NCBI GenBank assembly: GCA_945882415.1
Contig: CAMCWC010000005.1
Span: forward strand, 124,001 to 188,000
Direction of reading: 5' to 3'
Origin: Chthonomonas calidirosea
GTDB taxonomy: Bacteria; Armatimonadota; Fimbriimonadia; Fimbriimonadales; Fimbriimonadaceae
DNA length: 64,000 nt
This document shows positions 1-64,000 of the stretch, piece after piece. Every line of letters begins with the position of its first letter. The first letter of the stretch is position 1. The position numbers were made by a program, and so were the translations under genes. The notes below the pieces were generated by a model. The model was not told the DNA's origin, did not search any database, and was given only the letters and a program-made list of their open reading frames with translations.

Positions 1-1
1 C

Positions 2-277
2 ATCGATTCCGAACTCGATGCCCTCGTTCTCCAGAGTCCACCCAATGATGGCACCCTGACCGTGGTTGCAAACCTTGGCGTCGACCTGGACGACAGAACG
101 AGCTTTGATATCTACAGCCGAAGCGGCAAGAACCGCGGCTTCATCGTTGTGAACCTTCCGGGCTCAAGCTCAAGCACGATCCACCAGATCGACCTGGCAA
201 CTGGGGCGCTCACCCTTTACGGCGCTTTCCGAGGCTCCGATCGAGTGATCGCTTTCTGCTTCGACACTCGAGACTAA
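2..277 (+). CDS. DUF4394 domain protein, C-terminal end (5' truncated by window)
   Basis: The reading frame is open from base 2, so the gene begins before the window; about 91 residues are visible. The segment carries the pattern seen at the end of DUF4394 repeats: a D-x-L-V-L-Q-S-P start, then DGTLT, a GVD step, an FDIY strand and the phrase IHQIDLATGALTLYG. DUF4394 proteins are usually secreted or surface proteins thought to form beta-propeller-like structures; their role is not known. The stop is followed by a strong intrinsic terminator. The family call is from memory of the motif pattern. Confidence 0.7.
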   Translation: MDSELDALVLQSPPNDGTLTVVANLGVDLDDRTSFDIYSRSGKNRGFIVVNLPGSSSSTIHQIDLATGALTLYGAFRGSDRVIAFCFDTRD

Positions 278-305
278 TCACCTGTGTTAGGGCCATTGCC
301 CGTTT

Positions 306-335
306 GCCCTCGGTCTTTGACCGAGGGCATTTTTT
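306..335 (+). terminator. Intrinsic terminator after the DUF4394 gene
   Basis: A perfect 10-bp stem (GCCCTCGGTC / GACCGAGGGC, 306-315 and 319-328) with a TTT loop is followed by six T (330-335). The T run touches the stop codon of the convergent metH gene. Confidence 0.9.
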
Positions 336-2292
336 ACGCTTCGACGGGTGCTTCGGCAAACTCGCGACGGTCGAAAACGAGGTCCGAAGCGATTTTCCAG
401 ATGTCGGGATGAATCCGGTTGTCTGGAAGGATTTTGCTGAAGTGGACGATGGCACTCGTTAGCCCAGCTTCACGGGCAAAGTGCAGGAAGGCGCTGTTCA
501 GAATCTGCCGCGAAGCGGGCTTGAGGCCGAAGCTGATGTTGCTGACACCGAGCGTCAGGTTCACCCTCGGGTACCGCTCCTTAACCCCCTTGATGGCCGC
601 AATCGTCTCAATGGCCGCGGTGCGGAACTCTTCGTCTCCGGAACCCAAAGTGAAGGTGAGAGTGTCGATGAAGACATCGTGATCGGGCAAGCCGAATTCT
701 CGGGTCAGGGCGATCAGTCGGTCCGTGATTTCCAGCTTCTTCTCGGCGGTTTTGGCCATGCCGTCTTCGTTGATCGTCAGCGCAACCACGCCGGCGCCGT
801 ACTTTCGCGCTAAGCCCAGAACCTTTCGAGCACGATCATCGCCGTCCTCAAAGTTGATCGAGTTGATGATCGGCTTGCCCGCCAATGCCTGAAGGGACGC
901 TTCCATCACCGGAACCTCGGTCGAGTCGATCATGATCGGCACCGTGATGTGCTGGTTGTAGTTAGCCAGCAGCGACTTCATGTCCCGAACTTCGTCGCGA
1001 CCAACGTAGGCGGCACAGACGTCAAGAATGTGCGATCCTTCGCCCTCGAGTTCCCGAGCGAGTTCCGTCAGGCCATCCCAATTCTCTGCCGCCAGCATGT
1101 CGCGGAAGGCACGTGAACCATTGGCGTTTGTCTTTTCGCCGATGATCAGATAGCTGTTGTCTTGAACGTACGGCTGGAATTGGTAGAGCGACGAGCACCC
1201 AACGAGGGCAAACGCATCTGCCTGTTCGGGTTCCTTGATCTCAAAATCGAATCCGGGGAACACGGCTCGGCTCTTTTGCCAATGTGCGTTGTCCTGATGC
1301 CGGCGACCGCCAACGGCATCGGCCACCGCCTTGAGATGTGCAGGTGTCGTGCCGCAACAGCCGCCGCAGAGGGCGACTCCCATCTCAGAAACGAACCGGT
1401 CATGGTGCCCGGCGAGATCGTCGGGACTCAGCTTGTAAACCGCTCGCCCTGCTTCCATTTGTGGTAGTCCCGCGTTGGGCTGAATGGCGATTGGGCGGGT
1501 CGAGTTCTGACCAAGGAATCGGACGTGCGGAGCCATTTCGACGGGGCCGGTCGCACAGTTCATGCCGACGCTGACGACGCTCGGGAAGGCTTCCAGCATG
1601 TTCAACGCAGCACCGATTTCGGAGCCGAGGAGCATGGTTCCGGTCTGCTCCATCGTGACTTGGACAAAGAGGGGAAGGCGCTTGCCGGTCTCGGCCATCG
1701 CCTTCTCGGCGGCGACAACCCCGGCCTTTACCATGAGCAAGTCTTGGAGAGTTTCCAGGAGCAACGCATCCGCGCCACCCTCGATGAGTCCAACAAATCC
1801 CGTTTTGTAGGTTTCCTCTAGTTCTTCCCAAGTGGTCTGGCCGAGCGAGATCAGCTTCGTGCCTGGACCCAAAGCTCCGACAACCCATCTTGGCTTGGCG
1901 GCGGTACTCGCGGCGATCGCTGCTTCTTTTGCGATTCGAGCGCTCGCCAGACTCAGGTCATAAACGAGTTCTGGAATGTCGTATTCGGCAAGGACAATCG
2001 AGGTTCCGCCAAAGGTGTTGGTCTCCACCAGATCAGAACCCGCCGCAAAGTACGCCGCGTGGATTTTGCGAATGACTTCGGGCCGGGTGATGCTGAGGAT
2101 TTCGTTGCAGCCATCCAGCAAAGTGCCATTCAGTCGCTCGGCGGCAGCCGCCAGGGCAGGAGAGTGGCCATGCTCCGGCCGGAGAATGAAGTCGGCATCG
2201 GTCAGGTTCGACCCTTGGATCTGCGTCCCCATCGCGCCGTCATAAATGAGCACGCGATCTTGTAGGGCATCCAACAGGGTGGATTTGAGCAT
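334..2292 (-). CDS. metH: Methionine synthase, homocysteine and folate domains only (truncated MetH)
   Basis: This protein of 652 residues holds the first two modules of cobalamin-dependent methionine synthase. Residues 1 to about 325 form the homocysteine-binding barrel, with the zinc cysteines in NCATG (near residue 244) and CGGCCGTTP (near 307). Residues from about 380 form the methyltetrahydrofolate-binding barrel, starting with IIGEKTNANGSRAF. The chain stops just after this barrel. The cobalamin-binding module and the SAM-dependent activation module of full MetH (about 1,200 residues) are missing. The stop lies against the neighbouring terminator, and I saw no continuation in another frame. 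The enzyme would need a separate B12-binding protein. The start ATG has no strong ribosome binding site. Confidence 0.9.
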   Translation of the reverse strand: MLKSTLLDALQDRVLIYDGAMGTQIQGSNLTDADFILRPEHGHSPALAAAAERLNGTLLDGCNEILSITRPEVIRKIHAAYFAAGSDLVETNTFGGTSIVLAEYDIPELVYDLSLASARIAKEAAIAASTAAKPRWVVGALGPGTKLISLGQTTWEELEETYKTGFVGLIEGGADALLLETLQDLLMVKAGVVAAEKAMAETGKRLPLFVQVTMEQTGTMLLGSEIGAALNMLEAFPSVVSVGMNCATGPVEMAPHVRFLGQNSTRPIAIQPNAGLPQMEAGRAVYKLSPDDLAGHHDRFVSEMGVALCGGCCGTTPAHLKAVADAVGGRRHQDNAHWQKSRAVFPGFDFEIKEPEQADAFALVGCSSLYQFQPYVQDNSYLIIGEKTNANGSRAFRDMLAAENWDGLTELARELEGEGSHILDVCAAYVGRDEVRDMKSLLANYNQHITVPIMIDSTEVPVMEASLQALAGKPIINSINFEDGDDRARKVLGLARKYGAGVVALTINEDGMAKTAEKKLEITDRLIALTREFGLPDHDVFIDTLTFTLGSGDEEFRTAAIETIAAIKGVKERYPRVNLTLGVSNISFGLKPASRQILNSAFLHFAREAGLTSAIVHFSKILPDNRIHPDIWKIASDLVFDRREFAEAPVEA

Positions 2293-2467
2293 AGTTCATT
2301 AAACCAAGGAAGCAGGTTTCAATGTGATCTACTCGATTACTTGAACGTTCGGAAGCAGAAACCGAACGAATCTTTGGCTGAAAATCGGCCCAGGAGGGAT
2401 TGCTAAGCCTGGCTCAACGTCGAGCGCAGGCAAGACCGGAGTTTCCCGCCAATCCAAGAAAAAGATA

Positions 2468-2513
2468 TCACACTTCTTCAAGTTTCGGATCACCGGGACT
2501 CGAAGAAGTGTGA
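2468..2513 (-). terminator. Intrinsic terminator after the M32 carboxypeptidase gene
   Basis: A perfect 12-bp stem joins 2468-2479 (TCACACTTCTTC) to 2502-2513. Three more pairs, two G-U pairs and an inner CGG/CCG close a 4-base loop. Read on the minus strand it is followed by TATCTTTTTCTT. It lies 30 bases after the carboxypeptidase stop. The rest of the gap between this gene and metH (2293-2467) shows nothing else I can name. Confidence 0.8.
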
Positions 2514-2543
2514 AAAATTCAAAACCCTCGACCGACCGTCCGG

Positions 2544-4022
2544 TCAGATCCCGTACAGATTCCGGTACTTCGCACCCAGGCCGGCTAGGTAATCCTCGGC
2601 GCCCATCGGCTTGCCGGTCACCGAAGCGATCAGTTCCTTCGGCGGGAACTTGCTGCCCTGTCGGTAGATCTTGGTCTGGAGCCAGTTCAGGATCGGAGCA
2701 AAATCGCCGACCGCGATGAGCGCATCGAGATCGCCGAGGTCAGCCTGCATAGCTGCCCAAATCTGATAGCTCAGCAAGTTACCCATGGTGTAAGTCGGGA
2801 AGTAGCCGATCGAGCCCATTGACCAGTGAACATCTTGGAGGCAGCCCTCGGAGTCGGTCTTCGGCGTGATACCGAGATACTCTTCGTACTTCGCGTTCCA
2901 TGCGTCGGGAATGTCTTTGACCGCCAACTCACCCTTCAGAACGGCGCTTTCGATTTCAAAGCGAATGATGATGTGAAGGTTGTAGGTCAGCTCGTCTGCT
3001 TCCACGCGGATGAACGACGGCTGAACGCGATTGACCGCCTTGAGGAACTTGTCGAGCGAGTGGTCTTTCAGGGCCGGGAAGGCATTTTGGAGGTCGCCGT
3101 AGCCCCATTCCCAGAACGCGCGGGATCGGCCAACGAGGTTTTCCCAAAGTCGAGACTGGCTCTCGTGAACTCCCAGCGAAACGCCGCCGGCAAGCGGGGT
3201 TCGATCCCAAGCTTTGGGTGAGCCCTGCTCGTAGAGACCGTGACCTGCTTCATGCAACGAGCCAAAGATGCTGCTCGGCAAGTACGGCTTGAATCGGGTC
3301 GTAAGCCGGACATCGTTCACCGAGAACGTGGTGCAGAACGGATGCGGGGCCGTGTCCTGTCGACCGCGTTCGAGGTCGAAGCCAATTGCCTTCACGTAGT
3401 GAAGCGTGAGTTTCTGCTGCGCAGCGGTGTCCCACTCGCCGTGGAGGAAGGAGTCATCAACTGGACCCTGGGCGGCGATGGCCTTTACGAGCTCAACTTG
3501 TGGACCCTTGATGGCGTCGAACATGGTCCGGACCTCGCCCGCGGTGGCACCCTCTTCGTAGATATCGAGAAGAGCAGTGTAGATGTCATCGGAATAGCCG
3601 TAGCATTCTGCTTCTTCACGGGAGAGATCGAACAGCTTCTCCAAAACTGGAGCGAATGCGTTGAAGTCGTTGTTGGCTCTGGCGTTCACCCATGCTTCAT
3701 GGCCAAGCACGGATGCCTTCATTTTTTCTTCGACCAACCGACTTGGCAACTTCGTTTTTAAAAGGAGCTGACGCTTGACGATCCGAATAAGGGCTTCATC
3801 GTCTTCGGAAGTAGGTTGGGCAGACTCCGTCCAACGCTGCGTGTCGTCGGCCACAAACATCTCGTGGGCCATTCGGCTCAAGATGCTCATGTGCTCGGCA
3901 CGGGCGTCGGAGCCTTGCTTTGGCATGTACGTCTGCTGGTCCCAGTCCATGATTACCGCCGCGACGTTGAGCGCGTTCACATCGAACAATCGGTCCTTCA
4001 GGGACTCCAGAGCATTTGCCAT
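2544..4022 (-). CDS. M32 family metallocarboxypeptidase (carboxypeptidase Taq type)
   Basis: A zinc carboxypeptidase of about 492 residues, expected to remove C-terminal residues from peptides, probably in the cytoplasm since no signal peptide is seen. The HExxH zinc motif is in LHEAGHGLYEQG near residue 257, followed by GVSLGVHESQSRLWEN, which carries the downstream zinc ligand of the family. The N-terminal stretch MDWDQQTYMPKQG is also typical of M32. I chose the ATG at 4022 (MANALES), because the 32 residues of open frame upstream are AT-rich and do not look like the family. A convincing terminator follows at 2468-2513. Confidence 0.9.
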   Translation of the reverse strand: MANALESLKDRLFDVNALNVAAVIMDWDQQTYMPKQGSDARAEHMSILSRMAHEMFVADDTQRWTESAQPTSEDDEALIRIVKRQLLLKTKLPSRLVEEKMKASVLGHEAWVNARANNDFNAFAPVLEKLFDLSREEAECYGYSDDIYTALLDIYEEGATAGEVRTMFDAIKGPQVELVKAIAAQGPVDDSFLHGEWDTAAQQKLTLHYVKAIGFDLERGRQDTAPHPFCTTFSVNDVRLTTRFKPYLPSSIFGSLHEAGHGLYEQGSPKAWDRTPLAGGVSLGVHESQSRLWENLVGRSRAFWEWGYGDLQNAFPALKDHSLDKFLKAVNRVQPSFIRVEADELTYNLHIIIRFEIESAVLKGELAVKDIPDAWNAKYEEYLGITPKTDSEGCLQDVHWSMGSIGYFPTYTMGNLLSYQIWAAMQADLGDLDALIAVGDFAPILNWLQTKIYRQGSKFPPKELIASVTGKPMGAEDYLAGLGAKYRNLYGI

Positions 4023-4139
4023 GAGCAAATTGTACTTTGTGAGTCTGAATTCATTGAAAACTTCATAATTTAAAGACAAAAATTGAAAAAACTTATTAAA
4101 ATCTCGTGAAACATTCAAAAAGACAAGAATAATAGAACC
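4023..4139. promoter_or_regulatory. AT-rich divergent promoter region
   Basis: This 117-base gap between the divergent carboxypeptidase gene and the DUF2089 gene is far more AT-rich than its surroundings, with several A and T tracts. It must hold the start signals for both transcripts. I could not fix a convincing -35/-10 pair on either strand. Confidence 0.45.
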
Positions 4140-4535
4140 ATGAAGTCAAGTCTTCATCCCATCCCACCACGAGACCCGGTCTCCGGCGGAGAGCTTTACA
4201 TCAGCGAACTCGCCAGCGAAGAGTCCGGGATAACAATTCGAGGCAAGTTCGAGATCCCGAGGTATGCGAAGCTTGAGCCCGAGCACGTTCAATTCTTGGA
4301 AGCATTCCTGAAGTGCCGCGGAATGCTCAGCCACGTAGAGAAGGAGCTTGGTATCAGCTATCCAACCGTGCGCGGGCGACTTGATGCCTTGCTGGCCGCA
4401 CTTGACCTACACCCGCCCCAGCAAGAGAACCGCCGGGAAGCGATTGTGGATGAAAAACGACGAATTATCGAGCAGCTTGAGAACGGCGAACTGTCGGCTC
4501 AAGAGGCAAAGCGAAGATTACAGGAACTCCGATGA
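4140..4535 (+). CDS. DUF2089 family protein (zinc ribbon lost)
   Basis: A 131-residue protein that matches the DUF2089 pattern. It has a short N-terminal beta region, then FEIPRYAKLEPEHVQFLEAF, the signature FLKCRGMLSHVEKELGISYP with TVRGRLDALL (a helix-turn-helix-like DNA-binding segment, residues 55-85), and a charged C-terminal helix. DUF2089 proteins usually begin with a CPxCGG zinc ribbon. Here the same place reads RDPVSGGEL, with no cysteines, so the metal site is gone. The gene overlaps the next one by 4 bases (ATGA), so the two are almost certainly co-translated. DUF2089 proteins are probable regulators, and this one likely controls its own operon. Confidence 0.82.
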   Translation: MKSSLHPIPPRDPVSGGELYISELASEESGITIRGKFEIPRYAKLEPEHVQFLEAFLKCRGMLSHVEKELGISYPTVRGRLDALLAALDLHPPQQENRREAIVDEKRRIIEQLENGELSAQEAKRRLQELR

Positions 4536-5728
4536 AAGAACAAATTCGAAAAATCAACCAACTCGTAGCCGATGGTGCTTTGACCGCAGATGAAGCGGCC
4601 GATTTGATCGAGGCGTTGATGCAGGGAGAACGCACCGAAACCGAACGTGTGGCTCCTGATGCGGGCACTCCTCCTCCTCCGCCCGATGCTCCTAAGCCAC
4701 CCGTAGATCAGATCTCAGGGTTCTTCCAAGACCTTGAGCGGATGGCGCGTGAAAAGACCGAGTCCATTGACTGGGCCGATCTTGGCCGAAAGATGAACGA
4801 AGGCGCAAAGCGTGGCCGAGATATCGTTCGCGAGACGATCGATGACATTTCGAAGGGATCGGTCAATCTTGGCTGGCTCGGAACGAGTGAGCACAAGAGC
4901 ATCGACCTGCCGTTGATGGTTCCAACCGGCAAGGTGCTTCGGATCGAGAATCCGATTGGCGATATCCATATCCACGGCGGAAAGGAGATCGGAAACGTTC
5001 GAGCCGAGGCTTCAATTCGGGGCGCGTCACTTGATGACGCGAAGGCAAAAGCTGACCAGTACACCCTCACGATCGAGGAGAGCGACCATGCAGTCGTGAT
5101 CAAGCAGCCGGATATGACCGGGCTCAACGTCGACTTGCACATCGAGCTTAATGGCTTTGCCGCAATCGAAGTGCGGGCCGAGTCGGGCGACATCCACATC
5201 CACGAGACCGGCGCTGGCGTTCGCATCAACAGTCGATCCGGCGACATTCACCTTTCGGGGCTGAATGGCGCAATTGAGGTGAGTTCCGATTCTGGAAACG
5301 TTCACGTTTCAAACGTAACGGCAACGATCCTCAATATCGAGCACAAGTCAGGCGACGTCTCGTTGGAAAACATTCGCGGAAACGTCAGTGCACGAACTGC
5401 AAGCGGAGATGTGAGTGCCAAGCGTTTGGAAAGCAAGGTGATCTCGCTTGAAACCGTATCCGGGGACATCGCTGTGTCGCTCATCAATGCGGTGAGCGGT
5501 ACGGTCAATATTCGGACGGTGTCCGGTGATGCGAACATCGAGATTCCCGCGAACTCCGATTCGCGGGTTTCGATCTCAACGCTCAACGGCGAAGTCGCAT
5601 TCAGCGGTGAGCTGTCAGAAGAGCACCGAACCGCGCAGCGGATCACCGGCCGGATCGGCGAAGGCACCGGCGTGTTGGACATTAGCGCGGTCACCGGCGA
5701 CATCGCCGTTCACGTCAGCCTGCCATAA
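4532..5728 (+). CDS. DUF4097 beta-repeat protein with N-terminal SHOCT-like helix
   Basis: A 398-residue protein. Residues 1-30 (KINQLVADGALTADEAADLIEAL) form a short helix pair like those of SHOCT-type oligomerisation segments. A Pro-rich linker (residues 45-58) and a charged helical region follow. From residue 130 to the end there are repeated strands of the form SGDIHI, SGDIHL, SGNVHV, SGDVSL, SGDVSA, SGDIAV, SGDANI and TGDIAV, spaced roughly every 20 residues, which is the DUF4097 beta-helix-like fold. No signal peptide or membrane segment is seen. In Firmicutes, DUF4097 proteins (LiaG/LiaX types) belong to envelope stress responses. A similar role here, paired with the DUF2089 regulator, is inference. 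Confidence 0.8.
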   Translation: MKEQIRKINQLVADGALTADEAADLIEALMQGERTETERVAPDAGTPPPPPDAPKPPVDQISGFFQDLERMAREKTESIDWADLGRKMNEGAKRGRDIVRETIDDISKGSVNLGWLGTSEHKSIDLPLMVPTGKVLRIENPIGDIHIHGGKEIGNVRAEASIRGASLDDAKAKADQYTLTIEESDHAVVIKQPDMTGLNVDLHIELNGFAAIEVRAESGDIHIHETGAGVRINSRSGDIHLSGLNGAIEVSSDSGNVHVSNVTATILNIEHKSGDVSLENIRGNVSARTASGDVSAKRLESKVISLETVSGDIAVSLINAVSGTVNIRTVSGDANIEIPANSDSRVSISTLNGEVAFSGELSEEHRTAQRITGRIGEGTGVLDISAVTGDIAVHVSLP

Positions 5729-5750
5729 ACCAGCCTGCTGGTGTGATATA

Positions 5751-5779
5751 TGCCGATCCGAGTTTTGCTCGGGTCGGCA
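5751..5779 (+). terminator. Hairpin after the DUF4097 gene (weak terminator or leader hairpin)
   Basis: A 12-bp stem with one G-U pair (5751-5762 with 5768-5779, TGCCGATCCGAG / CTCGGGTCGGCA) has a TTTTG loop but no T run after it. It lies between the DUF4097 stop and the EVE gene start, so it may be a Rho-assisted terminator or part of the EVE leader. Confidence 0.45.
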
Positions 5780-5790
5780 CAATATGTTTC

Positions 5791-6255
5791 ATGAACTACT
5801 GGCTAATGAAGTCCGAGCCGGACGTTTACTCGATTGACCATCTCGCGAAGGCGGGCAAGCCTGAAATGTGGGAAGGTTGCCGAAACTACACGGTTCGCAA
5901 CTTTATTCGAGACTCGATGGCCATCGGAGACCTTGCGTTCTTTTATCATTCTAATTCGGCGCCGAGCGGAATTGTCGGAGTTCTAAGAATCTCGAGCGAG
6001 GCCTATCCTGATCCGACGCAGTTCGATCCAACTTCGGAATACCACGACCCGAAGAGCCTGCCGGACAACCCGCGATGGCTGGTTCGAGACGTTGAATTCG
6101 TTGAGAAATTTTCGCGCGTCGTGCCCCTAGCGGAGTTGCGTCAGACCACGGGCCTTGAAGAAATGTTTGTAACTCGGCGCGGGCAGCGGCTCAGCATCAT
6201 GCCGGTAACCCCGGATGAGTGGACGGTGGTTATGAATCTGCCTGGGCTACGCTAA
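5791..6255 (+). CDS. EVE domain protein (THYN1-like)
   Basis: A 154-residue single EVE domain. It starts YWLMKSEPDVYSIDHL, continues with WEGCRNYTVRNF and GDLAFFYHSNS, and has the family phrase AYPDPTQFDPTSEYHDPKS. EVE domains are PUA-like folds that bind modified bases in DNA or RNA; the ligand here is unknown. I chose the ATG at 5791, since 16 further in-frame residues upstream come from the hairpin region and do not fit the fold. The 3' end overlaps the convergent deacetylase-like gene by 26 bases. Confidence 0.92.
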   Translation: MNYWLMKSEPDVYSIDHLAKAGKPEMWEGCRNYTVRNFIRDSMAIGDLAFFYHSNSAPSGIVGVLRISSEAYPDPTQFDPTSEYHDPKSLPDNPRWLVRDVEFVEKFSRVVPLAELRQTTGLEEMFVTRRGQRLSIMPVTPDEWTVVMNLPGLR

Positions 6256-6895
6256 ACGCCTCACGCAGTGTCATCACGGGAAGCATTACGGCGGTGGCAA
6301 GGTCCACGATTTCGGCGAGGTGGGTGAGACGAGGGTCCCAACGTGCAAGTGCTTGAGGCCGGACCGCGATCGTCACGTTGCGATTTCGGCTCGCAGCGTC
6401 GCGCACGAGTCGCTTGGCAGTATCGGTCCAAGTGCGAACACTCATCCCGGCTTGCTGCGCCGAACGCGCTTGCTTCAGCTCAATTGGAAAGTGTTGCCAT
6501 GCGGTTGGGCAAAAGGCCCCTTCCGAGCTGAGGAATTCGATGCCTTCGAAGTGCTGGGTTGCCGCCGATTCTGGCCAAACCTGCTTTACCGCGACGCCTC
6601 GTGGCGAATGTCCGATGGCCCGGAGCAGAACCAGAGCCTCTTCGTAGCGGGAGGCGGATTCGTCGGGATGCTTGCACAGCCAATCGAGATCATGTCCCTC
6701 GTTCAAAATGGCGTCCGCCGTGGTCGGAAAAGCTCGGATCACTCGGTTGGAAACAAAGAACTGGAACTTCAGTCCTCGCTCTTTTGCGAACTCGAATATT
6801 CGAAGTAACATCGCCGGCTCGCCATGACCAAACTCCTCCGCATCTGGCGTGTCCCACGGAACGTAATCGACATCGATTCGAAGGCAGAAAAACAT
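6230..6895 (-). CDS. Polysaccharide deacetylase-like (NodB fold) protein
   Basis: About 221 residues. It begins MFFCLRIDVDYVP, the D-x-D strand of a NodB-type fold, and has GHDLDWLCKHPDE near residue 70, at the place where carbohydrate esterase family 4 keeps its H-x-x-x-H metal ligands. The spacing differs from the classical H(S/T)xxHP motif, so the metal site may be altered. The C-terminal strand IAVRPQALARWDP also fits a TIM-barrel end. The substrate is not predictable, and no signal peptide is present. The ATG at 6895 is preferred over the TTG two codons upstream. Confidence 0.6.
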   Translation of the reverse strand: MFFCLRIDVDYVPWDTPDAEEFGHGEPAMLLRIFEFAKERGLKFQFFVSNRVIRAFPTTADAILNEGHDLDWLCKHPDESASRYEEALVLLRAIGHSPRGVAVKQVWPESAATQHFEGIEFLSSEGAFCPTAWQHFPIELKQARSAQQAGMSVRTWTDTAKRLVRDAASRNRNVTIAVRPQALARWDPRLTHLAEIVDLATAVMLPVMTLREAFSVAQADS

Positions 6896-7039
6896 GCTCA
6901 AATCCGACCTGCAAACTGGTTACTTACCACGGAACAACGCCTTCCTATTCCAAGTCTAAAAAGGCTAACGTTCTGGGGGAGGAATGGTTGGTCTTTTGAC
7001 TTTTTTCCGTTAAACTCTCTCTGAGGATTGGTTTTGCCC

Positions 7040-9571
7040 ATGAATTTTAGAGTTTTGAGTTTGGCTGCAAGCCTATTTCTGGTTGCCGTTGCTCCCGCCC
7101 AGACCGTTGGTCCCGTGAGCGAATCGCTTGGACGGAGAAGCCGAGTCATCGGCAATCCGGCTGTTTCTATTTTTGCACCGAAACCACTGGGATTGGTTTT
7201 GCGAAGCATCTTGAAGCGAAACATTCCCGCCAAGCGCAAGAACGAGATCGTGCCTGGCTACGTTTTGGTCAAGTTTCCGACCAAGATCGCGGCAGAGCTA
7301 ACGAAAACTGAAGCGACACGCGCTCGTTTTGTGCCTGCCGGATTGCGCTCCGAGAATTTTCGGAACCGGATTCAGCGGTCCGGCTGGACGGTATGGCAAC
7401 TCGGAAAGGGCGAGGATCCCAAGGTAGTCGCGGCCAGCCTGAAGGGCAAACCAAACGTCGTGGCGGCACAGCCGCTCAACAAGATTTATCCGCTCTTGCC
7501 CGAGCCCAATGACGGGGACTGGAACGTTATTGAAATCGGAGAGCCAATGATTCCGCTTGGAGAGGGCGTCACGTATCGCCGGCTCTGGTATCTCGACGAG
7601 ACCAGCGCTTTCGATGCTTGGAACGATTGGCCCAATCGATGGTTTACGAGCGCCGACAAACCACAGAACGTGCCGATGATCGCGGTGATCGACACCGGGG
7701 TTGAGCGACAACACCCTGACTTCATCAACGCCGGGGGATTTGACAGCAGTATCGAAGAAGGCGGGCAGTTCGATTTGAGTCTGGACGCCCAGTTTAGCTT
7801 TGGCGAAGTTCTGCAAGAAGGATCCACCGAAGACGCGATGGGGCACGGCACTCACGTCACCGGTCTTGCCCTGGCTTCTGGAAACAACGGAAACTGGAAC
7901 GGAAAGGGAATCGTCGGGCTCGGCTACCCAAGCAAGGGAATCAATCTTCGCGTTTTTGATGACACCGGAAACGGCTCGGACGCCGATGCGGCGGGCGCAA
8001 TTTTTTACGCGACCGATCATGGCGTGGACATCATCAACCTTAGCCTTGGTACCGAGAACTTCTCGCAGCTCTTCCAGGACGCGGTGACCTACGCCTGGCA
8101 GAAAGGCGTTCTCGTCGTGGTGGCCTGTAACGAGGACGGCGCCGGTGGCGGTGACTTAGGGCCGATTTATCCTGCGGCTTGTAGTGGCGCTTTCGCGGTC
8201 ACGGCAAACGGTTACGGCTACATCCATGCCTCGGACTACTATGCGGGCACCGGTTCGTACATCGACCTCGCTGCACCAGGAGGAAACATCATCCTCGATT
8301 ACAGCAACATCGAAGACCCAATCGCGATGCTGGCGTACATCTACTCCACCACGATGACCACCTACAACCCGATCATGGATGTCGGGGCGCCTGGTTACGA
8401 CCTTGGCTACGGATACTTGATTGGAACATCGATGGCGAGCCCGATCGTCGCGGGCGCGGCGAGCTTGTACTACGGCAAGAACGATATGGATCGAGCTCAG
8501 GGCATGCAGAACCTGCGGGCCTATCGAGCCTTGCAGCGGTCGGCATTGAGCGTGTACGGCGCACCGAAAGGCTCTTGGGAGACCCACCAGGGTTACGGCT
8601 CGCTTGATGCCTACTATCTGTTGCAGGATGCGGACGTACGAGGAGCTACCGCCGGGGCAATCGAAGGAATTGTCTACAACGAAGGCACCGCGCAAGGCAA
8701 CGCTACGGTTCGCGCTAAGAAGGACGGTGGAACGATCACTTACCAGACCTCGACCCTCGCTAACGGTACTTACCGATACGACCAGCTGGCACCGGGCATG
8801 TACACCGTAACCGCGGTGGCCTTTGGGAAGACCAAGGTCCGGCGCGTCGAAGTCATTTCGGGCAGCGATGCACCGGCGACGGACTTCTGGTGCGGCACTT
8901 ACACCGGTGACGACACCGCGCCGATCGTGGATCGATTTGCTTTTTCCAACTGGGAAGGCGTCCCCACGGGTGGCGCCTACTCAGCATCTCGATTTAAGCT
9001 CTGGGCATACGACACCGAGACGGGAATCGAGAAGTACCAGATCAAGATTGGTCGAACTGCTGGCGCAGGCGATGTTGTTGCAAACACTGAAATTGCTCCG
9101 ACCAGCAATGAAGTCGTGCTGAATCATGCGGCTATCACGCCGAGCGCAAAACTTTACGCAACGCTAACGGTTACCAACGGTAACGGAACGACCATGACGA
9201 TTTCGGTCCCAATGTCGGTGAACACCGAATGGGACGCCGCGTTTGTTTCCCAGCAGGTTCCAAACACGGTCGCCCCCGGGCAAGTCTTCACGGTCGCTTT
9301 CACCTTCCGAAACGCTGGTACGCAGAACTGGACCTCGGCGGATGTGCAGCGCCTTGCGCTGACCTCCATGCCCGTGGGTTCGACCACATTCGGAAAGAGC
9401 CGCCTAGGAATCCCGCCCGGAAGCAACGTTGCACCTGGCCAGACGATCACGGTTCAGGCTCGACTCACGGCGCCGAACACCGTTGGGCTCTATGAGTCTT
9501 GCTGGAAGTTCACCCGCGGAACCGTCCAGTTCGGTTCGGCAAGCACATCGGTCTGGGTCACGGTCCAGTAA
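7040..9571 (+). CDS. Secreted subtilisin-like serine protease (S8) with C-terminal NBR1-like Ig domain
   Basis: An 843-residue precursor. Residues 1-22 form a signal peptide ending in APAQT. A propeptide region follows, then the catalytic domain with Asp in AVIDTGVERQHPDF (near 217), His in GHGTHVTGLALASGN (near 268) and Ser in GTSMASPIVAGAA (near 464). After it come a carboxypeptidase-regulatory-like beta domain (IEGIVYNEGTAQGNATVRA), a linker domain, and a C-terminal NBR1-type Ig module (FRNAGTQNWTS to LTAPNTVGLYES). The triad is complete, so the enzyme is likely active outside the cell. I prefer the ATG at 7040 to the TTG at 7028, because it gives a clean signal peptide. Its stop shares one base with the next start (TAATG). 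Confidence 0.92.
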   Translation: MNFRVLSLAASLFLVAVAPAQTVGPVSESLGRRSRVIGNPAVSIFAPKPLGLVLRSILKRNIPAKRKNEIVPGYVLVKFPTKIAAELTKTEATRARFVPAGLRSENFRNRIQRSGWTVWQLGKGEDPKVVAASLKGKPNVVAAQPLNKIYPLLPEPNDGDWNVIEIGEPMIPLGEGVTYRRLWYLDETSAFDAWNDWPNRWFTSADKPQNVPMIAVIDTGVERQHPDFINAGGFDSSIEEGGQFDLSLDAQFSFGEVLQEGSTEDAMGHGTHVTGLALASGNNGNWNGKGIVGLGYPSKGINLRVFDDTGNGSDADAAGAIFYATDHGVDIINLSLGTENFSQLFQDAVTYAWQKGVLVVVACNEDGAGGGDLGPIYPAACSGAFAVTANGYGYIHASDYYAGTGSYIDLAAPGGNIILDYSNIEDPIAMLAYIYSTTMTTYNPIMDVGAPGYDLGYGYLIGTSMASPIVAGAASLYYGKNDMDRAQGMQNLRAYRALQRSALSVYGAPKGSWETHQGYGSLDAYYLLQDADVRGATAGAIEGIVYNEGTAQGNATVRAKKDGGTITYQTSTLANGTYRYDQLAPGMYTVTAVAFGKTKVRRVEVISGSDAPATDFWCGTYTGDDTAPIVDRFAFSNWEGVPTGGAYSASRFKLWAYDTETGIEKYQIKIGRTAGAGDVVANTEIAPTSNEVVLNHAAITPSAKLYATLTVTNGNGTTMTISVPMSVNTEWDAAFVSQQVPNTVAPGQVFTVAFTFRNAGTQNWTSADVQRLALTSMPVGSTTFGKSRLGIPPGSNVAPGQTITVQARLTAPNTVGLYESCWKFTRGTVQFGSASTSVWVTVQ

Positions 9572-10020
9572 TGGCAATTTCGCTCGCGAAAGCCCTGAAG
9601 CTCAAGAATCGCCAGGTGGCGAAGATACAAAAGCTTCAGGGCATCGTGACCACTCACAATTCGCGCCTTGTTGGCGGCAGTGAGGAGTTTGATGTGGCGG
9701 CAAGTCTAGCCGAACTCCGAAATGCAACGGAGGCGCTCGTGAAACTGAAAGCGGCGATTAGCCTCGCCAATGCTCCGATTCAGGAGACGATCTATCGCAT
9801 CGGGGAACTGAAGAGTCATATCAGCTTCTTGCGGAGGATTCCGACCACGTCGGGAAAGTTCATGCAACCGTACGGAATGCAGGAACCGCAGGAGTACATC
9901 GCGACCCTTACCGCCCGCGAAGTCGAGGAAGAAGTTTCACGGCTTGAAGCGGAGATCGACGAACTTCAGGATCGTCTGGACGATCACAACGCCACCGTTT
10001 CCATTGAGTTTTTCGAGTGA
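9571..10020 (+). CDS. Coiled-coil protein of unknown function (DUF6847/septicolysin-like)
   Basis: A 149-residue protein that starts on the last base of the protease stop codon, so it is translationally coupled to it. It opens MAISLAKALKLKNRQVAKIQ, then has helical and charged segments and a long C-terminal coiled coil (TAREVEEEVSRLEAEIDELQ). It has no signal peptide. The opening resembles small proteins sometimes annotated as DUF6847 or septicolysin; I am unsure of that match and give no function. Confidence 0.65.
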   Translation: MAISLAKALKLKNRQVAKIQKLQGIVTTHNSRLVGGSEEFDVAASLAELRNATEALVKLKAAISLANAPIQETIYRIGELKSHISFLRRIPTTSGKFMQPYGMQEPQEYIATLTAREVEEEVSRLEAEIDELQDRLDDHNATVSIEFFE

Positions 10021-10249
10021 AAAACCGTTAGAATGACGCGACCTCTAGGGGCGATTGACGGAATACGACTGACTTAGCACCTTCGATCAACATCGAATCC
10101 TGGCTGATTCTTGACAAGAATCATTGAACCTGATCAAGCGGCCTATGGCCTCAAAACTCAAAGTTCGTGAATTCAATCCTCAAACCTTAAACATCAAGAC
10201 TCTTCCCGCGGTCAGTCCCGTCGTCGCCCTTAGGGGAAACAGAACACGC

Positions 10250-10287
10250 AAAAAAAAGCGCGAGGGAACCTAGGTTCACCTCGCGCT
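10250..10287 (-). terminator. Intrinsic terminator after the ABC ATPase gene
   Basis: A stem of AGCGCGAGG (10257-10265) with CCTCGCGCT (10279-10287) is extended inside by GAACC/GGTTC. On the minus strand it runs into eight T (10250-10257). It lies just after the ABC ATPase stop. The remaining gap 10021-10249 shows nothing I can name. Confidence 0.9.
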
Positions 10288-10304
10288 TCTTTCGCTCTGG
10301 TTTC

Positions 10305-11453
<1,149 letters not shown>

Positions 11454-11590
11454 TAGGGTCTCCTGTTTCTGGACGGGTCCATTATAGCGAACTTAACGGA
11501 ATCTGTTCAGTGTTCGCCTTGATTTCACGAAACTGGACGGATTTGTGTAGAATGAAAAAAGTTTGGCTCATCAAACTTTCGAGTAAGTCT

Positions 11591-11923
11591 ATGCAAAATA
11601 TCGGATTCGTCGCGGTAAACCGCATCGTCGTTCGCGCAGATTATCGGCCCCGATTTGAGGAGCTGTTCTCAACTCGTGCGCACGCCATCGACCGCCTTTC
11701 CGGCTTCGTCAGCATGCAGGTGCTGCGTCCCGCGAAGCCGGAGGAGCCCTACCTGGTGGTCAGCCAGTGGCAGGATGAGGACAGCTTCAAGGCGTGGACC
11801 GCCTCTCCAGAGTTCATCGAAGGGCATCGGCGCGCTTTTGCCGACCTCGCGACGGCGAAAGCCTGTGGGGAAGCACCGCCGATGCAGAGTGAGTTCTCTA
11901 CCTATTCAGTGCTGACGACCTGA
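11591..11923 (+). CDS. Antibiotic biosynthesis monooxygenase (ABM) domain protein, HmoB/IsdG-like
   Basis: A 110-residue single-domain protein: VNRIVVRADYRPRFEELF, SGFVSMQVLRP, LVVSQWQDEDSFKAWTAS and EFIEGHRRAF are the strands and helices of a dimeric ABM ferredoxin-like barrel. Members include heme-degrading monooxygenases and small quinone oxygenases; the AWTASPEFIEGHR helix is like the heme-oxygenase type. The ATG at 11591 starts exactly at the domain; 27 residues of open frame upstream are ignored. It ends one base before the convergent STN protein gene. Confidence 0.8.
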   Translation: MQNIGFVAVNRIVVRADYRPRFEELFSTRAHAIDRLSGFVSMQVLRPAKPEEPYLVVSQWQDEDSFKAWTASPEFIEGHRRAFADLATAKACGEAPPMQSEFSTYSVLTT

Positions 11924-11924
11924 G

Positions 11925-12830
11925 TCAGCGTGGCCGGACGACGTGAACGCCTTTTTCCAGGGTGACCTTTGCGTTCGCGAGGGTCTTGAGTTCGTAGAGT
12001 CGCGACTCAAAACTTCCGGCGGCAAAGTAGCCGCTCAGTTTCTGCGTAAGCCCGGGCATGATTTTCACCCGCAGTCGCATTTGGGCAAAGGTCTCGGCAA
12101 AGAGATCGGAAGCGCGGCGATCGGTAAAGGTAAGGGCGACAAACTGTCCCGAACTGGCCGGGACTTCCTTTTGAATACTCTTCTGGTCGGCTAAAGGCGT
12201 GGTCGCCAGTCGCTCGGAGAACCCAGGCAAAACGCTTTCCATTCCAAGCGGTGCGCTCGTTTGAGAAGGCAACAAGGTGTAGACGGTGTCCTTCAACTCA
12301 TACGTAAATCCGCAAGCGCGGCCGAGGCGATCCAGAGCGACCGGAAGGGTGACGTAGTTGAAGATCAGTGTTACTTTGCCTTGGATCTTTGAGCTCATCA
12401 CAAAGCTCTGATCGAACTCGCTAAAAATGCGAGCAACAACCGCTTCTAGATCTTCGCCACTGAAGCTGAAGCTCGCACGTTTGGCTTCAAAACCCGGGGC
12501 TTCCGTGGTCTGGATTGCGGCTTGCTGCTTCGAGAAGATTCGGTATTCGTTGTTCTCAGCGGAAAACGTCGCGCCCACTTGAGCTAGAACGGATGCAAGC
12601 GCAACATCAATCTGCACTTTCGCAGCCGAGAACTGGACCTTGCCCTGCACATCGGGATCGATCGTATATCCGCTGACCTTGGCCTGCCGAAACAGTTCGC
12701 GAAGGACCTCGCGAACCTCTGCCCCTTGAGTTTTGTAAGTAACCAGCACCGGGGTTTGACCGGAGATCATATCTCCAAAACCGTTCGACAAAACACCAAA
12801 AACAAACAGAGCAACACAGACCGCTCGCAT
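11925..12830 (-). CDS. Secreted protein with three STN/secretin-N-like modules (copy B)
   Basis: A 301-residue precursor with a signal peptide (residues 1-20). The mature part appears to be three related modules of about 60-70 residues. The first is REVLRELFRQAKVSGYTIDP to EYRIFSK, the second DLEAVVARIFSEFDQSFVMS to VYTLLPS, and the third DLFAETFAQMRLRVKIMPG to GVHVVRP. Each has the helix-strand pattern and the G-K/N-V turn of short TonB/secretin N-terminal domains. No secretin channel or TonB barrel is present, so it is probably a periplasmic binding or scaffold protein. It is the downstream paralogue of the next gene (12979-14001). The function is unknown. Confidence 0.7.
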   Translation of the reverse strand: MRAVCVALFVFGVLSNGFGDMISGQTPVLVTYKTQGAEVREVLRELFRQAKVSGYTIDPDVQGKVQFSAAKVQIDVALASVLAQVGATFSAENNEYRIFSKQQAAIQTTEAPGFEAKRASFSFSGEDLEAVVARIFSEFDQSFVMSSKIQGKVTLIFNYVTLPVALDRLGRACGFTYELKDTVYTLLPSQTSAPLGMESVLPGFSERLATTPLADQKSIQKEVPASSGQFVALTFTDRRASDLFAETFAQMRLRVKIMPGLTQKLSGYFAAGSFESRLYELKTLANAKVTLEKGVHVVRPR

Positions 12831-12978
12831 GCCGTCATTCTATCGCTGGTCACTTAGGGTGACAACACGAAACTGTCGATTTCGTGCCTCAGATTTTGCG
12901 CGTTCCTCCGCAGGATTCGGCTCTCTTAACACTAAGTTGAAAATTGAGCTTCTTCCAAGGTTCGGGCCTAGCCAAGTG

Positions 12979-14001
12979 TCACTTTGGTCGAACTACGTAG
13001 ACGCCATTTTCAAGCTTCACGCTCACGTTGGCAAGATTCTTGAGTCGATACAACCTTGACGCTTTAGATTCGCTCGGGAGGTTCCCGGAAACCTTTGGCA
13101 AGTTCGGAGAGATGCGGTACTTCGCGTTCATTTGTCGAAACAGCGCGGTGATCTCATCCGCGACCGGGACGGACCGCAGTCGCTTTGCCGGTAATTTTCC
13201 TGCCGTGCTCGCCCTGAGGGGCGCCATTAGCTCCACCGTGCCGCCGTCAAGAACAAGAATGCGGCTGCTTTTGGAGGGAGCGAGATTCATCGCCATCTGA
13301 AGGGTTGGCTGCAGAACGTAGCAACCCGCTCGCAACTCGGCGTGAAACCCGTGAACTTCGCCGAGGACAGCTAGAACATCCTTCAGCTTCATCGAGTTAA
13401 ATGTGCAATACGCCTTACCTTCAATTTTCGGGCTGAGTACGAACGACACGTATGCTTCGGAAAAGATTCGAGAAAGGAAGTCACGAATGTCTTCATCGGA
13501 ACCCGATCCGATCGTGATCAGTTTCTCTCCGACCCCCATTCCAACGGGTTCTTTCTGGATAGGACTGCTCAAGGGGGCCCGATCCCCGCTGACAAAATAA
13601 ATCCCGCTGTTGGTACTAATCCTAGAACGAGGACTCCGCGAATTTTCATTACTAAGCACCATATAAATTCCAGAATCCATTCGGTAACTCGCACCGACTT
13701 GCCGGAGCAGGGCATCTAAGACAACCGTGAATGGAACTAGCGATAGATTTAGCGTCACGTTCCCCTGAACGGTTGGATCAATCGTGTAGCCCGCAACACC
13801 CATTTTTTTAAAGAGGCTTCGTAGCACTTCTCGTACGTTTTCGTCCTTGGCTTCGAACTTGTCGACGATTTGAATTCGTTGTGGAGCGCTTATGCGGTGG
13901 CTAAAAGAAGCCTCGCCGTCCGAAAGACCCAGCGTCGAACCGTCGGCCGTGCAAACCCCGCTGATCCCCAAAAGAACACCCGCCAATACCGCAATTTTCA
14001 T
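12979..14001 (-). CDS. Secreted protein with three STN/secretin-N-like modules (copy A)
   Basis: A 340-residue precursor with signal peptide MKIAVLAGVLLGISGVCTA, which is why I start at 14001 and not at the open frame's first ATG (14088). Three modules match copy B in order: NVREVLRSLFKKMGVAGYTI to YMVLSN; DIRDFLSRIFSEAYVSFVLS to CYVLQP; EITALFRQMNAKYRISPN to GVYVVRPK. The pair is a tandem duplication separated by about 148 bases. The link between modules 1 and 2 is longer here and rich in Ser and Gly. The likely place is the periplasm. The role is unknown; a link to a pilus or secretion secretin is only a guess from the fold. Confidence 0.7.
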   Translation of the reverse strand: MKIAVLAGVLLGISGVCTADGSTLGLSDGEASFSHRISAPQRIQIVDKFEAKDENVREVLRSLFKKMGVAGYTIDPTVQGNVTLNLSLVPFTVVLDALLRQVGASYRMDSGIYMVLSNENSRSPRSRISTNSGIYFVSGDRAPLSSPIQKEPVGMGVGEKLITIGSGSDEDIRDFLSRIFSEAYVSFVLSPKIEGKAYCTFNSMKLKDVLAVLGEVHGFHAELRAGCYVLQPTLQMAMNLAPSKSSRILVLDGGTVELMAPLRASTAGKLPAKRLRSVPVADEITALFRQMNAKYRISPNLPKVSGNLPSESKASRLYRLKNLANVSVKLENGVYVVRPK

Positions 14002-14167
14002 CACATCATCAAGACGGCGTAACCGACCATGCGTAATCAGAAAATTTGTCGTGCAAGCAAACTTCAACAAAGTCCTTGCAGAACGCACCGGAATCGCCGT
14101 GCTTCAAGACGACGGTCTCCGCTAGCTTCAAACTTCGCTGAAGCCAATCCATGTTCATAATAAGTCC

Positions 14168-16030
14168 ATGTCCGACGCGATCAAGCGTATCGTAGCTACC
14201 GACTGCGGCTCCACCACGACCAAGGCCATCCTTATTGAGCGAAACGAGGCCGGCGATTATCGCCTCGTTGCCCGTGGTGAGGCACCGACGACGGTTGAAC
14301 GACCGTTCGAAGACGTGACCCTCGGCGTGCTCAACTCGATCACCGAGCTTGAGGAGATCACCGAGACCACGGTCCCGGCAGGCTACACCGCTGGCCGACG
14401 AACGCTCATTAAGGACGGGAAAGTTTGGCGACAGCTTAAAGAAGGCGCGCGAGATAGCAGTGGCGTGAACGGCCCGCTCGAAAGCTCCGACCTGTACGTT
14501 TCTACTTCGAGCGCGGGCGGCGGCTTGCAGATGATGGTCGCGGGCGTGGTCAAGTCGATGTCGGCAGAATCCGCCGAGCGCGCTGCCCTTGGCGCGGGCG
14601 CGATCCTGATGGACACGCTGGCGGTTGACGATGGTCGAAAGGACTACCAAAAGGTCGAACGACTTCGACAGCTTCGCCCGGACATCATTCTCATGTCGGG
14701 CGGAACCGATGGCGGCACCACCAGCCACCTCATCGAAATGGCGGAAGTCATTCGCCGCGCTGACCCGAAGCCACGATTCGGCGACATGAAGCTGCCGATC
14801 ATTTACGCGGGCAACAAGCAAGCCAGTGCAGACGTCGGCAAAGTTCTCGGCGAGGGCATCAGCCTGCAGGTGGTTGACAACCTTCGACCGACCCTTGAGA
14901 AAGAGAACCTTGGCCCGGCACGAGAAGAGATTCACGAGATGTTCTTGGAGCACGTGATGCAGCAGGCGCCGGGCTATTCGAAGCTCCTCGAATGGACCAG
15001 CGAAGAGGTCATGGCCACGCCAAACGCGGTGGGCAAACTGCTTAAGGAGTACGCCGAAAACGAGAAGATCAACGTTCTTGGCGTGGACATCGGCGGCGCG
15101 ACCACCGACGTCTTCTCCGTCTTCCTCTCTGGGTCCGGCGAGAGAATCTACAACCGAACGGTTTCGGCCAACCTCGGCATGAGCTACTCGATTTGTAACG
15201 TCCTCAAGGAGACCGGAGTCGAGAACATCGCGCGGTGGCTACCGTTTGAGATTTCTCCCGCCGAAGTGCGAAACAGACTTCGCAACAAGATGATTCGTCC
15301 GACGACGATCCCGCAGACCTACGAAGACTTGCTCATCGAGCATGCGGTTTCTCGCGAAGCGTTGCGGCTTGCCTTCTTGCACCACAAGTCCCTCGCTCGA
15401 GACCTCGTTGGCGTTCAGACCGAATCGAACATCGACCGTCTCTTCAACCAAGGCGCGGCGGGGCAAAGTTTGGTCAACATGATGGCGCTCGACATGGTCA
15501 TCGGCTCTGGCGGCGTGCTTTCTCACGCACCAAACCGAGCTCAATCGGCGCTGATGATGATGGATGCCTACTTGCCGGAGGGCGTCACGATGCTCACCGT
15601 CGACAGCATCTTCATGATGCCGCACCTCGGCGTGCTTTCTGAGCACCTTTATGCTGCGGCGAAGCAAGTGTTTGAGTACGACTGTATCGTCAAGTGCGGA
15701 CACTGCATCGCACCGGTCGGAACGGGCAAGGACGGCGAACCTTGCGTTACGATCTCCGGCGACGGCATCAACGTCTCGGTGCCGTTCGGCGAAGTCAAGG
15801 TGATTCCGGTCGGTCGAGACGAGTTCAAGAACGTCACGATTACTCCAGCAAAGGGCTTTGACGTTGGAGAAGGAAAGGGCAAGGCCATTCAGGTCAAGTT
15901 GGAAGGCGGCACGGTTGGCGTCATCGTTGACGCTCGAGGACGACCTTTCGACATCAACCTGAACACGCCAAACCGCATCCAGAAGCTTCGCAGCTTCTTG
16001 AGTGCTCTCAGTTTGCCTTTGCCAAAATAA
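14168..16030 (+). CDS. glmL: GlmL/MutL family ATPase (glutamate mutase accessory-like)
   Basis: A 620-residue protein of the ASKHA-fold GlmL family. It has an N-terminal phosphate loop ATDCGSTTTKAILIE, a middle MSGGTDGGTTSHLIEMAEV, a second VLGVDIGGATTDVFSVF and the C-terminal CGHCIAPVGTGKDG. In glutamate and other aminomutase operons, GlmL is thought to act as an accessory or repair chaperone for the B12 enzyme. No mutase subunit lies in the window, so its partner must be elsewhere. The neighbours are unrelated. The start ATG is well placed, with divergent genes upstream. Confidence 0.88.
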   Translation: MSDAIKRIVATDCGSTTTKAILIERNEAGDYRLVARGEAPTTVERPFEDVTLGVLNSITELEEITETTVPAGYTAGRRTLIKDGKVWRQLKEGARDSSGVNGPLESSDLYVSTSSAGGGLQMMVAGVVKSMSAESAERAALGAGAILMDTLAVDDGRKDYQKVERLRQLRPDIILMSGGTDGGTTSHLIEMAEVIRRADPKPRFGDMKLPIIYAGNKQASADVGKVLGEGISLQVVDNLRPTLEKENLGPAREEIHEMFLEHVMQQAPGYSKLLEWTSEEVMATPNAVGKLLKEYAENEKINVLGVDIGGATTDVFSVFLSGSGERIYNRTVSANLGMSYSICNVLKETGVENIARWLPFEISPAEVRNRLRNKMIRPTTIPQTYEDLLIEHAVSREALRLAFLHHKSLARDLVGVQTESNIDRLFNQGAAGQSLVNMMALDMVIGSGGVLSHAPNRAQSALMMMDAYLPEGVTMLTVDSIFMMPHLGVLSEHLYAAAKQVFEYDCIVKCGHCIAPVGTGKDGEPCVTISGDGINVSVPFGEVKVIPVGRDEFKNVTITPAKGFDVGEGKGKAIQVKLEGGTVGVIVDARGRPFDINLNTPNRIQKLRSFLSALSLPLPK

Positions 16031-16096
16031 GGTGTTTTGAGTTCACGGAATCGTGTGACCTCGTACATTTTGCGGGTGACCTAAACTCTTGCAAAA

Positions 16097-16121
16097 GCGT
16101 CCCCGGCTTGCTCGGGGACGC
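16097..16121 (+). promoter_or_regulatory. Leader hairpin directly before a lipoprotein ribosome binding site
   Basis: A perfect 9-bp stem GCGTCCCCG / CGGGGACGC with a 7-base loop ends one base before the purine-rich ribosome binding site (GAGAGGA). No T run follows, so it is not an intrinsic terminator. It could stabilise the mRNA 5' end. Confidence 0.5.
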
Positions 16122-16133
16122 CAGAGAGGAAAA

Positions 16134-16910
16134 ATGCGCACTTCACCCGTTGCTATCGGAACCCTTACGGTTGCCGCGCTTGTCATCTTGGCTTGCGGCG
16201 GCTCTGGCGGAGGATCTTCAAGTTCTGGCGGATCGACCGCTAGTTCGAGCGGAGGCTCAGGGACAACGGCAGGTGGCACTGGCCCAGCGCCGATCCTCGA
16301 TCCGACGCCAAAGGTTCGCTTCGCGAACTTCACCGAGTACGAGCGCATTCGCGTTCGCGTCAACGGAGTGACGATCGTAGATAACCTCGAGCAGGGGCAG
16401 TTCTTTGACCGCGTGTTCTCCGGGCCAGACGTTTACTGGTCGGTCACGGACGCCACGACCGGCAACTACGTCTTCGGCGGCTACCAGAAGATGGAGTACT
16501 CGTTCCAGGTCTTCGCCTTCGCCGGTTCCAACTCGGCCTTCAACTGGCTGGACTTCCCGATCGGTTACGCGAACAATTTTGCCTGGGTCAACCTGATGTC
16601 GGCGTACAAAGCAACGCCAAACCTCGATGCAGGCTGGCGACGAGTGAGCCAAACCGATTCTCAGCGCACGGTCGTTGGCCCGGTTGGAGCCATCCAGAGC
16701 GGCGGCAACGCCCTTACGGGCTCGTTCCCGGTGGATTCGCCTCTGTTTGTTGGTTTCTATGAGCGCGGAAAGACCAACCCGATCGCGGGAACGGTTTACG
16801 CTGAGAACCTCGACAAGAACTTCTCGTACTTCCACGCGGTGTACACGAAGCCGGACGGCGACAAAGGCTACATCACCTGGAAACTGTCCGAGAACACGAT
16901 CAAGAACTGA
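16134..16910 (+). CDS. Lipoprotein, possibly DUF4397-like
   Basis: A 258-residue precursor. The first 20 residues are a lipoprotein signal, with the lipobox ILAC followed by a long Gly/Ser linker (residues 20-45). A beta-rich domain follows: KVRFANFTEYERIRVRVNG, IVDNLEQGQFFDRVFSG and SFQVFAFAGSNS resemble the repeated strands of DUF4397 proteins. I chose the ATG at 16134 for its ribosome binding site and lipobox. A terminator follows the stop. The function is unknown. Confidence 0.75.
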   Translation: MRTSPVAIGTLTVAALVILACGGSGGGSSSSGGSTASSSGGSGTTAGGTGPAPILDPTPKVRFANFTEYERIRVRVNGVTIVDNLEQGQFFDRVFSGPDVYWSVTDATTGNYVFGGYQKMEYSFQVFAFAGSNSAFNWLDFPIGYANNFAWVNLMSAYKATPNLDAGWRRVSQTDSQRTVVGPVGAIQSGGNALTGSFPVDSPLFVGFYERGKTNPIAGTVYAENLDKNFSYFHAVYTKPDGDKGYITWKLSENTIKN

Positions 16911-16929
16911 GCTTCTTGAGTTCAAAACT

Positions 16930-16967
16930 TGCGTCGGACTCCCGCTTCGGGAGCCGACGCATTTTTT
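16930..16967 (+). terminator. Intrinsic terminator after the DUF4397-like lipoprotein gene
   Basis: TGCGTCGG pairs with CCGACGCA, and CTCCCG with CGGGAG, with one bulged A between them and a CTT loop. Six T follow at 16962-16967. It separates the lipoprotein gene from the rplJ leader. Confidence 0.92.
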
Positions 16968-17010
16968 GTGTTGCATTCTGCGGCATCGCTCGTGTCATAC
17001 TCTTACGAAC

Positions 17011-17142
17011 TCTGGAGACAGCAGGTGGCTTAATAGCCTTAAGCGATTCGCAAGGATCGGCCCGCCGAGGGGATACAAGAGAATACGTTGGAGGTTCGCC
17101 TCGCACACGTCTCTGTCCTTCGGTTTGGGCAGGGGCTTTTTT
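17011..17142 (+). ncRNA. Ribosomal protein L10 leader with attenuator-like terminator
   Basis: The region before rplJ has the known L10-leader signature: GACAGCAGGTGGCTTAATAGCC, then CCCGCCGAGG about 40 bases later, which together form the kink-turn-like site bound by the L10(L12)4 complex. Downstream, CTCTGTCC (17111-17118) pairs with GGGCAGGG (17127-17134, two G-U pairs) and is followed by six T (17137-17142). This would be an attenuator ahead of the rplJ start. Autoregulation by L10 is established for this leader class; the attenuator is my reading. Confidence 0.78.
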
Positions 17143-17175
17143 GTTGCCGAAGGCTTCCGAGAAAACAGGAGCAAT

Positions 17176-17823
17176 ATGCCGACCGCAGAAAAAGCACAAG
17201 TCATCGAGCAAACGCGGGAGTGGTATTCCAAGTCGAGCGGCGTAGTCTTTACCGACTATCGCGGACTCAAGGTTAAGGACCTGCAGGCGCTTCGCGCTAG
17301 CCTTCGAGAGAAGGGCGCCGAGCTGCACATCGTCAAAAACACCTTGTTCCGCCAGGCCGCGGGCGAAGCGGGACAGAATCTGCCCTTCGAATACGACAAC
17401 GGAACAACCGCTTATGCGTTTGTGTTCGAGAACGAGCCGGAAGTGGCCAAGCTGCTCCTCGACTACGCACGAACCAGCAAGAAGCTGGTGGTGAAGGGTG
17501 GCCTGTTCGCCGGCCGAGCTTACACTTCGGAAGAAGTTGTGGGCATCAGCGAACTGCCATCGAAGGAAGTACTGATCTCGCAAGTGATCGGTGCCATCGC
17601 TGCACCGCTAACCAATCTTGTGGGCGTTATCGAGGCGCTATACGCCGATCCGATTCGCACCATTTATGCCGTGGCCGACAAGGTCAATGAGGGTGCAGAA
17701 ACCCCGGCAACGACATCTGAAGAGACCCCAGCCGAAGCGCCCGCCGCCGAAGCTGTGGCAGAACCGGAAGCCACCGAGGCTCCGGCCGAAACCCCGGCGA
17801 CCCCGGAAGCAGAAGGAAACTAA
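17176..17823 (+). CDS. rplJ: Large ribosomal subunit protein uL10
   Basis: A 215-residue L10 that anchors the L7/L12 stalk on 23S rRNA. Typical segments are [52 protein letters not shown] and the L12-binding C-terminal helix [19 protein letters not shown]. After about residue 170 there is an extra tail of some 40 residues made almost only of Ala, Pro, Glu and Thr, absent in E. coli L10. The ATG at 17176 has AGGAG just before it. The next gene, rplL, begins 5 bases after the stop, so they form an operon under the L10 leader. Confidence 0.97.
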
Positions 17824-17828
17824 CAACC

Positions 17829-18230
17829 ATGGCAACCACCGTAGAATCACTCGTCGAATCGATTGCAGGAATGACCGCAATTGAACTCTCAGAACTCAAG
17901 AAGGCCCTCGAAGACAAGTTCGGCGTAACCGCCGCTGCTCCGATGGGTGCGTTCAACCCAGCCATGTTCGCTGGCATGGGCGGCGGCGCAGCAGCAGCTG
18001 CACCGGTTGAAGAAGAGAAGACCGAATTCGATGTCATCCTCACCGATGCTGGCGCAGCCAAGCTTCAGGTCATCAAGGTCGTTCGAGAACTCACGGGTCT
18101 CGGCCTCAAAGAAGCCAAGGACCTCGTCGATGGCGCTCCACAGCCACTCAAGCAGGGCATCAGCAAGGACGATGCTGAGAAGATCAAGAAGTCGGTCGAA
18201 GAAGCCGGCGGCAAAGTCGACATCAAGTAA
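17829..18230 (+). CDS. rplL: Large ribosomal subunit protein bL12 (L7/L12)
   Basis: A 133-residue stalk protein. The N-terminal dimerisation helices ([19 protein letters not shown]) are followed by an Ala/Gly/Met hinge (residues 37-60). The C-terminal factor-binding domain is [20 protein letters not shown] to [12 protein letters not shown] and ends GGKVDIK. The hinge is rich in Met-Gly-Gly-Gly-Ala. It is co-transcribed with rplJ and followed by a strong terminator, so rpoB is not part of this unit. Confidence 0.98.
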
Positions 18231-18248
18231 TTCGTTACAAGATGTTAA

Positions 18249-18283
18249 CGGGCCTCGGCGGTTTTCGCCGAGGCCCGTTTTTT
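18249..18283 (+). terminator. Intrinsic terminator after rplJ-rplL
   Basis: A perfect 12-bp stem CGGGCCTCGGCG / CGCCGAGGCCCG with a GTTTT loop and six T (18278-18283). Confidence 0.95.
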
Positions 18284-18373
18284 GTTTTGCGGGGTCGGTG
18301 TCGCGGGGAGCCAGACTGGGTACTTTTGCCATAGCTTTGCCAAACTTGCCTGCGTATACTTGGCATCACGCAG

Positions 18374-19276
18374 ATGGCTCAGACCACAAGTGCAACGTAC
18401 GTTGGCTCGATTACTTGCTTAGAAAAAGCTAACGGCTACTTCTTCCAATCGCTAGATGTCAGCCGGCTCTCGTGCAAAGCCGGGGGTGTCTCGATCAAGG
18501 CCATATTTTCATGGGACGATCAAGGACACGAAACGCTAACTTTTCAAAGTGAAGATCTAGAAATTGCTTCCTTTGGAAGATTCGCAGATCGATTCGTAGC
18601 AACGACCCGGCACGGAGTGGACATCCGTCCGGTTGAAGAGGGCCTCGTTCCCCTTCAGTACGGATTCGCTCTGCCGCCTGCGATCTCCAAGCTGTTTTGC
18701 CGCCCGCCAACGGATCGTGAGAGCAAATATTATGAGCTTGCGGGGACTGGTCAGAAGGCGTACTCCGTACAAACGGTGCAAACCGCATACGGAGCCGCAG
18801 AAAACTCAGGTGAATTCGTTCGGCTCGAACTGTACGGGAAGCCTTGGTTTGCTGCTCAGGCAAGCTCCGAACTGGACGGAAAATTTCCCAAGAAGATCAC
18901 ATTTTTCGAAAGTGAGCCGAAGCCGGTCGAACTGGGTGGTGGCTATTGGAACGGCGACGCTGCCGTGAGTAGCACCGCCAAGTGGACGTTGCTCTCGGTT
19001 CATTCGAGCCCGACTCGACTGAGCCAACAAGAGTTTTCTAAAGGTTTGCAAGTGACCGTCTACCGAGGAAATGTCGGGTACGTCTCAACTTCTCCGCCCG
19101 GTAAAGACATCTGGAAAGACTATGAGGTTCAAGAAAAGCTTCATGCAAAGTTAGCTAGCCGACGGGAACCCACGTCCACCCCGGCGCTTCCGGCGCTTTC
19201 CACGGTTGTCGTGGCAACCGGAGGCATCGTCGTCGCCCTCGTCATTTCTGCCATGACTTGGTTCTTTCGGCGATGA
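18374..19276 (+). CDS. Hypothetical protein with C-terminal membrane anchor
   Basis: A 300-residue protein I do not recognise. The first 265 residues are a mixed, mostly soluble region with many Tyr, Phe and Gly and a few cysteines. Residues about 272-295 (LSTVVVATGGIVVALVISAM) are a single membrane helix followed by WFFRR, so the bulk probably faces one side of the membrane as a tail-anchored protein. There is no signal peptide. The start ATG has only a weak purine stretch before it. Confidence 0.65.
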   Translation: MAQTTSATYVGSITCLEKANGYFFQSLDVSRLSCKAGGVSIKAIFSWDDQGHETLTFQSEDLEIASFGRFADRFVATTRHGVDIRPVEEGLVPLQYGFALPPAISKLFCRPPTDRESKYYELAGTGQKAYSVQTVQTAYGAAENSGEFVRLELYGKPWFAAQASSELDGKFPKKITFFESEPKPVELGGGYWNGDAAVSSTAKWTLLSVHSSPTRLSQQEFSKGLQVTVYRGNVGYVSTSPPGKDIWKDYEVQEKLHAKLASRREPTSTPALPALSTVVVATGGIVVALVISAMTWFFRR

Positions 19277-19342
19277 GTGTGACTCTGACGCTTTGACACC
19301 AGCCAGGTTCAACGTTGGTTTTGAAGTAGCATCGACGACGCC

Positions 19343-19885
19343 ATGAAACAGCTTCGCTCCAAAACCCAGATCAAGCGCTTCCTGGAGGCGGCGGAGATGC
19401 GGGAGATGGAGATCGCGTTTTTACTCCAAGACTGGGCCGATGGATACAACGTCGGCGGAATGTTTCGCGTAGCGGATGCCTGCGGGGCGGTGGAGATCTT
19501 TGCGAGCGGGAAGACGCCGACGCTCGAGAATCCGATGGTTGGCGTTACCAGCATGGGAGCGCATCGCCGGGTGCCATTCCACCACTTTGCCCGGCATGAT
19601 GAAGCGGTCGCGGCCGCCAAGGCAGTGGGTTACACGCTTGTGGCGGTTGAGGTCGCAGATTCTGCGGTGTCGTATACCGAGTTTGAGTACCCCGACAAGT
19701 TGTGCTTGGTGTTAGGCAGTGAGGGCGGGGGCATCTACGGCAACGTGCTGAAGCAGTGCGATGCGGCGGTGTTTATTCCCATGGCCGGAAAGGGCCGAAG
19801 CATCAACGTCCACGTCGCGGCGGCGGTGGTGGCGTTCCATGCGCGTTGCACACCTACGGCTTCAACGTTGGAATCGGATTGCTAA
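19343..19885 (+). CDS. TrmH family (SpoU) RNA 2'-O-methyltransferase
   Basis: A 180-residue SPOUT methyltransferase domain without an extra N-terminal RNA-binding domain. Motif 1 is GYNVGGMFRVADACG, motif 2 LCLVLGSEGGGIYG and motif 3 VFIPMAGKGRSINVHVAAAV, which together form the SAM-binding knot. The target nucleotide (tRNA or rRNA) cannot be told. Its 3' end overlaps the convergent membrane-protein gene by 32 bases. Confidence 0.88.
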   Translation: MKQLRSKTQIKRFLEAAEMREMEIAFLLQDWADGYNVGGMFRVADACGAVEIFASGKTPTLENPMVGVTSMGAHRRVPFHHFARHDEAVAAAKAVGYTLVAVEVADSAVSYTEFEYPDKLCLVLGSEGGGIYGNVLKQCDAAVFIPMAGKGRSINVHVAAAVVAFHARCTPTASTLESDC

Positions 19886-20483
19886 GCCTTACCGTCAGTC
19901 GGCGGCAGTAGTCGTCAATGGTCTCAAACTCTTTGTTTGGTTGAAACTCTAGGCCGACGATGCCGTACGAGTTTAGAAGGGCTTTGTCCTTTGTCAAGCC
20001 ATCTACCCAAGCTCGCACTTTAGTGCTTCCGGAGAGGCGTTGTGTACCATGGTAGGAACTTAAGATCATTCCGGTCACCGGGTGAATGGCTCGGAATCCA
20101 CCTGCAGTTTGCTCGACCGTCAATACGATCACCCCACCTTTATACCGCCGCTCAATTGTAACGGACGATCCTTCAACGGCAACCTTTGGTGCGTCAAGTG
20201 GAGCGTTCAAAGACAGTCTCGCGTCCATAAACTCGCGCAAGAACCGGGACATTTCCGCATCCGAAATGGGTTGGTCACGCTTGTCAAGTTCCCAACGATG
20301 CTTATTGACGCACGCGCCATCGCCCCGTTCCACGCACGCGAGGACTTTTCGAGCAACATCCTCGCCCGTTTCCGCCCGAGTCAAGAAAAAGCCAAGGATG
20401 CTAGCAGATACGACACCGAGTCCGATGGTGACCGACCGAAGTAACCGTTGTTTACTGGATTGGTTCTTTTTGGACTTTATCAC
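19854..20483 (-). CDS. Hypothetical membrane-anchored protein coupled to a prepilin
   Basis: A 209-residue protein with a basic N-terminus and one membrane helix at about residues 16-34 (SVTIGLGVVSASILGFFLT). A soluble domain outside follows, with two cysteines (VLACVERGDGACVNKH). It starts with GTG inside the TGA of the upstream prepilin gene (GTGA, 4-base overlap), so it is translated with it and may join the same pilus-like assembly. I do not recognise a family. Confidence 0.65.
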   Translation of the reverse strand: MIKSKKNQSSKQRLLRSVTIGLGVVSASILGFFLTRAETGEDVARKVLACVERGDGACVNKHRWELDKRDQPISDAEMSRFLREFMDARLSLNAPLDAPKVAVEGSSVTIERRYKGGVIVLTVEQTAGGFRAIHPVTGMILSSYHGTQRLSGSTKVRAWVDGLTKDKALLNSYGIVGLEFQPNKEFETIDDYCRRLTVRLSNPIPTLKP

Positions 20484-21088
20484 GGGCTCCAGTCCTTCCA
20501 GTATTCCGAAAACTCCGGGTTCCCGAGGGTAGTGAACCGGATTAAGTGACCATCCACAGCGTTTCCGAGAAACAGAGTGGGCATGTACGGATTGTGTAGC
20601 TCCTCACGCGGCGGCGTGCAGCCGGTTGTGTATACCAAAGGAAAATCGCCTCGCAATCTTTTTAGGATTGGCATCCATTCGTTGTCCTCTTCTTCCACAT
20701 AACCGAATGTAAAGCCTCCCTCGACTCCGTGCCAGTCACATGCGGGTTCAAACGTCGATCGCTTGAAAAACGGATTGTCATCGCGCCGCATTACTAAGTC
20801 CATCTGAAAAAAGGTCGGCAAACCCATTTCCGCTGGAGTCCCAAAGTTGCCGTCGCCATCGTGCTCTGCTCGGTACAAAGCCGTCGCGATGGAGATGTTT
20901 CGCAGCTTCGCGATGGTCTCGGTCGTGCGAGCGCTGCGTTGCGTTGAGACAAACACGGGATACAGGAACGCGGCAAGGACGACCAAGATCGCTAGCACTA
21001 CGAGAAGTTCAAGCAGCGAGAAACCACGCTTGCCCGCACGCTCTCTTAGATTTCTCGCTATTGCCACTTGCCGACCATCATACAGCAA
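20480..21088 (-). CDS. Type IV pilin-like (pseudopilin) protein
   Basis: About 202 residues. A basic leader ends AGKRG, then FSLLELLVVLAILVVLAAFL, the class III signal cut by a prepilin peptidase after Gly with Glu at +5. The rest contains a globular head with an HDGDGNFGTPAEMGLP stretch typical of DUF1559-like or short pseudopilins from planctomycete- and Armatimonadota-type genomes. The start is uncertain: TTG at 21088 gives a 22-residue leader, and an internal GTG is possible. It overlaps the next gene by 4 bases. Confidence 0.85.
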   Translation of the reverse strand: MLYDGRQVAIARNLRERAGKRGFSLLELLVVLAILVVLAAFLYPVFVSTQRSARTTETIAKLRNISIATALYRAEHDGDGNFGTPAEMGLPTFFQMDLVMRRDDNPFFKRSTFEPACDWHGVEGGFTFGYVEEEDNEWMPILKRLRGDFPLVYTTGCTPPREELHNPYMPTLFLGNAVDGHLIRFTTLGNPEFSEYWKDWSP

Positions 21089-21106
21089 TTCGGTCGCAAT
21101 GAGGCG

Positions 21107-21138
21107 AAAAAAAGCCCCGCTGAGTAACTTCAGCGGGG
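21107..21138 (-). terminator. Intrinsic terminator after the thioredoxin-like gene
   Basis: CCCCGCTGA (21115-21123) pairs with TCAGCGGGG (21130-21138), loop GTAACT. Read on the minus strand it is followed by seven T. It ends the transcript of the thioredoxin-like gene before the pilin gene. Confidence 0.93.
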
Positions 21139-21156
21139 TGGCACGGATCGACTAAC

Positions 21157-21693
21157 TTACTTAGCGATCTTTGCAATAGCAGCGTTGAGCGACTTAACGC
21201 CGGCTTCGTCTGCCTTGAGGTTGGTCATCGTCTGTGCGACCTTCCAGTTCTTGTAGACCAAAACGGTGTTCTTGACGTCGGCCGAGGTGTTGATCTTGTA
21301 TGCGCTAACGGCATCTTCGTTCTTTTCGAGAACCGAAACCGCGGTTGCCTGCTTGAGGTTTGGAATCATTCCCTTAACCATGCTGACGTAGGCAGCTTTC
21401 TTTCCGGCTGGTGCGAGGATGACGACCATGGCCTTGAATTCGCTCGACTTGTTAGCTTCGACGGCCTTGTTGAGGGCGCTGACGATCTTTCCAACGTTTG
21501 CGCTGTCATCGCCGTTGACCCAAACCTGAACCTGTGGTCGGTTCTGGAAGGTGCAAGGGAAGCAGTCGGTGGAACCCGCGAGAGGGCCAGCAACGTGCGT
21601 TGGGTGGAAAGGCGTGATGGCTTCGCCTGGCTTGAGACCAGAGTTAGGGCCAGCAAACGCGACGGCGCTGAGAGCGATAAGGGTGTTGATCAT
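21157..21693 (-). CDS. Secreted thioredoxin-like protein
   Basis: A 178-residue precursor with a short signal peptide (MINTLIALSAVAFA). Then come PFHPTHVAGPLAGSTDCFPC, with a C-x-x-C pair (CFPC), and VQVWVNGDDSANVGKIVSAL, the strand-helix start of a thioredoxin fold. Similar proteins with an HPTHVxGP leader occur as secreted redox-like proteins in planctomycetes, by memory. The ATG at 21693 is chosen, since GAGG lies upstream and it gives the signal peptide. Confidence 0.75.
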   Translation of the reverse strand: MINTLIALSAVAFAGPNSGLKPGEAITPFHPTHVAGPLAGSTDCFPCTFQNRPQVQVWVNGDDSANVGKIVSALNKAVEANKSSEFKAMVVILAPAGKKAAYVSMVKGMIPNLKQATAVSVLEKNEDAVSAYKINTSADVKNTVLVYKNWKVAQTMTNLKADEAGVKSLNAAIAKIAK

Positions 21694-21805
21694 GGTCTTT
21701 TCCTCGTTTGGGGGCAGAGTCACTGCCTACAATCCATTCTAAGTCCGCGAAGGACAAAATGGTTCCCAATTTATAAAGAATTGAGAATTTTAAGCTGATA
21801 AAGTT

Positions 21806-21837
21806 GCGACGGGCGGCCTTTTCTGACTGCCCGTCGC
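21806..21837 (-). terminator. Probable terminator after the kexin-like protease gene
   Basis: A perfect 9-bp stem GCGACGGGC / GCCCGTCGC (21806-21814, 21829-21837) lies 10 bases after the protease stop. Only a weak T-rich tract (AACTTTATC) follows on the minus strand. Confidence 0.6.
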
Positions 21838-21847
21838 ATTGTCGAGC

Positions 21848-24661
21848 TTAGTTTACGGTGAACGTTCGAGGTGCTCCATTGATAAAGAAGCGATTCGATG
21901 TGGTGTGCCGGAACCCAACCTCGAACGGATACTCCCCAGGAACGAGCGGGCAGCGCAGGTTCACCGAAAGCGCCAAGGTTCCACCGGGCGGAACGGAGAC
22001 ACCCTCAGGGATCGGCTCGCTGAGCCAACCCCAAGTGGTGACGGCTTCTGGAATCAACGAAACGAGGTCAAAGCTTCCTCGGGTCCATGTTGACGTTCCG
22101 GTATTGCGCATCGTGATGGTGTAGCTCACTGTTCCACCGGCAAAGAAGTCGCCATCGAAGTTCTCCGAAACTAGGACACCTTTGTCGGGGGTCACATATA
22201 CCGGAATGTTGTTCGTAAAGTCGCCGAAGTTCTCACGACCACCTTCCCGCATTCGCCATTGCATGTTCACAAATCCACGTGTGTTCGGCGCGATAACGGG
22301 GAAGAAGTACTCCTTCGACTGGTTCGTCCGAACGTTGTCGGTCACGGGAAGTGGCACGTTGTTTCGGCCCCAAGTGGTGTTGTTGAACGGATTTTGCGAA
22401 ACGAGATAGTAGTTGCCGGCATTGGTCCAAGATCGCGTTCCCACGTTCTTCATGATCACCCTCACGTAATAGCGCTGACCCGCCTGCATAAACGTTGGAG
22501 TAGAGAAGCTCACGAACTGCGCATCGTTGCCGTCGCGCACTTCCAGCATTCGGAACGGAGTGGTCTGACCAAAGTTCGCCGCCGGTGCGGCGCCGCGGCG
22601 CATCTGCCATTGGAACAGGTGGAAGCCAACTGTATTCGGTGCGACGATGTTAAAGCGGAATGTCTTGAGCATTCCGGGTGCGACCGTCTCCGTAGGTCCC
22701 AAGGCAACGTTGACTCGTCCCCAGGTGTTCGTTCCGAACGGCAGCGAGATCAGTCGGTAGGACTGGGCTTCGCTCCAAGTCGTTGAACCAGTGTTGCGAA
22801 GCGTAACGGTAGCTTCGGTCTGAGCTCCACGATACAGCGGAGTTCGGAAAGTAGCATCGATGAACTGCGCATCGTTCACCACACCTCGCGGAATCAGCTG
22901 TCCCGTGTTCAGGCGAAGAATCGCCGCATCCACCGTTCCGGCCGTACCTAGAGAGAGGTCGCTGATATTCAGTTGCCAGGTTCCAGTGGCCGCTTCGCCC
23001 CAAAACGTATTCGCACTAAAGTTCCACACCAGACCGTTGGTAGTGTCAGAGAAGTCTTCGGGTTTCAACAAGGCAACGGTCCCTGCTGGACTCACCAGCT
23101 CAATTCGAAGCTGCCCGATGTTGTTGTGATCGGTATTCAGAAACAGCTGGACATCCTCAAGCGGTGCTGCCGCAGACATTTCGAACGGAATGGAGACGAC
23201 ATCGTTGTCCGGAATACCAACCGGATTTTCGAGTGCGTTCGACGTAAAGCTTGGAGCGGTGACTCCATCGAACGTCGCTCCGTCCCGAATCATGTCGAGT
23301 ACGCGAACTTGGCCGAACCCGTAGCTGTTGTTGAACTGCCGCCCCGCGCCGTTTGTGATCCAGCCGCCGCGTGGATTGGTGTTGTCCTCGGTATTGATCG
23401 GGGTGGAGTTTCTCGCGATCAGATGCTTAATGACTCGGGTCTGGAACATGCTTGGCCGGCTCAGGACCGACTCCTGGAACTGGGCCATCACGCCGCCCAT
23501 CATTGCTACCGATGCACTGGTTCCCATGAACTGGTCGGTGTAGCCAGGAACCATTCTCGCGTTCGATCCTAGTCCTCCGGACAGAGATTCGGTGGTTCCG
23601 AAGCCCCGCAGGATCGTTGGCGAGCCGAACATACTCGGCTCGCGAGAAATCGATGCCGGCGCCGTACAGAAAACGTTCGGGCCGAACGCCGAGTTTTCGA
23701 TCATCTCGTTATCTCCGGTTGAGGTGTTGATGTTGTAGCCGCTCACAACGATCACATCCGAACTGGTGAGCATCTCATCAGCTTCCGCCGTTCGATTCAT
23801 GTTTCCGGACGGCATCAAGTGCACGAGACTGAGGTTCGTACTCGACTGCTGTAGGCCGGTGCGAGCCAGTGGCGCCGAGAGCCAAGGAATCGTGATTACG
23901 CTTCCGTGAACCATGGCGCTATTGGGATAGCCGCTGTTCATGGCGTTTACATAGGCAGAGATCGGGCCAGAAACGACGTTGACGCGGACACCATTCGCCG
24001 TTGCGTGTGGAGCCGTACCGCAAACTCCAATTCCGTTTCCGCCCCGGGCGGTTGCCAAACCGATCATCGCGGTGCCGTGGAATGAACCAGGCTGACGGAC
24101 GTCGTTATCGTTTCCTATGAAATCATAACCAAACGTGTTGATGGCAACGTCTGGGTGAGCGCCTTCGAAACCGTCATCGAGGAAGTTGATCGGGATTGGA
24201 AACGGCGAATACCCCTTGGACGAGCCGGTATACGACTGAGCGAACGCTTCCAACCCGATAATAGCTTGGCCGTAGTAGTAAGTGTCATCGGACGGGGCGT
24301 TGGGCTGCGTCTCGATCGCATAGATATACGGGTCGTTCGGAACGAACTGGCACTGCATTCGCGGTGCCACCATGTCTTGCCAAGCGCCAATAACGTTGCG
24401 GTTCCGTCGCAAGCGAGTGACTTCATCTGAAACGAGCGACGAATTGGCGACGGTGAAGACAAAACTGTCCTTCATCGAAGGAAGCGCGCGTTTGTACTTG
24501 AGGCCGTTGAGAGTGGCGAAAATCTCTGCGTTCTGGTTCGGCTTAAGTTGAATCACGATGTCAGAAAGCCATCGGACGCCGGCCTGGCGCGATTGCGGGC
24601 TGTCTGCCAACGACATTGTTGAGAGCGTGAATAGGGCGAGTGCAAATGGTCCGGCTTTCAT
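21848..24661 (-). CDS. Kexin-like serine protease with P domain and three NBR1-like Ig modules
   Basis: A 937-residue secreted protein. The signal peptide is residues 1-19. The catalytic domain shows kexin-type motifs: Asp in INFLDDGFEGAHPDV (near 162), His in PGSFHGTAMIGLATARG (near 194), the oxyanion Asn near MPSGNMNRTAEADEM, and Ser in QFMGTSASVAMMGG (near 380). A P/homoB domain follows (DNDVVSIPFEMSAAAPLEDV to GTVDAAILRL). Then three NBR1-type Ig modules follow in tandem, each with a TGS/T-x-W motif (RNTGSTTWS, KNVGTRSWT, RNTGTSTWT). The triad is complete. Confidence 0.9.
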   Translation of the reverse strand: MKAGPFALALFTLSTMSLADSPQSRQAGVRWLSDIVIQLKPNQNAEIFATLNGLKYKRALPSMKDSFVFTVANSSLVSDEVTRLRRNRNVIGAWQDMVAPRMQCQFVPNDPYIYAIETQPNAPSDDTYYYGQAIIGLEAFAQSYTGSSKGYSPFPIPINFLDDGFEGAHPDVAINTFGYDFIGNDNDVRQPGSFHGTAMIGLATARGGNGIGVCGTAPHATANGVRVNVVSGPISAYVNAMNSGYPNSAMVHGSVITIPWLSAPLARTGLQQSSTNLSLVHLMPSGNMNRTAEADEMLTSSDVIVVSGYNINTSTGDNEMIENSAFGPNVFCTAPASISREPSMFGSPTILRGFGTTESLSGGLGSNARMVPGYTDQFMGTSASVAMMGGVMAQFQESVLSRPSMFQTRVIKHLIARNSTPINTEDNTNPRGGWITNGAGRQFNNSYGFGQVRVLDMIRDGATFDGVTAPSFTSNALENPVGIPDNDVVSIPFEMSAAAPLEDVQLFLNTDHNNIGQLRIELVSPAGTVALLKPEDFSDTTNGLVWNFSANTFWGEAATGTWQLNISDLSLGTAGTVDAAILRLNTGQLIPRGVVNDAQFIDATFRTPLYRGAQTEATVTLRNTGSTTWSEAQSYRLISLPFGTNTWGRVNVALGPTETVAPGMLKTFRFNIVAPNTVGFHLFQWQMRRGAAPAANFGQTTPFRMLEVRDGNDAQFVSFSTPTFMQAGQRYYVRVIMKNVGTRSWTNAGNYYLVSQNPFNNTTWGRNNVPLPVTDNVRTNQSKEYFFPVIAPNTRGFVNMQWRMREGGRENFGDFTNNIPVYVTPDKGVLVSENFDGDFFAGGTVSYTITMRNTGTSTWTRGSFDLVSLIPEAVTTWGWLSEPIPEGVSVPPGGTLALSVNLRCPLVPGEYPFEVGFRHTTSNRFFINGAPRTFTVN

Positions 24662-24825
24662 GACGGCAACTTAGATGGGACATGAGTCCCTCTCGTATGA
24701 TGGTCATTAAGTAGATTCGGTTCGATAGAATCAGTGCAATTTTCCATCCTTATGAAGCGATAGATTTGATCACGAGGGGCTCGCATAGTTGCATGAAACT
24801 CTAGATGTCTGAGGTATCCATAGGC

Positions 24826-25824
24826 ATGCGCCGCAATATCTGCCTCGTGCTCACCCTCGCTGCCGGAGCTTCGGCTTTCGGCTGGGATGGCATCGGTCAC
24901 CAGCAAGTCAACGACATCGCCTGGAAGCTTCTCAAGCCTGCGGTGAAAGCAAAGATTGCTCGTGCGCTCATCGAAGGGGACACCGCCTATCAGCCGAAGC
25001 GGCCCATCGATAATGTGTACTCCGAGCAGTACCTCGAAAGTCGGGTCCGCCCCTGGTTCCGCGAGGCAGGTCTGTGGCCCGACGACATCAAAGGAAAGCC
25101 GTCTGAGCGGTTTGAAGACTGGGTGAACAACCTTAACAAGCAGTCTCCGGGGACCAAGCCTACGCAAGATCCGTTCCAGCGTGGAAGCGAGGAGAACCGG
25201 ATGAAGACTTGGCACTACGTAGATTTCCCGTTGTTCTTTGCCGGCTCGGGAACACCAACGCCGCCACGCCCCTCAAATGCGCTCTATGGCTTGAAGCAGA
25301 TAGAAAACGGGCTGAAAACGACCCTCGCCGGAACCAATCAGAAGTACCGCGAAGGCGCATTCTGGATTTACTGGGCGACGCACGTGATCGCCGATATTCA
25401 CCAACCATTGCATTGCTCGGAGCACTTTGGTCGCGAATTCCTCCCTGGAGGCGATGACGGTGGGAATCAGTTCTTCATTAAGGTGACTCCGAGCGCGACC
25501 GAAACCCGACTGCATGGTTACTGGGATGACGGAATCGAAAAGGCTCTGAAGCAGGATGGGCTCACGAGCTTTGTTGCGGTCACGAACGCTTGGCTCGCTA
25601 GAGCCGATCTTAAGCCGAAGGATGAGGACGTTGCTAACCTGAACTGGGAAGCGATCGCCAAGCGACAGAGCGAGGTGGCGGTTGCCGAGGTCTATCGTGG
25701 CCTTACTAACCGCGGCGTGGTGCCCGCCGGCTATGAGCGCCGAACCGCAGATCTTTCGCGAAAAATGGCGGTGCTAGGCGGCTACCGGCTCGCGGCTTAC
25801 CTAAACGGTTTGCTCGGCGAATAA
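24826..25824 (+). CDS. Secreted S1/P1-type nuclease
   Basis: A 332-residue precursor of the S1/P1 nuclease family, which cleaves single-stranded DNA and RNA using three zinc ions. After the signal peptide (MRRNICLVLTLAAGASAF) the mature start GWDGIGHQQVNDIAW carries the N-terminal Trp and His ligands. The other ligands appear in TWHYVDFPLFF, THVIADIHQPLHCSE and GGDDGGNQFF. I chose the second ATG (24826), since it gives a proper signal peptide and has GAGG upstream. It is likely periplasmic or extracellular and used for nucleotide scavenging. Confidence 0.93.
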   Translation: MRRNICLVLTLAAGASAFGWDGIGHQQVNDIAWKLLKPAVKAKIARALIEGDTAYQPKRPIDNVYSEQYLESRVRPWFREAGLWPDDIKGKPSERFEDWVNNLNKQSPGTKPTQDPFQRGSEENRMKTWHYVDFPLFFAGSGTPTPPRPSNALYGLKQIENGLKTTLAGTNQKYREGAFWIYWATHVIADIHQPLHCSEHFGREFLPGGDDGGNQFFIKVTPSATETRLHGYWDDGIEKALKQDGLTSFVAVTNAWLARADLKPKDEDVANLNWEAIAKRQSEVAVAEVYRGLTNRGVVPAGYERRTADLSRKMAVLGGYRLAAYLNGLLGE

Positions 25825-25825
25825 C

Positions 25826-26485
25826 TCAGTCGGCGATTAGCCGAGTTCCCATCTGGGCGGAATCGAACGGTCGAAGAAGTGCTTGCGCTTCTTCGACCGT
25901 TGTGCTTGGGCGAAGCCACGTTTCTGCATCCTCATCACTTAGCAAGCACGGCATGCGGTCGTGAAACTCACCAGCAAGCTCATTTGGGGCGCACGTGAGG
26001 ATGGTGAAGGTCTCAAGCGGACCCTCCGGAGCGGCCCATCGTTCCCACAGGCCGGCCAGGATGGTGACCTCGGCGTCAGCCCGAAAGAAGGCGTACTTGA
26101 CTTTCTTGGGCTTGGAGATTGCCGTAGGCTCACCGAACAAGTTGAGTTGCACGTCCGCAGCCTCGTCACGCCACTCCACGTAAAAGCTCGCCGGAACGAC
26201 GCACCGGCGCTTACTCATCGCTTCGCGAAAGGAGGGCTTTTCGGCGGCCGTTTCACTTCGGGCATTGATGAGGTTGGCCGCGGATCGGTCGTCCTTAGCC
26301 CAGCTCGGCACGAGTCCCCAGCGAACTTTGCGCCATCTTTGGCTTTCCGCGTCGGAGGCAAGAATGATCGACATGTCCGTCGGACGAACCTCCGGTTGAT
26401 CCAGAAGTTCGTCTTCTTCCGGCGCAATTCCGAAGGTCAGCTCAAGCTGAGCTTGGGAAAGCTGGACGCCGAATCTCGCGCACAT
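25826..26485 (-). CDS. yedK: SRAP domain protein (SOS response-associated peptidase, HMCES/YedK)
   Basis: A 219-residue SRAP domain. Cys2 directly after Met (MCARFG) is the residue that links to abasic sites in single-stranded DNA. Other conserved parts are WGLVPSWAKD, INARSETAAEKPSFREA, RCVVPASFYVEW, with the Glu of the active site, and FHDRMPCLL with the active His. The start lies one base after the purB stop, so it is co-transcribed with purB. Its end meets the convergent nuclease gene with almost no gap. Confidence 0.93.
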   Translation of the reverse strand: MCARFGVQLSQAQLELTFGIAPEEDELLDQPEVRPTDMSIILASDAESQRWRKVRWGLVPSWAKDDRSAANLINARSETAAEKPSFREAMSKRRCVVPASFYVEWRDEAADVQLNLFGEPTAISKPKKVKYAFFRADAEVTILAGLWERWAAPEGPLETFTILTCAPNELAGEFHDRMPCLLSDEDAETWLRPSTTVEEAQALLRPFDSAQMGTRLIAD

Positions 26486-26486
26486 T

Positions 26487-27782
26487 TCAGCTTTTCAGTC
26501 CAACCGCCGCGATGGTGTGACCTGCGTGCCGGAGGTGGTGCTCAAGGCTGAAAATCTCATCAATCTGCTCTTGGGTGAGGCGACTCTGAACGTCGGGATC
26601 GTTCGTAACGGAAGTGCGGAAATCTTCGCCCTCCCAACTCTTCGCCGCGTTCCGCTGGGCAACCTTGTAGGCGTCCTCGCGGGCCATGCCGGCTTGAACA
26701 AGCGAGATCATCACGTGCTCGGAGAACACAAGATCACCCATCAAACGAAGGTTCTGATGCATTCGCTCAGGGAAGACTTGTAGTCCTGCCAAGATGCTGG
26801 TTAGTCGGTTCAGCATGAAGTCGGCAAGCTGGCACGAGTCTGGGAAAATGATGCGCTCGAGGGAAGAGTTCGTGAGGTCGCGCTCATGCCAAGTGGCAAC
26901 GCTTTCCAACATAGCGTGGGAATTCGCTCGAAGCAGTCGTGCCAGGCCACAGACCGTCTCGCTGTTCCAAGGATTCCGCTTGTGCGGCATGGCGCTGCTT
27001 CCGGTCTGTCCCTTCGCAAATGCCTCTTGGACTTCCAAAATCTCGGTTCGCTGAAGGTTCCGCAGCTCGGTTGCGATGCGTTCAAGTCCAGCGCCGAGAA
27101 GGGCAAGGACATTTAAAAAGTTTGCGTGACGATCTCGATTGATGATTTGCGTGCTGGCAGGGTCGGCCTGGAGTCCGAGACGATTGCACACCCAGACTTC
27201 AAGCTCAGGTGAAGCAATCGCATGCACGCCGACCGCGCCGCTGACCTTGCCTACGGATACTTCTGCTCTAGCCGTGCGCAGGCGCTCCATGTTTCGCTGA
27301 AGTTCGGCGTACCAGTTGGCGCACTTGAATCCGAAGGTGATGGGCTCGGCGTGGATGCCGTGGGTGCGGCCGATACATGGCGTGTTGGCGTGCTCTTTCG
27401 CGAGGCGAGCGATTTCCGTTGCAAGCCTTTCTCCGCTAGCCAGAAGCACGTCGCAGGAGTTGCGAAGCATGATCCCGAGCGCGGTGTCGATGACGTCGTA
27501 ACTTGTGACGCCCAAGTGGACAAATCGACCTTCGGGGCCGATGTTCTCGCTCAGATTTCGCACAAACGCCATCAGGTCGTGACGGGTTTCTTTCTCAAGC
27601 TCTTCGCATCGCTCGACCGTGAATGAAGCACGGGTCTGGATTGCGGTGAGCGCTTCTGCCGGCACTTGTCCGAGCGCAACGTGCCCTTCCACAATCGCAA
27701 CCTCCACGTCTTGCCAAGTCTGGTACTTCGCGTTTTGGGACCAAATCTCGGTCATCGCAGGGGTGCAATAGCGGTCAATCAC
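26487..27782 (-). CDS. purB: Adenylosuccinate lyase
   Basis: A 431-residue enzyme of the fumarase/aspartase superfamily that removes fumarate from SAICAR and adenylosuccinate in purine synthesis. The signature GSSAMPHKRNP lies at about 262-272. RYCTPAMTEIW at the start, VHLGVTSYDVIDTA and GRTHGIHAEPITFG (catalytic His) are clear. The start is GTG at 27782. The SRAP gene follows directly, while purD upstream is separated by a hairpin at 27881-27904. Confidence 0.97.
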   Translation of the reverse strand: MIDRYCTPAMTEIWSQNAKYQTWQDVEVAIVEGHVALGQVPAEALTAIQTRASFTVERCEELEKETRHDLMAFVRNLSENIGPEGRFVHLGVTSYDVIDTALGIMLRNSCDVLLASGERLATEIARLAKEHANTPCIGRTHGIHAEPITFGFKCANWYAELQRNMERLRTARAEVSVGKVSGAVGVHAIASPELEVWVCNRLGLQADPASTQIINRDRHANFLNVLALLGAGLERIATELRNLQRTEILEVQEAFAKGQTGSSAMPHKRNPWNSETVCGLARLLRANSHAMLESVATWHERDLTNSSLERIIFPDSCQLADFMLNRLTSILAGLQVFPERMHQNLRLMGDLVFSEHVMISLVQAGMAREDAYKVAQRNAAKSWEGEDFRTSVTNDPDVQSRLTQEQIDEIFSLEHHLRHAGHTIAAVGLKS

Positions 27783-27880
27783 ACCGAAAGGGTACCAGCC
27801 GAAAAAATTGTTGGAACATTCATTTCTGGCCCAAAGTCAACGAATCGTTGCTTAGTTCCTTTGTGTGTTTAAAGGAGAGC

Positions 27881-27904
27881 GGGTGCCTTCGGGCACCCCT
27901 TTTT
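27881..27904 (+). terminator. Terminator-like hairpin between purD and purB
   Basis: GGGTGCC (27881-27887) pairs with GGCACCC (27892-27898), loop TTCG, followed by CTTTTTATTTT on the plus strand. No plus-strand gene ends here; both flanking genes lie on the minus strand, where the hairpin is followed by CGCTCTCCTTT. It may be a weak minus-strand terminator after purD or the end of an unseen plus-strand RNA. Confidence 0.6.
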
Positions 27905-27918
27905 ATTTTGTGACCCCG

Positions 27919-29181
27919 CTAGATGGATTCGGCGATATCCGAGCGGTACTGCATTCCTTCGAAACGGACCGAACTAACGGCCTGATACGCGGCAAACCGT
28001 GCGGCCTCCACGGTCTCTCCCGTCGCGGTCACGCTCATTACCCTTCCGCCATTCGTGACCAGCCAGCCGTCTACGACCGTTGTTCCGGCATGGAATAACT
28101 TCACGTTTTCACCGACCGGGCCGACTTCTATTCTCTTGCCCCGCGTGTATTCGCCGGGATATCCCGCACTTGCCAAAACTACGGTGACCGCCGCATCATC
28201 TGAAAACTCTACCGGTGGGATCGCCTCGCCAACTGCCGCAGCGTATAGCGCCGCCGCAAATCCTCCACGGATTCTAGCCATCAAGCTTTGCGTCTCCGGA
28301 TCACCGAACCGGACATTGAATTCAAGGCAGTGAGGTCGACCCTTATGGAGCATGACGCCCGTGAACAGGTTCCCTCGGTAAGGCAGCCCTCGACGATGAA
28401 GTTCAACGACCGTCGGCCGGATAATCCGTTCTTCGACTTCGTGGAGCAAGTCGGGTGTGATCGAGGCATCCGGGGAGAAAGAACCCATGCCACCGGTGTT
28501 TGGCCCGGAATCACCCGTGCCGATGCGCTTGTAGTCTCTAGCAATCGGCAAGCTCGCCGCGTAGTTGTCGCTGATGAGGGTGAACAGGGAGAATTCGCGA
28601 CCGTCGAGCCGATCTTCGATCACGATCTCGGCACCAGCGTCGCCAAAAATCCGGTCCACCATGATCCGCTGGATCGCATCTTCGGCTTCGAAGATGTCCT
28701 CGCAGACGATCACACCCTTACCAAGCGCATTGCCGGAGGCCTTCACTACGACACCGTAGCCATCAGCAAATCGGATGCGGGCGTACTCGATCGCGGTTTG
28801 CGCATCAACGAAGCTCTCGTGCGTTGCCGTCGGGATGCCAGCGGAGACCATGAACTCCTTCGAGAACGCCTTGGACCCCTCCAACTGGGCACCTGCGGAG
28901 CCGGGGCCAAAGACGGCAAAGCCTGCCGCGCGAAAGGCGTCGGCACCACCGAGGATGAGCGGATCCTCAGGTCCATAAACGACCAAGTCCACCGCTTGCT
29001 CGCGGGCCAAAGCAATGAGTCCGGGAGTATCCACCGCAGCGACGGCGAAACACTCGACCTCATCCTCGATTCCCGGATTCCCCGGGGCGCAGATGACATC
29101 CGCTTCTTGCGCGAGTCGCCATACGAGGGCGTGTTCGCGTGCTCCAGATCCGATAACGAGGATTTTCATTCGTGTTGCCAT
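27919..29181 (-). CDS. purD: Phosphoribosylamine-glycine ligase
   Basis: A 420-residue ATP-grasp enzyme for the second step of purine synthesis. It starts KILVIGSGAREHALVWRLAQ, has VVYGPEDPLILGGADAFRAAG, the ATP-binding VVVKASGNALGKGV, MGSFSPDASITPDLL and the metal-binding EFNVRFGDPETQ. Start at 29181 (MATRM) or at 29169 (MKILV) are both possible; neither has a clear ribosome binding site. The upstream gene ends 3 bases before, so purD shares its transcript. Confidence 0.96.
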   Translation of the reverse strand: MATRMKILVIGSGAREHALVWRLAQEADVICAPGNPGIEDEVECFAVAAVDTPGLIALAREQAVDLVVYGPEDPLILGGADAFRAAGFAVFGPGSAGAQLEGSKAFSKEFMVSAGIPTATHESFVDAQTAIEYARIRFADGYGVVVKASGNALGKGVIVCEDIFEAEDAIQRIMVDRIFGDAGAEIVIEDRLDGREFSLFTLISDNYAASLPIARDYKRIGTGDSGPNTGGMGSFSPDASITPDLLHEVEERIIRPTVVELHRRGLPYRGNLFTGVMLHKGRPHCLEFNVRFGDPETQSLMARIRGGFAAALYAAAVGEAIPPVEFSDDAAVTVVLASAGYPGEYTRGKRIEVGPVGENVKLFHAGTTVVDGWLVTNGGRVMSVTATGETVEAARFAAYQAVSSVRFEGMQYRSDIAESI

Positions 29182-29184
29182 TTG

Positions 29185-30564
29185 TTAGGAGAGTTCGAAC
29201 GACTGATTCATCGCAGGAATCTCAACGTTCCAGCCAAGGTCGGCTTTGATTCTCGCTTCAAGTCCATGTTGCGCATCCGGTTCGCCGTGAACGAGGAACG
29301 TGGTCTTCGGCGCGCGCCGGAATCCGCCGAGCCATTTCAGAATCTCATCCTGGTCCGCGTGGGCCGAGAGCGAGTTCAGTTTATCGACGGTCGCCTTGAC
29401 CGAAATTTCGGTTCCGAGCATCTTGACTCGATCGGCGCCGTCCATCAGGCGCCGCCCAAGCGTGCCTTCGGCTTGGTAGCCGGTGAAAAGAACCTGGGTG
29501 CTTGCTTGTCCGAGCCGATGCATCAGGTGGTGAACCACGCGGCCCGCGTTTGCCATTCCGGAACCGGCGATGACCACAAACGGGCCTGGGCGGAAGTTGA
29601 GCGCCTTCGAGGCATCTCGGTCGCGCACAATCGTGAAGCCCTCAGGTTCAAGTTGATGATCGCCCTCGCTTACGGCAATCAGCATGTCTTCGTCATGCTC
29701 TTCCTTGCTGTTAGCATAGAGTTGGGTAGCGGACACCGCCATCGGGCTGTCGAGGAAGATCGGAATTTTCGGACACTGCCCGGCATCTTGCAGTTCGCTG
29801 ATGTAGTACAGCAGTTCCTGGGTCCGGCCGATGCTGAAGCTTGGGACGACCACCACGCCGCCTGTCTCGACGGCGTTTGTCATAACCTCCGCAAGCCGCG
29901 CTCGCGGATCTTCATGACTGTGGAAGCGATTCCCGTAGGTGCTTTCAATCACGAGATAGTCAGCATGATCCACCGTCTCAGGGTCTCGAATGATCGGCGT
30001 GTTATAGCGTCCCAAGTCGCCACCCATGAGGAGGATTTGTCCGTCTGGGCACGCAATCTCCGCGAATGCGGAACCGAGAATGTGTCCCGCAAACCGGTAT
30101 CGCAACTGCGCGCCACCGGGAAGCGGAGTCCACGAATTGTAGGAAATGGGCTCGAACCGCTTCAAAGCTTCGTAGGCATCTTCCTCACTAAAAAGCGGTT
30201 GCGGATCGGCGTGGCGGCTGCCGTGCTTTCGAGCGCGCTTGGCATCTTCCTCTTGAATTCGTCCGGCATCTGGGAGCGCAATGCGAGCCAGGCCGATGGT
30301 CGCTTTCGTCGCGAGGAATTTGCCTTGATAGCCCCCTTTCACCAGCTTGGGAAGCCGTCCGATGTGATCTTGGTGCGCGTGGGTGACGACGACGAGGTCA
30401 AGCTCACTCGGATCAAACGGGAATGGCGCGTAGTTTTGGTCACGCAATTGTCGTGAGCCTTGGAAAACACCGCAATCCACGAGGATCTTTGTTTTCCCAA
30501 ATTGGATGAGGTGGCAGGAGCCGGTCACGGTTTGCGCGGCACCATGGAACGACAACGATTGCAT
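29185..30564 (-). CDS. Metallo-beta-lactamase/beta-CASP ribonuclease
   Basis: A 459-residue RNase of the beta-CASP family. The metal motif is VTHAHQDHIGRLP (about 59-71), with ligands also in FAGHILGSAFAEI and GGDLGRYN. The beta-CASP cap runs from YLVIESTYGNRFH on, including PSFSIGRTQELL and IFLDSPMAVSATQLY. The C-terminal RMMBL part ends SLSAHADQDEILKWL and FLVHGEPDAQHGLEARI. Such proteins process or degrade RNA; the exact substrate is unknown. It is the first gene of a likely transcript with purD. Confidence 0.92.
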   Translation of the reverse strand: MQSLSFHGAAQTVTGSCHLIQFGKTKILVDCGVFQGSRQLRDQNYAPFPFDPSELDLVVVTHAHQDHIGRLPKLVKGGYQGKFLATKATIGLARIALPDAGRIQEEDAKRARKHGSRHADPQPLFSEEDAYEALKRFEPISYNSWTPLPGGAQLRYRFAGHILGSAFAEIACPDGQILLMGGDLGRYNTPIIRDPETVDHADYLVIESTYGNRFHSHEDPRARLAEVMTNAVETGGVVVVPSFSIGRTQELLYYISELQDAGQCPKIPIFLDSPMAVSATQLYANSKEEHDEDMLIAVSEGDHQLEPEGFTIVRDRDASKALNFRPGPFVVIAGSGMANAGRVVHHLMHRLGQASTQVLFTGYQAEGTLGRRLMDGADRVKMLGTEISVKATVDKLNSLSAHADQDEILKWLGGFRRAPKTTFLVHGEPDAQHGLEARIKADLGWNVEIPAMNQSFELS

Positions 30565-30617
30565 TCAGGAACTTTACGCCTTTCGCACATTCTCGTGCGC
30601 GCGGGTACCATTTAGGG

Positions 30618-30992
30618 GTGCGCAAAGGCTCAGTTCTTCTCGCGGTTTTGACGGTTCTTTTGCTGTCCGGTTGCCGGATCAAGAGCTGGGAGAGCTTTGA
30701 GTCGGCAACGACTCCGAATGAGCCAGGTACCTGGAAGGGAGACGAATACGCTCTCGCCGGAACCGCCAACGCGACCGGTGGCCAAAACATCAAGACTCGG
30801 TACTCCGAAGGTGCCAAGAACGGCCAGACCCAAGGCCTCACCACAACCTACGGTGAAGCCGGAAAGGGCACCGGCCTTCAGCCTGGCGAGCCGACGGTTG
30901 CGAACCGTGCTGGACACGGCAACCAGAATGCCCCGGCTTTCCAAGAAACTCCAGGCAATCTGGGTTCTCCGGCTTCAAAATCCGGTCGCTAA
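30618..30992 (+). CDS. Small lipoprotein of unknown function
   Basis: A 124-residue precursor starting with GTG. The signal MRKGSVLLAVLTVLLLSGC ends in a lipobox (LSGC). The rest is polar and rich in Gly, Thr, Asn and Pro with little predicted structure, ending SPASKSGR. The family is unknown. It reads in the same direction as the DUF4349 gene, with about 75 bases between them. Confidence 0.7.
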   Translation: MRKGSVLLAVLTVLLLSGCRIKSWESFESATTPNEPGTWKGDEYALAGTANATGGQNIKTRYSEGAKNGQTQGLTTTYGEAGKGTGLQPGEPTVANRAGHGNQNAPAFQETPGNLGSPASKSGR

Positions 30993-31025
30993 AAATTCTT
31001 TGAACGCTTCTAGGCGTTTCTAACA

Positions 31026-31060
31026 CTCCAATTGTGCGCAGGACCACAGCGCAATTGGAG
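31026..31060 (+). promoter_or_regulatory. Hairpin that covers the DUF4349 ribosome binding site
   Basis: CTCCAATTG (31026-31034) pairs perfectly with CAATTGGAG (31052-31060), with up to three more pairs inside. The 3' arm contains the GGAG ribosome binding site of the gene starting at 31068, so folding would block translation. Confidence 0.6.
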
Positions 31061-31067
31061 CTATGAA

Positions 31068-31982
31068 ATGATGCCCGGAAAGTTCTTCGTCCCGTCCCTT
31101 TTAGTCGGGGTAGCCAGCTTTGGTTGCAGCCAGTCTGGAACCGCAGACTACGCCACCGCGGTCAAGTCCAGCCCCGAGGCTGCTTCGGCGGCTTTCAGCT
31201 CGGAAGCGAATTCTCCAGCCGCAAAGTCGGCCGACGGCACGCTCGCTTCCAACCAAGCAAGCGTGCAAACGAGGGTTCAGAACCGCGACATTATCCAATC
31301 GGCCCAAATCAGCATCCGCGTTGTGGATGTTGAGAAAGCCGAACGCAAAGCGACCGTGTGGCTTCGTACCAACGACGGATTTGTCGAATCATCCACCGGT
31401 TCGGGTCTCGGGGCACCATCAGCGCAGGTCACCCAGGTGTTGCGCGTTCCGGCCGGAAAATTCTATTCGGCCCTCGATTTCCTTCAAGCTCAGGGCGTGC
31501 GGACCAGCCAGTCCATCACAACGCAGGACGTGACCGCTCAAGTCGCCGATCTCGGTGCAAGGCTACAAACCATGCGAGCTCAAGAGAACTCGTACCGCCA
31601 AATGCTCGCAGCGGCGAGAAAACTAGAAGATCACATTGCCTTGAGCGACCGGTTGATGGGGCTGCGGTCTGAGATTGAGGGCATGGCGGCCCAACACAAG
31701 TCCTTGCGAGCGCAAGCTGCGATGTCTAACATCTCGGTCAATTGGGTTCAGTCTGCCGACGCCACGGCCCCAGTAAAGGACACGGGCTGGTTTAGTCAGG
31801 CCTGGGGTGAAAGCATGATCTCGATGCGGTCGACCCTGCAAAGCATCGTTTCCGTCTTGTTGTGGTTTGTCGCAATGGGACCGATTTGGCTACCGGTGCT
31901 TTTGGTTGGACTCTGGTTCCGCAGATCACTTCGCAAGCGCCAGCCCAAAGTGACGGAACCGTTCGCTCCACCGGTACGATAG
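31068..31982 (+). CDS. DUF4349 lipoprotein
   Basis: A 304-residue lipoprotein. The signal peptide ends GVASFGC. A low-complexity Ser/Ala region follows. The DUF4349 domain starts RDIIQSAQISIRVVDVEKAE and includes GFVESSTGSG, LRVPAGKFYSALDFL and a coiled coil RLMGLRSEIEGMAAQHKSL. The last part has a membrane helix (residues ~262-287, QSIVSVLLWFVAMGPIWLPV) and a basic tail. DUF4349 proteins are envelope proteins of unknown role. Start 31068 has GGAG at 7 bases; ATG at 31071 also follows. Confidence 0.85.
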   Translation: MMPGKFFVPSLLVGVASFGCSQSGTADYATAVKSSPEAASAAFSSEANSPAAKSADGTLASNQASVQTRVQNRDIIQSAQISIRVVDVEKAERKATVWLRTNDGFVESSTGSGLGAPSAQVTQVLRVPAGKFYSALDFLQAQGVRTSQSITTQDVTAQVADLGARLQTMRAQENSYRQMLAAARKLEDHIALSDRLMGLRSEIEGMAAQHKSLRAQAAMSNISVNWVQSADATAPVKDTGWFSQAWGESMISMRSTLQSIVSVLLWFVAMGPIWLPVLLVGLWFRRSLRKRQPKVTEPFAPPVR

Positions 31983-31986
31983 TTCG

Positions 31987-33021
31987 GTGATTCGAGTTGG
32001 GATTATCGGATGCGGGAGCGTGGCCGGGTTTGGTCACGCTCCCGCAATTCATCGGACTTCCGGGGTCGAGCTCGCTGCGGCCTACGACCCGGTTCCCGGT
32101 AAGGCTCAAGAGTTCACCCAACGGAACGGCGGTCAGCCTTTCGACGATCTCGATGCATTTTTTTCCCATCCGCTTGATGCCGTGAGCATCTGTTCGCCAG
32201 TGGGAGTGCATCACGATAATGTCTTGCGCGCCGCCGCCGCAAAGGTTCACGTGCTCTGCGAGAAGCCGGTCACGACCACGCGAGAGCATGCCGAGGAAAT
32301 GTGCCGGGCCATGAGCTTTGCGGATCGATTGCTGATGGTTGGGCTCGTGTATCGATTCAGCCACGCGGCGCAAGATATCCGGCGCTGGGTGCGAGAAGGC
32401 GTCATCGGCGAGGTCCGCAGCCTGCGCTTGGTTTATCTTTGGAACCTGCACGGCCAATGGATGAACGACGGCAGCGGGAAGTGGATTGAGAGCCCGCTCT
32501 GGCGAGGGAGAATGCTCGAAGGCGGCCCGATGGTTGACTGCGGAGTCCATCAAATTGATCTAGCCCGCTGGTGGCTTGGCTCGGAGGTAGTCCGGATTCA
32601 TGGCGCGGGAGCTTGGGTAAGCAACTACGAAGCACCAGATCACGTGTACGCCCACTTAGACCACGAATCTGGCGCCCACACGATGGTGGATATGAGCTTC
32701 ACCTACGGCCATACGGCGAAAGAGCCAACCTCCACGTTTACGTATGAATTGATCGGAACGGGCGGGGTGATTCGATACAACCGTGAAGGTTGGAAGCTAG
32801 AAATCTTGGATGGAAGCAACACCCGCGCGGTGCCAGGAGCTTCTGAAAAGAATTTTGAGGGAATGTACGAGGCATGGCGTGATGCCATCCAGACAGGATC
32901 GATTGGAGATTTGCCCGATGTCGAAGCGGGAATGCGCGCGATGGAGATCGCGCAAGAAGCTACTCGCCAGGCGATTGAGCAGCGCGTCGCGCCGTCTCGT
33001 CCCGCAACCATCGTAAGTTAG
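31987..33021 (+). CDS. Gfo/Idh/MocA family oxidoreductase
   Basis: A 344-residue NAD(P)-dependent dehydrogenase of sugars or sugar-like compounds. The Rossmann start IRVGIIGCGSVAGFGHAP is followed by VLCEKPVTTTREHAEEM with the conserved EKP. The second domain has EGGPMVDCGVHQIDLARWWL, with the usual His and Asp. The start is GTG, four bases after the DUF4349 stop. The substrate is unknown. Its last 62 bases overlap the convergent nucleotidyltransferase gene. Confidence 0.92.
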   Translation: MIRVGIIGCGSVAGFGHAPAIHRTSGVELAAAYDPVPGKAQEFTQRNGGQPFDDLDAFFSHPLDAVSICSPVGVHHDNVLRAAAAKVHVLCEKPVTTTREHAEEMCRAMSFADRLLMVGLVYRFSHAAQDIRRWVREGVIGEVRSLRLVYLWNLHGQWMNDGSGKWIESPLWRGRMLEGGPMVDCGVHQIDLARWWLGSEVVRIHGAGAWVSNYEAPDHVYAHLDHESGAHTMVDMSFTYGHTAKEPTSTFTYELIGTGGVIRYNREGWKLEILDGSNTRAVPGASEKNFEGMYEAWRDAIQTGSIGDLPDVEAGMRAMEIAQEATRQAIEQRVAPSRPATIVS

Positions 33022-33454
33022 CCGCGTCCTGCAGGTCATGCGGCCGCCCGGCGGCTTCTTTCATTGCGATCAGGTCGTCGATGTGGGCGACCTTAACTTC
33101 GAAGGTGCCGAGCTTGAAGATGACTGCCCGTTCAAAAATCCCTGAAACACTATCCGTACCTGAAAGTTCGTTGATAACGTCGATCTGCCCGGCTTCGGTG
33201 AAAATGCTTGAGAAAGCACCACCAAGAGGGCGGTCATCCAACGCAATTCTTGGGCCCTTAATCCGTAGCCTAGGCACGAGCGGGTTGATGGCATTGGCAA
33301 AACGCCCGAGGTTTGATCTTGACAGGGTTACACAAAGGTCGACGTCGCGTGTGACACGATCATTGCCGTGGAGCATCGCCGCAAATCCGCCGACAACCAC
33401 GAAATCAACACCTTCGTCAGCAAGACACTTAAGGATTCGGATTAAGTCCGGCAT
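32960..33454 (-). CDS. Small nucleotidyltransferase-fold protein (AbiEii/DUF6036-like)
   Basis: A 164-residue protein. It begins LIRILKCLADEGVDFVVVGG, with the GG and then HGNDRVTRDVDLCV, giving the GG...DxD active-site pattern of minimal nucleotidyltransferases; a later VINE after GQID may give the third acidic residue. A C-terminal helix, VKVAHIDDLIAMKEAAGRPH, is seen in AbiEii-type proteins. It overlaps the preceding small gene by 26 bases, like many toxin-antitoxin pairs. Toxin action is inference. Confidence 0.7.
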   Translation of the reverse strand: MPDLIRILKCLADEGVDFVVVGGFAAMLHGNDRVTRDVDLCVTLSRSNLGRFANAINPLVPRLRIKGPRIALDDRPLGGAFSSIFTEAGQIDVINELSGTDSVSGIFERAVIFKLGTFEVKVAHIDDLIAMKEAAGRPHDLQDAANLRWLRDETARRAAQSPGE

Positions 33455-33653
33455 CGCGACCTGCTTGGGCTAGAAGTTCTGCTAAGTCTAGGGCAGATGC
33501 ATGCCATTCGGCCCGCTCAAGCGGAGTCAGTTCCAAGCTTGCGGCGAGATTGTCCACCGGAATATACGTTGCCTTGTAGCTCAATCTCGGACGTTCTTTC
33601 ACAAACATCGGTTGGGGCTCACTCGTGACAAGTTCCGCTTTACTGTCTGGCAT
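33429..33653 (-). CDS. Small protein upstream of the nucleotidyltransferase (possible antitoxin)
   Basis: A 74-residue protein with no recognised family. It starts MPDSKAELVTSEPQP and ends with an amphipathic helix (LDLAELLAQAGRDAGLN). The start has AAGGAG six bases upstream, better than most genes here, so it is very probably translated. Its 3' end overlaps the nucleotidyltransferase start by 26 bases, which implies coupling. Confidence 0.6.
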   Translation of the reverse strand: MPDSKAELVTSEPQPMFVKERPRLSYKATYIPVDNLAASLELTPLERAEWHASALDLAELLAQAGRDAGLNPNP

Positions 33654-33766
33654 CTTTAGCTCCTTGCCTCATATTCAACACTACATCGGGGCAATCCGAC
33701 CAGTACTGTCCATATTTTGGGCAATTTATCCTAAAAAGTGAGCCTAGAATCGTACTGAACGAAAGA

Positions 33767-33797
33767 CAGGCAACCGAAGGAATGCTTCGGTTGCCTG
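33767..33797 (-). terminator. Terminator after glnA
   Basis: CAGGCAACCGAAG (33767-33779) pairs perfectly over 13 bp with CTTCGGTTGCCTG (33785-33797), followed on the minus strand by TCTTTCG. It lies 18 bases beyond the glnA stop. Confidence 0.8.
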
Positions 33798-33814
33798 CAG
33801 AGGTTGACTGTGCC

Positions 33815-35224
33815 TTACTCGCTCGCGTACAGGTAGTACTCGTATGGGTGTGGTCGGAGGTCGACCGCATCGCATTCGTGCTCAAGCTTGTACTCGATGT
33901 AGCTCTCGATGAGCTCCTTCGAGAAGACGTCGCCACGGAGCAAGAACTCGTGGTCGTTCGCCAACGCGGTGAGGGTTGCTCGGAGGGAGCCTGGAGTCTG
34001 TTCGATGCCGGCCTTTTCGAGCGGTGGCAGTTCGTACAGGTCCTTGTCGATTGGCTTCGGTGGCTCAATCTTGTTCATGATTCCGTCGAGGCCAGCCATC
34101 AACAGCGCCGCGAACGTCAAGTACGGGTTGGCCATTGGGTCTGGAGCGCGGAACTCGATTCGCTTCGCCTTTGGCGACTTGCTGACCATCGGGATTCGAA
34201 CGCAGGCCGATCGGTTTCGAGCCGAGTAGATCAAGTTGATCGGAGCTTCGTAGCCTGGAACCAGTCGTCGGTACGAGTTGGTGGTTGGAGCAGCAAAGGC
34301 AAGCAGCGCTGGAGCGTGCTTGAGGATGCCGCCGATGTACCATCGCGCGTTGTCGCTGAGGCCAGCGTAGCCAGCTTCGTCGTAGAAGGTCGGGTCTCCG
34401 TTCTTCCAGATCGACTGGTGGCAGTGCATACCGGAACCGTTGTCTCCGAAGAGCGGCTTTGGCATGAAGGTCGCGAAGAAGCCCTGCTGGTAGGCAGTGT
34501 TCTTAACCACGTACTTGTACTTCATGACCTGGTCGGCCATCTTCACAAGGGTGTCGAACCGCATGTCAATTTCGCACTGACCGGCAGTGGCGACTTCGTG
34601 ATGGTGCATTTCGACGTTGATGCCAACGTCCTGCATCTTGAGCGCCATGAGCGATCGCAGGTCCTGAAGCTTATCGACCGGCGCGCAAGGGAAGTAGCCA
34701 CCCTTTGGCTTAATCGTGTAACCGGTGCCGCTTTCCGAACCGCTATTCCAGTGAGCTTCGTCCGATTCGATCTTGACGAAGGTGTCTTCTGGCTTGGTCG
34801 AGTAGCGAAGGCTGTCGAAAACGAAGAACTCAGCTTCTGGTCCGAAGTAGACCGTGTCGCCGATTCCGGTGGACTTCAGGTACTGCTCGGCCTTAATGGC
34901 GGTGAAGCGTGGGTCCTTTCCGTATGGCTGTCGGGTGAGCGGGTCTTCGATGTTGCAGATGACGACCGCAGTCGGAGCATCTGTGAACGGGTCCATGAAC
35001 AGGGTCGATGGATCTGGGATCAGCAGCATGTCCGACTCGTTGATGGCCTGGAAGCCGCGGATGCTCGAGCCGTCGAAGGCGAGGCCGTCTTCGAACTTGT
35101 CGTGATCGAAGTGGTCCACCGGAACGGTGAAGTGCTGCCACGTTCCGAGCAGGTCGGTAAACCGAATCTCAACGAACTGGGCGTCGTTTTCTTGAATGTA
35201 ACTCAGGGCGTCTGATGGCGTCAT
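33815..35224 (-). CDS. glnA: Glutamine synthetase, type I
   Basis: A 469-residue GlnA that makes glutamine from glutamate, ammonia and ATP as a dodecamer. Typical parts are FDGSSIRGFQAINESDM, FGPEAEFFVFD, NVEMHHHEVATAGQCEIDM, MHCHQSIWKNGDPTF, APTTNSYRRLVPGYEAPINL, ARNRSACVRIP and EFRAPDPMANPYL. Tyr in DLYELPP near 397 sits at the adenylylation site of the GSI-beta type, so control by adenylylation is plausible. The gene has its own promoter-like region and a good GGAG before ATG. Confidence 0.98.
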   Translation of the reverse strand: MTPSDALSYIQENDAQFVEIRFTDLLGTWQHFTVPVDHFDHDKFEDGLAFDGSSIRGFQAINESDMLLIPDPSTLFMDPFTDAPTAVVICNIEDPLTRQPYGKDPRFTAIKAEQYLKSTGIGDTVYFGPEAEFFVFDSLRYSTKPEDTFVKIESDEAHWNSGSESGTGYTIKPKGGYFPCAPVDKLQDLRSLMALKMQDVGINVEMHHHEVATAGQCEIDMRFDTLVKMADQVMKYKYVVKNTAYQQGFFATFMPKPLFGDNGSGMHCHQSIWKNGDPTFYDEAGYAGLSDNARWYIGGILKHAPALLAFAAPTTNSYRRLVPGYEAPINLIYSARNRSACVRIPMVSKSPKAKRIEFRAPDPMANPYLTFAALLMAGLDGIMNKIEPPKPIDKDLYELPPLEKAGIEQTPGSLRATLTALANDHEFLLRGDVFSKELIESYIEYKLEHECDAVDLRPHPYEYYLYASE

Positions 35225-35299
35225 TGTTGCTCCAAATAGATGCCCCGACGCAGGTCGAGGCAGATACCCGCTCGCCTACACTGCCGAACGATTACGAGG

Positions 35300-35328
35300 A
35301 TTATCCTCAATTATTTGAAATCATGCAA
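35300..35328 (-). promoter_or_regulatory. Predicted sigma-70-type promoter of glnA
   Basis: On the minus strand TTGCAT (35323-35328) is followed after exactly 17 bases by GATAAT (35300-35305), which would start a transcript about 70 bases before the glnA ATG. Confidence 0.65.
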
Positions 35329-35365
35329 AGACAAAGTTTCAGGCACCCTAATTACCGTTCGGTTT

Positions 35366-36373
35366 TCAGCCTTGTTGAAGCTGTTTCTTGAATTCTGCGT
35401 GCGCCTTTCGGGGTGTTCCGTCTGCTTTGCGGAGTCCGAGCGTGCCTAAGAACGCACGGAATCGAGGATCGTCGGAGCCGTAGTACTTCGCGTAAACATC
35501 CAGCAAGTCGCGATTGAAGTCGACCTGAATGAAGTACGCCGCCATCTCAATCTGGTTCTTGTGCTTGCGAAGGAGGTCGAAGACCGTAGTCACGAACTTC
35601 GCCTGAATGTCCTCGCTGCTGGAGAGCGTTTCAGAGGCTGGTAGCCCGATTTCTTGGAGGGCGAGCTTGCGGCTGCCCGCGAAGATGAGCATCGTGCTGA
35701 AGTTCTTTGGGACCTCCGTCAGCGGTTGCGGGCTGAAGTCCGGCTTGGTCGCATAGTAGGTCATGAAAACGACGTCGCTGCCGTTCTGGAGCTTTTCGAT
35801 CAAGGGACGATTCTGCTGCAGCCCCTCGAAGGTTGTGGTCACGCCACATTTCATATCCGGCGCGCTCTCCTTTAGAACGGCGCGTCCGGCGGCGAGGAAA
35901 TCCAAGTAGGCGGGCACTTCTTCCGGGTGAGCGGTCAGATACACATCGACTTCGTTGCCAAGACTGATTGCCTTGACCTTGTTGTTGAACCTAGAGAGCA
36001 GGTTTCGGAGGAGGGTGGCGAACCGCTCTTTGACTTCTGGCGAATTCAACGCTTGACCCTTCAGGTCCTCGGGAAGGATTTTGTTGGTGGTGTCGAGAAC
36101 CTTGATCGTGACGTATGCATCGCCACCCACAAATTTTGCGATTCCGATAGAGTCATCGGCCTTCTTGAGATCGAATGCTCCGGGCGTTGGCTCTAGTTCG
36201 TTCCAGCTGTACGAAACGGTGCTCGCAGTGAGCCCGAAGCGGATTTGCTCGCGAGCACTGTCGAGGAAGTCCTCTTCTCTGGCGCTCTCCTTCACGTTCA
36301 GCGCAAGGCCGATGGGCGGAAGGGAAGATGGGGTCTGGACGAGAAGCGAGCCAAGGAGCAACGATGCAAGCAT
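35366..36373 (-). CDS. Secreted glycoside-hydrolase-like TIM-barrel protein
   Basis: A 335-residue precursor with a signal peptide (MLASLLLGSLLVQ). It resembles clan A glycosidases: TVSYSWNELEPTPGAFDLKK near the first strands, IKVLDTTNK, then ISLGNEVDVYL with a Glu at the usual acid/base place, and KLALQEIGLPASE with a Glu at the nucleophile place. The exact family and substrate are not clear. It lies downstream of the acyl-CoA dehydrogenase in the same direction, with a 50-base gap. Confidence 0.7.
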   Translation of the reverse strand: MLASLLLGSLLVQTPSSLPPIGLALNVKESAREEDFLDSAREQIRFGLTASTVSYSWNELEPTPGAFDLKKADDSIGIAKFVGGDAYVTIKVLDTTNKILPEDLKGQALNSPEVKERFATLLRNLLSRFNNKVKAISLGNEVDVYLTAHPEEVPAYLDFLAAGRAVLKESAPDMKCGVTTTFEGLQQNRPLIEKLQNGSDVVFMTYYATKPDFSPQPLTEVPKNFSTMLIFAGSRKLALQEIGLPASETLSSSEDIQAKFVTTVFDLLRKHKNQIEMAAYFIQVDFNRDLLDVYAKYYGSDDPRFRAFLGTLGLRKADGTPRKAHAEFKKQLQQG

Positions 36374-36423
36374 GCGTCTAGTCTAAGGGCTCGCTTCGTT
36401 GCGCTTTGGCAAAAGGTCCCAAT

Positions 36424-37896
36424 TTAAACCGCGGACCACGGACGGCCACGCTCAAGCGTAGCCGCGCCGATGGCCTCGACGTCCGGTTCTGGGAAGTCGA
36501 TGTCTCCATCGCCTTTGATCCGTGAGTTCGCCAAGATGCGCTTGGGTGCTAGGATCTCGGTTAGAACTTCATGCAATGGAGCGAGTGAAGGGTATCGCTC
36601 GCTTCTCAACCTTGCGGATTCGAGGATGAAGTCGTACATGGCAAGATCAGCCGCGGCGGCTTGCTCGGTTTGGCGCTCGAAAGGAGGAATGACGCCTTCC
36701 TTCGCCAGGCGTCCGGCGATGAAAAGACGATTGATCTCGTTCGTTCCTTCGTAAATTCGGCTCACGCGGGCGTCGCGGTACACGCGGGCGATGGGGAACT
36801 CTTCGGTGAAGCCATAGCCTCCATAGACCTGAAGTGCTTCGTCGACGATCTCGGACTCGGCTTCCGTGCTGAAGACCTTGACCATCGCGCACTGGATGGC
36901 GTACTTCTCCGCGGCTTTCCGGTTGCCATCGATGGTTCCGCCGGTTTCAGCAAAGGCATCGTCGATCAACGCGCCAACTCGATAGATCGCGCTTTCGGCG
37001 CCATAGAACAGCGCCGCCATGCGGGCGAACTTTTCTTGGATCATCCCGAAGGAAGCCAAAGATTGGCCGAACTGCTTTCGGTTCTTGGCGTATTCGGCGG
37101 CAATCTCGATGGCGTAACGAGCGGGGCCAATGCTCATGCTGGCCAGCTTGAAGCGGCCAATATTGAGGGCGTTGAAAGCGACTTGGTGGCCCTTGCCTTC
37201 TTCGTGGAGAAGGTTCTCGGCTGGGATCCAAGCATCGTTCAGAGTGACCCGGGCAGTGCTGGATCCTTTGAGACCCATCTTGTACTCTTCGCGCTCGACC
37301 GCTAGTCCGTCGGTGTTTCGCGGAACCAGGAAGGCGGAGAACTTTTCGCCGTCCACCTTGGCCATAACGAGGAAGACATCGGCCCATTGGGCGTTGCTGA
37401 TCCACATCTTCGTGCCGGTCAGCGAATAGCCTCCATTTTGAGGAATAGCTTTTGTGGTGGCGCTTAGGGCGTCGGAGCCGCTGTTGGGTTCGCTCAGACA
37501 GTAGGCGCCGATCTGCTCACCCATTGCGAGGGCAGGGAGCCATTGGGCCTTCTGGGCGTCCGTTCCGAAGAGGGACAGGCCGACTTGGCTGATGCCGCTG
37601 GTGATGCCGTAAGTGACGCTAAACGAACCATTGAGGCTGAGCATTTCCAGCATTCGGGCAGCGAGATTCTTGCTCTGTCCGAGTCCGCCGTAGGCATCGG
37701 CGGTGTCGATGCCGCATAGTCCAAGTTGCCCGGCTTCGCGGATCAGCCGCGGCATCAGGCCGGGTTCCTGATGGTCGATGGCCTCAGCGCGCGGGACGAC
37801 TTCTTCGCGAGAGAACCGTTCGGCGGTCTCGATCATCAGGGCATCGTCGCCAATGAAGTCTTCAGGAGCAAAATGCGACGTCGGCGTCATGTCCAT
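36424..37896 (-). CDS. Acyl-CoA dehydrogenase with extended C-terminus
   Basis: A 490-residue FAD enzyme for the first step of fatty acyl-CoA oxidation. Markers are GAYCLSEPNSGSDALSATTK, SLTGTKMWISNAQWADVFLV, IAAEYAKNRKQFGQSLASFG, EALQVYGGYGFTEEFP and the catalytic Glu in RVSRIYEGTNEINR. Most short and medium acyl-CoA dehydrogenases are about 380 residues; this one has roughly 75 extra residues at the end, as in long-chain FadE types, but shorter. No electron-transfer flavoprotein genes are nearby. Confidence 0.95.
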   Translation of the reverse strand: MDMTPTSHFAPEDFIGDDALMIETAERFSREEVVPRAEAIDHQEPGLMPRLIREAGQLGLCGIDTADAYGGLGQSKNLAARMLEMLSLNGSFSVTYGITSGISQVGLSLFGTDAQKAQWLPALAMGEQIGAYCLSEPNSGSDALSATTKAIPQNGGYSLTGTKMWISNAQWADVFLVMAKVDGEKFSAFLVPRNTDGLAVEREEYKMGLKGSSTARVTLNDAWIPAENLLHEEGKGHQVAFNALNIGRFKLASMSIGPARYAIEIAAEYAKNRKQFGQSLASFGMIQEKFARMAALFYGAESAIYRVGALIDDAFAETGGTIDGNRKAAEKYAIQCAMVKVFSTEAESEIVDEALQVYGGYGFTEEFPIARVYRDARVSRIYEGTNEINRLFIAGRLAKEGVIPPFERQTEQAAAADLAMYDFILESARLRSERYPSLAPLHEVLTEILAPKRILANSRIKGDGDIDFPEPDVEAIGAATLERGRPWSAV

Positions 37897-37929
37897 ATTA
37901 TGGTTCGCGGCGGTACCCTATAGGCGCTG

Positions 37930-38005
<76 letters not shown>

Positions 38006-38167
38006 TCTCGTGGTAACGCGGAAAATTTATTTATAAATCCTCCCGACTTAGAGCGCATTGATAAATTTTCGGTTTTCGGCGGTTGGCTCACATCTATTCC
38101 CGTCGCGACGGCGCAAATGTCAACCTAGATAATTCCGGACCCGAGGTCTCGAGCCGGGAGCTAACGG

Positions 38168-39142
38168 TCACTTCGTGAGGCGGATTCGGCTCAGCGGGAA
38201 CCAGATGGCTTCGGCTCGGCCGACGATTTCTGACTCTGGCACGATGCCCCAGCCGCGGCCGTCGAAGGAGTAATTTCGGTTATCGCCCATGAAGAGGTAA
38301 TAGCCCGTTGGCAACTTCTCTGCGGGGGAATCCTTAAGTCGCTTCGCTTCTTCAACATCCGGAATGACGTAGGCACCGGCAACGGCATAAGCCGGACCTT
38401 CGGACCAAGACTTCGACATCGGGATCGCTGCGTTGGCGTCGAACTCGGTGTAGTTAAACGGAATGATTTTGTCGCCGCGCTTTACAAGTTTGAAACTGGC
38501 TCTGGTCCGCTCGGCGATCTGCTCTGGAGTCAAGGTGACGTAGTTGTTTTCACAACCGCGTCGATCTGGACAATCGGTCAGATTCTTGTGCGGTTCCTCG
38601 ACCTCTTTCCCATTGCGGTAAAGAACGCCTTCTCTAAGCTCGACCACGTCGCCTGGCACGCCGACGCATCGCTTGATGTAGTCGACCTTCGGCTGACCGT
38701 CCTCATAGAGCTGCGAGGCTTGCAGTGCTTCCACCGGCGGTCGGAAGACAACAATATCGCCGACCTTCGGCTTTGAGAACCGATACACCGCTTTGTTCAG
38801 CACGATCAGGTCGTTCACATACAGGGTCGGCCACATGGATCCAGAAGGGATGACAAAGGCTTGCAGCGCGAAGGGCCGGATGAGCATGAACACAAACACG
38901 CCGGCATAGATGACGGCGTCGAAGAACTCGTTAAGGAACTTCGCGATCTTGTAGATAAAACCGCGTTTGTGGATTTCGGTCTTTGCGAGTATCGGGTACG
39001 CGGCTAACCGAAGAATGGTTAGGGCCAGCGATAGGTAGAAGATCTCGCTGAGCGGAGTTCGGGCGACTTTGTCGATGAACTCACGGGAACCAATGGCTTG
39101 AGCCAGCAGGCACGACGGATCGAAGTACATCAGCTGGCTCAT
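38168..39142 (-). CDS. lepB: Signal peptidase I
   Basis: A 324-residue membrane peptidase that removes signal peptides. Two hydrophobic helices precede the catalytic part (LSEIFYLSLALTILRLAAYP, VIYAGVFVFMLIRPFALQAF). Ser is in FVIPSGSMWPTL, Lys in VDYIKRCVGVPGDVV, and the C-terminal box is GYYLFMGDNRNYSFDGRGWG. An inserted region with several acidic and cysteine residues (NLTDCPDRRGCENNY) lies between the boxes. I start at the ATG at 39142, which lies 22 bases after the rplS stop. Confidence 0.95.
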   Translation of the reverse strand: MSQLMYFDPSCLLAQAIGSREFIDKVARTPLSEIFYLSLALTILRLAAYPILAKTEIHKRGFIYKIAKFLNEFFDAVIYAGVFVFMLIRPFALQAFVIPSGSMWPTLYVNDLIVLNKAVYRFSKPKVGDIVVFRPPVEALQASQLYEDGQPKVDYIKRCVGVPGDVVELREGVLYRNGKEVEEPHKNLTDCPDRRGCENNYVTLTPEQIAERTRASFKLVKRGDKIIPFNYTEFDANAAIPMSKSWSEGPAYAVAGAYVIPDVEEAKRLKDSPAEKLPTGYYLFMGDNRNYSFDGRGWGIVPESEIVGRAEAIWFPLSRIRLTK

Positions 39143-39164
39143 AGGTTCTATGTAGGAGTTGGGA

Positions 39165-39515
39165 TCAGCGCTTTTCGCGGATTCGAGCGTCCTTACCAAC
39201 CTTATCTCGGAGGTAGTAAAGCTTGGCTCGTCGAACGCGACCACGTCGGGTCACTTCAAACTTTGCAACGTTTGGCGAGTGGAGAGGGAAGGTTCGTTCC
39301 ACGCCAACGCTGTTGGAAATCTTGCGAAGGGTAATCGTTTCGGCGATTCCTCCGTTCTTGATGGCAATGACCGTGCCTTCGAAGAGCTGGATTCGCTCTT
39401 TGCCGCCTTCACGTACCTTTACGGAGGCCTTTACGGTGTCGCCAGGCCAAATCTTTGGCAAATCCGTCTTCAAGTACGGCTGGGCGACGGTGTTCAAAAT
39501 CGCTTGCTTTGACAT
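39165..39515 (-). CDS. rplS: Large ribosomal subunit protein bL19
   Basis: A 116-residue L19 at the 30S-50S interface. Clear segments are [56 protein letters not shown] and the basic [25 protein letters not shown] lies before the ATG. The order trmD-rplS-lepB is common in bacteria. Confidence 0.98.
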
Positions 39516-39664
39516 ATCTGTTCCTTCCTTTTCGTTAAGCTCATCTCAGGTTTGAACCTAGAGGTGGCCCGGTAGAGCGCTGAACGCTCCCATCGAGTCC
39601 AGCGGCGCCAGGAAGAGGCGCATGAACGCAAGAAGCAAGTATGACACATCACCTCTGGGCTTCT
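39516..39664 (-). other. 149-base gap between trmD and rplS, possible rplS leader
   Basis: It holds the hairpin GAGCG-CTGAA-CGCTC (39575-39589) and a long-range match of AGAGGTG with CACCTCT that could close a larger leader structure. No terminator with a T run is seen. Regulation of L19 by such a leader is speculative. Confidence 0.4.
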
Positions 39665-40387
39665 CTACGTTTTGTCCGGGGATGAGATGAGTTTTACGTC
39701 CTCCGCACTCAGTTCGGCTTTTGCCAAGAGATCAGGTCGATTCTGAAGCGTAATCCGCAGAGCTTGCTGCCTGCGCCACTTGATGATCTCTCGATGATTT
39801 CCGCTCCGGAGCACCGGTGGTACTTCGATGCCGCGCCAGGTTTCCGGCTTGGTGTAGTTCGGAGCACTCAGCAATCCGTCGGAATGAGAGTCTGCCGAAA
39901 GGCTGTTCGAATCTCCAAGCACGCCGGGAAGATTTCTGACAATTGCATCCGCCATCACCATCGCGGCTAGTTCACCGCTGGTGAGAATGTAATCGCCGAT
40001 GCTGAACCGCTCCGCGTTCAGATACTCGGCGGCACGGTCGTCAATGCCCTCATAGTGCCCGCACAGAAAGACTAGTTCAGATTCGGCGGAAAGCCGAATC
40101 GCATCGGACTGCTGGAAGCTTCTGCCGGCAGGGTCGGTCAAGATCACTTTCGGCTTGTTCCAGCCCAAGGATTCGACGGCTAACGCGACGGGCTCAGCCT
40201 TGATCAACATGCCCGGTTCACCTCCGAACGGGGTGTCATCCACCTTGTTGTTGCGGTCGTACGTGAAGTTCCGCGGGTTCACACTTTTGAGTTCGATCAG
40301 ACCCCGAGTGGCGGCACGCCCGATCATGCTCGAAGATGCCCAGGGTGTGATGTGCTCTGGGAATAGCGAAACAAACGCGATCTTCAC
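39665..40387 (-). CDS. trmD: tRNA (guanine-N1)-methyltransferase TrmD
   Basis: A 240-residue SPOUT enzyme that methylates G37 of tRNA. Typical parts are KIAFVSLFPEHITPW, DRNNKVDDTPFGGEPGML, VFLCGHYEGIDDRAAEYL, FSIGDYILTSGELAAMVMAD and the C-terminal NYTKPETWRGIEVPPVLRSG with HREIIKWRRQQAL. I start at GTG 40387 rather than the first ATG (40447), which would put 20 unrelated residues in front and overlap the previous gene. Confidence 0.96.
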   Translation of the reverse strand: MKIAFVSLFPEHITPWASSSMIGRAATRGLIELKSVNPRNFTYDRNNKVDDTPFGGEPGMLIKAEPVALAVESLGWNKPKVILTDPAGRSFQQSDAIRLSAESELVFLCGHYEGIDDRAAEYLNAERFSIGDYILTSGELAAMVMADAIVRNLPGVLGDSNSLSADSHSDGLLSAPNYTKPETWRGIEVPPVLRSGNHREIIKWRRQQALRITLQNRPDLLAKAELSAEDVKLISSPDKT

Positions 40388-40412
40388 CGAAACTGAGAGT
40401 ACCGACTGCGGC

Positions 40413-41195
40413 TCAGAAATCGGGTTTCCGTGCTTCGATGGTCGCAAAAGCGCGCCACTTGGCTTGCTGAGCGGGCGTGAGCAGCGCGAAGAAGGCTTTA
40501 AATCGGTTGGCCGCCTTTCTGGCGACTTCTTCTTCTTGCTTCAATGCGATCAGACGCTTAATGGCATCGGCAAACTGCGCCGTCAGAGCGTCGAATTCGG
40601 CGGGAGTCAGGGTTTTCTCCACCGACATTTCGTACGCGTTGTTGATTTGCGCAAACAGGCCAGCCGTCTTTTCGATGGGCGAAATTACTTCTGCCTCCGT
40701 GAGCAGCGGGCTCGCCGTAGCGATCTGGGCAAACTTCTTCTTCTGAGCAGCGTTGAGGCCAAGGTAGGTTTGCACCTCCGGAAGCCGAAGCGTTCCGACA
40801 TTTTCAAGATTGGCCAACGCTCGGGCGGCATTTCGGCGTTGCGCCGGGTTCAGGATCGAAGTCTCTAGAACGAGGCCCGGCCAGAATTCAGGGCCGATCT
40901 GCACATCGTTTTCTGGATTCTTGTACAGCACAAAGTTCGAAGTCTGGGCCGAGTGCCTAAACATGGCCGTTGACGTCGTCACCTGGAAGTTGGTGCGCAA
41001 ATCTTCAAGTTGAGTCTTCGTGAGGCGAGCAGCGATGATCACCTCAAGATTCATGACCTTGGGGTGCATTCTGAGAATGGCGTCGATCACGGGCTTCTCA
41101 GAGGGAGCAGCTGGTTTCTTTGCTCCTTGATCGGCGGATGCTGTGGCCAAAATCACGCAGGGCAGCAGCGCAGCAAAAATCGTCGATCGCATCAC
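40413..41195 (-). CDS. Secreted protein of unknown function with LTPAQ motifs
   Basis: A 260-residue protein with a signal peptide (ending ATASA). It is mostly helical, with repeats of the kind ILNPAQRRNAARAL, GLNAAQKKKFAQIA, TLTPAEFDAL and LLTPAQQAKWRAF. These recall the LTxxQ helices of periplasmic Spy/CpxP-like chaperones, though the spacing differs and I am not sure of the family. It ends 25 bases before trmD and may be co-transcribed with it. Confidence 0.6.
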   Translation of the reverse strand: MMRSTIFAALLPCVILATASADQGAKKPAAPSEKPVIDAILRMHPKVMNLEVIIAARLTKTQLEDLRTNFQVTTSTAMFRHSAQTSNFVLYKNPENDVQIGPEFWPGLVLETSILNPAQRRNAARALANLENVGTLRLPEVQTYLGLNAAQKKKFAQIATASPLLTEAEVISPIEKTAGLFAQINNAYEMSVEKTLTPAEFDALTAQFADAIKRLIALKQEEEVARKAANRFKAFFALLTPAQQAKWRAFATIEARKPDF

Positions 41196-41322
41196 GGATT
41201 AATTTATCACCTAAAGCGCAAGAAATAGTATCTCGATGCACGGTCAACGGTGATTTCTAGCAATTTCATCGGCTCGAATTCTGTTGGATGAGGGGGACTG
41301 GTAATCTTCCGTATACCGAGCT

Positions 41323-41703
41323 ATGTCCAATGTCCCTGGTGATCTAAAGTACGTCGAGTCGCATGAGTGGGTGAAAGTTGAAGGTGATGTGGTCACGATT
41401 GGAGTGACCGACTTTGCCCAAAGCGAACTCGGAGACGTTGTTTTTGTTGAGCTTCCCGAGGTTGGACGTGTTCTCCAAGTCGGTGACGTTTTTGGCCAAG
41501 TCGAATCCGTAAAGAGCGTCAGCGACCTGTACGCTCCCGTTGCTGGAGAAGTCATAGAGGCCAATCCCGCTTTGGCGGTAGACACTGCCCTAGTGAACTC
41601 CGATCCATACGGGGCCGGATTTATGCTGAAAGTACGACTTTCGAATCCAGCCGACGTGGATGCGCTCATGGACGCGGCTCGCTATCAGGCGATCGTCGGC
41701 TAA
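41323..41703 (+). CDS. gcvH: Glycine cleavage system H protein
   Basis: A 126-residue lipoyl carrier protein of the glycine cleavage complex. The lipoyl Lys is in VESVKSVSDLYAPVAGEV (about Lys64). HEWVKVEGDVVTIGVTDFAQ and GDVVFVELPEVG are also typical. The next gene, gcvPA, starts 6 bases after the stop. No glycine riboswitch is visible upstream in the 127-base gap. The nearby lipoate ligase is a likely modifying enzyme. Confidence 0.97.
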   Translation: MSNVPGDLKYVESHEWVKVEGDVVTIGVTDFAQSELGDVVFVELPEVGRVLQVGDVFGQVESVKSVSDLYAPVAGEVIEANPALAVDTALVNSDPYGAGFMLKVRLSNPADVDALMDAARYQAIVG

Positions 41704-41709
41704 TCCCAC

Positions 41710-43047
41710 ATGCCATACATTCCACACACCGAAGCCGACGTGCGCGAGATGCTCGCAACGATCGGAGCAGATTCTATCGACGAGCTTTTCCGCGAGATCC
41801 CGGATGAACTCCGCGTCAAGGTCGGCGCGCTTGCCCTGCCAAATGCTCTGGATGAGAGCCGATTGGCTTCGCACCTGAAAGAGCTGAGCGCGAAGAATGT
41901 CAACCTGGAAGACAACGTCTGCTTCCTGGGCGCTGGCATTTACGATCGCTACGTCCCGAGCACCGTCAGTGCGATCATCAGTCGCGGCGAATTCTTAACT
42001 TCGTACACCCCGTACCAGCCAGAGGCGTCGCAGGGCTATCTGCAGACGATCTACGAGTTCCAGTCCATGATTGCCGAACTTTACGGCATGGACCTCGCCA
42101 ATGCATCGATGTACGACGGCGCGACGGCGCTTGCTGAAGCCGCCATCATGGCGGTCGGCATCAAAGGGCACGACAAGGTCGCGGTCAGCCAGGCCGTGCA
42201 TCCGCATTACCGACAGGTCCTTGACACGTATTGCTGGTCGATGGGGATCGAGGTTGTTACGCTGCCAATCGAAAACGGTCTCACGACGGACTACTCGGCA
42301 GCGGCTGGAGCATCCTGCATTCTCGTTCAAAGTCCCAACTTCTTTGGTGTAATCGAGGACCTGAACGCGGCGAAACAGGCGAGCGAGACCCACGGTGCGA
42401 TGTTCATCGTGTCGGCTGATCCTGTTGGTTGCGCACTGATGAGCCCTCCAGGTGCGTACGGCGCGGATGTTGTGGTTGGCGAAGGGCAGCCAATGGGCGT
42501 CGCAATGGGTCTGGGCGGTCCGCTTGTTGGCCTCTTCTGCACCAAGAAGGAGTTCGTCCGAAGCATCCCGGGCCGTATCGTGGGACGAACCAAGGAGGCG
42601 CATGGCGATCTTCCGGGCTATGTCATGACCCTTCGAACGCGAGAGCAGGACATCCGGCGTGAAAAAGCGACTTCAAACATCTGTACAAACGAAGCTTTGA
42701 TGGCTCTCGCTTGTACTGTTCACATGAGCGCCCTTGGAAAGAATGGAATGAAAGCCGTCGCCGAGTCGAGCGTACGAAACGCGCACTATTTGATCAGCGA
42801 GCTCGCTTCCATCGGCGTGCATCGACGCCACCCGAGCGCGAAGGTCTTCTGCGAATTCGTGATTGATCTTCCAAAGAACGCGAACGAGGTCCGGGACAGC
42901 TTGCTTCAGGACGGCATTTTGGCCGGATTGCCCTTGGGCTCGTACTACGCCGATATGGAGAACTCTCTCCTTGTCGCAGTGACGGAAAAGCGAACAAAGG
43001 CCGAGATTGATCGGTTCGTATCGTCACTCAAGCACACAATCGCCTAG
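41710..43047 (+). CDS. gcvPA: Glycine decarboxylase subunit 1 (GcvPA)
   Basis: A 445-residue non-PLP-binding half of split glycine decarboxylase. It starts YIPHTEADVREMLATIGADS and contains FLGAGIYDRYVPSTVSAII, SRGEFLTSYTPYQPEASQG, YDGATALAEAAIMA and EGQPMGVAMGLGGPLVGLF. The gene forms an operon with gcvH and ends at a perfect terminator, so gcvPB is on a separate transcript. Confidence 0.97.
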   Translation: MPYIPHTEADVREMLATIGADSIDELFREIPDELRVKVGALALPNALDESRLASHLKELSAKNVNLEDNVCFLGAGIYDRYVPSTVSAIISRGEFLTSYTPYQPEASQGYLQTIYEFQSMIAELYGMDLANASMYDGATALAEAAIMAVGIKGHDKVAVSQAVHPHYRQVLDTYCWSMGIEVVTLPIENGLTTDYSAAAGASCILVQSPNFFGVIEDLNAAKQASETHGAMFIVSADPVGCALMSPPGAYGADVVVGEGQPMGVAMGLGGPLVGLFCTKKEFVRSIPGRIVGRTKEAHGDLPGYVMTLRTREQDIRREKATSNICTNEALMALACTVHMSALGKNGMKAVAESSVRNAHYLISELASIGVHRRHPSAKVFCEFVIDLPKNANEVRDSLLQDGILAGLPLGSYYADMENSLLVAVTEKRTKAEIDRFVSSLKHTIA

Positions 43048-43055
43048 TCCTAACA

Positions 43056-43100
43056 TACAAAAAAGACCTCCCCGAACTTGTCGGGGAGGTCTTTTTTGTA
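43056..43100. terminator. Bidirectional terminator between gcvPA and the M43 protease
   Basis: A perfect 20-bp inverted repeat (43056-43075 and 43081-43100), loop ACTTG, has six A at one end and six T at the other. It serves both convergent genes. It is the longest perfect hairpin in the window. Confidence 0.97.
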
Positions 43101-43106
43101 TCGGCT

Positions 43107-44030
43107 TTACAGGCGGTACGTGGTGTACAAGCTCTGCATTCTGGTGCTCTGACCATTGGTGAACAGGAACATGCACGAATCGTCGGTGTAGTCCATGAAG
43201 TTCGTGATCGGGTCGGTTCCTGGGTAGCTTCGCCCCGTGCAAGAGTCTCGGTTTGCTGGGCAGCCGTAGGCTGGTGATCGCTCTGCCGCAGTGTCGGCGA
43301 CATAGTCGTTGTTCTTGGTGCATCCACCCTGGAACGTGTGATAAAGGCCGAGCCAGTGTCCGACTTCGTGAGTACCGGTATCGCCAAGGTTGTATGGAGC
43401 TGCCGTTCCACCCGGAACCGAAGAGAAGAGAAGAACTACGCCGTCGCTCTTCGGAGCGCTTGCGTACGACGATGGGAAGGTTGCCCAACCGAGCAGGCCC
43501 TGGCCGATGTTCGCCGAGTAAACGTTGAGAGCGTTCTTTCCACCAAGTCGAAGCGCGTTCTTAGCCTGCGTTTCAGCAGTCGTGCCTGGGGTCATCGTAT
43601 ACCAGGTTGCGTTCGTAGTTCGATCTACGGAGATCAGCTGGAAGCGGAAGCCGGTGTCCACGCCACCGGTTGCGCCGGAATAAGCGTTGTTCAAGACCTG
43701 AATCTGCGCATCGATCTGAGACTGAGGAATATCCCCGTTCGCAAGGCCCGTTCCCTTGTTGATAACGTGCCAGTAAACCGGGATCGTGACAGTGGTCCAG
43801 GCCTTGGCGTTCACCGGTCGGAGGCCAAGCTCGATTCGTGTCTGCTCGGCAGCGGATGGTTCAACGAAGCCGCAACGGGTAACCGCCATCAGCGGCGTTT
43901 CTTCTTGGGCGGTAACGAGACCGGAGCGAACGCTCGTGGCCGCATCGGTCGCAGAACCGCCGCAACCAGCAGATCCAAGTACAAGCGCGAGCGCGCAAAG
44001 GGGAAGGGCAAATTGTAAGTTTGATCGCAT
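43107..44030 (-). CDS. Secreted M43-type zinc metalloprotease (pappalysin family), lipoprotein
   Basis: A 307-residue precursor. The signal ends LGSAGC, a lipobox, so the enzyme is probably lipid-anchored. The zinc motif is [18 protein letters not shown] (H-E-x-x-H-x-x-G-x-x-H) and the Met-turn is [11 protein letters not shown]. Conserved cysteines follow the zinc site ([25 protein letters not shown]). It resembles cytophagalysin/ulilysin proteases. It sits between gcvPA and gcvPB on the opposite strand. Confidence 0.92.
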
Positions 44031-44189
44031 GACTACACTCCGCTCCCATATCGGGGCCGGTGCGCAATTCTATAGGCACTTGGTCCATTTCACAATACGG
44101 GCTAGGGGTATTTAAAGAGAAAAATTCTCAAAAAACTTGACTTTTTCTTTATTGAAGAATTCGTTTTCCGATAGAGATGATGTTTTCGG

Positions 44190-45713
44190 GTGCGTAGGTA
44201 CAATTTTCGAGTGAGACCGACGCGTTCTAAGCGAGTCCCCGAGCCCCAACTCATTTTTGACAAGTCCAGATCTGGACGCTTGGGTTGCAATGTCCCGAAG
44301 TGCGATACCCCCGAAGTGGACCTTTCGGCTGCACTTGGCGAATTGAGAGAAGAACTCCATTTGCCAGAGGTGAGCGAACTGGATTTGGTCCGGCACTTTA
44401 CAAATCTGAGTCAGATCAACTATGGCATCGACACCGGCTTCTATCCGCTGGGGTCGTGCACGATGAAATACAACCCGAAGATCAATGAGGTCACCGCTCG
44501 ATACGCGGGATTCGCCGCGTTGCATCCAATGCAGCCGGTCGAAACCATCCCCGGCGCGCTTGAGCTCCTTAACGGAGTGCAAGAGATTCTTTGCGAAATC
44601 ACAGGCTTCGATGCCATTACGCTTCAGCCACTCGCTGGCGCACACGGTGAGATGACCTGCTTAATGCTGATCAAGGCGTATCACGAGCGAATTGGCCAGA
44701 CTCAGCGACATATCGTTCTCGTGCCCGACAGCGCCCACGGAACGAACCCAGCTTCTGCGGCCCGTTGCGGTTACGACGTGAAGCCGGTTCCAACTGACGC
44801 TGACGGCAACACCGATCTCGCGGCCCTGACCAAATCGCTCGAAGAGCATGGGGATAAGGTTGCCGCCTTGATGCTCACTAACCCATCCACCCTTGGCTTG
44901 TTCGAACCGAACATCTCGCTGATCTGCAAGATGATCCACGATGCCGGTGGCCAGGTTTTCTGCGACGGCGCAAACATGAACGCAATGGTCGGCACGACGA
45001 GACCTGGCGATCACGGCTTTGACTGCATGCACCTTAACCTGCACAAGACCTTCAGCACGCCACACGGCGGCGGCGGTCCGGGATGCGGTGCGATCGGCTT
45101 GCAAGCCCACCTCGCTCCGTACCAGCCGGTTCCGGTGATCAAGCGGGAAGAGGAGAGCGGAGAAGTGATCGCCGAATACGAGCGACCATTGAGCATCGGC
45201 CGAGTGAGTGCTTACTACGGACAGTTCTTGATGGAAGTCCGTGCGTACACCTACCTCATGGCTTACGGCCGCGAGAACATGGCGGACATTTCGCGCTACG
45301 CCGTGCTCAACGCAAACTACGTTCGGGCTCGGCTAAAGGAAGTCCTTCCACCGGCTCACGATCGACCGTGTATGCACGAGTGCATCCTGACCGCCGAAAA
45401 GTATAAGAAGAACCACGGCGTTCGGGCGCTCGATATCAGCAAACGGCTGATTGACTACGGATTCCACCCGCCGACGAACTACTTCCCGTTGATCGTTCCG
45501 GAGTGCCTCATGATAGAGCCCACCGAAACGGAGTCGAAGGAAACGCTTGACGCATTCTGCGACGCGATGATCGAGATTTGCCATGAGGCAATGACGACTC
45601 CCGACGTGCTTCACGCGGCACCATCGACCGCGGTGGTCGGCCGCCTAGACGAAACGGCGGCAGTGAAGAACCTCGACGTACGCTGGCAAGCGCCAAAGCC
45701 GGTCTTAGCCTAG
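44190..45713 (+). CDS. gcvPB: Glycine decarboxylase subunit 2 (GcvPB)
   Basis: A protein of about 500 residues, the PLP-binding half of glycine decarboxylase. The PLP Lys is in HLNLHKTFSTPHGGGGPG (about 286). Other segments are NYGIDTGFYPLGSCTMKYNP, QPLAGAHGEMTCL, DSAHGTNPASAARCGYDV and EPTETESKETLDAF. The start is uncertain: GTG at 44190, or GTG at 44211, which leaves a more usual N-terminus. The lipoate ligase gene starts 2 bases after the stop. Confidence 0.96.
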   Translation: MRRYNFRVRPTRSKRVPEPQLIFDKSRSGRLGCNVPKCDTPEVDLSAALGELREELHLPEVSELDLVRHFTNLSQINYGIDTGFYPLGSCTMKYNPKINEVTARYAGFAALHPMQPVETIPGALELLNGVQEILCEITGFDAITLQPLAGAHGEMTCLMLIKAYHERIGQTQRHIVLVPDSAHGTNPASAARCGYDVKPVPTDADGNTDLAALTKSLEEHGDKVAALMLTNPSTLGLFEPNISLICKMIHDAGGQVFCDGANMNAMVGTTRPGDHGFDCMHLNLHKTFSTPHGGGGPGCGAIGLQAHLAPYQPVPVIKREEESGEVIAEYERPLSIGRVSAYYGQFLMEVRAYTYLMAYGRENMADISRYAVLNANYVRARLKEVLPPAHDRPCMHECILTAEKYKKNHGVRALDISKRLIDYGFHPPTNYFPLIVPECLMIEPTETESKETLDAFCDAMIEICHEAMTTPDVLHAAPSTAVVGRLDETAAVKNLDVRWQAPKPVLA

Positions 45714-45715
45714 CG

Positions 45716-46372
45716 TTGAGCACGTCCAGTTTTGTGGTCCAAGGTCCATTTTCCGGGCCGAGGAACATGGAATTGGACGTTGAACTCCTTTCAGCGGCGG
45801 AATCTGGACAGCCGGGAGCCCGTGCTTATTTTTGGGATGGCCCCTGGGTTTCACTGGGTCGCTTTCAGCGACCGGACCGGGTCTTTCAAAACGGGCTAAC
45901 GGCACACTGGGTAGCAAGGCCAACGGGTGGCCGAGCCGTTCAACACGGTCAGGATATCTGTCTCTCGGTCGCCGTTCCGCTGCCGAGCGAGTCCAGCTTG
46001 CGCAGCCTCGGACCCATCTACGAGAGTTTGACTTCGCCAATCCTTGCGGCTTTTCAGACTATAGAAATTGATGCGGTCATTGCGAACGACGTAAAGGCGC
46101 CGAGTGGGTCAGAGTCAGCCGATTGCTTTTCGCTCCGGACCGGCTATGACGTCACCGATCGGTCGACCGGGAAAAAATTGGGCGGTTGTGCGTTGCGCGT
46201 GACCCATCACGGTGCACTACTTCAGAGTAGCTTTCCGTTCGGGCCGATGGACTCGCAGATACGGGGTTACGTAGGCGTTTTCACGCCGTTTGATGCTCAA
46301 GCGGTGGCGGAAGAGTTCGGAGCGGCGGTAGAGCGGGTACTTTCGATTGGACTTTCTGAGCGAACGTTCTAG
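45716..46372 (+). CDS. Lipoate-protein ligase family protein (LplA/LipM-like)
   Basis: A 218-residue enzyme of the biotin/lipoate ligase fold. It has WDGPWVSLGRFQRPDRVF and the lipoate pocket motif WVARPTGGRAVQHGQDICLS. It also has GKKLGGCALRVTHHGALLQS, with the conserved Lys and the H-G-x-L-L strand. It starts with TTG 2 bases after gcvPB and is clearly part of that transcript. The natural target would be GcvH. It could use free lipoate or octanoyl-ACP; the sequence alone does not tell. Confidence 0.85.
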   Translation: MSTSSFVVQGPFSGPRNMELDVELLSAAESGQPGARAYFWDGPWVSLGRFQRPDRVFQNGLTAHWVARPTGGRAVQHGQDICLSVAVPLPSESSLRSLGPIYESLTSPILAAFQTIEIDAVIANDVKAPSGSESADCFSLRTGYDVTDRSTGKKLGGCALRVTHHGALLQSSFPFGPMDSQIRGYVGVFTPFDAQAVAEEFGAAVERVLSIGLSERTF

Positions 46373-46402
46373 TGAATGTCGTCAGTTCGTCGGTGTTTCG
46401 TT

Positions 46403-46831
46403 ATGTCAATTGTTAAAGAATTCAAAGAATTCGCGCTTCGGGGGAATGTCATCGATCTCGCCGTCGGCGTCATCATCGGCGCTGCATTCGGCAAGATCGT
46501 CACGGGTTTGGTAGATGAGATCATCATGCCGCCCATCGGCTTGCTGGTCGGCAAAGTGGATTTCACCAACCTCTATGTGCCGTTGGACGCCAAGGTACCG
46601 AGCGGTCTCGCTCTTGTCGAAGCCAAGAAGTTGGGGCCGGTCATTGCGTACGGTTCGTTTCTGAACAGCCTCATCCAGTTCCTGATCGTTGCGGCCGTGG
46701 TTTTCTTCCTGGTGAAGACGGTGAATCGTCTCCAGCCGAAAGTGGAGCCAGCGCCAGCGGCACCACCAGAACCGACGGCGGAAGAGAAGTTGCTGGTCGA
46801 GATTCGCGACTTGCTCAAATCTGGCCGATAG
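46403..46831 (+). CDS. mscL: Large-conductance mechanosensitive channel MscL
   Basis: A 142-residue channel. The N-terminal helix [19 protein letters not shown] leads into TM1 ([20 protein letters not shown]), the periplasmic loop follows, and TM2 is [20 protein letters not shown]. The C-terminal helix after a [10 protein letters not shown] linker ends [11 protein letters not shown] start at 46403, which gives the standard N-terminus. It ends at a shared terminator. Confidence 0.97.
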
Positions 46832-46843
46832 ACCGTCAGACGC

Positions 46844-46883
46844 AAAAAAGGGGAGCGGACCATTTGGTCCGCTCCCCTTTTTT
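46844..46883. terminator. Bidirectional terminator between mscL and the sigma factor
   Basis: An 18-bp perfect stem (46844-46861 with 46866-46883) with six A on one side and six T on the other, loop ATTT. It serves both convergent genes. Confidence 0.97.
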
Positions 46884-46889
46884 ACTTTC

Positions 46890-47933
46890 TTAGCCGTTCG
46901 CTGGCGAAGGCGTGATCGTGAATCCTTGCGCGTTCAGCTCTTGGCCAATGTGGCGGAGCTTCTTCATCGCACGGAGTTCGATCTGTCGAACCCGCTCTCG
47001 GGTGACGTTGAGTTCGGTTCCGACCTCTTCCAAGGTGCGCTGACGACCGTCATCTAGGCCGAACCGGAGTCGAACGACATCTCGCTCTCGCGAGGTCAGT
47101 CGACCGAGAATGCCATCGATTTCTTCCCGTCGAATGAGCGTAAAGGTCACGTCTCCCGGGGAAGGCATGTTCTGCGACTGAACGAAGTCTCCAATGCTGG
47201 AGTTGTCCTTTTCGCCGACCGGTGTTTCCAAGGAGATTGGCTCCACGGCAACCCGCATCATTTCTCGAACACGATCAATCGAGAGGCCAACTTCTTTCGA
47301 AATCTCTTCTTCGGTCGGTTCTCTTTGAAGCTCTTGCTGCAATCGGGAAGCCGTCTTGACGACCTTGTTGATCAACTCGGCAACGTAAACCGGAATTCGG
47401 ATTGTTCGTCCCTGGTTGATGATCGCACGAGCGATGGCTCGTCGAATCCACCAAGTGGCGTACGTGCTGAAGCGGAAACCCTTTCGCCAGTCGAACTTTT
47501 CGACCGCACGAATGAGACCGAGGTTGCCCTCTTGAATCAGGTCAGCGAGCGGAATTCCTCGCGCGTTGTATTTCTTGGCGATAGAGACAACGAGTCGCAG
47601 GTTGGATTCGATGAGAATCCGCTTCGCGTTCATGTCTCCGGCTTGGACCTTACGGGCGAGATCGACTTCTTGCTCTGGAGTCAGAAGTTGTGCGCGGCGG
47701 GTTTGCCGCATCCACATCTCAAGTTCTTCAGAGTCATCGGAAGTGGGTTTAGCCTCTTCCTCTTCTTCGTCCGCCGCCTCAAGGTCTAACAGATCTTCTT
47801 CACCCGGCTCTACAGCTGGGTCATCTAGAACGGGGGTGCTGCCGGCTTCGGCGTACATTTGGCGTCCTGGTGTGCGAACCGTAATCGCACGCCCTCGCCT
47901 TGGCGCCGTGGCAATCCCGTTTTCTACTGGCAT
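46890..47933 (-). CDS. rpoD: RNA polymerase sigma factor, RpoD/SigA type
   Basis: A 347-residue sigma-70 factor. An acidic N-terminal stretch ([17 protein letters not shown]) takes the place of region 1.1. Region 1.2/2.1 follows from [20 protein letters not shown]. Region 2 is [20 protein letters not shown], then [20 protein letters not shown] and [19 protein letters not shown]. Region 4.2 is [20 protein letters not shown]. The conserved [13 protein letters not shown] and [19 protein letters not shown] point to the primary sigma or a very close group 2 paralogue. GGAGG lies about 13 bases before the ATG. Confidence 0.92.
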
Positions 47934-48067
47934 GTTGTTTTCGTTATCCTCCGAAGCAGGCTCTTACTGCTTCACTTGTTGGTCACGGCCTCTTGCGTTC
48001 GTCATTGAACTTCCCGAGTCTGTGATCTAAAAAATTTCTTCTCGCCCAAAGGACGATTAAGAAGTCA

Positions 48068-48096
48068 TACGTTAACACTCGGAAGTACACGTGTCA
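48068..48096 (-). promoter_or_regulatory. Predicted promoter of the sigma factor gene
   Basis: On the minus strand a perfect TTGACA (48091-48096) is followed after 17 bases by TAACGT (48068-48073). It would give an mRNA leader of about 120 bases. The 314-base gap 47934-48247 holds this site, T-rich segments and no open frame or other structure I can name. Confidence 0.55.
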
Positions 48097-48247
48097 AGGT
48101 GCCCATCTCACAGACTAGATCGTTGGCGTCACTGCCAGCCATTCTCAGTCCGATTTTAGATGAAGTTTTTTTCTCGTTCTTATCGGTGCGTTAACAAAGT
48201 ATTACGACGTAAAAATCGTTCGGTTACGTTGCCGGCAACACAAAAAC

Positions 48248-49354
48248 TCAAGACTTTTGGCGTAAACGATCCAAAGAGACCCGGAGAAAGTGGCCAAGCG
48301 CACGTGCCGCTTCCTTAGAATTGTACCGGCCGAAGCTAATTCTTGCTGTCCCGCGAATCCATTCGGGTGGTACTCCCATCGCAGTAAGCACGTGACTGGG
48401 CTCGGTTGACCCGGAACTGCAGGCGGCTCCGGCAGAGATTGCGAACCCGGCCGCATCGGCTTCGATCACGAGAGTTTCGCCTTCGACACCTAGGAAGCTG
48501 AGGGAGAGGATGTGAGGGACGTTGGAGATTGGGGACGACTCGTACGTCCATGCGGCGTCCACACCATTGATTCTCCAGTCCGAAACGTGTTCCAACTCGG
48601 TCAGGACAATGGCTCGGAGTTCTTCCGCGTGTTGCCAATCGGCTTCTCGGCGTTGAGCGGCAATTTGTGCGGCGAGGCCAAAGCCGACAATGGCGGCGAC
48701 GTTCAGCGTCCCAGCCCGGAGCCCACCTTCCTGCTCACCGCCAAGTAGCATCGGGTTCAAGGCATTGCCGGTTGCCAGCGCTGCCGCTCCTTTTGGGCCA
48801 TAGGATTTGTGGGAGCTGAAGGTCATGAAGTCCGCCGTGGTGGACTGAAGATCGATTCGCCCAAGGGCCTGGCTTGCGTCGGAGTGAATGAAATCGTGCG
48901 TTGAAGCTTCAAAGAACGAGTTTGGATTCCAGACGGTGCCGGTCTCGTTGCTGACCAGTATCTTGCTAACCAGGGGAAGACGGGATCCGCCCGGTGCGGG
49001 CAGAAGCTCTAGTCCGTCGTTCGGAATCACGGAGTAGCCGTTCGCTAAGCCGGGAGCGCGGACAGCTTCGTGTTCGAACGGGCTCATTTGGCCTCCCGGA
49101 TGCTGCGCGATGACCCAGTTGTTGGCTTCGGTCGCGCTGGCGGTAAAGGTCACGCACTCTGACGACCAACCGGTCGCCTCGGCGATCCGCTCGCGGGCAA
49201 GTTCCACGGCGGCGCGGGTGCGCTGGCCCCATGCGTGGGTTGAGTTTGGGTTGCCGAAAGCTTCGCCAAGGAAGGGAAGCATCTCCGCCCGAACGGCTTC
49301 GTCTATGGGCGTTGTTGCCGCATAGTCGAAGTACCGTTCGAGTTGGAAGGACAA
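48248..49354 (-). CDS. Cysteine desulfurase (NifS/IscS-like)
   Basis: A 368-residue PLP enzyme that takes sulfur from cysteine for Fe-S clusters or tRNA thiolation. It starts YFDYAATTPIDEAVRAEML, has the PLP Lys in TFSSHKSYGPKGAAAL, and the active Cys in ISAGAACSSGSTEPSHVLTA. RAGTLNVAAIVGFG is also typical. The start is TTG, one base after the sucD stop, so the two are co-translated. No iscU or thiI gene is near. Confidence 0.93.
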   Translation of the reverse strand: MSFQLERYFDYAATTPIDEAVRAEMLPFLGEAFGNPNSTHAWGQRTRAAVELARERIAEATGWSSECVTFTASATEANNWVIAQHPGGQMSPFEHEAVRAPGLANGYSVIPNDGLELLPAPGGSRLPLVSKILVSNETGTVWNPNSFFEASTHDFIHSDASQALGRIDLQSTTADFMTFSSHKSYGPKGAAALATGNALNPMLLGGEQEGGLRAGTLNVAAIVGFGLAAQIAAQRREADWQHAEELRAIVLTELEHVSDWRINGVDAAWTYESSPISNVPHILSLSFLGVEGETLVIEADAAGFAISAGAACSSGSTEPSHVLTAMGVPPEWIRGTARISFGRYNSKEAARALGHFLRVSLDRLRQKS

Positions 49355-49355
49355 A

Positions 49356-50234
49356 TTAGCCTACTTTTGCAAGGGCTTCTTGGAGCAAGCGAGGAACGTC
49401 GCTGGTTCGGTCTGCGACCGATGCGCCGGCTTCGAGAAGCGCGCTGACCTTGGATTCAGGCGTTCCCGTGTTGCCGCTGATGATTGCGCCGGCGTGGCCC
49501 ATTCGCTTTCCAGGAGGAGCGGTTCGACCGGAGATGAATCCGACAACCGGCTTGCTCATGGTCTTCATGTATTCACAAGCGGCTTCTTCGTCCGATCCGC
49601 CGATTTCGCCGACCATGACAACCGCCTTAGTTGCTGGGTCCTTTTCGAACATTTCCATGACCTCAATGAAGCGAGTGCCAGGGAGCGGGTCTCCGCCAAT
49701 GCCAACGCAGGTGGTTTGGCCGAGATCGGCTCGGGTCATTTCCCACACGATTTCGTAGGTCAAGGTTCCGGAGCGGGAAACCATTCCGATTGGGCCTGGC
49801 TTAAAGATGTTGCCGGGCATGATGCCCATCTTGCACTCGCCAGGAGTGATGATTCCGGCGCAGTTTGGACCGAGGAGGCGACTGGTGTTGTTATCGCGCA
49901 CTCGGTTCACCATTCGGATCTCGTCGTGGATCGGGAGCCAGTCGGAAATGCACGTGATGAACTCAACGCCAGCGTCTTCGCACTCGAGCACGGAGTCGGC
50001 AGCGAAAGGGCCAGGAACAAAAATGATCGCAGCGTCGGCACCGGTTGCCTCGCGAGCATCTTTCACGCTGTCAAAGACAGGTCGGTCGAGGTGGGTCGTG
50101 CCGCCTTTTCCGGGGGTAACTCCGGCTACCACTTGCGTTCCGTATTGGATCATCTGTTCGGCGTGGAAGCTGCCTTCCTTTCCGGTCATGCCGCAAACGA
50201 TAACGCGGGTGTTTTTATCGACAAGGATCGCCAT
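49356..50234 (-). CDS. sucD: Succinyl-CoA synthetase alpha subunit
   Basis: A 292-residue alpha subunit. It starts [20 protein letters not shown], has the CoA-binding [14 protein letters not shown], and [20 protein letters not shown]. The phospho-His is in [20 protein letters not shown] use the ATG at 50234; a 31-residue open frame before it belongs to the upstream region. The usual partner sucC is not upstream; the gene is divergent from the riboswitch region and followed by the cysteine desulfurase. Confidence 0.96.
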
Positions 50235-50327
50235 AGTCGTGTCAGAGGATACCGCCGAGGCCGGAGTGAGAAAGTCCGATCTCGCCCCCTTTTCTTTCGT
50301 GTATAGTTTTGATGGCGATAAAGCCAA

Positions 50328-50441
50328 GCGCTTAATCTCTGGTTTCAGAGAGCGGGGGAACCGTACTTATAGGGGTGAATGAGGCAGAAATGCCGCTAGG
50401 GGAGCTCTTGACCCGAACCCGACAGCTAACTCCGTAAGCGA
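50328..50441 (+). ncRNA. c-di-AMP riboswitch (ydaO-yuaA class)
   Basis: The sequence follows the ydaO aptamer core: CGCTTA (329-334 of this kilobase) pairs with TAAGCG (50435-50440) as P1; a CTCTG/CAGAG hairpin is followed by GAGCGGGGGAACCG, then GGGGTGAAT, TAGGGGAGCTC and CCCGAACCCGACAGCTAACT. These are the most conserved blocks of the class, in the right order. Known members bind c-di-AMP and turn off expression of cell-wall hydrolase and potassium transport genes. Here the next plus-strand gene is hisB, about 235 bases downstream. Confidence 0.88.
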
Positions 50442-50677
50442 TGTGAGAGTCGAATCTCGTGCACGAAGCAGGTTGAATGACCTGCGGATAGGCGGAACAA
50501 CGATGTTCTTTCGGCGAGTTTGTGACCCTTGCCTTTGTCGTTTTTCGGGGGCGCGACCGATGGGTCTCGACGAAAGTGGCTTCGATGTTGAAGTCCGAGG
50601 CGAGCACTTTTCCTAGCGCACCCGTTTTTTTGCCTCGCTGGCCCGTTCGGAAAGGGGCGTTAGAGTAGATTTAACGG
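50442..50677 (+). promoter_or_regulatory. Expression platform and leader between the riboswitch and hisB
   Basis: This stretch holds a GCAGGT/ACCTGC hairpin (50468-50485). A long-range stem joins CGGGGGCGC (near 50546) to GCGCACCCG (near 50616), with one mismatch, followed by seven T (50625-50631), which looks like an attenuator. A 37-residue open frame (50503-50616) lies inside, with a purine-rich GGCGGA before its ATG. I do not count it as a proven gene. Confidence 0.5.
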
Positions 50678-51280
50678 ATGGCAAAGTCTGCACCGGGCGT
50701 CCGCTACGCCGAACTGGAACGCGAAACGCATGAAACCCGCGTGACGGTGGTTTTGGATCTTGATGGCGGAACGCGGCAAGACATCTCGACCGGAGTCGGC
50801 TTCTTCGACCACATGTTGCAGCTCATGGCTTTCCATGGTCAGGTCGACCTCGGACTCACGTGTGAAGGCGACCTGGAGGTTGATGATCACCACACGGTCG
50901 AAGATTGCGGAATCGTGCTTGGGCAGGCATTCGCCCACGCCATTTCGGACGAGAAGAGCATTCAGCGTTACGCCAGCAATCACACGCCGATGGACGAAGC
51001 GCTGGTCTTGGTGGCACTCGACATCAGTGGTCGCGGGATTCTTGGCTATAACGTCAACTTTAAGCGAGAAAAGATTGGGGATCTCTCAACGGAGTGCGTG
51101 CGGGAGTTCTTCCGGGCATTCACAACTCACGCCAAAGTGACCTTGCACATTCATCAGATCGCCGGTGAGAACGATCACCACATCTGTGAGGCGATCTTTA
51201 AGGGCTTTGGACGAGCGCTGAAATTTGCGGCGGAGAAGTCGGAGCGACGCTCAAGTTCTACCAAGGGTAAGCGGGACTGA
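50678..51280 (+). CDS. hisB: Imidazoleglycerol-phosphate dehydratase
   Basis: A 200-residue single-domain HisB (no phosphatase half), step six of histidine synthesis. The manganese-binding motifs are GVGFFDHMLQLMAFHG, DLEVDDHHTVEDCGIVLGQA and AGENDHHICEAIFKGFGRAL. It leads a hisB-hisH-hisA cluster and lies downstream of the c-di-AMP riboswitch leader. Confidence 0.97.
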   Translation: MAKSAPGVRYAELERETHETRVTVVLDLDGGTRQDISTGVGFFDHMLQLMAFHGQVDLGLTCEGDLEVDDHHTVEDCGIVLGQAFAHAISDEKSIQRYASNHTPMDEALVLVALDISGRGILGYNVNFKREKIGDLSTECVREFFRAFTTHAKVTLHIHQIAGENDHHICEAIFKGFGRALKFAAEKSERRSSSTKGKRD

Positions 51281-51306
51281 TTGGGCATCGCCGGTAAAAT
51301 CCAGCC

Positions 51307-51897
51307 GTGGTAACCATCCTGGACTACGGCATCAACAACCTGAGTTCGGTTGCTAAAGCGGTCCGTTCTCTTGATGTTGAGTGCGAAATTCGCGACCAGG
51401 TTGCCGGTGCGACGAAGCTCATCATTCCCGGCGTTGGCGCTTTTGGCGCCGCGATGGAGCATCTCTCACCGCTTCGCGACGGGATTCGTGGGCTAGCAGA
51501 TGATGGCGTCCCGATTCTTGGAATTTGCTTGGGCATGCAACTGCTGTTTGACGCGAGCGAAGAATTTGGTCACCACGAAGGACTCGGGTTAATTCCCGGG
51601 CAGATTCAGTTTTTGCCACGACACGAGGGGATCAAGATTCCGCACATGGGTTGGAGCGCTTTGGCGTTTCCGCAACCTTCGCCCATTTTTGAGGGCATCG
51701 AGGCCGGGGAACAGGTCTACTTTGTGCACTCGCTCGTTGCCCGCTGCGAAGATCCGCAGGATGTTACGGCAACTGCCTTTCACGGTGAGTCATTTACGGC
51801 GGCGGTGAAGAGGAGGAACGTGCAAGGGACCCAGTTCCACCCAGAGAAGAGCGGTTCGGTAGGTATTCGAATATTGGAGAACTTTCTGCGTTGCTAA
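51307..51897 (+). CDS. hisH: Imidazole glycerol phosphate synthase subunit HisH
   Basis: A 196-residue glutamine amidotransferase. It starts with GTG (VTILDYGINNLSSVAKAV). The nucleophile Cys is in PILGICLGMQLLFDAS and the His/Glu pair in QGTQFHPEKSGSVG. It supplies ammonia to HisF, which is not in the window. Its end overlaps hisA by 7 bases. Confidence 0.97.
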   Translation: MVTILDYGINNLSSVAKAVRSLDVECEIRDQVAGATKLIIPGVGAFGAAMEHLSPLRDGIRGLADDGVPILGICLGMQLLFDASEEFGHHEGLGLIPGQIQFLPRHEGIKIPHMGWSALAFPQPSPIFEGIEAGEQVYFVHSLVARCEDPQDVTATAFHGESFTAAVKRRNVQGTQFHPEKSGSVGIRILENFLRC

Positions 51898-52610
51898 TTC
51901 TTCCTGCCATCGATTTGATTGATGGAAACTGCGTTCGGCTTTACCAAGGCGATTACGGGCAGGTTACGAAGTATTCCGAGGACCCCGTTGCGACGGCCCA
52001 GTCGTTCGTTGACGGTGGCGCGGAATGGCTTCATATCGTCGACCTAGACGGCGCGAAAGCGGGGCAGCCCAGGAACTTGGAAGTCATTCGAAAGATAGCC
52101 GCCGAGGTCAACGTGAAGATTGAACTGGGAGGGGGGATCACTTCTACCGAGCACCTTGAGGCCGCCTCGGCCGCGGGAGTAGCCCGGGTTATTCTGGGCT
52201 CGGCGCTGGTTCGTGATCCGGATTTCGCGAAAGAAGCCCTGAAGCTCGGCGAATCGGTGGTCTGCGGACTCGATGCTCGGGATGGCAAGGTTGCAGTCGG
52301 AGGTTGGCTCGAGACCTCGACGGCAGATCTCATTGAGTTTGCGCAAGAGTTGGAATCTTTCGGGGCACGACGATTTATCGTAACGGATATCGCGACTGAC
52401 GGCGCGTTACAGGGGCCGAATTTTGAGCTGATGCAACGATTCTTGAACGGTGTTTCGGTTCCGGTGATCGCCTCGGGTGGGGTAGCCGAGCTGACCGATA
52501 TCTCTGGACTGCGACAGCTAAGTCCCGCGCCGGAAGGCGTGATTGTTGGCAAGGCGCTGTACGAGAATCGGTTCACCCTGCCGGAAGCAATCGCCGCAGG
52601 ACGAATCTAA
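51891..52610 (+). CDS. hisA: Phosphoribosylformimino-5-aminoimidazole carboxamide ribotide isomerase
   Basis: A 239-residue TIM barrel. LILPAIDLIDGNCVRLYQGD carries the catalytic Asp, and the second Asp is in FIVTDIATDGALQGPN. GVIVGKALYENRFTLPEA ends the barrel. The start is TTG inside the end of hisH, giving coupled translation. Confidence 0.97.
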   Translation: MLILPAIDLIDGNCVRLYQGDYGQVTKYSEDPVATAQSFVDGGAEWLHIVDLDGAKAGQPRNLEVIRKIAAEVNVKIELGGGITSTEHLEAASAAGVARVILGSALVRDPDFAKEALKLGESVVCGLDARDGKVAVGGWLETSTADLIEFAQELESFGARRFIVTDIATDGALQGPNFELMQRFLNGVSVPVIASGGVAELTDISGLRQLSPAPEGVIVGKALYENRFTLPEAIAAGRI

Positions 52611-52652
52611 AGTCCCACCGCGGCTGCATCATGCCTTATAATCGTCGGAGCC

Positions 52653-52922
52653 ATGTTTCCTGTCGAAAATGTCGCCATCATGATCCCGATTCTCGCACTG
52701 CTGATTCCGGTGGTCGCGATTCTTACGAAGCACCAGCAGAGAATGGCCGAACTCATTCATGGCGGTGAACAAAATCGCCAATCTAGCCAGGAAATGCTTG
52801 CCTTACGGCACGAAATTGCAGAACTTCGCAGCCTCGTGCACCAGCAGTCAATCGCGGTAGATAACTTGGTCAGCCGGTCGGTGGTTTTGCCATCCGAAAC
52901 CGTTGAGCAGCGACTGCGCTAA
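52653..52922 (+). CDS. Small membrane protein with coiled coil
   Basis: An 89-residue protein: one membrane helix (IMIPILALLIPVVAILTK, residues 9-26), then HQQRMAELIHGG and a coiled coil (EMLALRHEIAELRSLVHQQS). The layout recalls PspB-like proteins, but I cannot confirm that family. It lies between hisA and rpoB, in the same direction. Confidence 0.7.
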   Translation: MFPVENVAIMIPILALLIPVVAILTKHQQRMAELIHGGEQNRQSSQEMLALRHEIAELRSLVHQQSIAVDNLVSRSVVLPSETVEQRLR

Positions 52923-52949
52923 ACCAAAAATCGGGTACTAACCGTTGCG

Positions 52950-52971
52950 CTACCGGGCGAAATCCCGGTAG
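52950..52971 (+). promoter_or_regulatory. Hairpin directly before the rpoB start codon
   Basis: CTACCGGG (52950-52957) pairs perfectly with CCCGGTAG (52964-52971), loop CGAAAT. It ends one base before the ATG at 52973, where a ribosome binding site would be expected. It may be regulatory, or rpoB may start at the ATG at 53006. Confidence 0.5.
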
Positions 52972-52972
52972 T

Positions 52973-55900
52973 ATGCATGTTCGCCTCCGTGCGCTCCCGA
53001 TTCCTATGCGAGTCATTTCACCTTCCAGCAAGCGAATTGGACGCTTTATTGATGTCCCCAACCTGATCGAACTCCAGCTTAACTCTTACAAGTGGTTTCT
53101 GGAAGAGGGACTTCCTGAGCTGTTCGAAACTTTCAGTCCTATTTACGACTTCACCATGACCAACTTTATCGAGTTGGTCAGCTTCTCCCTTGGAGAACCT
53201 AAGTACTCGCTTCAGGAATGTCGAGATCGCGACATGACGTTTGAAGCTCCGATCAAGGCAATTGTTCGCTTTGGCGGAAAAGAACGAGACATCATCGAAT
53301 CGGAGGTCTACCTTGGCGACCTTCCGCTGATGACGGACAAAGGAACCTTTGTCATCAATGGCCGAGAGCGAGTTATCGTTTCTCAGCTCAGCCGATCGCC
53401 GGGTCTGTACTTCGAAGAAGGCGTGGACAGCTCGATGCAAGTCGTTGTCTCCGCTCGCGTTATTCCAAACGAAGGCCCATGGCTCGAAGTTGACAGCGAC
53501 GCCAACAACGTCGTTCGAACTCAGATCAGCCAAACCAAGAAGCTGCCGTTGACGCAGATGATCAAGGCGCTCTACTACTTTGAAAAGGGCCGAGGTCGAA
53601 TCACCGCCAAGCTGTCCGAATCGGTTGGAAAGCGAATTGCTGAGTCGGTCATCGACGCCTCGACCGGAGAAATCCTTGTCGAAGTGGGCACGATCTTCAG
53701 CCAGGAAATGCTGAACGCGCTCACTCCCGAGCAGCAGCAGTTCGAAACGAAGGTTGAGCAACCATTTGCGAACAACGAGGACCTCGTTCGATTCTTCACG
53801 GAAGACATCATTCTCGAAAACCCAGATCAGGAAAAGCTGATCGGATGCCGACCCCACGAAGATTTGTTCGACAACGGCGAACTTCTGGTCAAGCGCGGAG
53901 AGCGAATCGACGCGACCACGGCCAAGCGAATCGAAGCCATGCAGCTTCCTTCGCTGAAGGTTCGGTACACCAACTCCCTCGCGGAAGCGACGATTGACGC
54001 CGATCCAACCAGCGGAGCGCGAGAAGCCGTCCTTGACATTTACAAGCGACTGCGACCAGGCGAAGCGGCTAACGAAGAAGCGGCGAAGCAGCTGATCTAC
54101 GGCCTGTTCTTCGACATCAAGCGATACGACCTCGGAAAGGTCGGGCGACGATTCTTGAACCAAAAGCTTGGCCTCAAGATTCCGCTCAGCATTCGAAACC
54201 TGACTTGCGACGACCTCGCCGCGATCCTGAAGGCCATGGTGCCGTACGTCCGACGAGAGTCGGAACGAGACGACATCGATGACCTTCGAAACAAGCGAGT
54301 CCGATCGGTTGGAGAACTGCTCCAGAGCCAGCTTCGACTCGGCTTCGTCCGAATGGAAAAGGTTGCCCGAGAGCGCATGACCTCGACCGACCAAGAGAAC
54401 TTGCTGCCGGGAATCATCCTTTCGGTTAAGCCAGTTAGCGCGTCGATCAAGAGCTTCTTCTCCTCCAACCAGCTGTCCACCTTTATGGACCAGACGAACC
54501 CGCTTTCGGAAATTACGAACAAGCGACGTTTGTCCTCCCTTGGACCTGGTGGATTGCAGCGAACCAGCGCCAAGCTGGAAGTTCGTGACGTTCACCGTTC
54601 GCACTACGGCCGAATCTGCCCGATCGAAACGCCAGAAGGCCCGAACATCGGTCTGATCAGCCAGCTCACGAGCCGCGCCCGAGTTGACGAATTCGGCTTC
54701 ATCATGACGCCGTACCGAATCGTTAAAGACGGAACGGTCAGCGACGAAATCATCTACTTGACCGCTCAGGAAGAGACGGGCCAGTTCGTTGCTCCGGCCG
54801 ACGTTGTACTTGACGAATACGCGAAGATCATTTCCGAGCGAATTCAGGTTCGAGTTGCTGGTGCTGAAGTTGGTGGTGCGTCCTACCCAATCGTCCGACG
54901 TGAGCAGATTGAGCTCATGGACGTTGCTCCTACGCAGATCATCTCCGTTGCAACGGCGCTGATTCCGTTCCTTGAGAACGACGACGCTAACCGTGCTCTG
55001 ATGGGCGCGAACATGCAACGACAGGCGGTTCCTTGTCTCCGATCCGAAAAGCCACTTGTTGGAACCGGATACGAGCGAGTTGCGGCCGTCGACTCCGGCG
55101 CGGCAGTTATCGCCAAGCGCGGTGGAGTTGTCGAATACGTCTCAGCTCAGGAAATTCGGGTTCGAACCGACGAAGGTCAGCTTGACACGTACCCGCTGAT
55201 GCACCTCGTGCAGAGTAACAAGTCGACTTGTTTCACCCAGCGACCGATCGTTGATCTTGGTCAGCGAGTTCTGGACAAGGATCCTCTTGCCGACGGCGCC
55301 TGCGTTGACAAGGGCGAGCTCGCGCTTGGAAAGAACGTTCTCGTGGCCTTTACGCCGTGGAACGGATACAACTATGAAGACGCCATTCTGATTTCGGAGC
55401 GGTTCGTTAAGGACGACGTTTACACGTCCATCCACATCGAACGACACGAGTCGGAAGCGGTAGACACCAAGCTCGGACCTGAGGAAATCACTCGCGACAT
55501 TCCGAACGTTGGCGAAGACGCGCTGAAGGACCTCGACGAAAACGGCATTATCCGAATCGGCGCCGAAGTTCGACCAGAAGACATTCTCGTTGGTAAGGTT
55601 GCACCGAAGGGCCAGGTCGAAATGACCGCGGAAGAGCGACTTATCATCGCGATCTTCGGTAAGAAGGCTGAAGAAACCCGCGACGTCTCTCTCCGATTGC
55701 CACACGGCGAAAAGGGAATCATCGTCGATGTCATGGTGTTCAGCCGGTACAAGTACCTCTCGCCGAGCATCAACTACATCTATAAGGAATCGAAGAAGCG
55801 CGACCGACTGGTCTGCGACCGAACCGACGAGCCTCTGCTCCAAATTCCAGGTGACGAACTGCCAGCCGGCACGAACATGACGGTTCAGGTTTACGTTGCC

Positions 55901-57028
55901 CAGAAGCGAAAGCTGATGGTCGGCGACAAGATGGCCGGACGTCACGGTAACAAGGGAGTTATCTCCCGAGTTCTTCCGGTCGAAGACATGCCGTTCCTCG
56001 CGGATGGCACGCCGATTGACATCGTTCTCAATCCGCTTGGTGTTCCTAGCCGAATGAACATCGGACAGCTCCTCGAAACCCACTTGGGTTACGTTGGCAA
56101 GCACCTTGGAATCGAGTACAAGTGCCCTGCCTTCGAAGGTGCATCCGAGAAAGAAATCCTCGGCGAAATGGACCGATTGGCGAACCACATGCGTGGCCAA
56201 GCTCTCGCGGCTTATGTCAATGCAGAACTTCTGCTTGACATCAAGTTCGAGAAGGACGACACGTTCCTCGAAATGCTCGGAAAGGTTGAAGCCCGATTGC
56301 GAAAGCTCGGCGTAAACGGCCTTGAGCGCGTTTCGCGAATCGTGGGCGGAACGCCGGTCAAGTCGCTCGGCGAACTCAGCGAGATCGACCTCGACACCTT
56401 CGTGCCGGAACAGCCAGAGGCAGAAATCGGAGAAGCCGCACACGCCGCTTCGGACGAAATCTACGCCAACCTGATGTCCCGAATCGAGAAGAACGTGTTC
56501 GAGCGCGCTGGAATCGATCCTAAGACTTGTAAGAGCATCCTTCGGGATGGACTTTCGGGAGAAACCTTCCCGAACGCCATCACCGTTGGCATGATCTACA
56601 TGCTGAAGCTTGAGCACTTGGTCGACGAGAAGATTCACGCTCGTTCGATCGGACCCTACTCGCTCGTTACGCAGCAGCCGCTCGGAGGTAAAGCTCAGTT
56701 CGGTGGACAGCGATTTGGAGAAATGGAAGTGTGGGCGCTTGAAGCTTATGGCGCGGCGTACACCCTACAGGAACTCCTTACGATCAAGTCGGACGATGTC
56801 AACGGCCGCGTCAAAGCGTACGAAAGCATCGTGAAGGGAGAAACCATCGCCGAGCCGGGCATTCCAGAGTCGTTCAAGATTCTCGTTAACGAACTTCGAT
56901 CCTTGGGTCTGAAGGTCTCGGTTGAGGACGCGAACAACAAGGAACTGCCGCTCAAGGACCTTGACGAACTGTCCGGTGGAAACACCGACGACATGCGCCT
57001 GGCGCGAACCGTCGGCTTCTTCAACTAA
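52973..57028 (+). CDS. rpoB: RNA polymerase beta subunit
   Basis: A 1,351-residue beta subunit (or 1,340 if the ATG at 53006 is used). The N-terminal box is RIGRFIDVPNLIELQLNSYK. The rifampicin region reads FFSSNQLSTFMDQTNPLSEI then TNKRRLSSLGPGGLQR (residues about 494-530). GRICPIETPEGPNIGLI follows. The C-terminal part has LMVGDKMAGRHGNKGVISRV, PYSLVTQQPLGGKAQFGGQR and EALQ-like EVWALEAYGAAYTLQELLT. Arginine is mostly CGA. A strong terminator follows the stop, which is unusual before rpoC. Confidence 0.98.
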   Translation: MHVRLRALPIPMRVISPSSKRIGRFIDVPNLIELQLNSYKWFLEEGLPELFETFSPIYDFTMTNFIELVSFSLGEPKYSLQECRDRDMTFEAPIKAIVRFGGKERDIIESEVYLGDLPLMTDKGTFVINGRERVIVSQLSRSPGLYFEEGVDSSMQVVVSARVIPNEGPWLEVDSDANNVVRTQISQTKKLPLTQMIKALYYFEKGRGRITAKLSESVGKRIAESVIDASTGEILVEVGTIFSQEMLNALTPEQQQFETKVEQPFANNEDLVRFFTEDIILENPDQEKLIGCRPHEDLFDNGELLVKRGERIDATTAKRIEAMQLPSLKVRYTNSLAEATIDADPTSGAREAVLDIYKRLRPGEAANEEAAKQLIYGLFFDIKRYDLGKVGRRFLNQKLGLKIPLSIRNLTCDDLAAILKAMVPYVRRESERDDIDDLRNKRVRSVGELLQSQLRLGFVRMEKVARERMTSTDQENLLPGIILSVKPVSASIKSFFSSNQLSTFMDQTNPLSEITNKRRLSSLGPGGLQRTSAKLEVRDVHRSHYGRICPIETPEGPNIGLISQLTSRARVDEFGFIMTPYRIVKDGTVSDEIIYLTAQEETGQFVAPADVVLDEYAKIISERIQVRVAGAEVGGASYPIVRREQIELMDVAPTQIISVATALIPFLENDDANRALMGANMQRQAVPCLRSEKPLVGTGYERVAAVDSGAAVIAKRGGVVEYVSAQEIRVRTDEGQLDTYPLMHLVQSNKSTCFTQRPIVDLGQRVLDKDPLADGACVDKGELALGKNVLVAFTPWNGYNYEDAILISERFVKDDVYTSIHIERHESEAVDTKLGPEEITRDIPNVGEDALKDLDENGIIRIGAEVRPEDILVGKVAPKGQVEMTAEERLIIAIFGKKAEETRDVSLRLPHGEKGIIVDVMVFSRYKYLSPSINYIYKESKKRDRLVCDRTDEPLLQIPGDELPAGTNMTVQVYVAQKRKLMVGDKMAGRHGNKGVISRVLPVEDMPFLADGTPIDIVLNPLGVPSRMNIGQLLETHLGYVGKHLGIEYKCPAFEGASEKEILGEMDRLANHMRGQALAAYVNAELLLDIKFEKDDTFLEMLGKVEARLRKLGVNGLERVSRIVGGTPVKSLGELSEIDLDTFVPEQPEAEIGEAAHAASDEIYANLMSRIEKNVFERAGIDPKTCKSILRDGLSGETFPNAITVGMIYMLKLEHLVDEKIHARSIGPYSLVTQQPLGGKAQFGGQRFGEMEVWALEAYGAAYTLQELLTIKSDDVNGRVKAYESIVKGETIAEPGIPESFKILVNELRSLGLKVSVEDANNKELPLKDLDELSGGNTDDMRLARTVGFFN

Positions 57029-57042
57029 GAAGTTTGCCGATT

Positions 57043-57078
57043 GCCCTTACCTCCCGACTCTGGGAGGTAAGGGCTTTT
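57043..57078 (+). terminator. Intrinsic terminator between rpoB and rpoC
   Basis: A perfect 13-bp stem GCCCTTACCTCCC / GGGAGGTAAGGGC (57043-57055, 57062-57074), loop GACTCT, with TTTTCC after it. It lies 14 bases after the rpoB stop. Confidence 0.8.
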
Positions 57079-57118
57079 CCATTTGTTTTCGTCAATTGCA
57101 CGATCTCGAAGAATTTGC

Positions 57119-57148
57119 TTGCTTAATGGCAAAGTGAGGCGGTATCTT
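57119..57148 (+). promoter_or_regulatory. Candidate rpoC promoter
   Basis: TTGCTT (57119-57124) and TATCTT (57143-57148) are spaced by 18 bases in the 220-base gap between rpoB and rpoC. The match is modest, but a promoter is expected because of the terminator upstream. Confidence 0.35.
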
Positions 57149-57248
57149 ATACGTTCCGGTCATTTTGCTCGCCAACTGTAACGCGTTCAACCTTTCGGTT
57201 CGTTGCGGTTCGGTAAGGCAGTTTTGATTCGGATTTCGAGCGAACGCA

Positions 57249-60200
57249 ATGGCAGACGTTAGTCTTTTTGACAAGATCCGCATCGGTATCGCCGCTCCGA
57301 CAGACATTGTCTCTTGGTCGCACGGCGAAGTAAAGAAACCAGAAACTATCAACTACCGCACGTTCAAGCCAGAGCGAGACGGCTTGTTCTGCGAGAAAAT
57401 TTTCGGTCCAACGAAGGACTGGGAATGTTCTTGCGGTAAGTACAAGAAAATCAAATTCCGCGGCGTCGTTTGCGAACGATGCGGCGTCGAAGTTACCCGC
57501 AGCAAAGTTCGCCGAGAGCGCATGGGACACGTTTCCCTCGCTGCTCCGGTCTGCCACATTTGGTACCTGAAGGGCGTTCCGTCGCCGTTGTCCCTCCTGT
57601 TGGACATCTCCCCGCGACTGCTCGAAAAGGTCATCTACTTCGCTAGCTTTATCATCATCGATATCGATACCGAGCAGATCGCCGAGATGCTGCCCCAGAT
57701 TCGAATCGCCGTCGAAATCGAAAAGCGACGAATCCAGGAAGACATGCGAAAGCTGGAAGAGGACTCCCTCGACCGATTCGCCGAAGACTTGAACAACAAC
57801 CGCGAGGAGTACGACGAAATGTACGCTCGTGAACGAGCGAAGGCAGTCAACGACCGAATTCGCGCGGAATACCGAGATGCCGATGACCGACTGAAGGACC
57901 TCGACATTGCGGTTGAAATTCTTGGCAAGCTCGAAAAGAATCAGCTGATCGACGAAGACAAGTACCGAGCCGTCAGCAAGTTGCTCTATAGCGTTGGCGA
58001 CCAACTCGGTCACAACTTGGGCAGCCTGGTTCGAGCAAACATCGGTGCCGAAGCGGTCAAGGAACTCCTCACCCGCATCGACCTTGAGATGCTTGCCCGA
58101 TCCCTCCGACAGGACGTCGTCATGACGACGAGCCAGAAGCGAGCTCGTGCAATCAAGCGACTGGAAGTTACGGAAGCCCTGATCTCTTCCAAGAGTCGCC
58201 CAGAGTGGATGATCTTGGACACCGTGCCGGTCATTTCGCCGGAGCTCCGACCGATGGTCCAGCTCGACGGTGGCCGATTCGCGACGTCCGACCTTAACGA
58301 TCTCTACCGACGAATCATCAACCGAAACAACCGGTTGAAGAAGATCATCGAGATTCACGCGCCAGAAAGCATCATCAACCACGAAAAGCGACTTCTTCAG
58401 GAAGCCGTAGACGCGTTGATCGATAACGGCCGCCGAGCCCGACCAGTCGTTGGTAGCAACCAGCGTCCGCTCAAGTCCCTCAGCGACATGTTGAAGGGTA
58501 AAGAAGGTCGATTCCGAAAGAACCTTCTTGGTAAGCGAGTCGACTACTCAGGTCGATCGGTTATCGTCGTCGGTCCGCACTTGAAGCTGCACCAAGCTGG
58601 CCTTCCGAAGGAAATGGCGCTCGAGCTCTTCAAGCCGTTTGTCATGAAGTCCCTGGTTGAAAAGAAGATCACCCAGAACATCAAGACGGCAAAGCGCATG
58701 ATCGACCGAATGCACCCAGCGGTTTGGGATGGTCTCGAAGAAGTCATTCGAGAGCACCCGATCTTGCTCAACCGTGCACCGACCCTACACCGACTCGGTA
58801 TTCAGGCCTTCGAGCCGATCCTCGTTGATGGTAAGGCGATCCAGGTTCACCCGCTCGTTTGTAACATGTACAACGCGGACTTTGACGGCGACCAGATGGC
58901 CGTCCACATTCCGCTCAGCACCGAAGCTCAGGCCGAAGCCCGAGTTCTGATGCTGTCGAGCCAGAACTTGTTCACCCCGTCGGATGGACGACCAACGTGT
59001 GCGCCGATGCAGGACATCGTTCTCGGCAACTATGCGGTCACGTTCATGTCGGTTGAAGGCCGCGCGAACTTGGAAGAGAAAGTTCGACTGCATAAGGAAG
59101 ACCCGATGGTTAACCCAGCCCCTCCGACCTACAGCGGTCCGGACGAGGTGCTGTACCTGATGGTTGCGCCTGGCATCGAGAAGCGACTTCCAATCAACGA
59201 ACTTGTCCATGTTCGACTCAAGCGACCAATCTTCCGACCAGCCGAAGAGGTGGCTTTCCGAGACACCGAAACCGGTGTTGAGTACTACAAGCACACGGTC
59301 ATCAACGAGGACGGCGACGAAACGGAAGAGCTTGTTGCTTACGAGCAAGAGTTCGAGACCGTTGTCCGAACCGTCACCCCAGGCCAGTTGTTGGTTCACG
59401 GAAAGCTTCCGTACCCGCTTCGCCACTCCGACGAGTACCTGAATGTGGAACTCGGTAAGAAGGCGCTTGCGACCCTGATTCTCGACTGTAACCGGGTTGC
59501 TGGCTACGGTGCGACGATCAAGTTGCTTGACGACATCAAGGATCTCGGATTCAAGTGGGCTACGGCTTACGGAATCTCGGTTGCCATCACGGACATGGAT
59601 CCGCCGGCACGACGAGAAGAGATGATCGGCACCGCCGACTCGAAGTCGAACCAGATCACGAACCAGTACCGACGCGGCATGCTCTCGTATAACGAGATGA
59701 CGCGACAGTTGACTGCGCTTTGGCAGGAAACGTACGACCTCGTTGGTAAGGAAATCGTTAACGGTCTTAAGCAGTTCAACCCGTTGAACATCATCACCGT
59801 CTCTGGTGCTCGTGGTTCGATCAAGCAGCTCGCCCAGCTCGCTGGAATGCGCGGCTTGATGTTGAACCAGTTCAACGAAACGATTTACGAACTTCCAGTT
59901 AAGAGTTCGTTCCACAAGGGACTGAACATGCTGGAATACTTCGTGACCACCCACGGAGCCCGTAAGGGTCTGGCGGACACGGCACTTCGAACGGCTGACG
60001 CTGGCTACCTTACGCGGCGACTTTGCGACGTCGCGCAGGACGTCATCGTTAAGGCGATCGACTGCGGTACGAGCGAAGGCATCCAGGGCCGACGAATCGT
60101 CGACCAAGGTCAAACCTTGGAAGAAATCGACGAGCGAATCCACGGACGAATCGCCCTCGAGATCATTCGAGACCCCGAAACCGGCGACCACCTCACCGAA

Positions 60201-61958
60201 TATCAAGTTCCAATCACCAAGGACGCCGCAAAGCGAATCAAGGCGATTGAGAACAAGTTCGTTGTTGAGCACAACGGCGCGGAAACGGAAGCCGAGCGAG
60301 AAGCGATCGTGGACCGATATCGACAGTACGGATTCGAGTACGACGAGCACGGTTACCTCAGCGTGACCATCCGCTCGCCGTTGACTTGCGAACTTCACCA
60401 GGGAATCTGCTCTAACTGTTACGGAACGGACCTTTCGACCGGCAAGCTGGTCGAAGTCGGAGTTGCTACCGGAATCATCGCCGCTCAGTCGATCGGTGAG
60501 CCTGGAACGCAGCTAACGATGCGAACGTTCCACACCGGTGGTGTTGCCGGTTCGGCCACCATCGCTAAGACGAACCAGTATAAGACCGGTAAGTTCATCC
60601 GACAGTTCATGGAAGACTTTGCCCAGGCCACGGAAACGGACCTGAAGCAGTTCGACCCAACCAAGCTGTTGGAAACCCAAGAGAGCATCGTCAAGTCGCT
60701 CTTCAAGGGCAAGGAAGCACCGCTCACTATCGAACCTGCTGAAGTAGATCCAGAAGATCCAAAGCAGAAGCGAAAGGTTGAGCGAGCCACAAAGGCAGCC
60801 CTCAAGGCGGCAGAAAAGGCCGACAACGACTCCCGAAAGATGTGGGAGAAGAGTCGAAAGACGTTCTTCTACTCTTGGACGGGTCAGTCGAGCGGTATCG
60901 TCCGTGTCGAAGAAATCTTCGAAGCACGACGACAGCCACGAGGTAAGGCGATCATCTGCCCAGTTTCGGGAATGGTTCGAAAGGTCGAGGAATCGAGCTT
61001 TGGACGATTCGTGGTCGTTGATTCGACCGTGCAAGTAGTCGGACCGCTGAAGGACGCTTACATCACGGACGAGCAGAACTGGCCACAGAACGAGTACGGC
61101 GAGTACGAAGGTGCTCTGCAGAAGCTCGTGGGTCAGAAGCTCTCCACCCAGGCGGTTTCCGCGCTCAAGAAGCTTGAGATCGAAAAGGTCAACATCCTTT
61201 ATCCGATCTTGGTCCCGCCAAGCGGCAACCTCCCGGTCAAGGCCGGAGCCCGCGTGGTTAAGGGTGACCCGCTCACCTACGGTCCACGAGATCCGCACGA
61301 AGTTCTGGAGCTTGCTGGCGCGAACGCGGTTTACGACTACTTCGTCGAAAACTTGCAGAGCGTTTATAAGAGCCAGGGCGTTGACATCAACGACAAGCAC
61401 GTTGAAGTCATCATCCGCCAGATGCTGCGAAAGCGACAGGTCAAGGAACCAGGAGATACTCCGTTCCTGCCAGGTCAGATCGTTGACCGGTTCACCTTCC
61501 AGCGAGCCAACGAAGCCGTCCGCAAGATGATTGCCGAGGGCACGAAGATTCGCTACGAAGATCCGATCACCGGAGAGAACGTCGAGCGAGATCCGAAAGA
61601 AGCAAATGCAACCTGGATTCTCCTTGGAATCACCGAAGCCTCGCTGGCGACGGATTCGTTCCTCTCGGCTGCTTCGTTCCAGAAGACCACCCGCGTCCTT
61701 ACGGAAGCGGCCGTCCGAGGAAAGAAGGACACTCTCGTTGGTCTGAAGGAGAACGTCATCATCGGTCGGTTGATTCCGGCTGGTACGGGCGTCAAGCAAT
61801 ACCGAGACATCGCGGTCGACGTGCAGCGCGGTCCAAGCTGGGCCGAGCAGTCGCTCACCACGTTGGTCGAAGCCGAGGAAGGAGAGCTCAAGGCATCGTA
61901 CGATGAGCTTGCGTTCCCATCCCTCGCGGATATGGCGGCGGACGAAAGCGACGATTAA
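57249..61958 (+). CDS. rpoC: RNA polymerase beta' subunit
   Basis: A 1,569-residue beta' subunit. Zinc site 1 is [20 protein letters not shown] with CGVEV after it. The catalytic Asp triad is in [17 protein letters not shown] (near 543). The bridge-helix region has [19 protein letters not shown], and the second zinc site is [13 protein letters not shown]. The trigger-loop region starts near [21 protein letters not shown] charged insertion, rich in Lys and Glu, lies around residues 1,160-1,200 ([20 protein letters not shown]). Arginine is mostly CGA, as in rpoB. A strong terminator follows. Confidence 0.98.
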
Positions 61959-61973
61959 GGTCGTGAACTGAAG

Positions 61974-62006
61974 AGGGCCCGGAGCGATTGCTCCGGGCCC
62001 TTTTTT
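61974..62006 (+). terminator. Intrinsic terminator after rpoC
   Basis: AGGGCCCGGAGC pairs with GCTCCGGGCCCT over 12 bp, loop GATT, followed by six T (62001-62006). Confidence 0.96.
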
Positions 62007-62115
62007 ATTGTCATTACTGTTTTTGCTTGAGTGCTGACTGCCGACTCAAGACGGCTAATAGCCAAGTGCGGCCGCAGGTCTCCCGAGGGGCCTACCGAAG
62101 AATCGCTATCAATTC

Positions 62116-62793
62116 TTACTTTCGGATGGTTCGGCGTCGGAGCAAAGCCATGCCGCCCAGGCCGAGCACAATCATGCTCGCTGGTTCTGGAACGGGCGCA
62201 GATGGCTTGGTGCTGATGCCCGAGCCAATAATTCGGCCCGTAGAGAAGCTGACGACTTTGTATCCGCCGCCGAGGGTGAACCAAGCGTTCTTGGTGGAGT
62301 TGTGGGTGGCAGGGAAGGTCTTGGCGTATTCCCCAAAGGCGCTAACCACGTCGAGACCACCGTTAATTTCTTCCTGACTCTGACCGTTCGTTGCGGCCTC
62401 GATACTCGCGATCAGGCTCTCCTCTTCGATGTCTTGGAAAAGCGTGCTCCAAACGTTCGCGTCGGCAAATGCCGCTGCGTCGTCGTTCATGAAGAGTACG
62501 GCGTGCTTTTGAGGGTCCTCGATCTCGGAGGCATAGGTGGCGATCCCGAGAATGAACGAGATGTTGTGATTCGGGCTCGAACCTTCGTTGATCCAAGTCG
62601 TTGATCCGGGTCCACTTGTCGAGAACGGCAAGGTCAGGGAACCAGACGACGCCCCGGATTCCATCACGATCATTGACTGGAGGGTGACTTCCTCATCCAG
62701 AGAAAAGCTGTACGTGGATACAAATTGCGCCTTAGCTGCCGAAGCGAGCGCGCACAGGGCCAACGCGACCATTCCAAATTTCTTTAAATGCAT
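62116..62793 (-). CDS. PEP-CTERM sorting-domain protein
   Basis: A 225-residue precursor with a signal peptide (ending AAKAQ) and a C-terminal PEP-CTERM tail: VPEPASMIVLGLGGMALLRR. Such tails are recognised by an exosortase (EpsH type), which cuts and anchors or releases the protein, often with exopolysaccharide genes. The middle part is acidic and rich in Ser and Gly, with no cysteines. The function is unknown. Confidence 0.93.
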   Translation of the reverse strand: MHLKKFGMVALALCALASAAKAQFVSTYSFSLDEEVTLQSMIVMESGASSGSLTLPFSTSGPGSTTWINEGSSPNHNISFILGIATYASEIEDPQKHAVLFMNDDAAAFADANVWSTLFQDIEEESLIASIEAATNGQSQEEINGGLDVVSAFGEYAKTFPATHNSTKNAWFTLGGGYKVVSFSTGRIIGSGISTKPSAPVPEPASMIVLGLGGMALLRRRTIRK

Positions 62794-62957
62794 GAGGTCC
62801 CGAACTCCAGAGTTCTGCAGTCACGTTATTCCGTTTCACGCTGAAAGTCTGCGACCTTAATGTGCGTCATCTGTTTCCGGTACGGACAAAATTGCGTTAT
62901 TAGAAGCAATTAATTGAAGTTGCGAACCGTGGCCCAAAATCCTGAATTCTGAAGTAC

Positions 62958-63584
62958 ATGATTGCAAGCCAAGCGCTGACCACATCTCTCTGTCTTTCCG
63001 TCGGCTGTATGGCCGCTGCTCAGCTGCCGAATGACCCGTCACTGGTAAAGCCTCTCAAAGCCGGCATGATGGCTCCGCAGGCTCAACTTATGGCGATGGA
63101 CGGAAAAGCAACCACGCTTAAAGCGTCCCTCAACGGCAAGCCGACCGTTCTGATTTTCTACCGCGGTGGTTGGTGCCCATTCTGCAACCGACATCTTGCC
63201 GAGATTGGCAAGGTCGAGAAGGACTTGAAACAGGCCGGATACCAGGTTGTCGCGTTGACGCCCGATCAACCGAGCTTCTTGGGCGAGACCGCCACTAAGA
63301 ACCAGACCGGATACAAGCTGGTTTCTGATGCTAGTGGAGCGGCTGCAACCTCCTTTGGCGTGGCCTTTCGGTTAGACGACGCAACTTTTGACAAGTATAA
63401 GAATCAATACGGCCTTGACCTCGAGAAGCGAAGCGGCAAAACGCACCACATGCTCCCGGTGCCCGCCGTCTTTCTAATCGACTCCAAGGGCTTGATCCGC
63501 TTCGCGCATTCCAATCCGGACTACACGAAGCGACTCTCAAGCGAAGCCCTGATGACCGAAATTAAGAAGTTGTCGGCGAAATAA
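62958..63584 (+). CDS. Secreted peroxiredoxin-like protein (AhpC/TSA, thioredoxin fold)
   Basis: A 208-residue precursor. The signal peptide is residues 1-21 (ending MAAAQ). PTVLIFYRGGWCPFCNRHLA has the C-x-x-C centre, with the peroxidatic Cys in WCPF; PVPAVFLIDSKGLIRFAHSN is the cis-Pro part. The family includes atypical peroxiredoxins with CPFC. It is likely periplasmic. Its 3' end overlaps the convergent S10 gene by 23 bases. Confidence 0.88.
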   Translation: MIASQALTTSLCLSVGCMAAAQLPNDPSLVKPLKAGMMAPQAQLMAMDGKATTLKASLNGKPTVLIFYRGGWCPFCNRHLAEIGKVEKDLKQAGYQVVALTPDQPSFLGETATKNQTGYKLVSDASGAAATSFGVAFRLDDATFDKYKNQYGLDLEKRSGKTHHMLPVPAVFLIDSKGLIRFAHSNPDYTKRLSSEALMTEIKKLSAK

Positions 63585-64000
63585 AGCAGGCAAGATCCTG
63601 CGCGAGTTGGCTCAGGCAGCCTTCGTGAACGTACATCATGTGGCCGGCCTCGTAATATCGGGTCTCAATGTTTTTCCTCAACGTTGGATCCAGCCCGAGG
63701 TGGGCCACGGTGAATTCGGTGGCGAAGTACGGCGTCGCGAGGTCGTAGTATCCCGAAGCGATCAAGATGCGCATGTGCGGGTTCTTTGAGATTGCTTCTC
63801 GAAGGGACTCGCTGGTGTCGGGATGGCCCTGGCTGGCGTCGCCATAGGACCAGTGCTTCCAGAGCTCGCCCGGATTGAAGACGTGGTACGGCAAATCCGT
63901 GGTCCAGCCCAGGGTTCGGCTGAGGTAGTCGTTGATGGTGGCGGTGTAAGGCGGCACGATGGAGGACATCGAAGGGTCGTGCTGCGGACTCTCGTTCACC
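63562..64000 (-). CDS. Serine carboxypeptidase (S10 family), C-terminal part
   Basis: The gene runs past the right end of the window; about 145 residues are visible. RILIASGYYDLATPYFATEF carries the catalytic Asp and RYYEAGHMMYVHEGCL the catalytic His of S10 serine carboxypeptidases. The Ser motif lies outside the window. It is probably a secreted peptidase, like other enzymes in this region. Confidence 0.85.
   Translation of the reverse strand, partial: VNESPQHDPSMSSIVPPYTATINDYLSRTLGWTTDLPYHVFNPGELWKHWSYGDASQGHPDTSESLREAISKNPHMRILIASGYYDLATPYFATEFTVAHLGLDPTLRKNIETRYYEAGHMMYVHEGCLSQLAQDLACFISPTTS

Follow-up and report, generated by a model that had tools for sequence, protein, structure and literature searches.

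Results

The window analyzed here is a 64,000-nucleotide stretch of a Chthonomonas calidirosea contig, in which a c-di-AMP (ydaO/yuaA) riboswitch aptamer (50319–50454, forward strand, as are all features of the RNA described below and hisB) is preceded by the divergent gene sucD and followed by hisB. The aptamer matches RF00379 with 88.2 bits (cut-off 38; E = 2.9e-19) over the full length of the model (positions 1–134), is the sole match to this family within the 3.36 Mb assembly, and has 134 of its 136 bases in common with a sister genome. The same genome encodes a CdaA-type diadenylate cyclase (DAC, E = 1.6e-40) with a CdaA_N domain, adjoined by a YbbR/CdaR-like gene. Judged by family membership, that is, by the RF00379 score together with the cyclase, we take the element to be a genuine c-di-AMP riboswitch. 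A first-pass annotation, which would have abandoned its ydaO call for want of either an RF00379 score or a cyclase gene, was right on the aptamer, although its start at 50328 lies about 9 bases too far downstream. Riboswitches of this class usually control an adjacent coding gene in cis, for example one for a cell wall hydrolase or a potassium transporter. The next coding gene here is, as had been annotated, hisB (imidazoleglycerol-phosphate dehydratase, 50678–51280; PF00475, IGPD, E = 2.6e-64). Further along, between hisA and rpoB, an 89-residue membrane-anchored coiled protein without a Pfam family is encoded at 52653–52922; it is conserved in the family, duplicated in some members, and found directly behind the riboswitch RNA in two genomes (G061 and G062). 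The window also contains a ribosomal protein L10 leader (16994–17151; 48.3 bits, cut-off 44).

Read from the sequence, the window copy of the riboswitch RNA would span about 318 nt from promoter to terminator (about 50314–50631). A −10-like TATAGT at 50302–50307 is its inferred promoter; the stretch 50303–50318 is 94% identical to the sister genome, and scanning with the consensus turned up no complete sigma-70 site. The transcript most likely starts at the 5′ terminal hairpin GGC-GATAAA-GCC (50314–50325), which is conserved in relatives, many of which carry it as GGCTGCAAAGCC just before the aptamer start or overlapping it. Since sucD is divergent, the aptamer should have a transcript start of its own. 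Behind the aptamer, a hairpin GCAGGT..ACCTGC (H1, 50468–50485) is predicted by folding, and in relatives its arms differ and yet remain complementary when the alignment is inspected by eye. Two further hairpins, H2 (GGAACAACGATGTTCT, 50494–50509) and H3 (GGCTTC..GAAGTC, 50578–50595), covary, both with two-sided changes that keep their pairs: H2 scored 0.565 across 20 genomes against 0.213 for shuffles, and H3 was scored across 11 genomes; in neither case did any of 500 shuffles reach the observed value, but both hairpins had been chosen with pairing in mind, which biases the test in their favor. H3 is enclosed by a predicted terminal stem formed by CGGG-G-GCGC (50546–50554) and GCGC-A-CCCG (50616–50624), and the stem is followed by seven T (50625–50631), the tail of a putative intrinsic terminator and 3′ end of the RNA; this stem, followed by T, is predicted in the window genome (G000) and the sister genome (G015) alike. 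The folding energy of 50455–50631 is no better than that of shuffled sequence (z = 0.22), so the case for structure rests on comparison and not on energy. No other Rfam family matches 50250–50700 at E up to 1, which rules out that the RNA is a noncoding RNA already in Rfam, and no clear switching helix was found in the window copy.

The pairwise comparison of G000 with G015 delimits the RNA. The start block is 94% identical, the aptamer 99% and 50455–50631 91%. Conservation stops at the seven T, with 41% identity in the 29 bases directly behind them, and identity is back at 94% over the last 17 bases ahead of hisB (50661–50677). Because silent sites are about 57–71% identical (59% at the third codon positions of hisB) as against 91–99% for the riboswitch RNA block, the block is under selection, and for this reason the RNA is probably still in use in the window lineage. 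The 17 conserved bases form a promoter-like block of hisB, with a TAGAGT 11 bases before the ATG, and many relatives have a GGTATAA-like box about a dozen bases before the hisB start, as in a leaderless gene. hisB is probably leaderless or nearly so, and it is probably a neighbor in a separate transcription unit and not the target of the riboswitch. As for the possible attenuator with seven T proposed in the first pass, the T-run is there, but its best interpretation is the 3′ end of the RNA, not a switch for hisB.

An arrangement of this kind recurs in metagenome-assembled genomes (MAGs) of the Fimbriimonadales as a unit made of a c-di-AMP aptamer, a variable structured middle, GCACCTCCTG and an intrinsic terminator, and it is present at most once per genome. 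RF00379 is carried by 74 of the 85 genomes of the family, and the unit stands behind a subset of the family's aptamers. Its middle stretch, about 50–190 bases long, varies strongly in length and sequence, too much for RNAalifold to find a consensus structure in the whole 28-sequence alignment. Behind GCACCTCCTG, usually with GTTGAG, comes a strong GC hairpin with a T-rich tail. Of 117 aptamers of the family, 38 have the motif CACCTCCT no more than 600 nt behind them, as against 2 of 994 background windows taken from these loci. An automated motif rule picked out one locus in each of 46 genomes; a strong hairpin comes next in nearly all of them, and three look doubtful (G032, G053 and G066). 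Elsewhere in the relatives' genomes the full GCACCTCCTGTTG is rare, and the ten other loci that we read lie inside apparent coding sequence. The comparative set is composed mostly of MAGs, in which genes were taken from simple ORF calls with homology support.

The conserved block ends before hisB, and what follows the unit varies among relatives. Roughly half of the copies in the family have hisB behind them. In the other copies this place belongs to a gene for a small membrane protein with rpoB next in line (G061, G062), to a dnaK-like gene (G036) or to others. In four genomes the gene behind the unit is convergent, namely upp (G017, G019, G022) or a gene for a DUF2231 protein (G005), and the convergent-gene case rests on these four, as the remaining opposite-strand entries are unverified frames and were left out. 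In front of a convergent gene, an element acting on the gene downstream would not be expected. What would characterize a riboswitch-controlled noncoding RNA of the Rli55/EutX kind is that the aptamer leads into a conserved noncoding RNA which ends at a terminator of its own, whatever the neighbor, and the sequences display this arrangement.

The 3′ end of the RNA reads GCACCTCCTG(TTGAG) in most relatives, with the intrinsic terminator directly behind. As the 16S rRNA of the source genome ends in GGATCACCTCCTTAAGG, the CACCUCCU contained in this motif is the anti-Shine-Dalgarno (anti-SD) sequence. A sequence complementary to the Shine-Dalgarno (SD) and placed beside an intrinsic terminator, as expected for an anti-SD seed, is thus found in the relatives and not in the window copy. 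G000 and G015 both lack CACCTCC; they have instead CACCCG (50619–50624), which aligns with GCACCTCCTG as its diverged counterpart and lies inside the terminal stem, and a second terminator seen in relatives has decayed in both. The window and sister copies are, by alignment, a diverged form of the relatives' RNA, and an anti-SD role cannot be claimed for the window copy. For the relatives, the presence of the anti-SD sequence in most of these RNAs suggests that c-di-AMP acts through a regulatory RNA. An exact search for targets with CAACAGGAGGTGC returned the RNA itself, and the ten other loci read were all in apparent coding sequence; among the loci read, and with only exact matches scored, no extended complement fell outside coding frames. 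An intramolecular GGAGGTG–CACCTCC pairing was also considered and rejected as not conserved, being present in G012, G020 and G022.

Seven of the eight genomes of a sister family (f38) carry a related unit composed of an aptamer, a first terminator, a conserved RNA, ACACCTCCTGAC or TACCTCCTGAC, and a second terminator. At the loci looked at, the gene behind it codes for a PPIC/SurA-like peptidyl-prolyl isomerase (PPIase). The first terminator is an ordinary one at about +60 after the aptamer; next comes a conserved stretch with GTCAGG, which is complementary to CCTGAC, and then ACCTCCTGAC and the second terminator. Between the 3′ strand of the aptamer and the 5′ arm of terminator 1 an antiterminator-like helix is possible, which clearly beats arm shuffles in three of the eight genomes and does so weakly or not at all in the others. 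Judging by its elements, the layout is that of a classical ydaO attenuator with the RNA as its putative product, and it is this attenuator-like layout that speaks for an effect of the ligand on production of the RNA. To see how widely the unit is distributed, a pattern scan with one range of spacing was run over ~85,000 GTDB genomes. It yielded 18 stretches, of which 16 are labeled Armatimonadota or a group within it. Two matches were discarded as evidence of an origin outside the order: one in Scrofimicrobium is a chance match inside a coding frame, and one labeled 'Phycisphaerae' lies on a contig that around the unit hardly differs from a contig of an Armatimonadetes MAG (the pair L220 and L221) and is probably misbinned or mislabeled. 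Behind c-di-AMP riboswitches of the rest of the phylum, no such 3′ element was found in the sample examined.

Other c-di-AMP riboswitches in these genomes are followed by small proteins, which we record separately. A protein of ~100–120 aa (cluster c3; 16 genomes; L084, L074, L112, L010 and others) stands behind some other riboswitches of the family and is related to Thoeris anti-defense 1 (Tad1; 8kbb, E = 5.2e-6) and to the phage family phrog_2428 (E = 2.4e-17); as a cyclic-nucleotide-binding protein placed under a c-di-AMP riboswitch, it could be a chromosomal c-di-AMP binder. A helical protein of ~95 aa starting with MLTEFEVRRRM, similar in both families and with no Pfam match above cut-off, is found behind riboswitches at L049, L025 and L047 and, in f38, at L227, L229, L230, L231 and L242. 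Two more sets of small orphan proteins, clusters c12 and c13, are encoded shortly after aptamers. Finally, in a genome of family f39 (G239, L236, about 1500–1900) an aptamer is followed immediately by a frame beginning MCGIACAIR, presumably an asparagine-synthase-type amidotransferase.

Discussion

We conclude that the c-di-AMP aptamer probably heads a separate, monocistronic noncoding RNA (about 50314–50631), in most relatives likely a small RNA of the anti-SD type, and that hisB is probably transcribed apart from it. The reading builds on an aptamer followed by a conserved and covarying block that ends sharply at a T-run and recurs with changing neighbors. The RNA would be made from its own promoter and ended by its own terminator at the T-run, and is likely to act in trans by pairing with the ribosome-binding sites of mRNAs. 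Binding of c-di-AMP would set either the amount of RNA or whether its seed is free. The usual logic of ydaO riboswitches is that the terminator forms when c-di-AMP is bound; in f38 ligand binding would thus allow terminator 1 to form and turn the RNA off. In the window copy and that of G015, the seed would have turned into the CACCCG within the terminator stem. Transcription, response to the ligand and base-pairing in trans are all inferred from sequence comparison.

The first-pass annotation had left three options, namely control of the histidine genes, control of a tiny protein or RNA, and loss of the true target. We favor the RNA because the transcript block ends at the T-run, hisB has a promoter-like block of its own, and the neighbors in relatives are unrelated or convergent. 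Cis control of hisB-hisH-hisA, in which c-di-AMP would stop the polymerase at the seven T and readthrough would express the genes, agrees with hisB being the next gene after roughly half of the copies, over several genera and with sucD divergent upstream, and with the terminator-like stem and T7 at the end of the window RNA. In free folding, the CACCC of the terminator can also pair with GGGGUG of the aptamer core in G015, and less so in G000. Nevertheless, a non-conserved gap separates the T-run from the promoter-like block of hisB, a strong second terminator stands before hisB in many relatives, the unit precedes unrelated or convergent genes in relatives and the PPIase gene in f38, and the linkage may be mere inherited gene order; we consider this explanation quite unlikely. 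We would give still less weight to a small protein translated under riboswitch control from the 37-codon frame noted in the first pass. This frame is indeed open in the window (50503–50616), and some relatives of the same genus have a purine-rich stretch and an ATG there, with similar first 15–20 residues (DTCLCG-like). However, a 1-base indel in G015 breaks it and alters the C-terminal part, stops occur after 2–10 codons in G001, G003, G008 and G021, the ATG is missing in G009, G017 and G020 and falls within the covarying H2, and several genera lack the region while keeping CACCTCCT and the terminator. With the frame broken, stopped or absent in this way, a conserved small ORF is unsupported. 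Most improbable of all is a relic whose true target is gone and whose riboswitch and leader are decaying in the window lineage. It is true that this lineage no longer has its relatives' anti-SD motif or second terminator, but the identity of 91–99% in the block, next to about 57–71% at silent sites, indicates selection, and with the stretch from aptamer to T-run still conserved, loss of a target is improbable.

A different use of the motif would be as an expression platform in cis, in which, without c-di-AMP, CACCUCC would form six base pairs, including one G-U, with the GGGGUG of the aptamer core. Free folding predicts this pairing for about a dozen genomes out of 47, and the CACCC of the window copy has lost the anti-SD sequence while retaining complementarity to GGGUG. 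The pairing is a minor one in most genomes, however, with a mean probability of 0.25; the conserved GCACCUCCUG is longer than it needs to be for such a helix, and only in the window lineage does the motif on its own reach into the terminator. We regard this model as possible but doubtful. Cis pairing and a trans seed could also be combined as a ligand-gated seed. In a more far-reaching reading, one molecule would sense c-di-AMP and carry a masked copy of the 16S anti-SD sequence; when the ligand is absent, the seed would be held by the GGGGUG of the aptamer core or the RNA would not be made, and ligand binding would change that state. This we put forward as an unlikely case, which, if true, would let the c-di-AMP level exert broad control over translation initiation in the Fimbriimonadales.

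Known targets of c-di-AMP are proteins and, in cis, the leaders of mRNAs. Should a riboswitch for this ligand prove to have a conserved small RNA as its product, this would add a route to genes in trans, and would do so with a compact unit present at most once per genome. In the open-access literature we found neither a c-di-AMP riboswitch with a small RNA output nor work linking Fimbriimonas and riboswitches, and, as far as we found, there are no small RNA studies in the phylum.

The element resembles ydaO/yuaA riboswitches (RF00379) in the sequence and structure of its aptamer over the full model, in the cyclase encoded by the genome, and in the attenuator behind the aptamer in f38; it differs in its output, apparently a noncoding RNA in place of a downstream protein gene such as that of a wall hydrolase or a potassium transporter. 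In the Rli55 and EutX systems, the ligand controls the synthesis of a riboswitch-headed noncoding RNA whose hairpins bind, and thereby sequester, an ANTAR protein. Both RNAs, from Listeria and Enterococcus, respectively, are controlled by B12 riboswitches and are cited in PMC7266159. They share with the unit described here a riboswitch at the head of a separate noncoding RNA, but the ligand here is c-di-AMP and not B12, and the conserved output is an anti-SD sequence, which points to RNA–RNA pairing and away from protein sequestration. SreA and SreB of Listeria are trans-acting SAM riboswitches (Loh et al., 2009, as cited in PMC7266159). There, as here, a riboswitch RNA is proposed to pair with a distant mRNA; those RNAs are, however, terminated leaders of protein genes, whereas the present unit stands alone, with its own conserved 3′ motif and terminator. 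RsaE and FsrA are C-rich small RNAs of the anti-SD type from Firmicutes. In them, too, an exposed CCUCC-like seed lies beside an intrinsic terminator, and what sets the RNA of the Fimbriimonadales apart is the ligand-binding aptamer, which they do not have.
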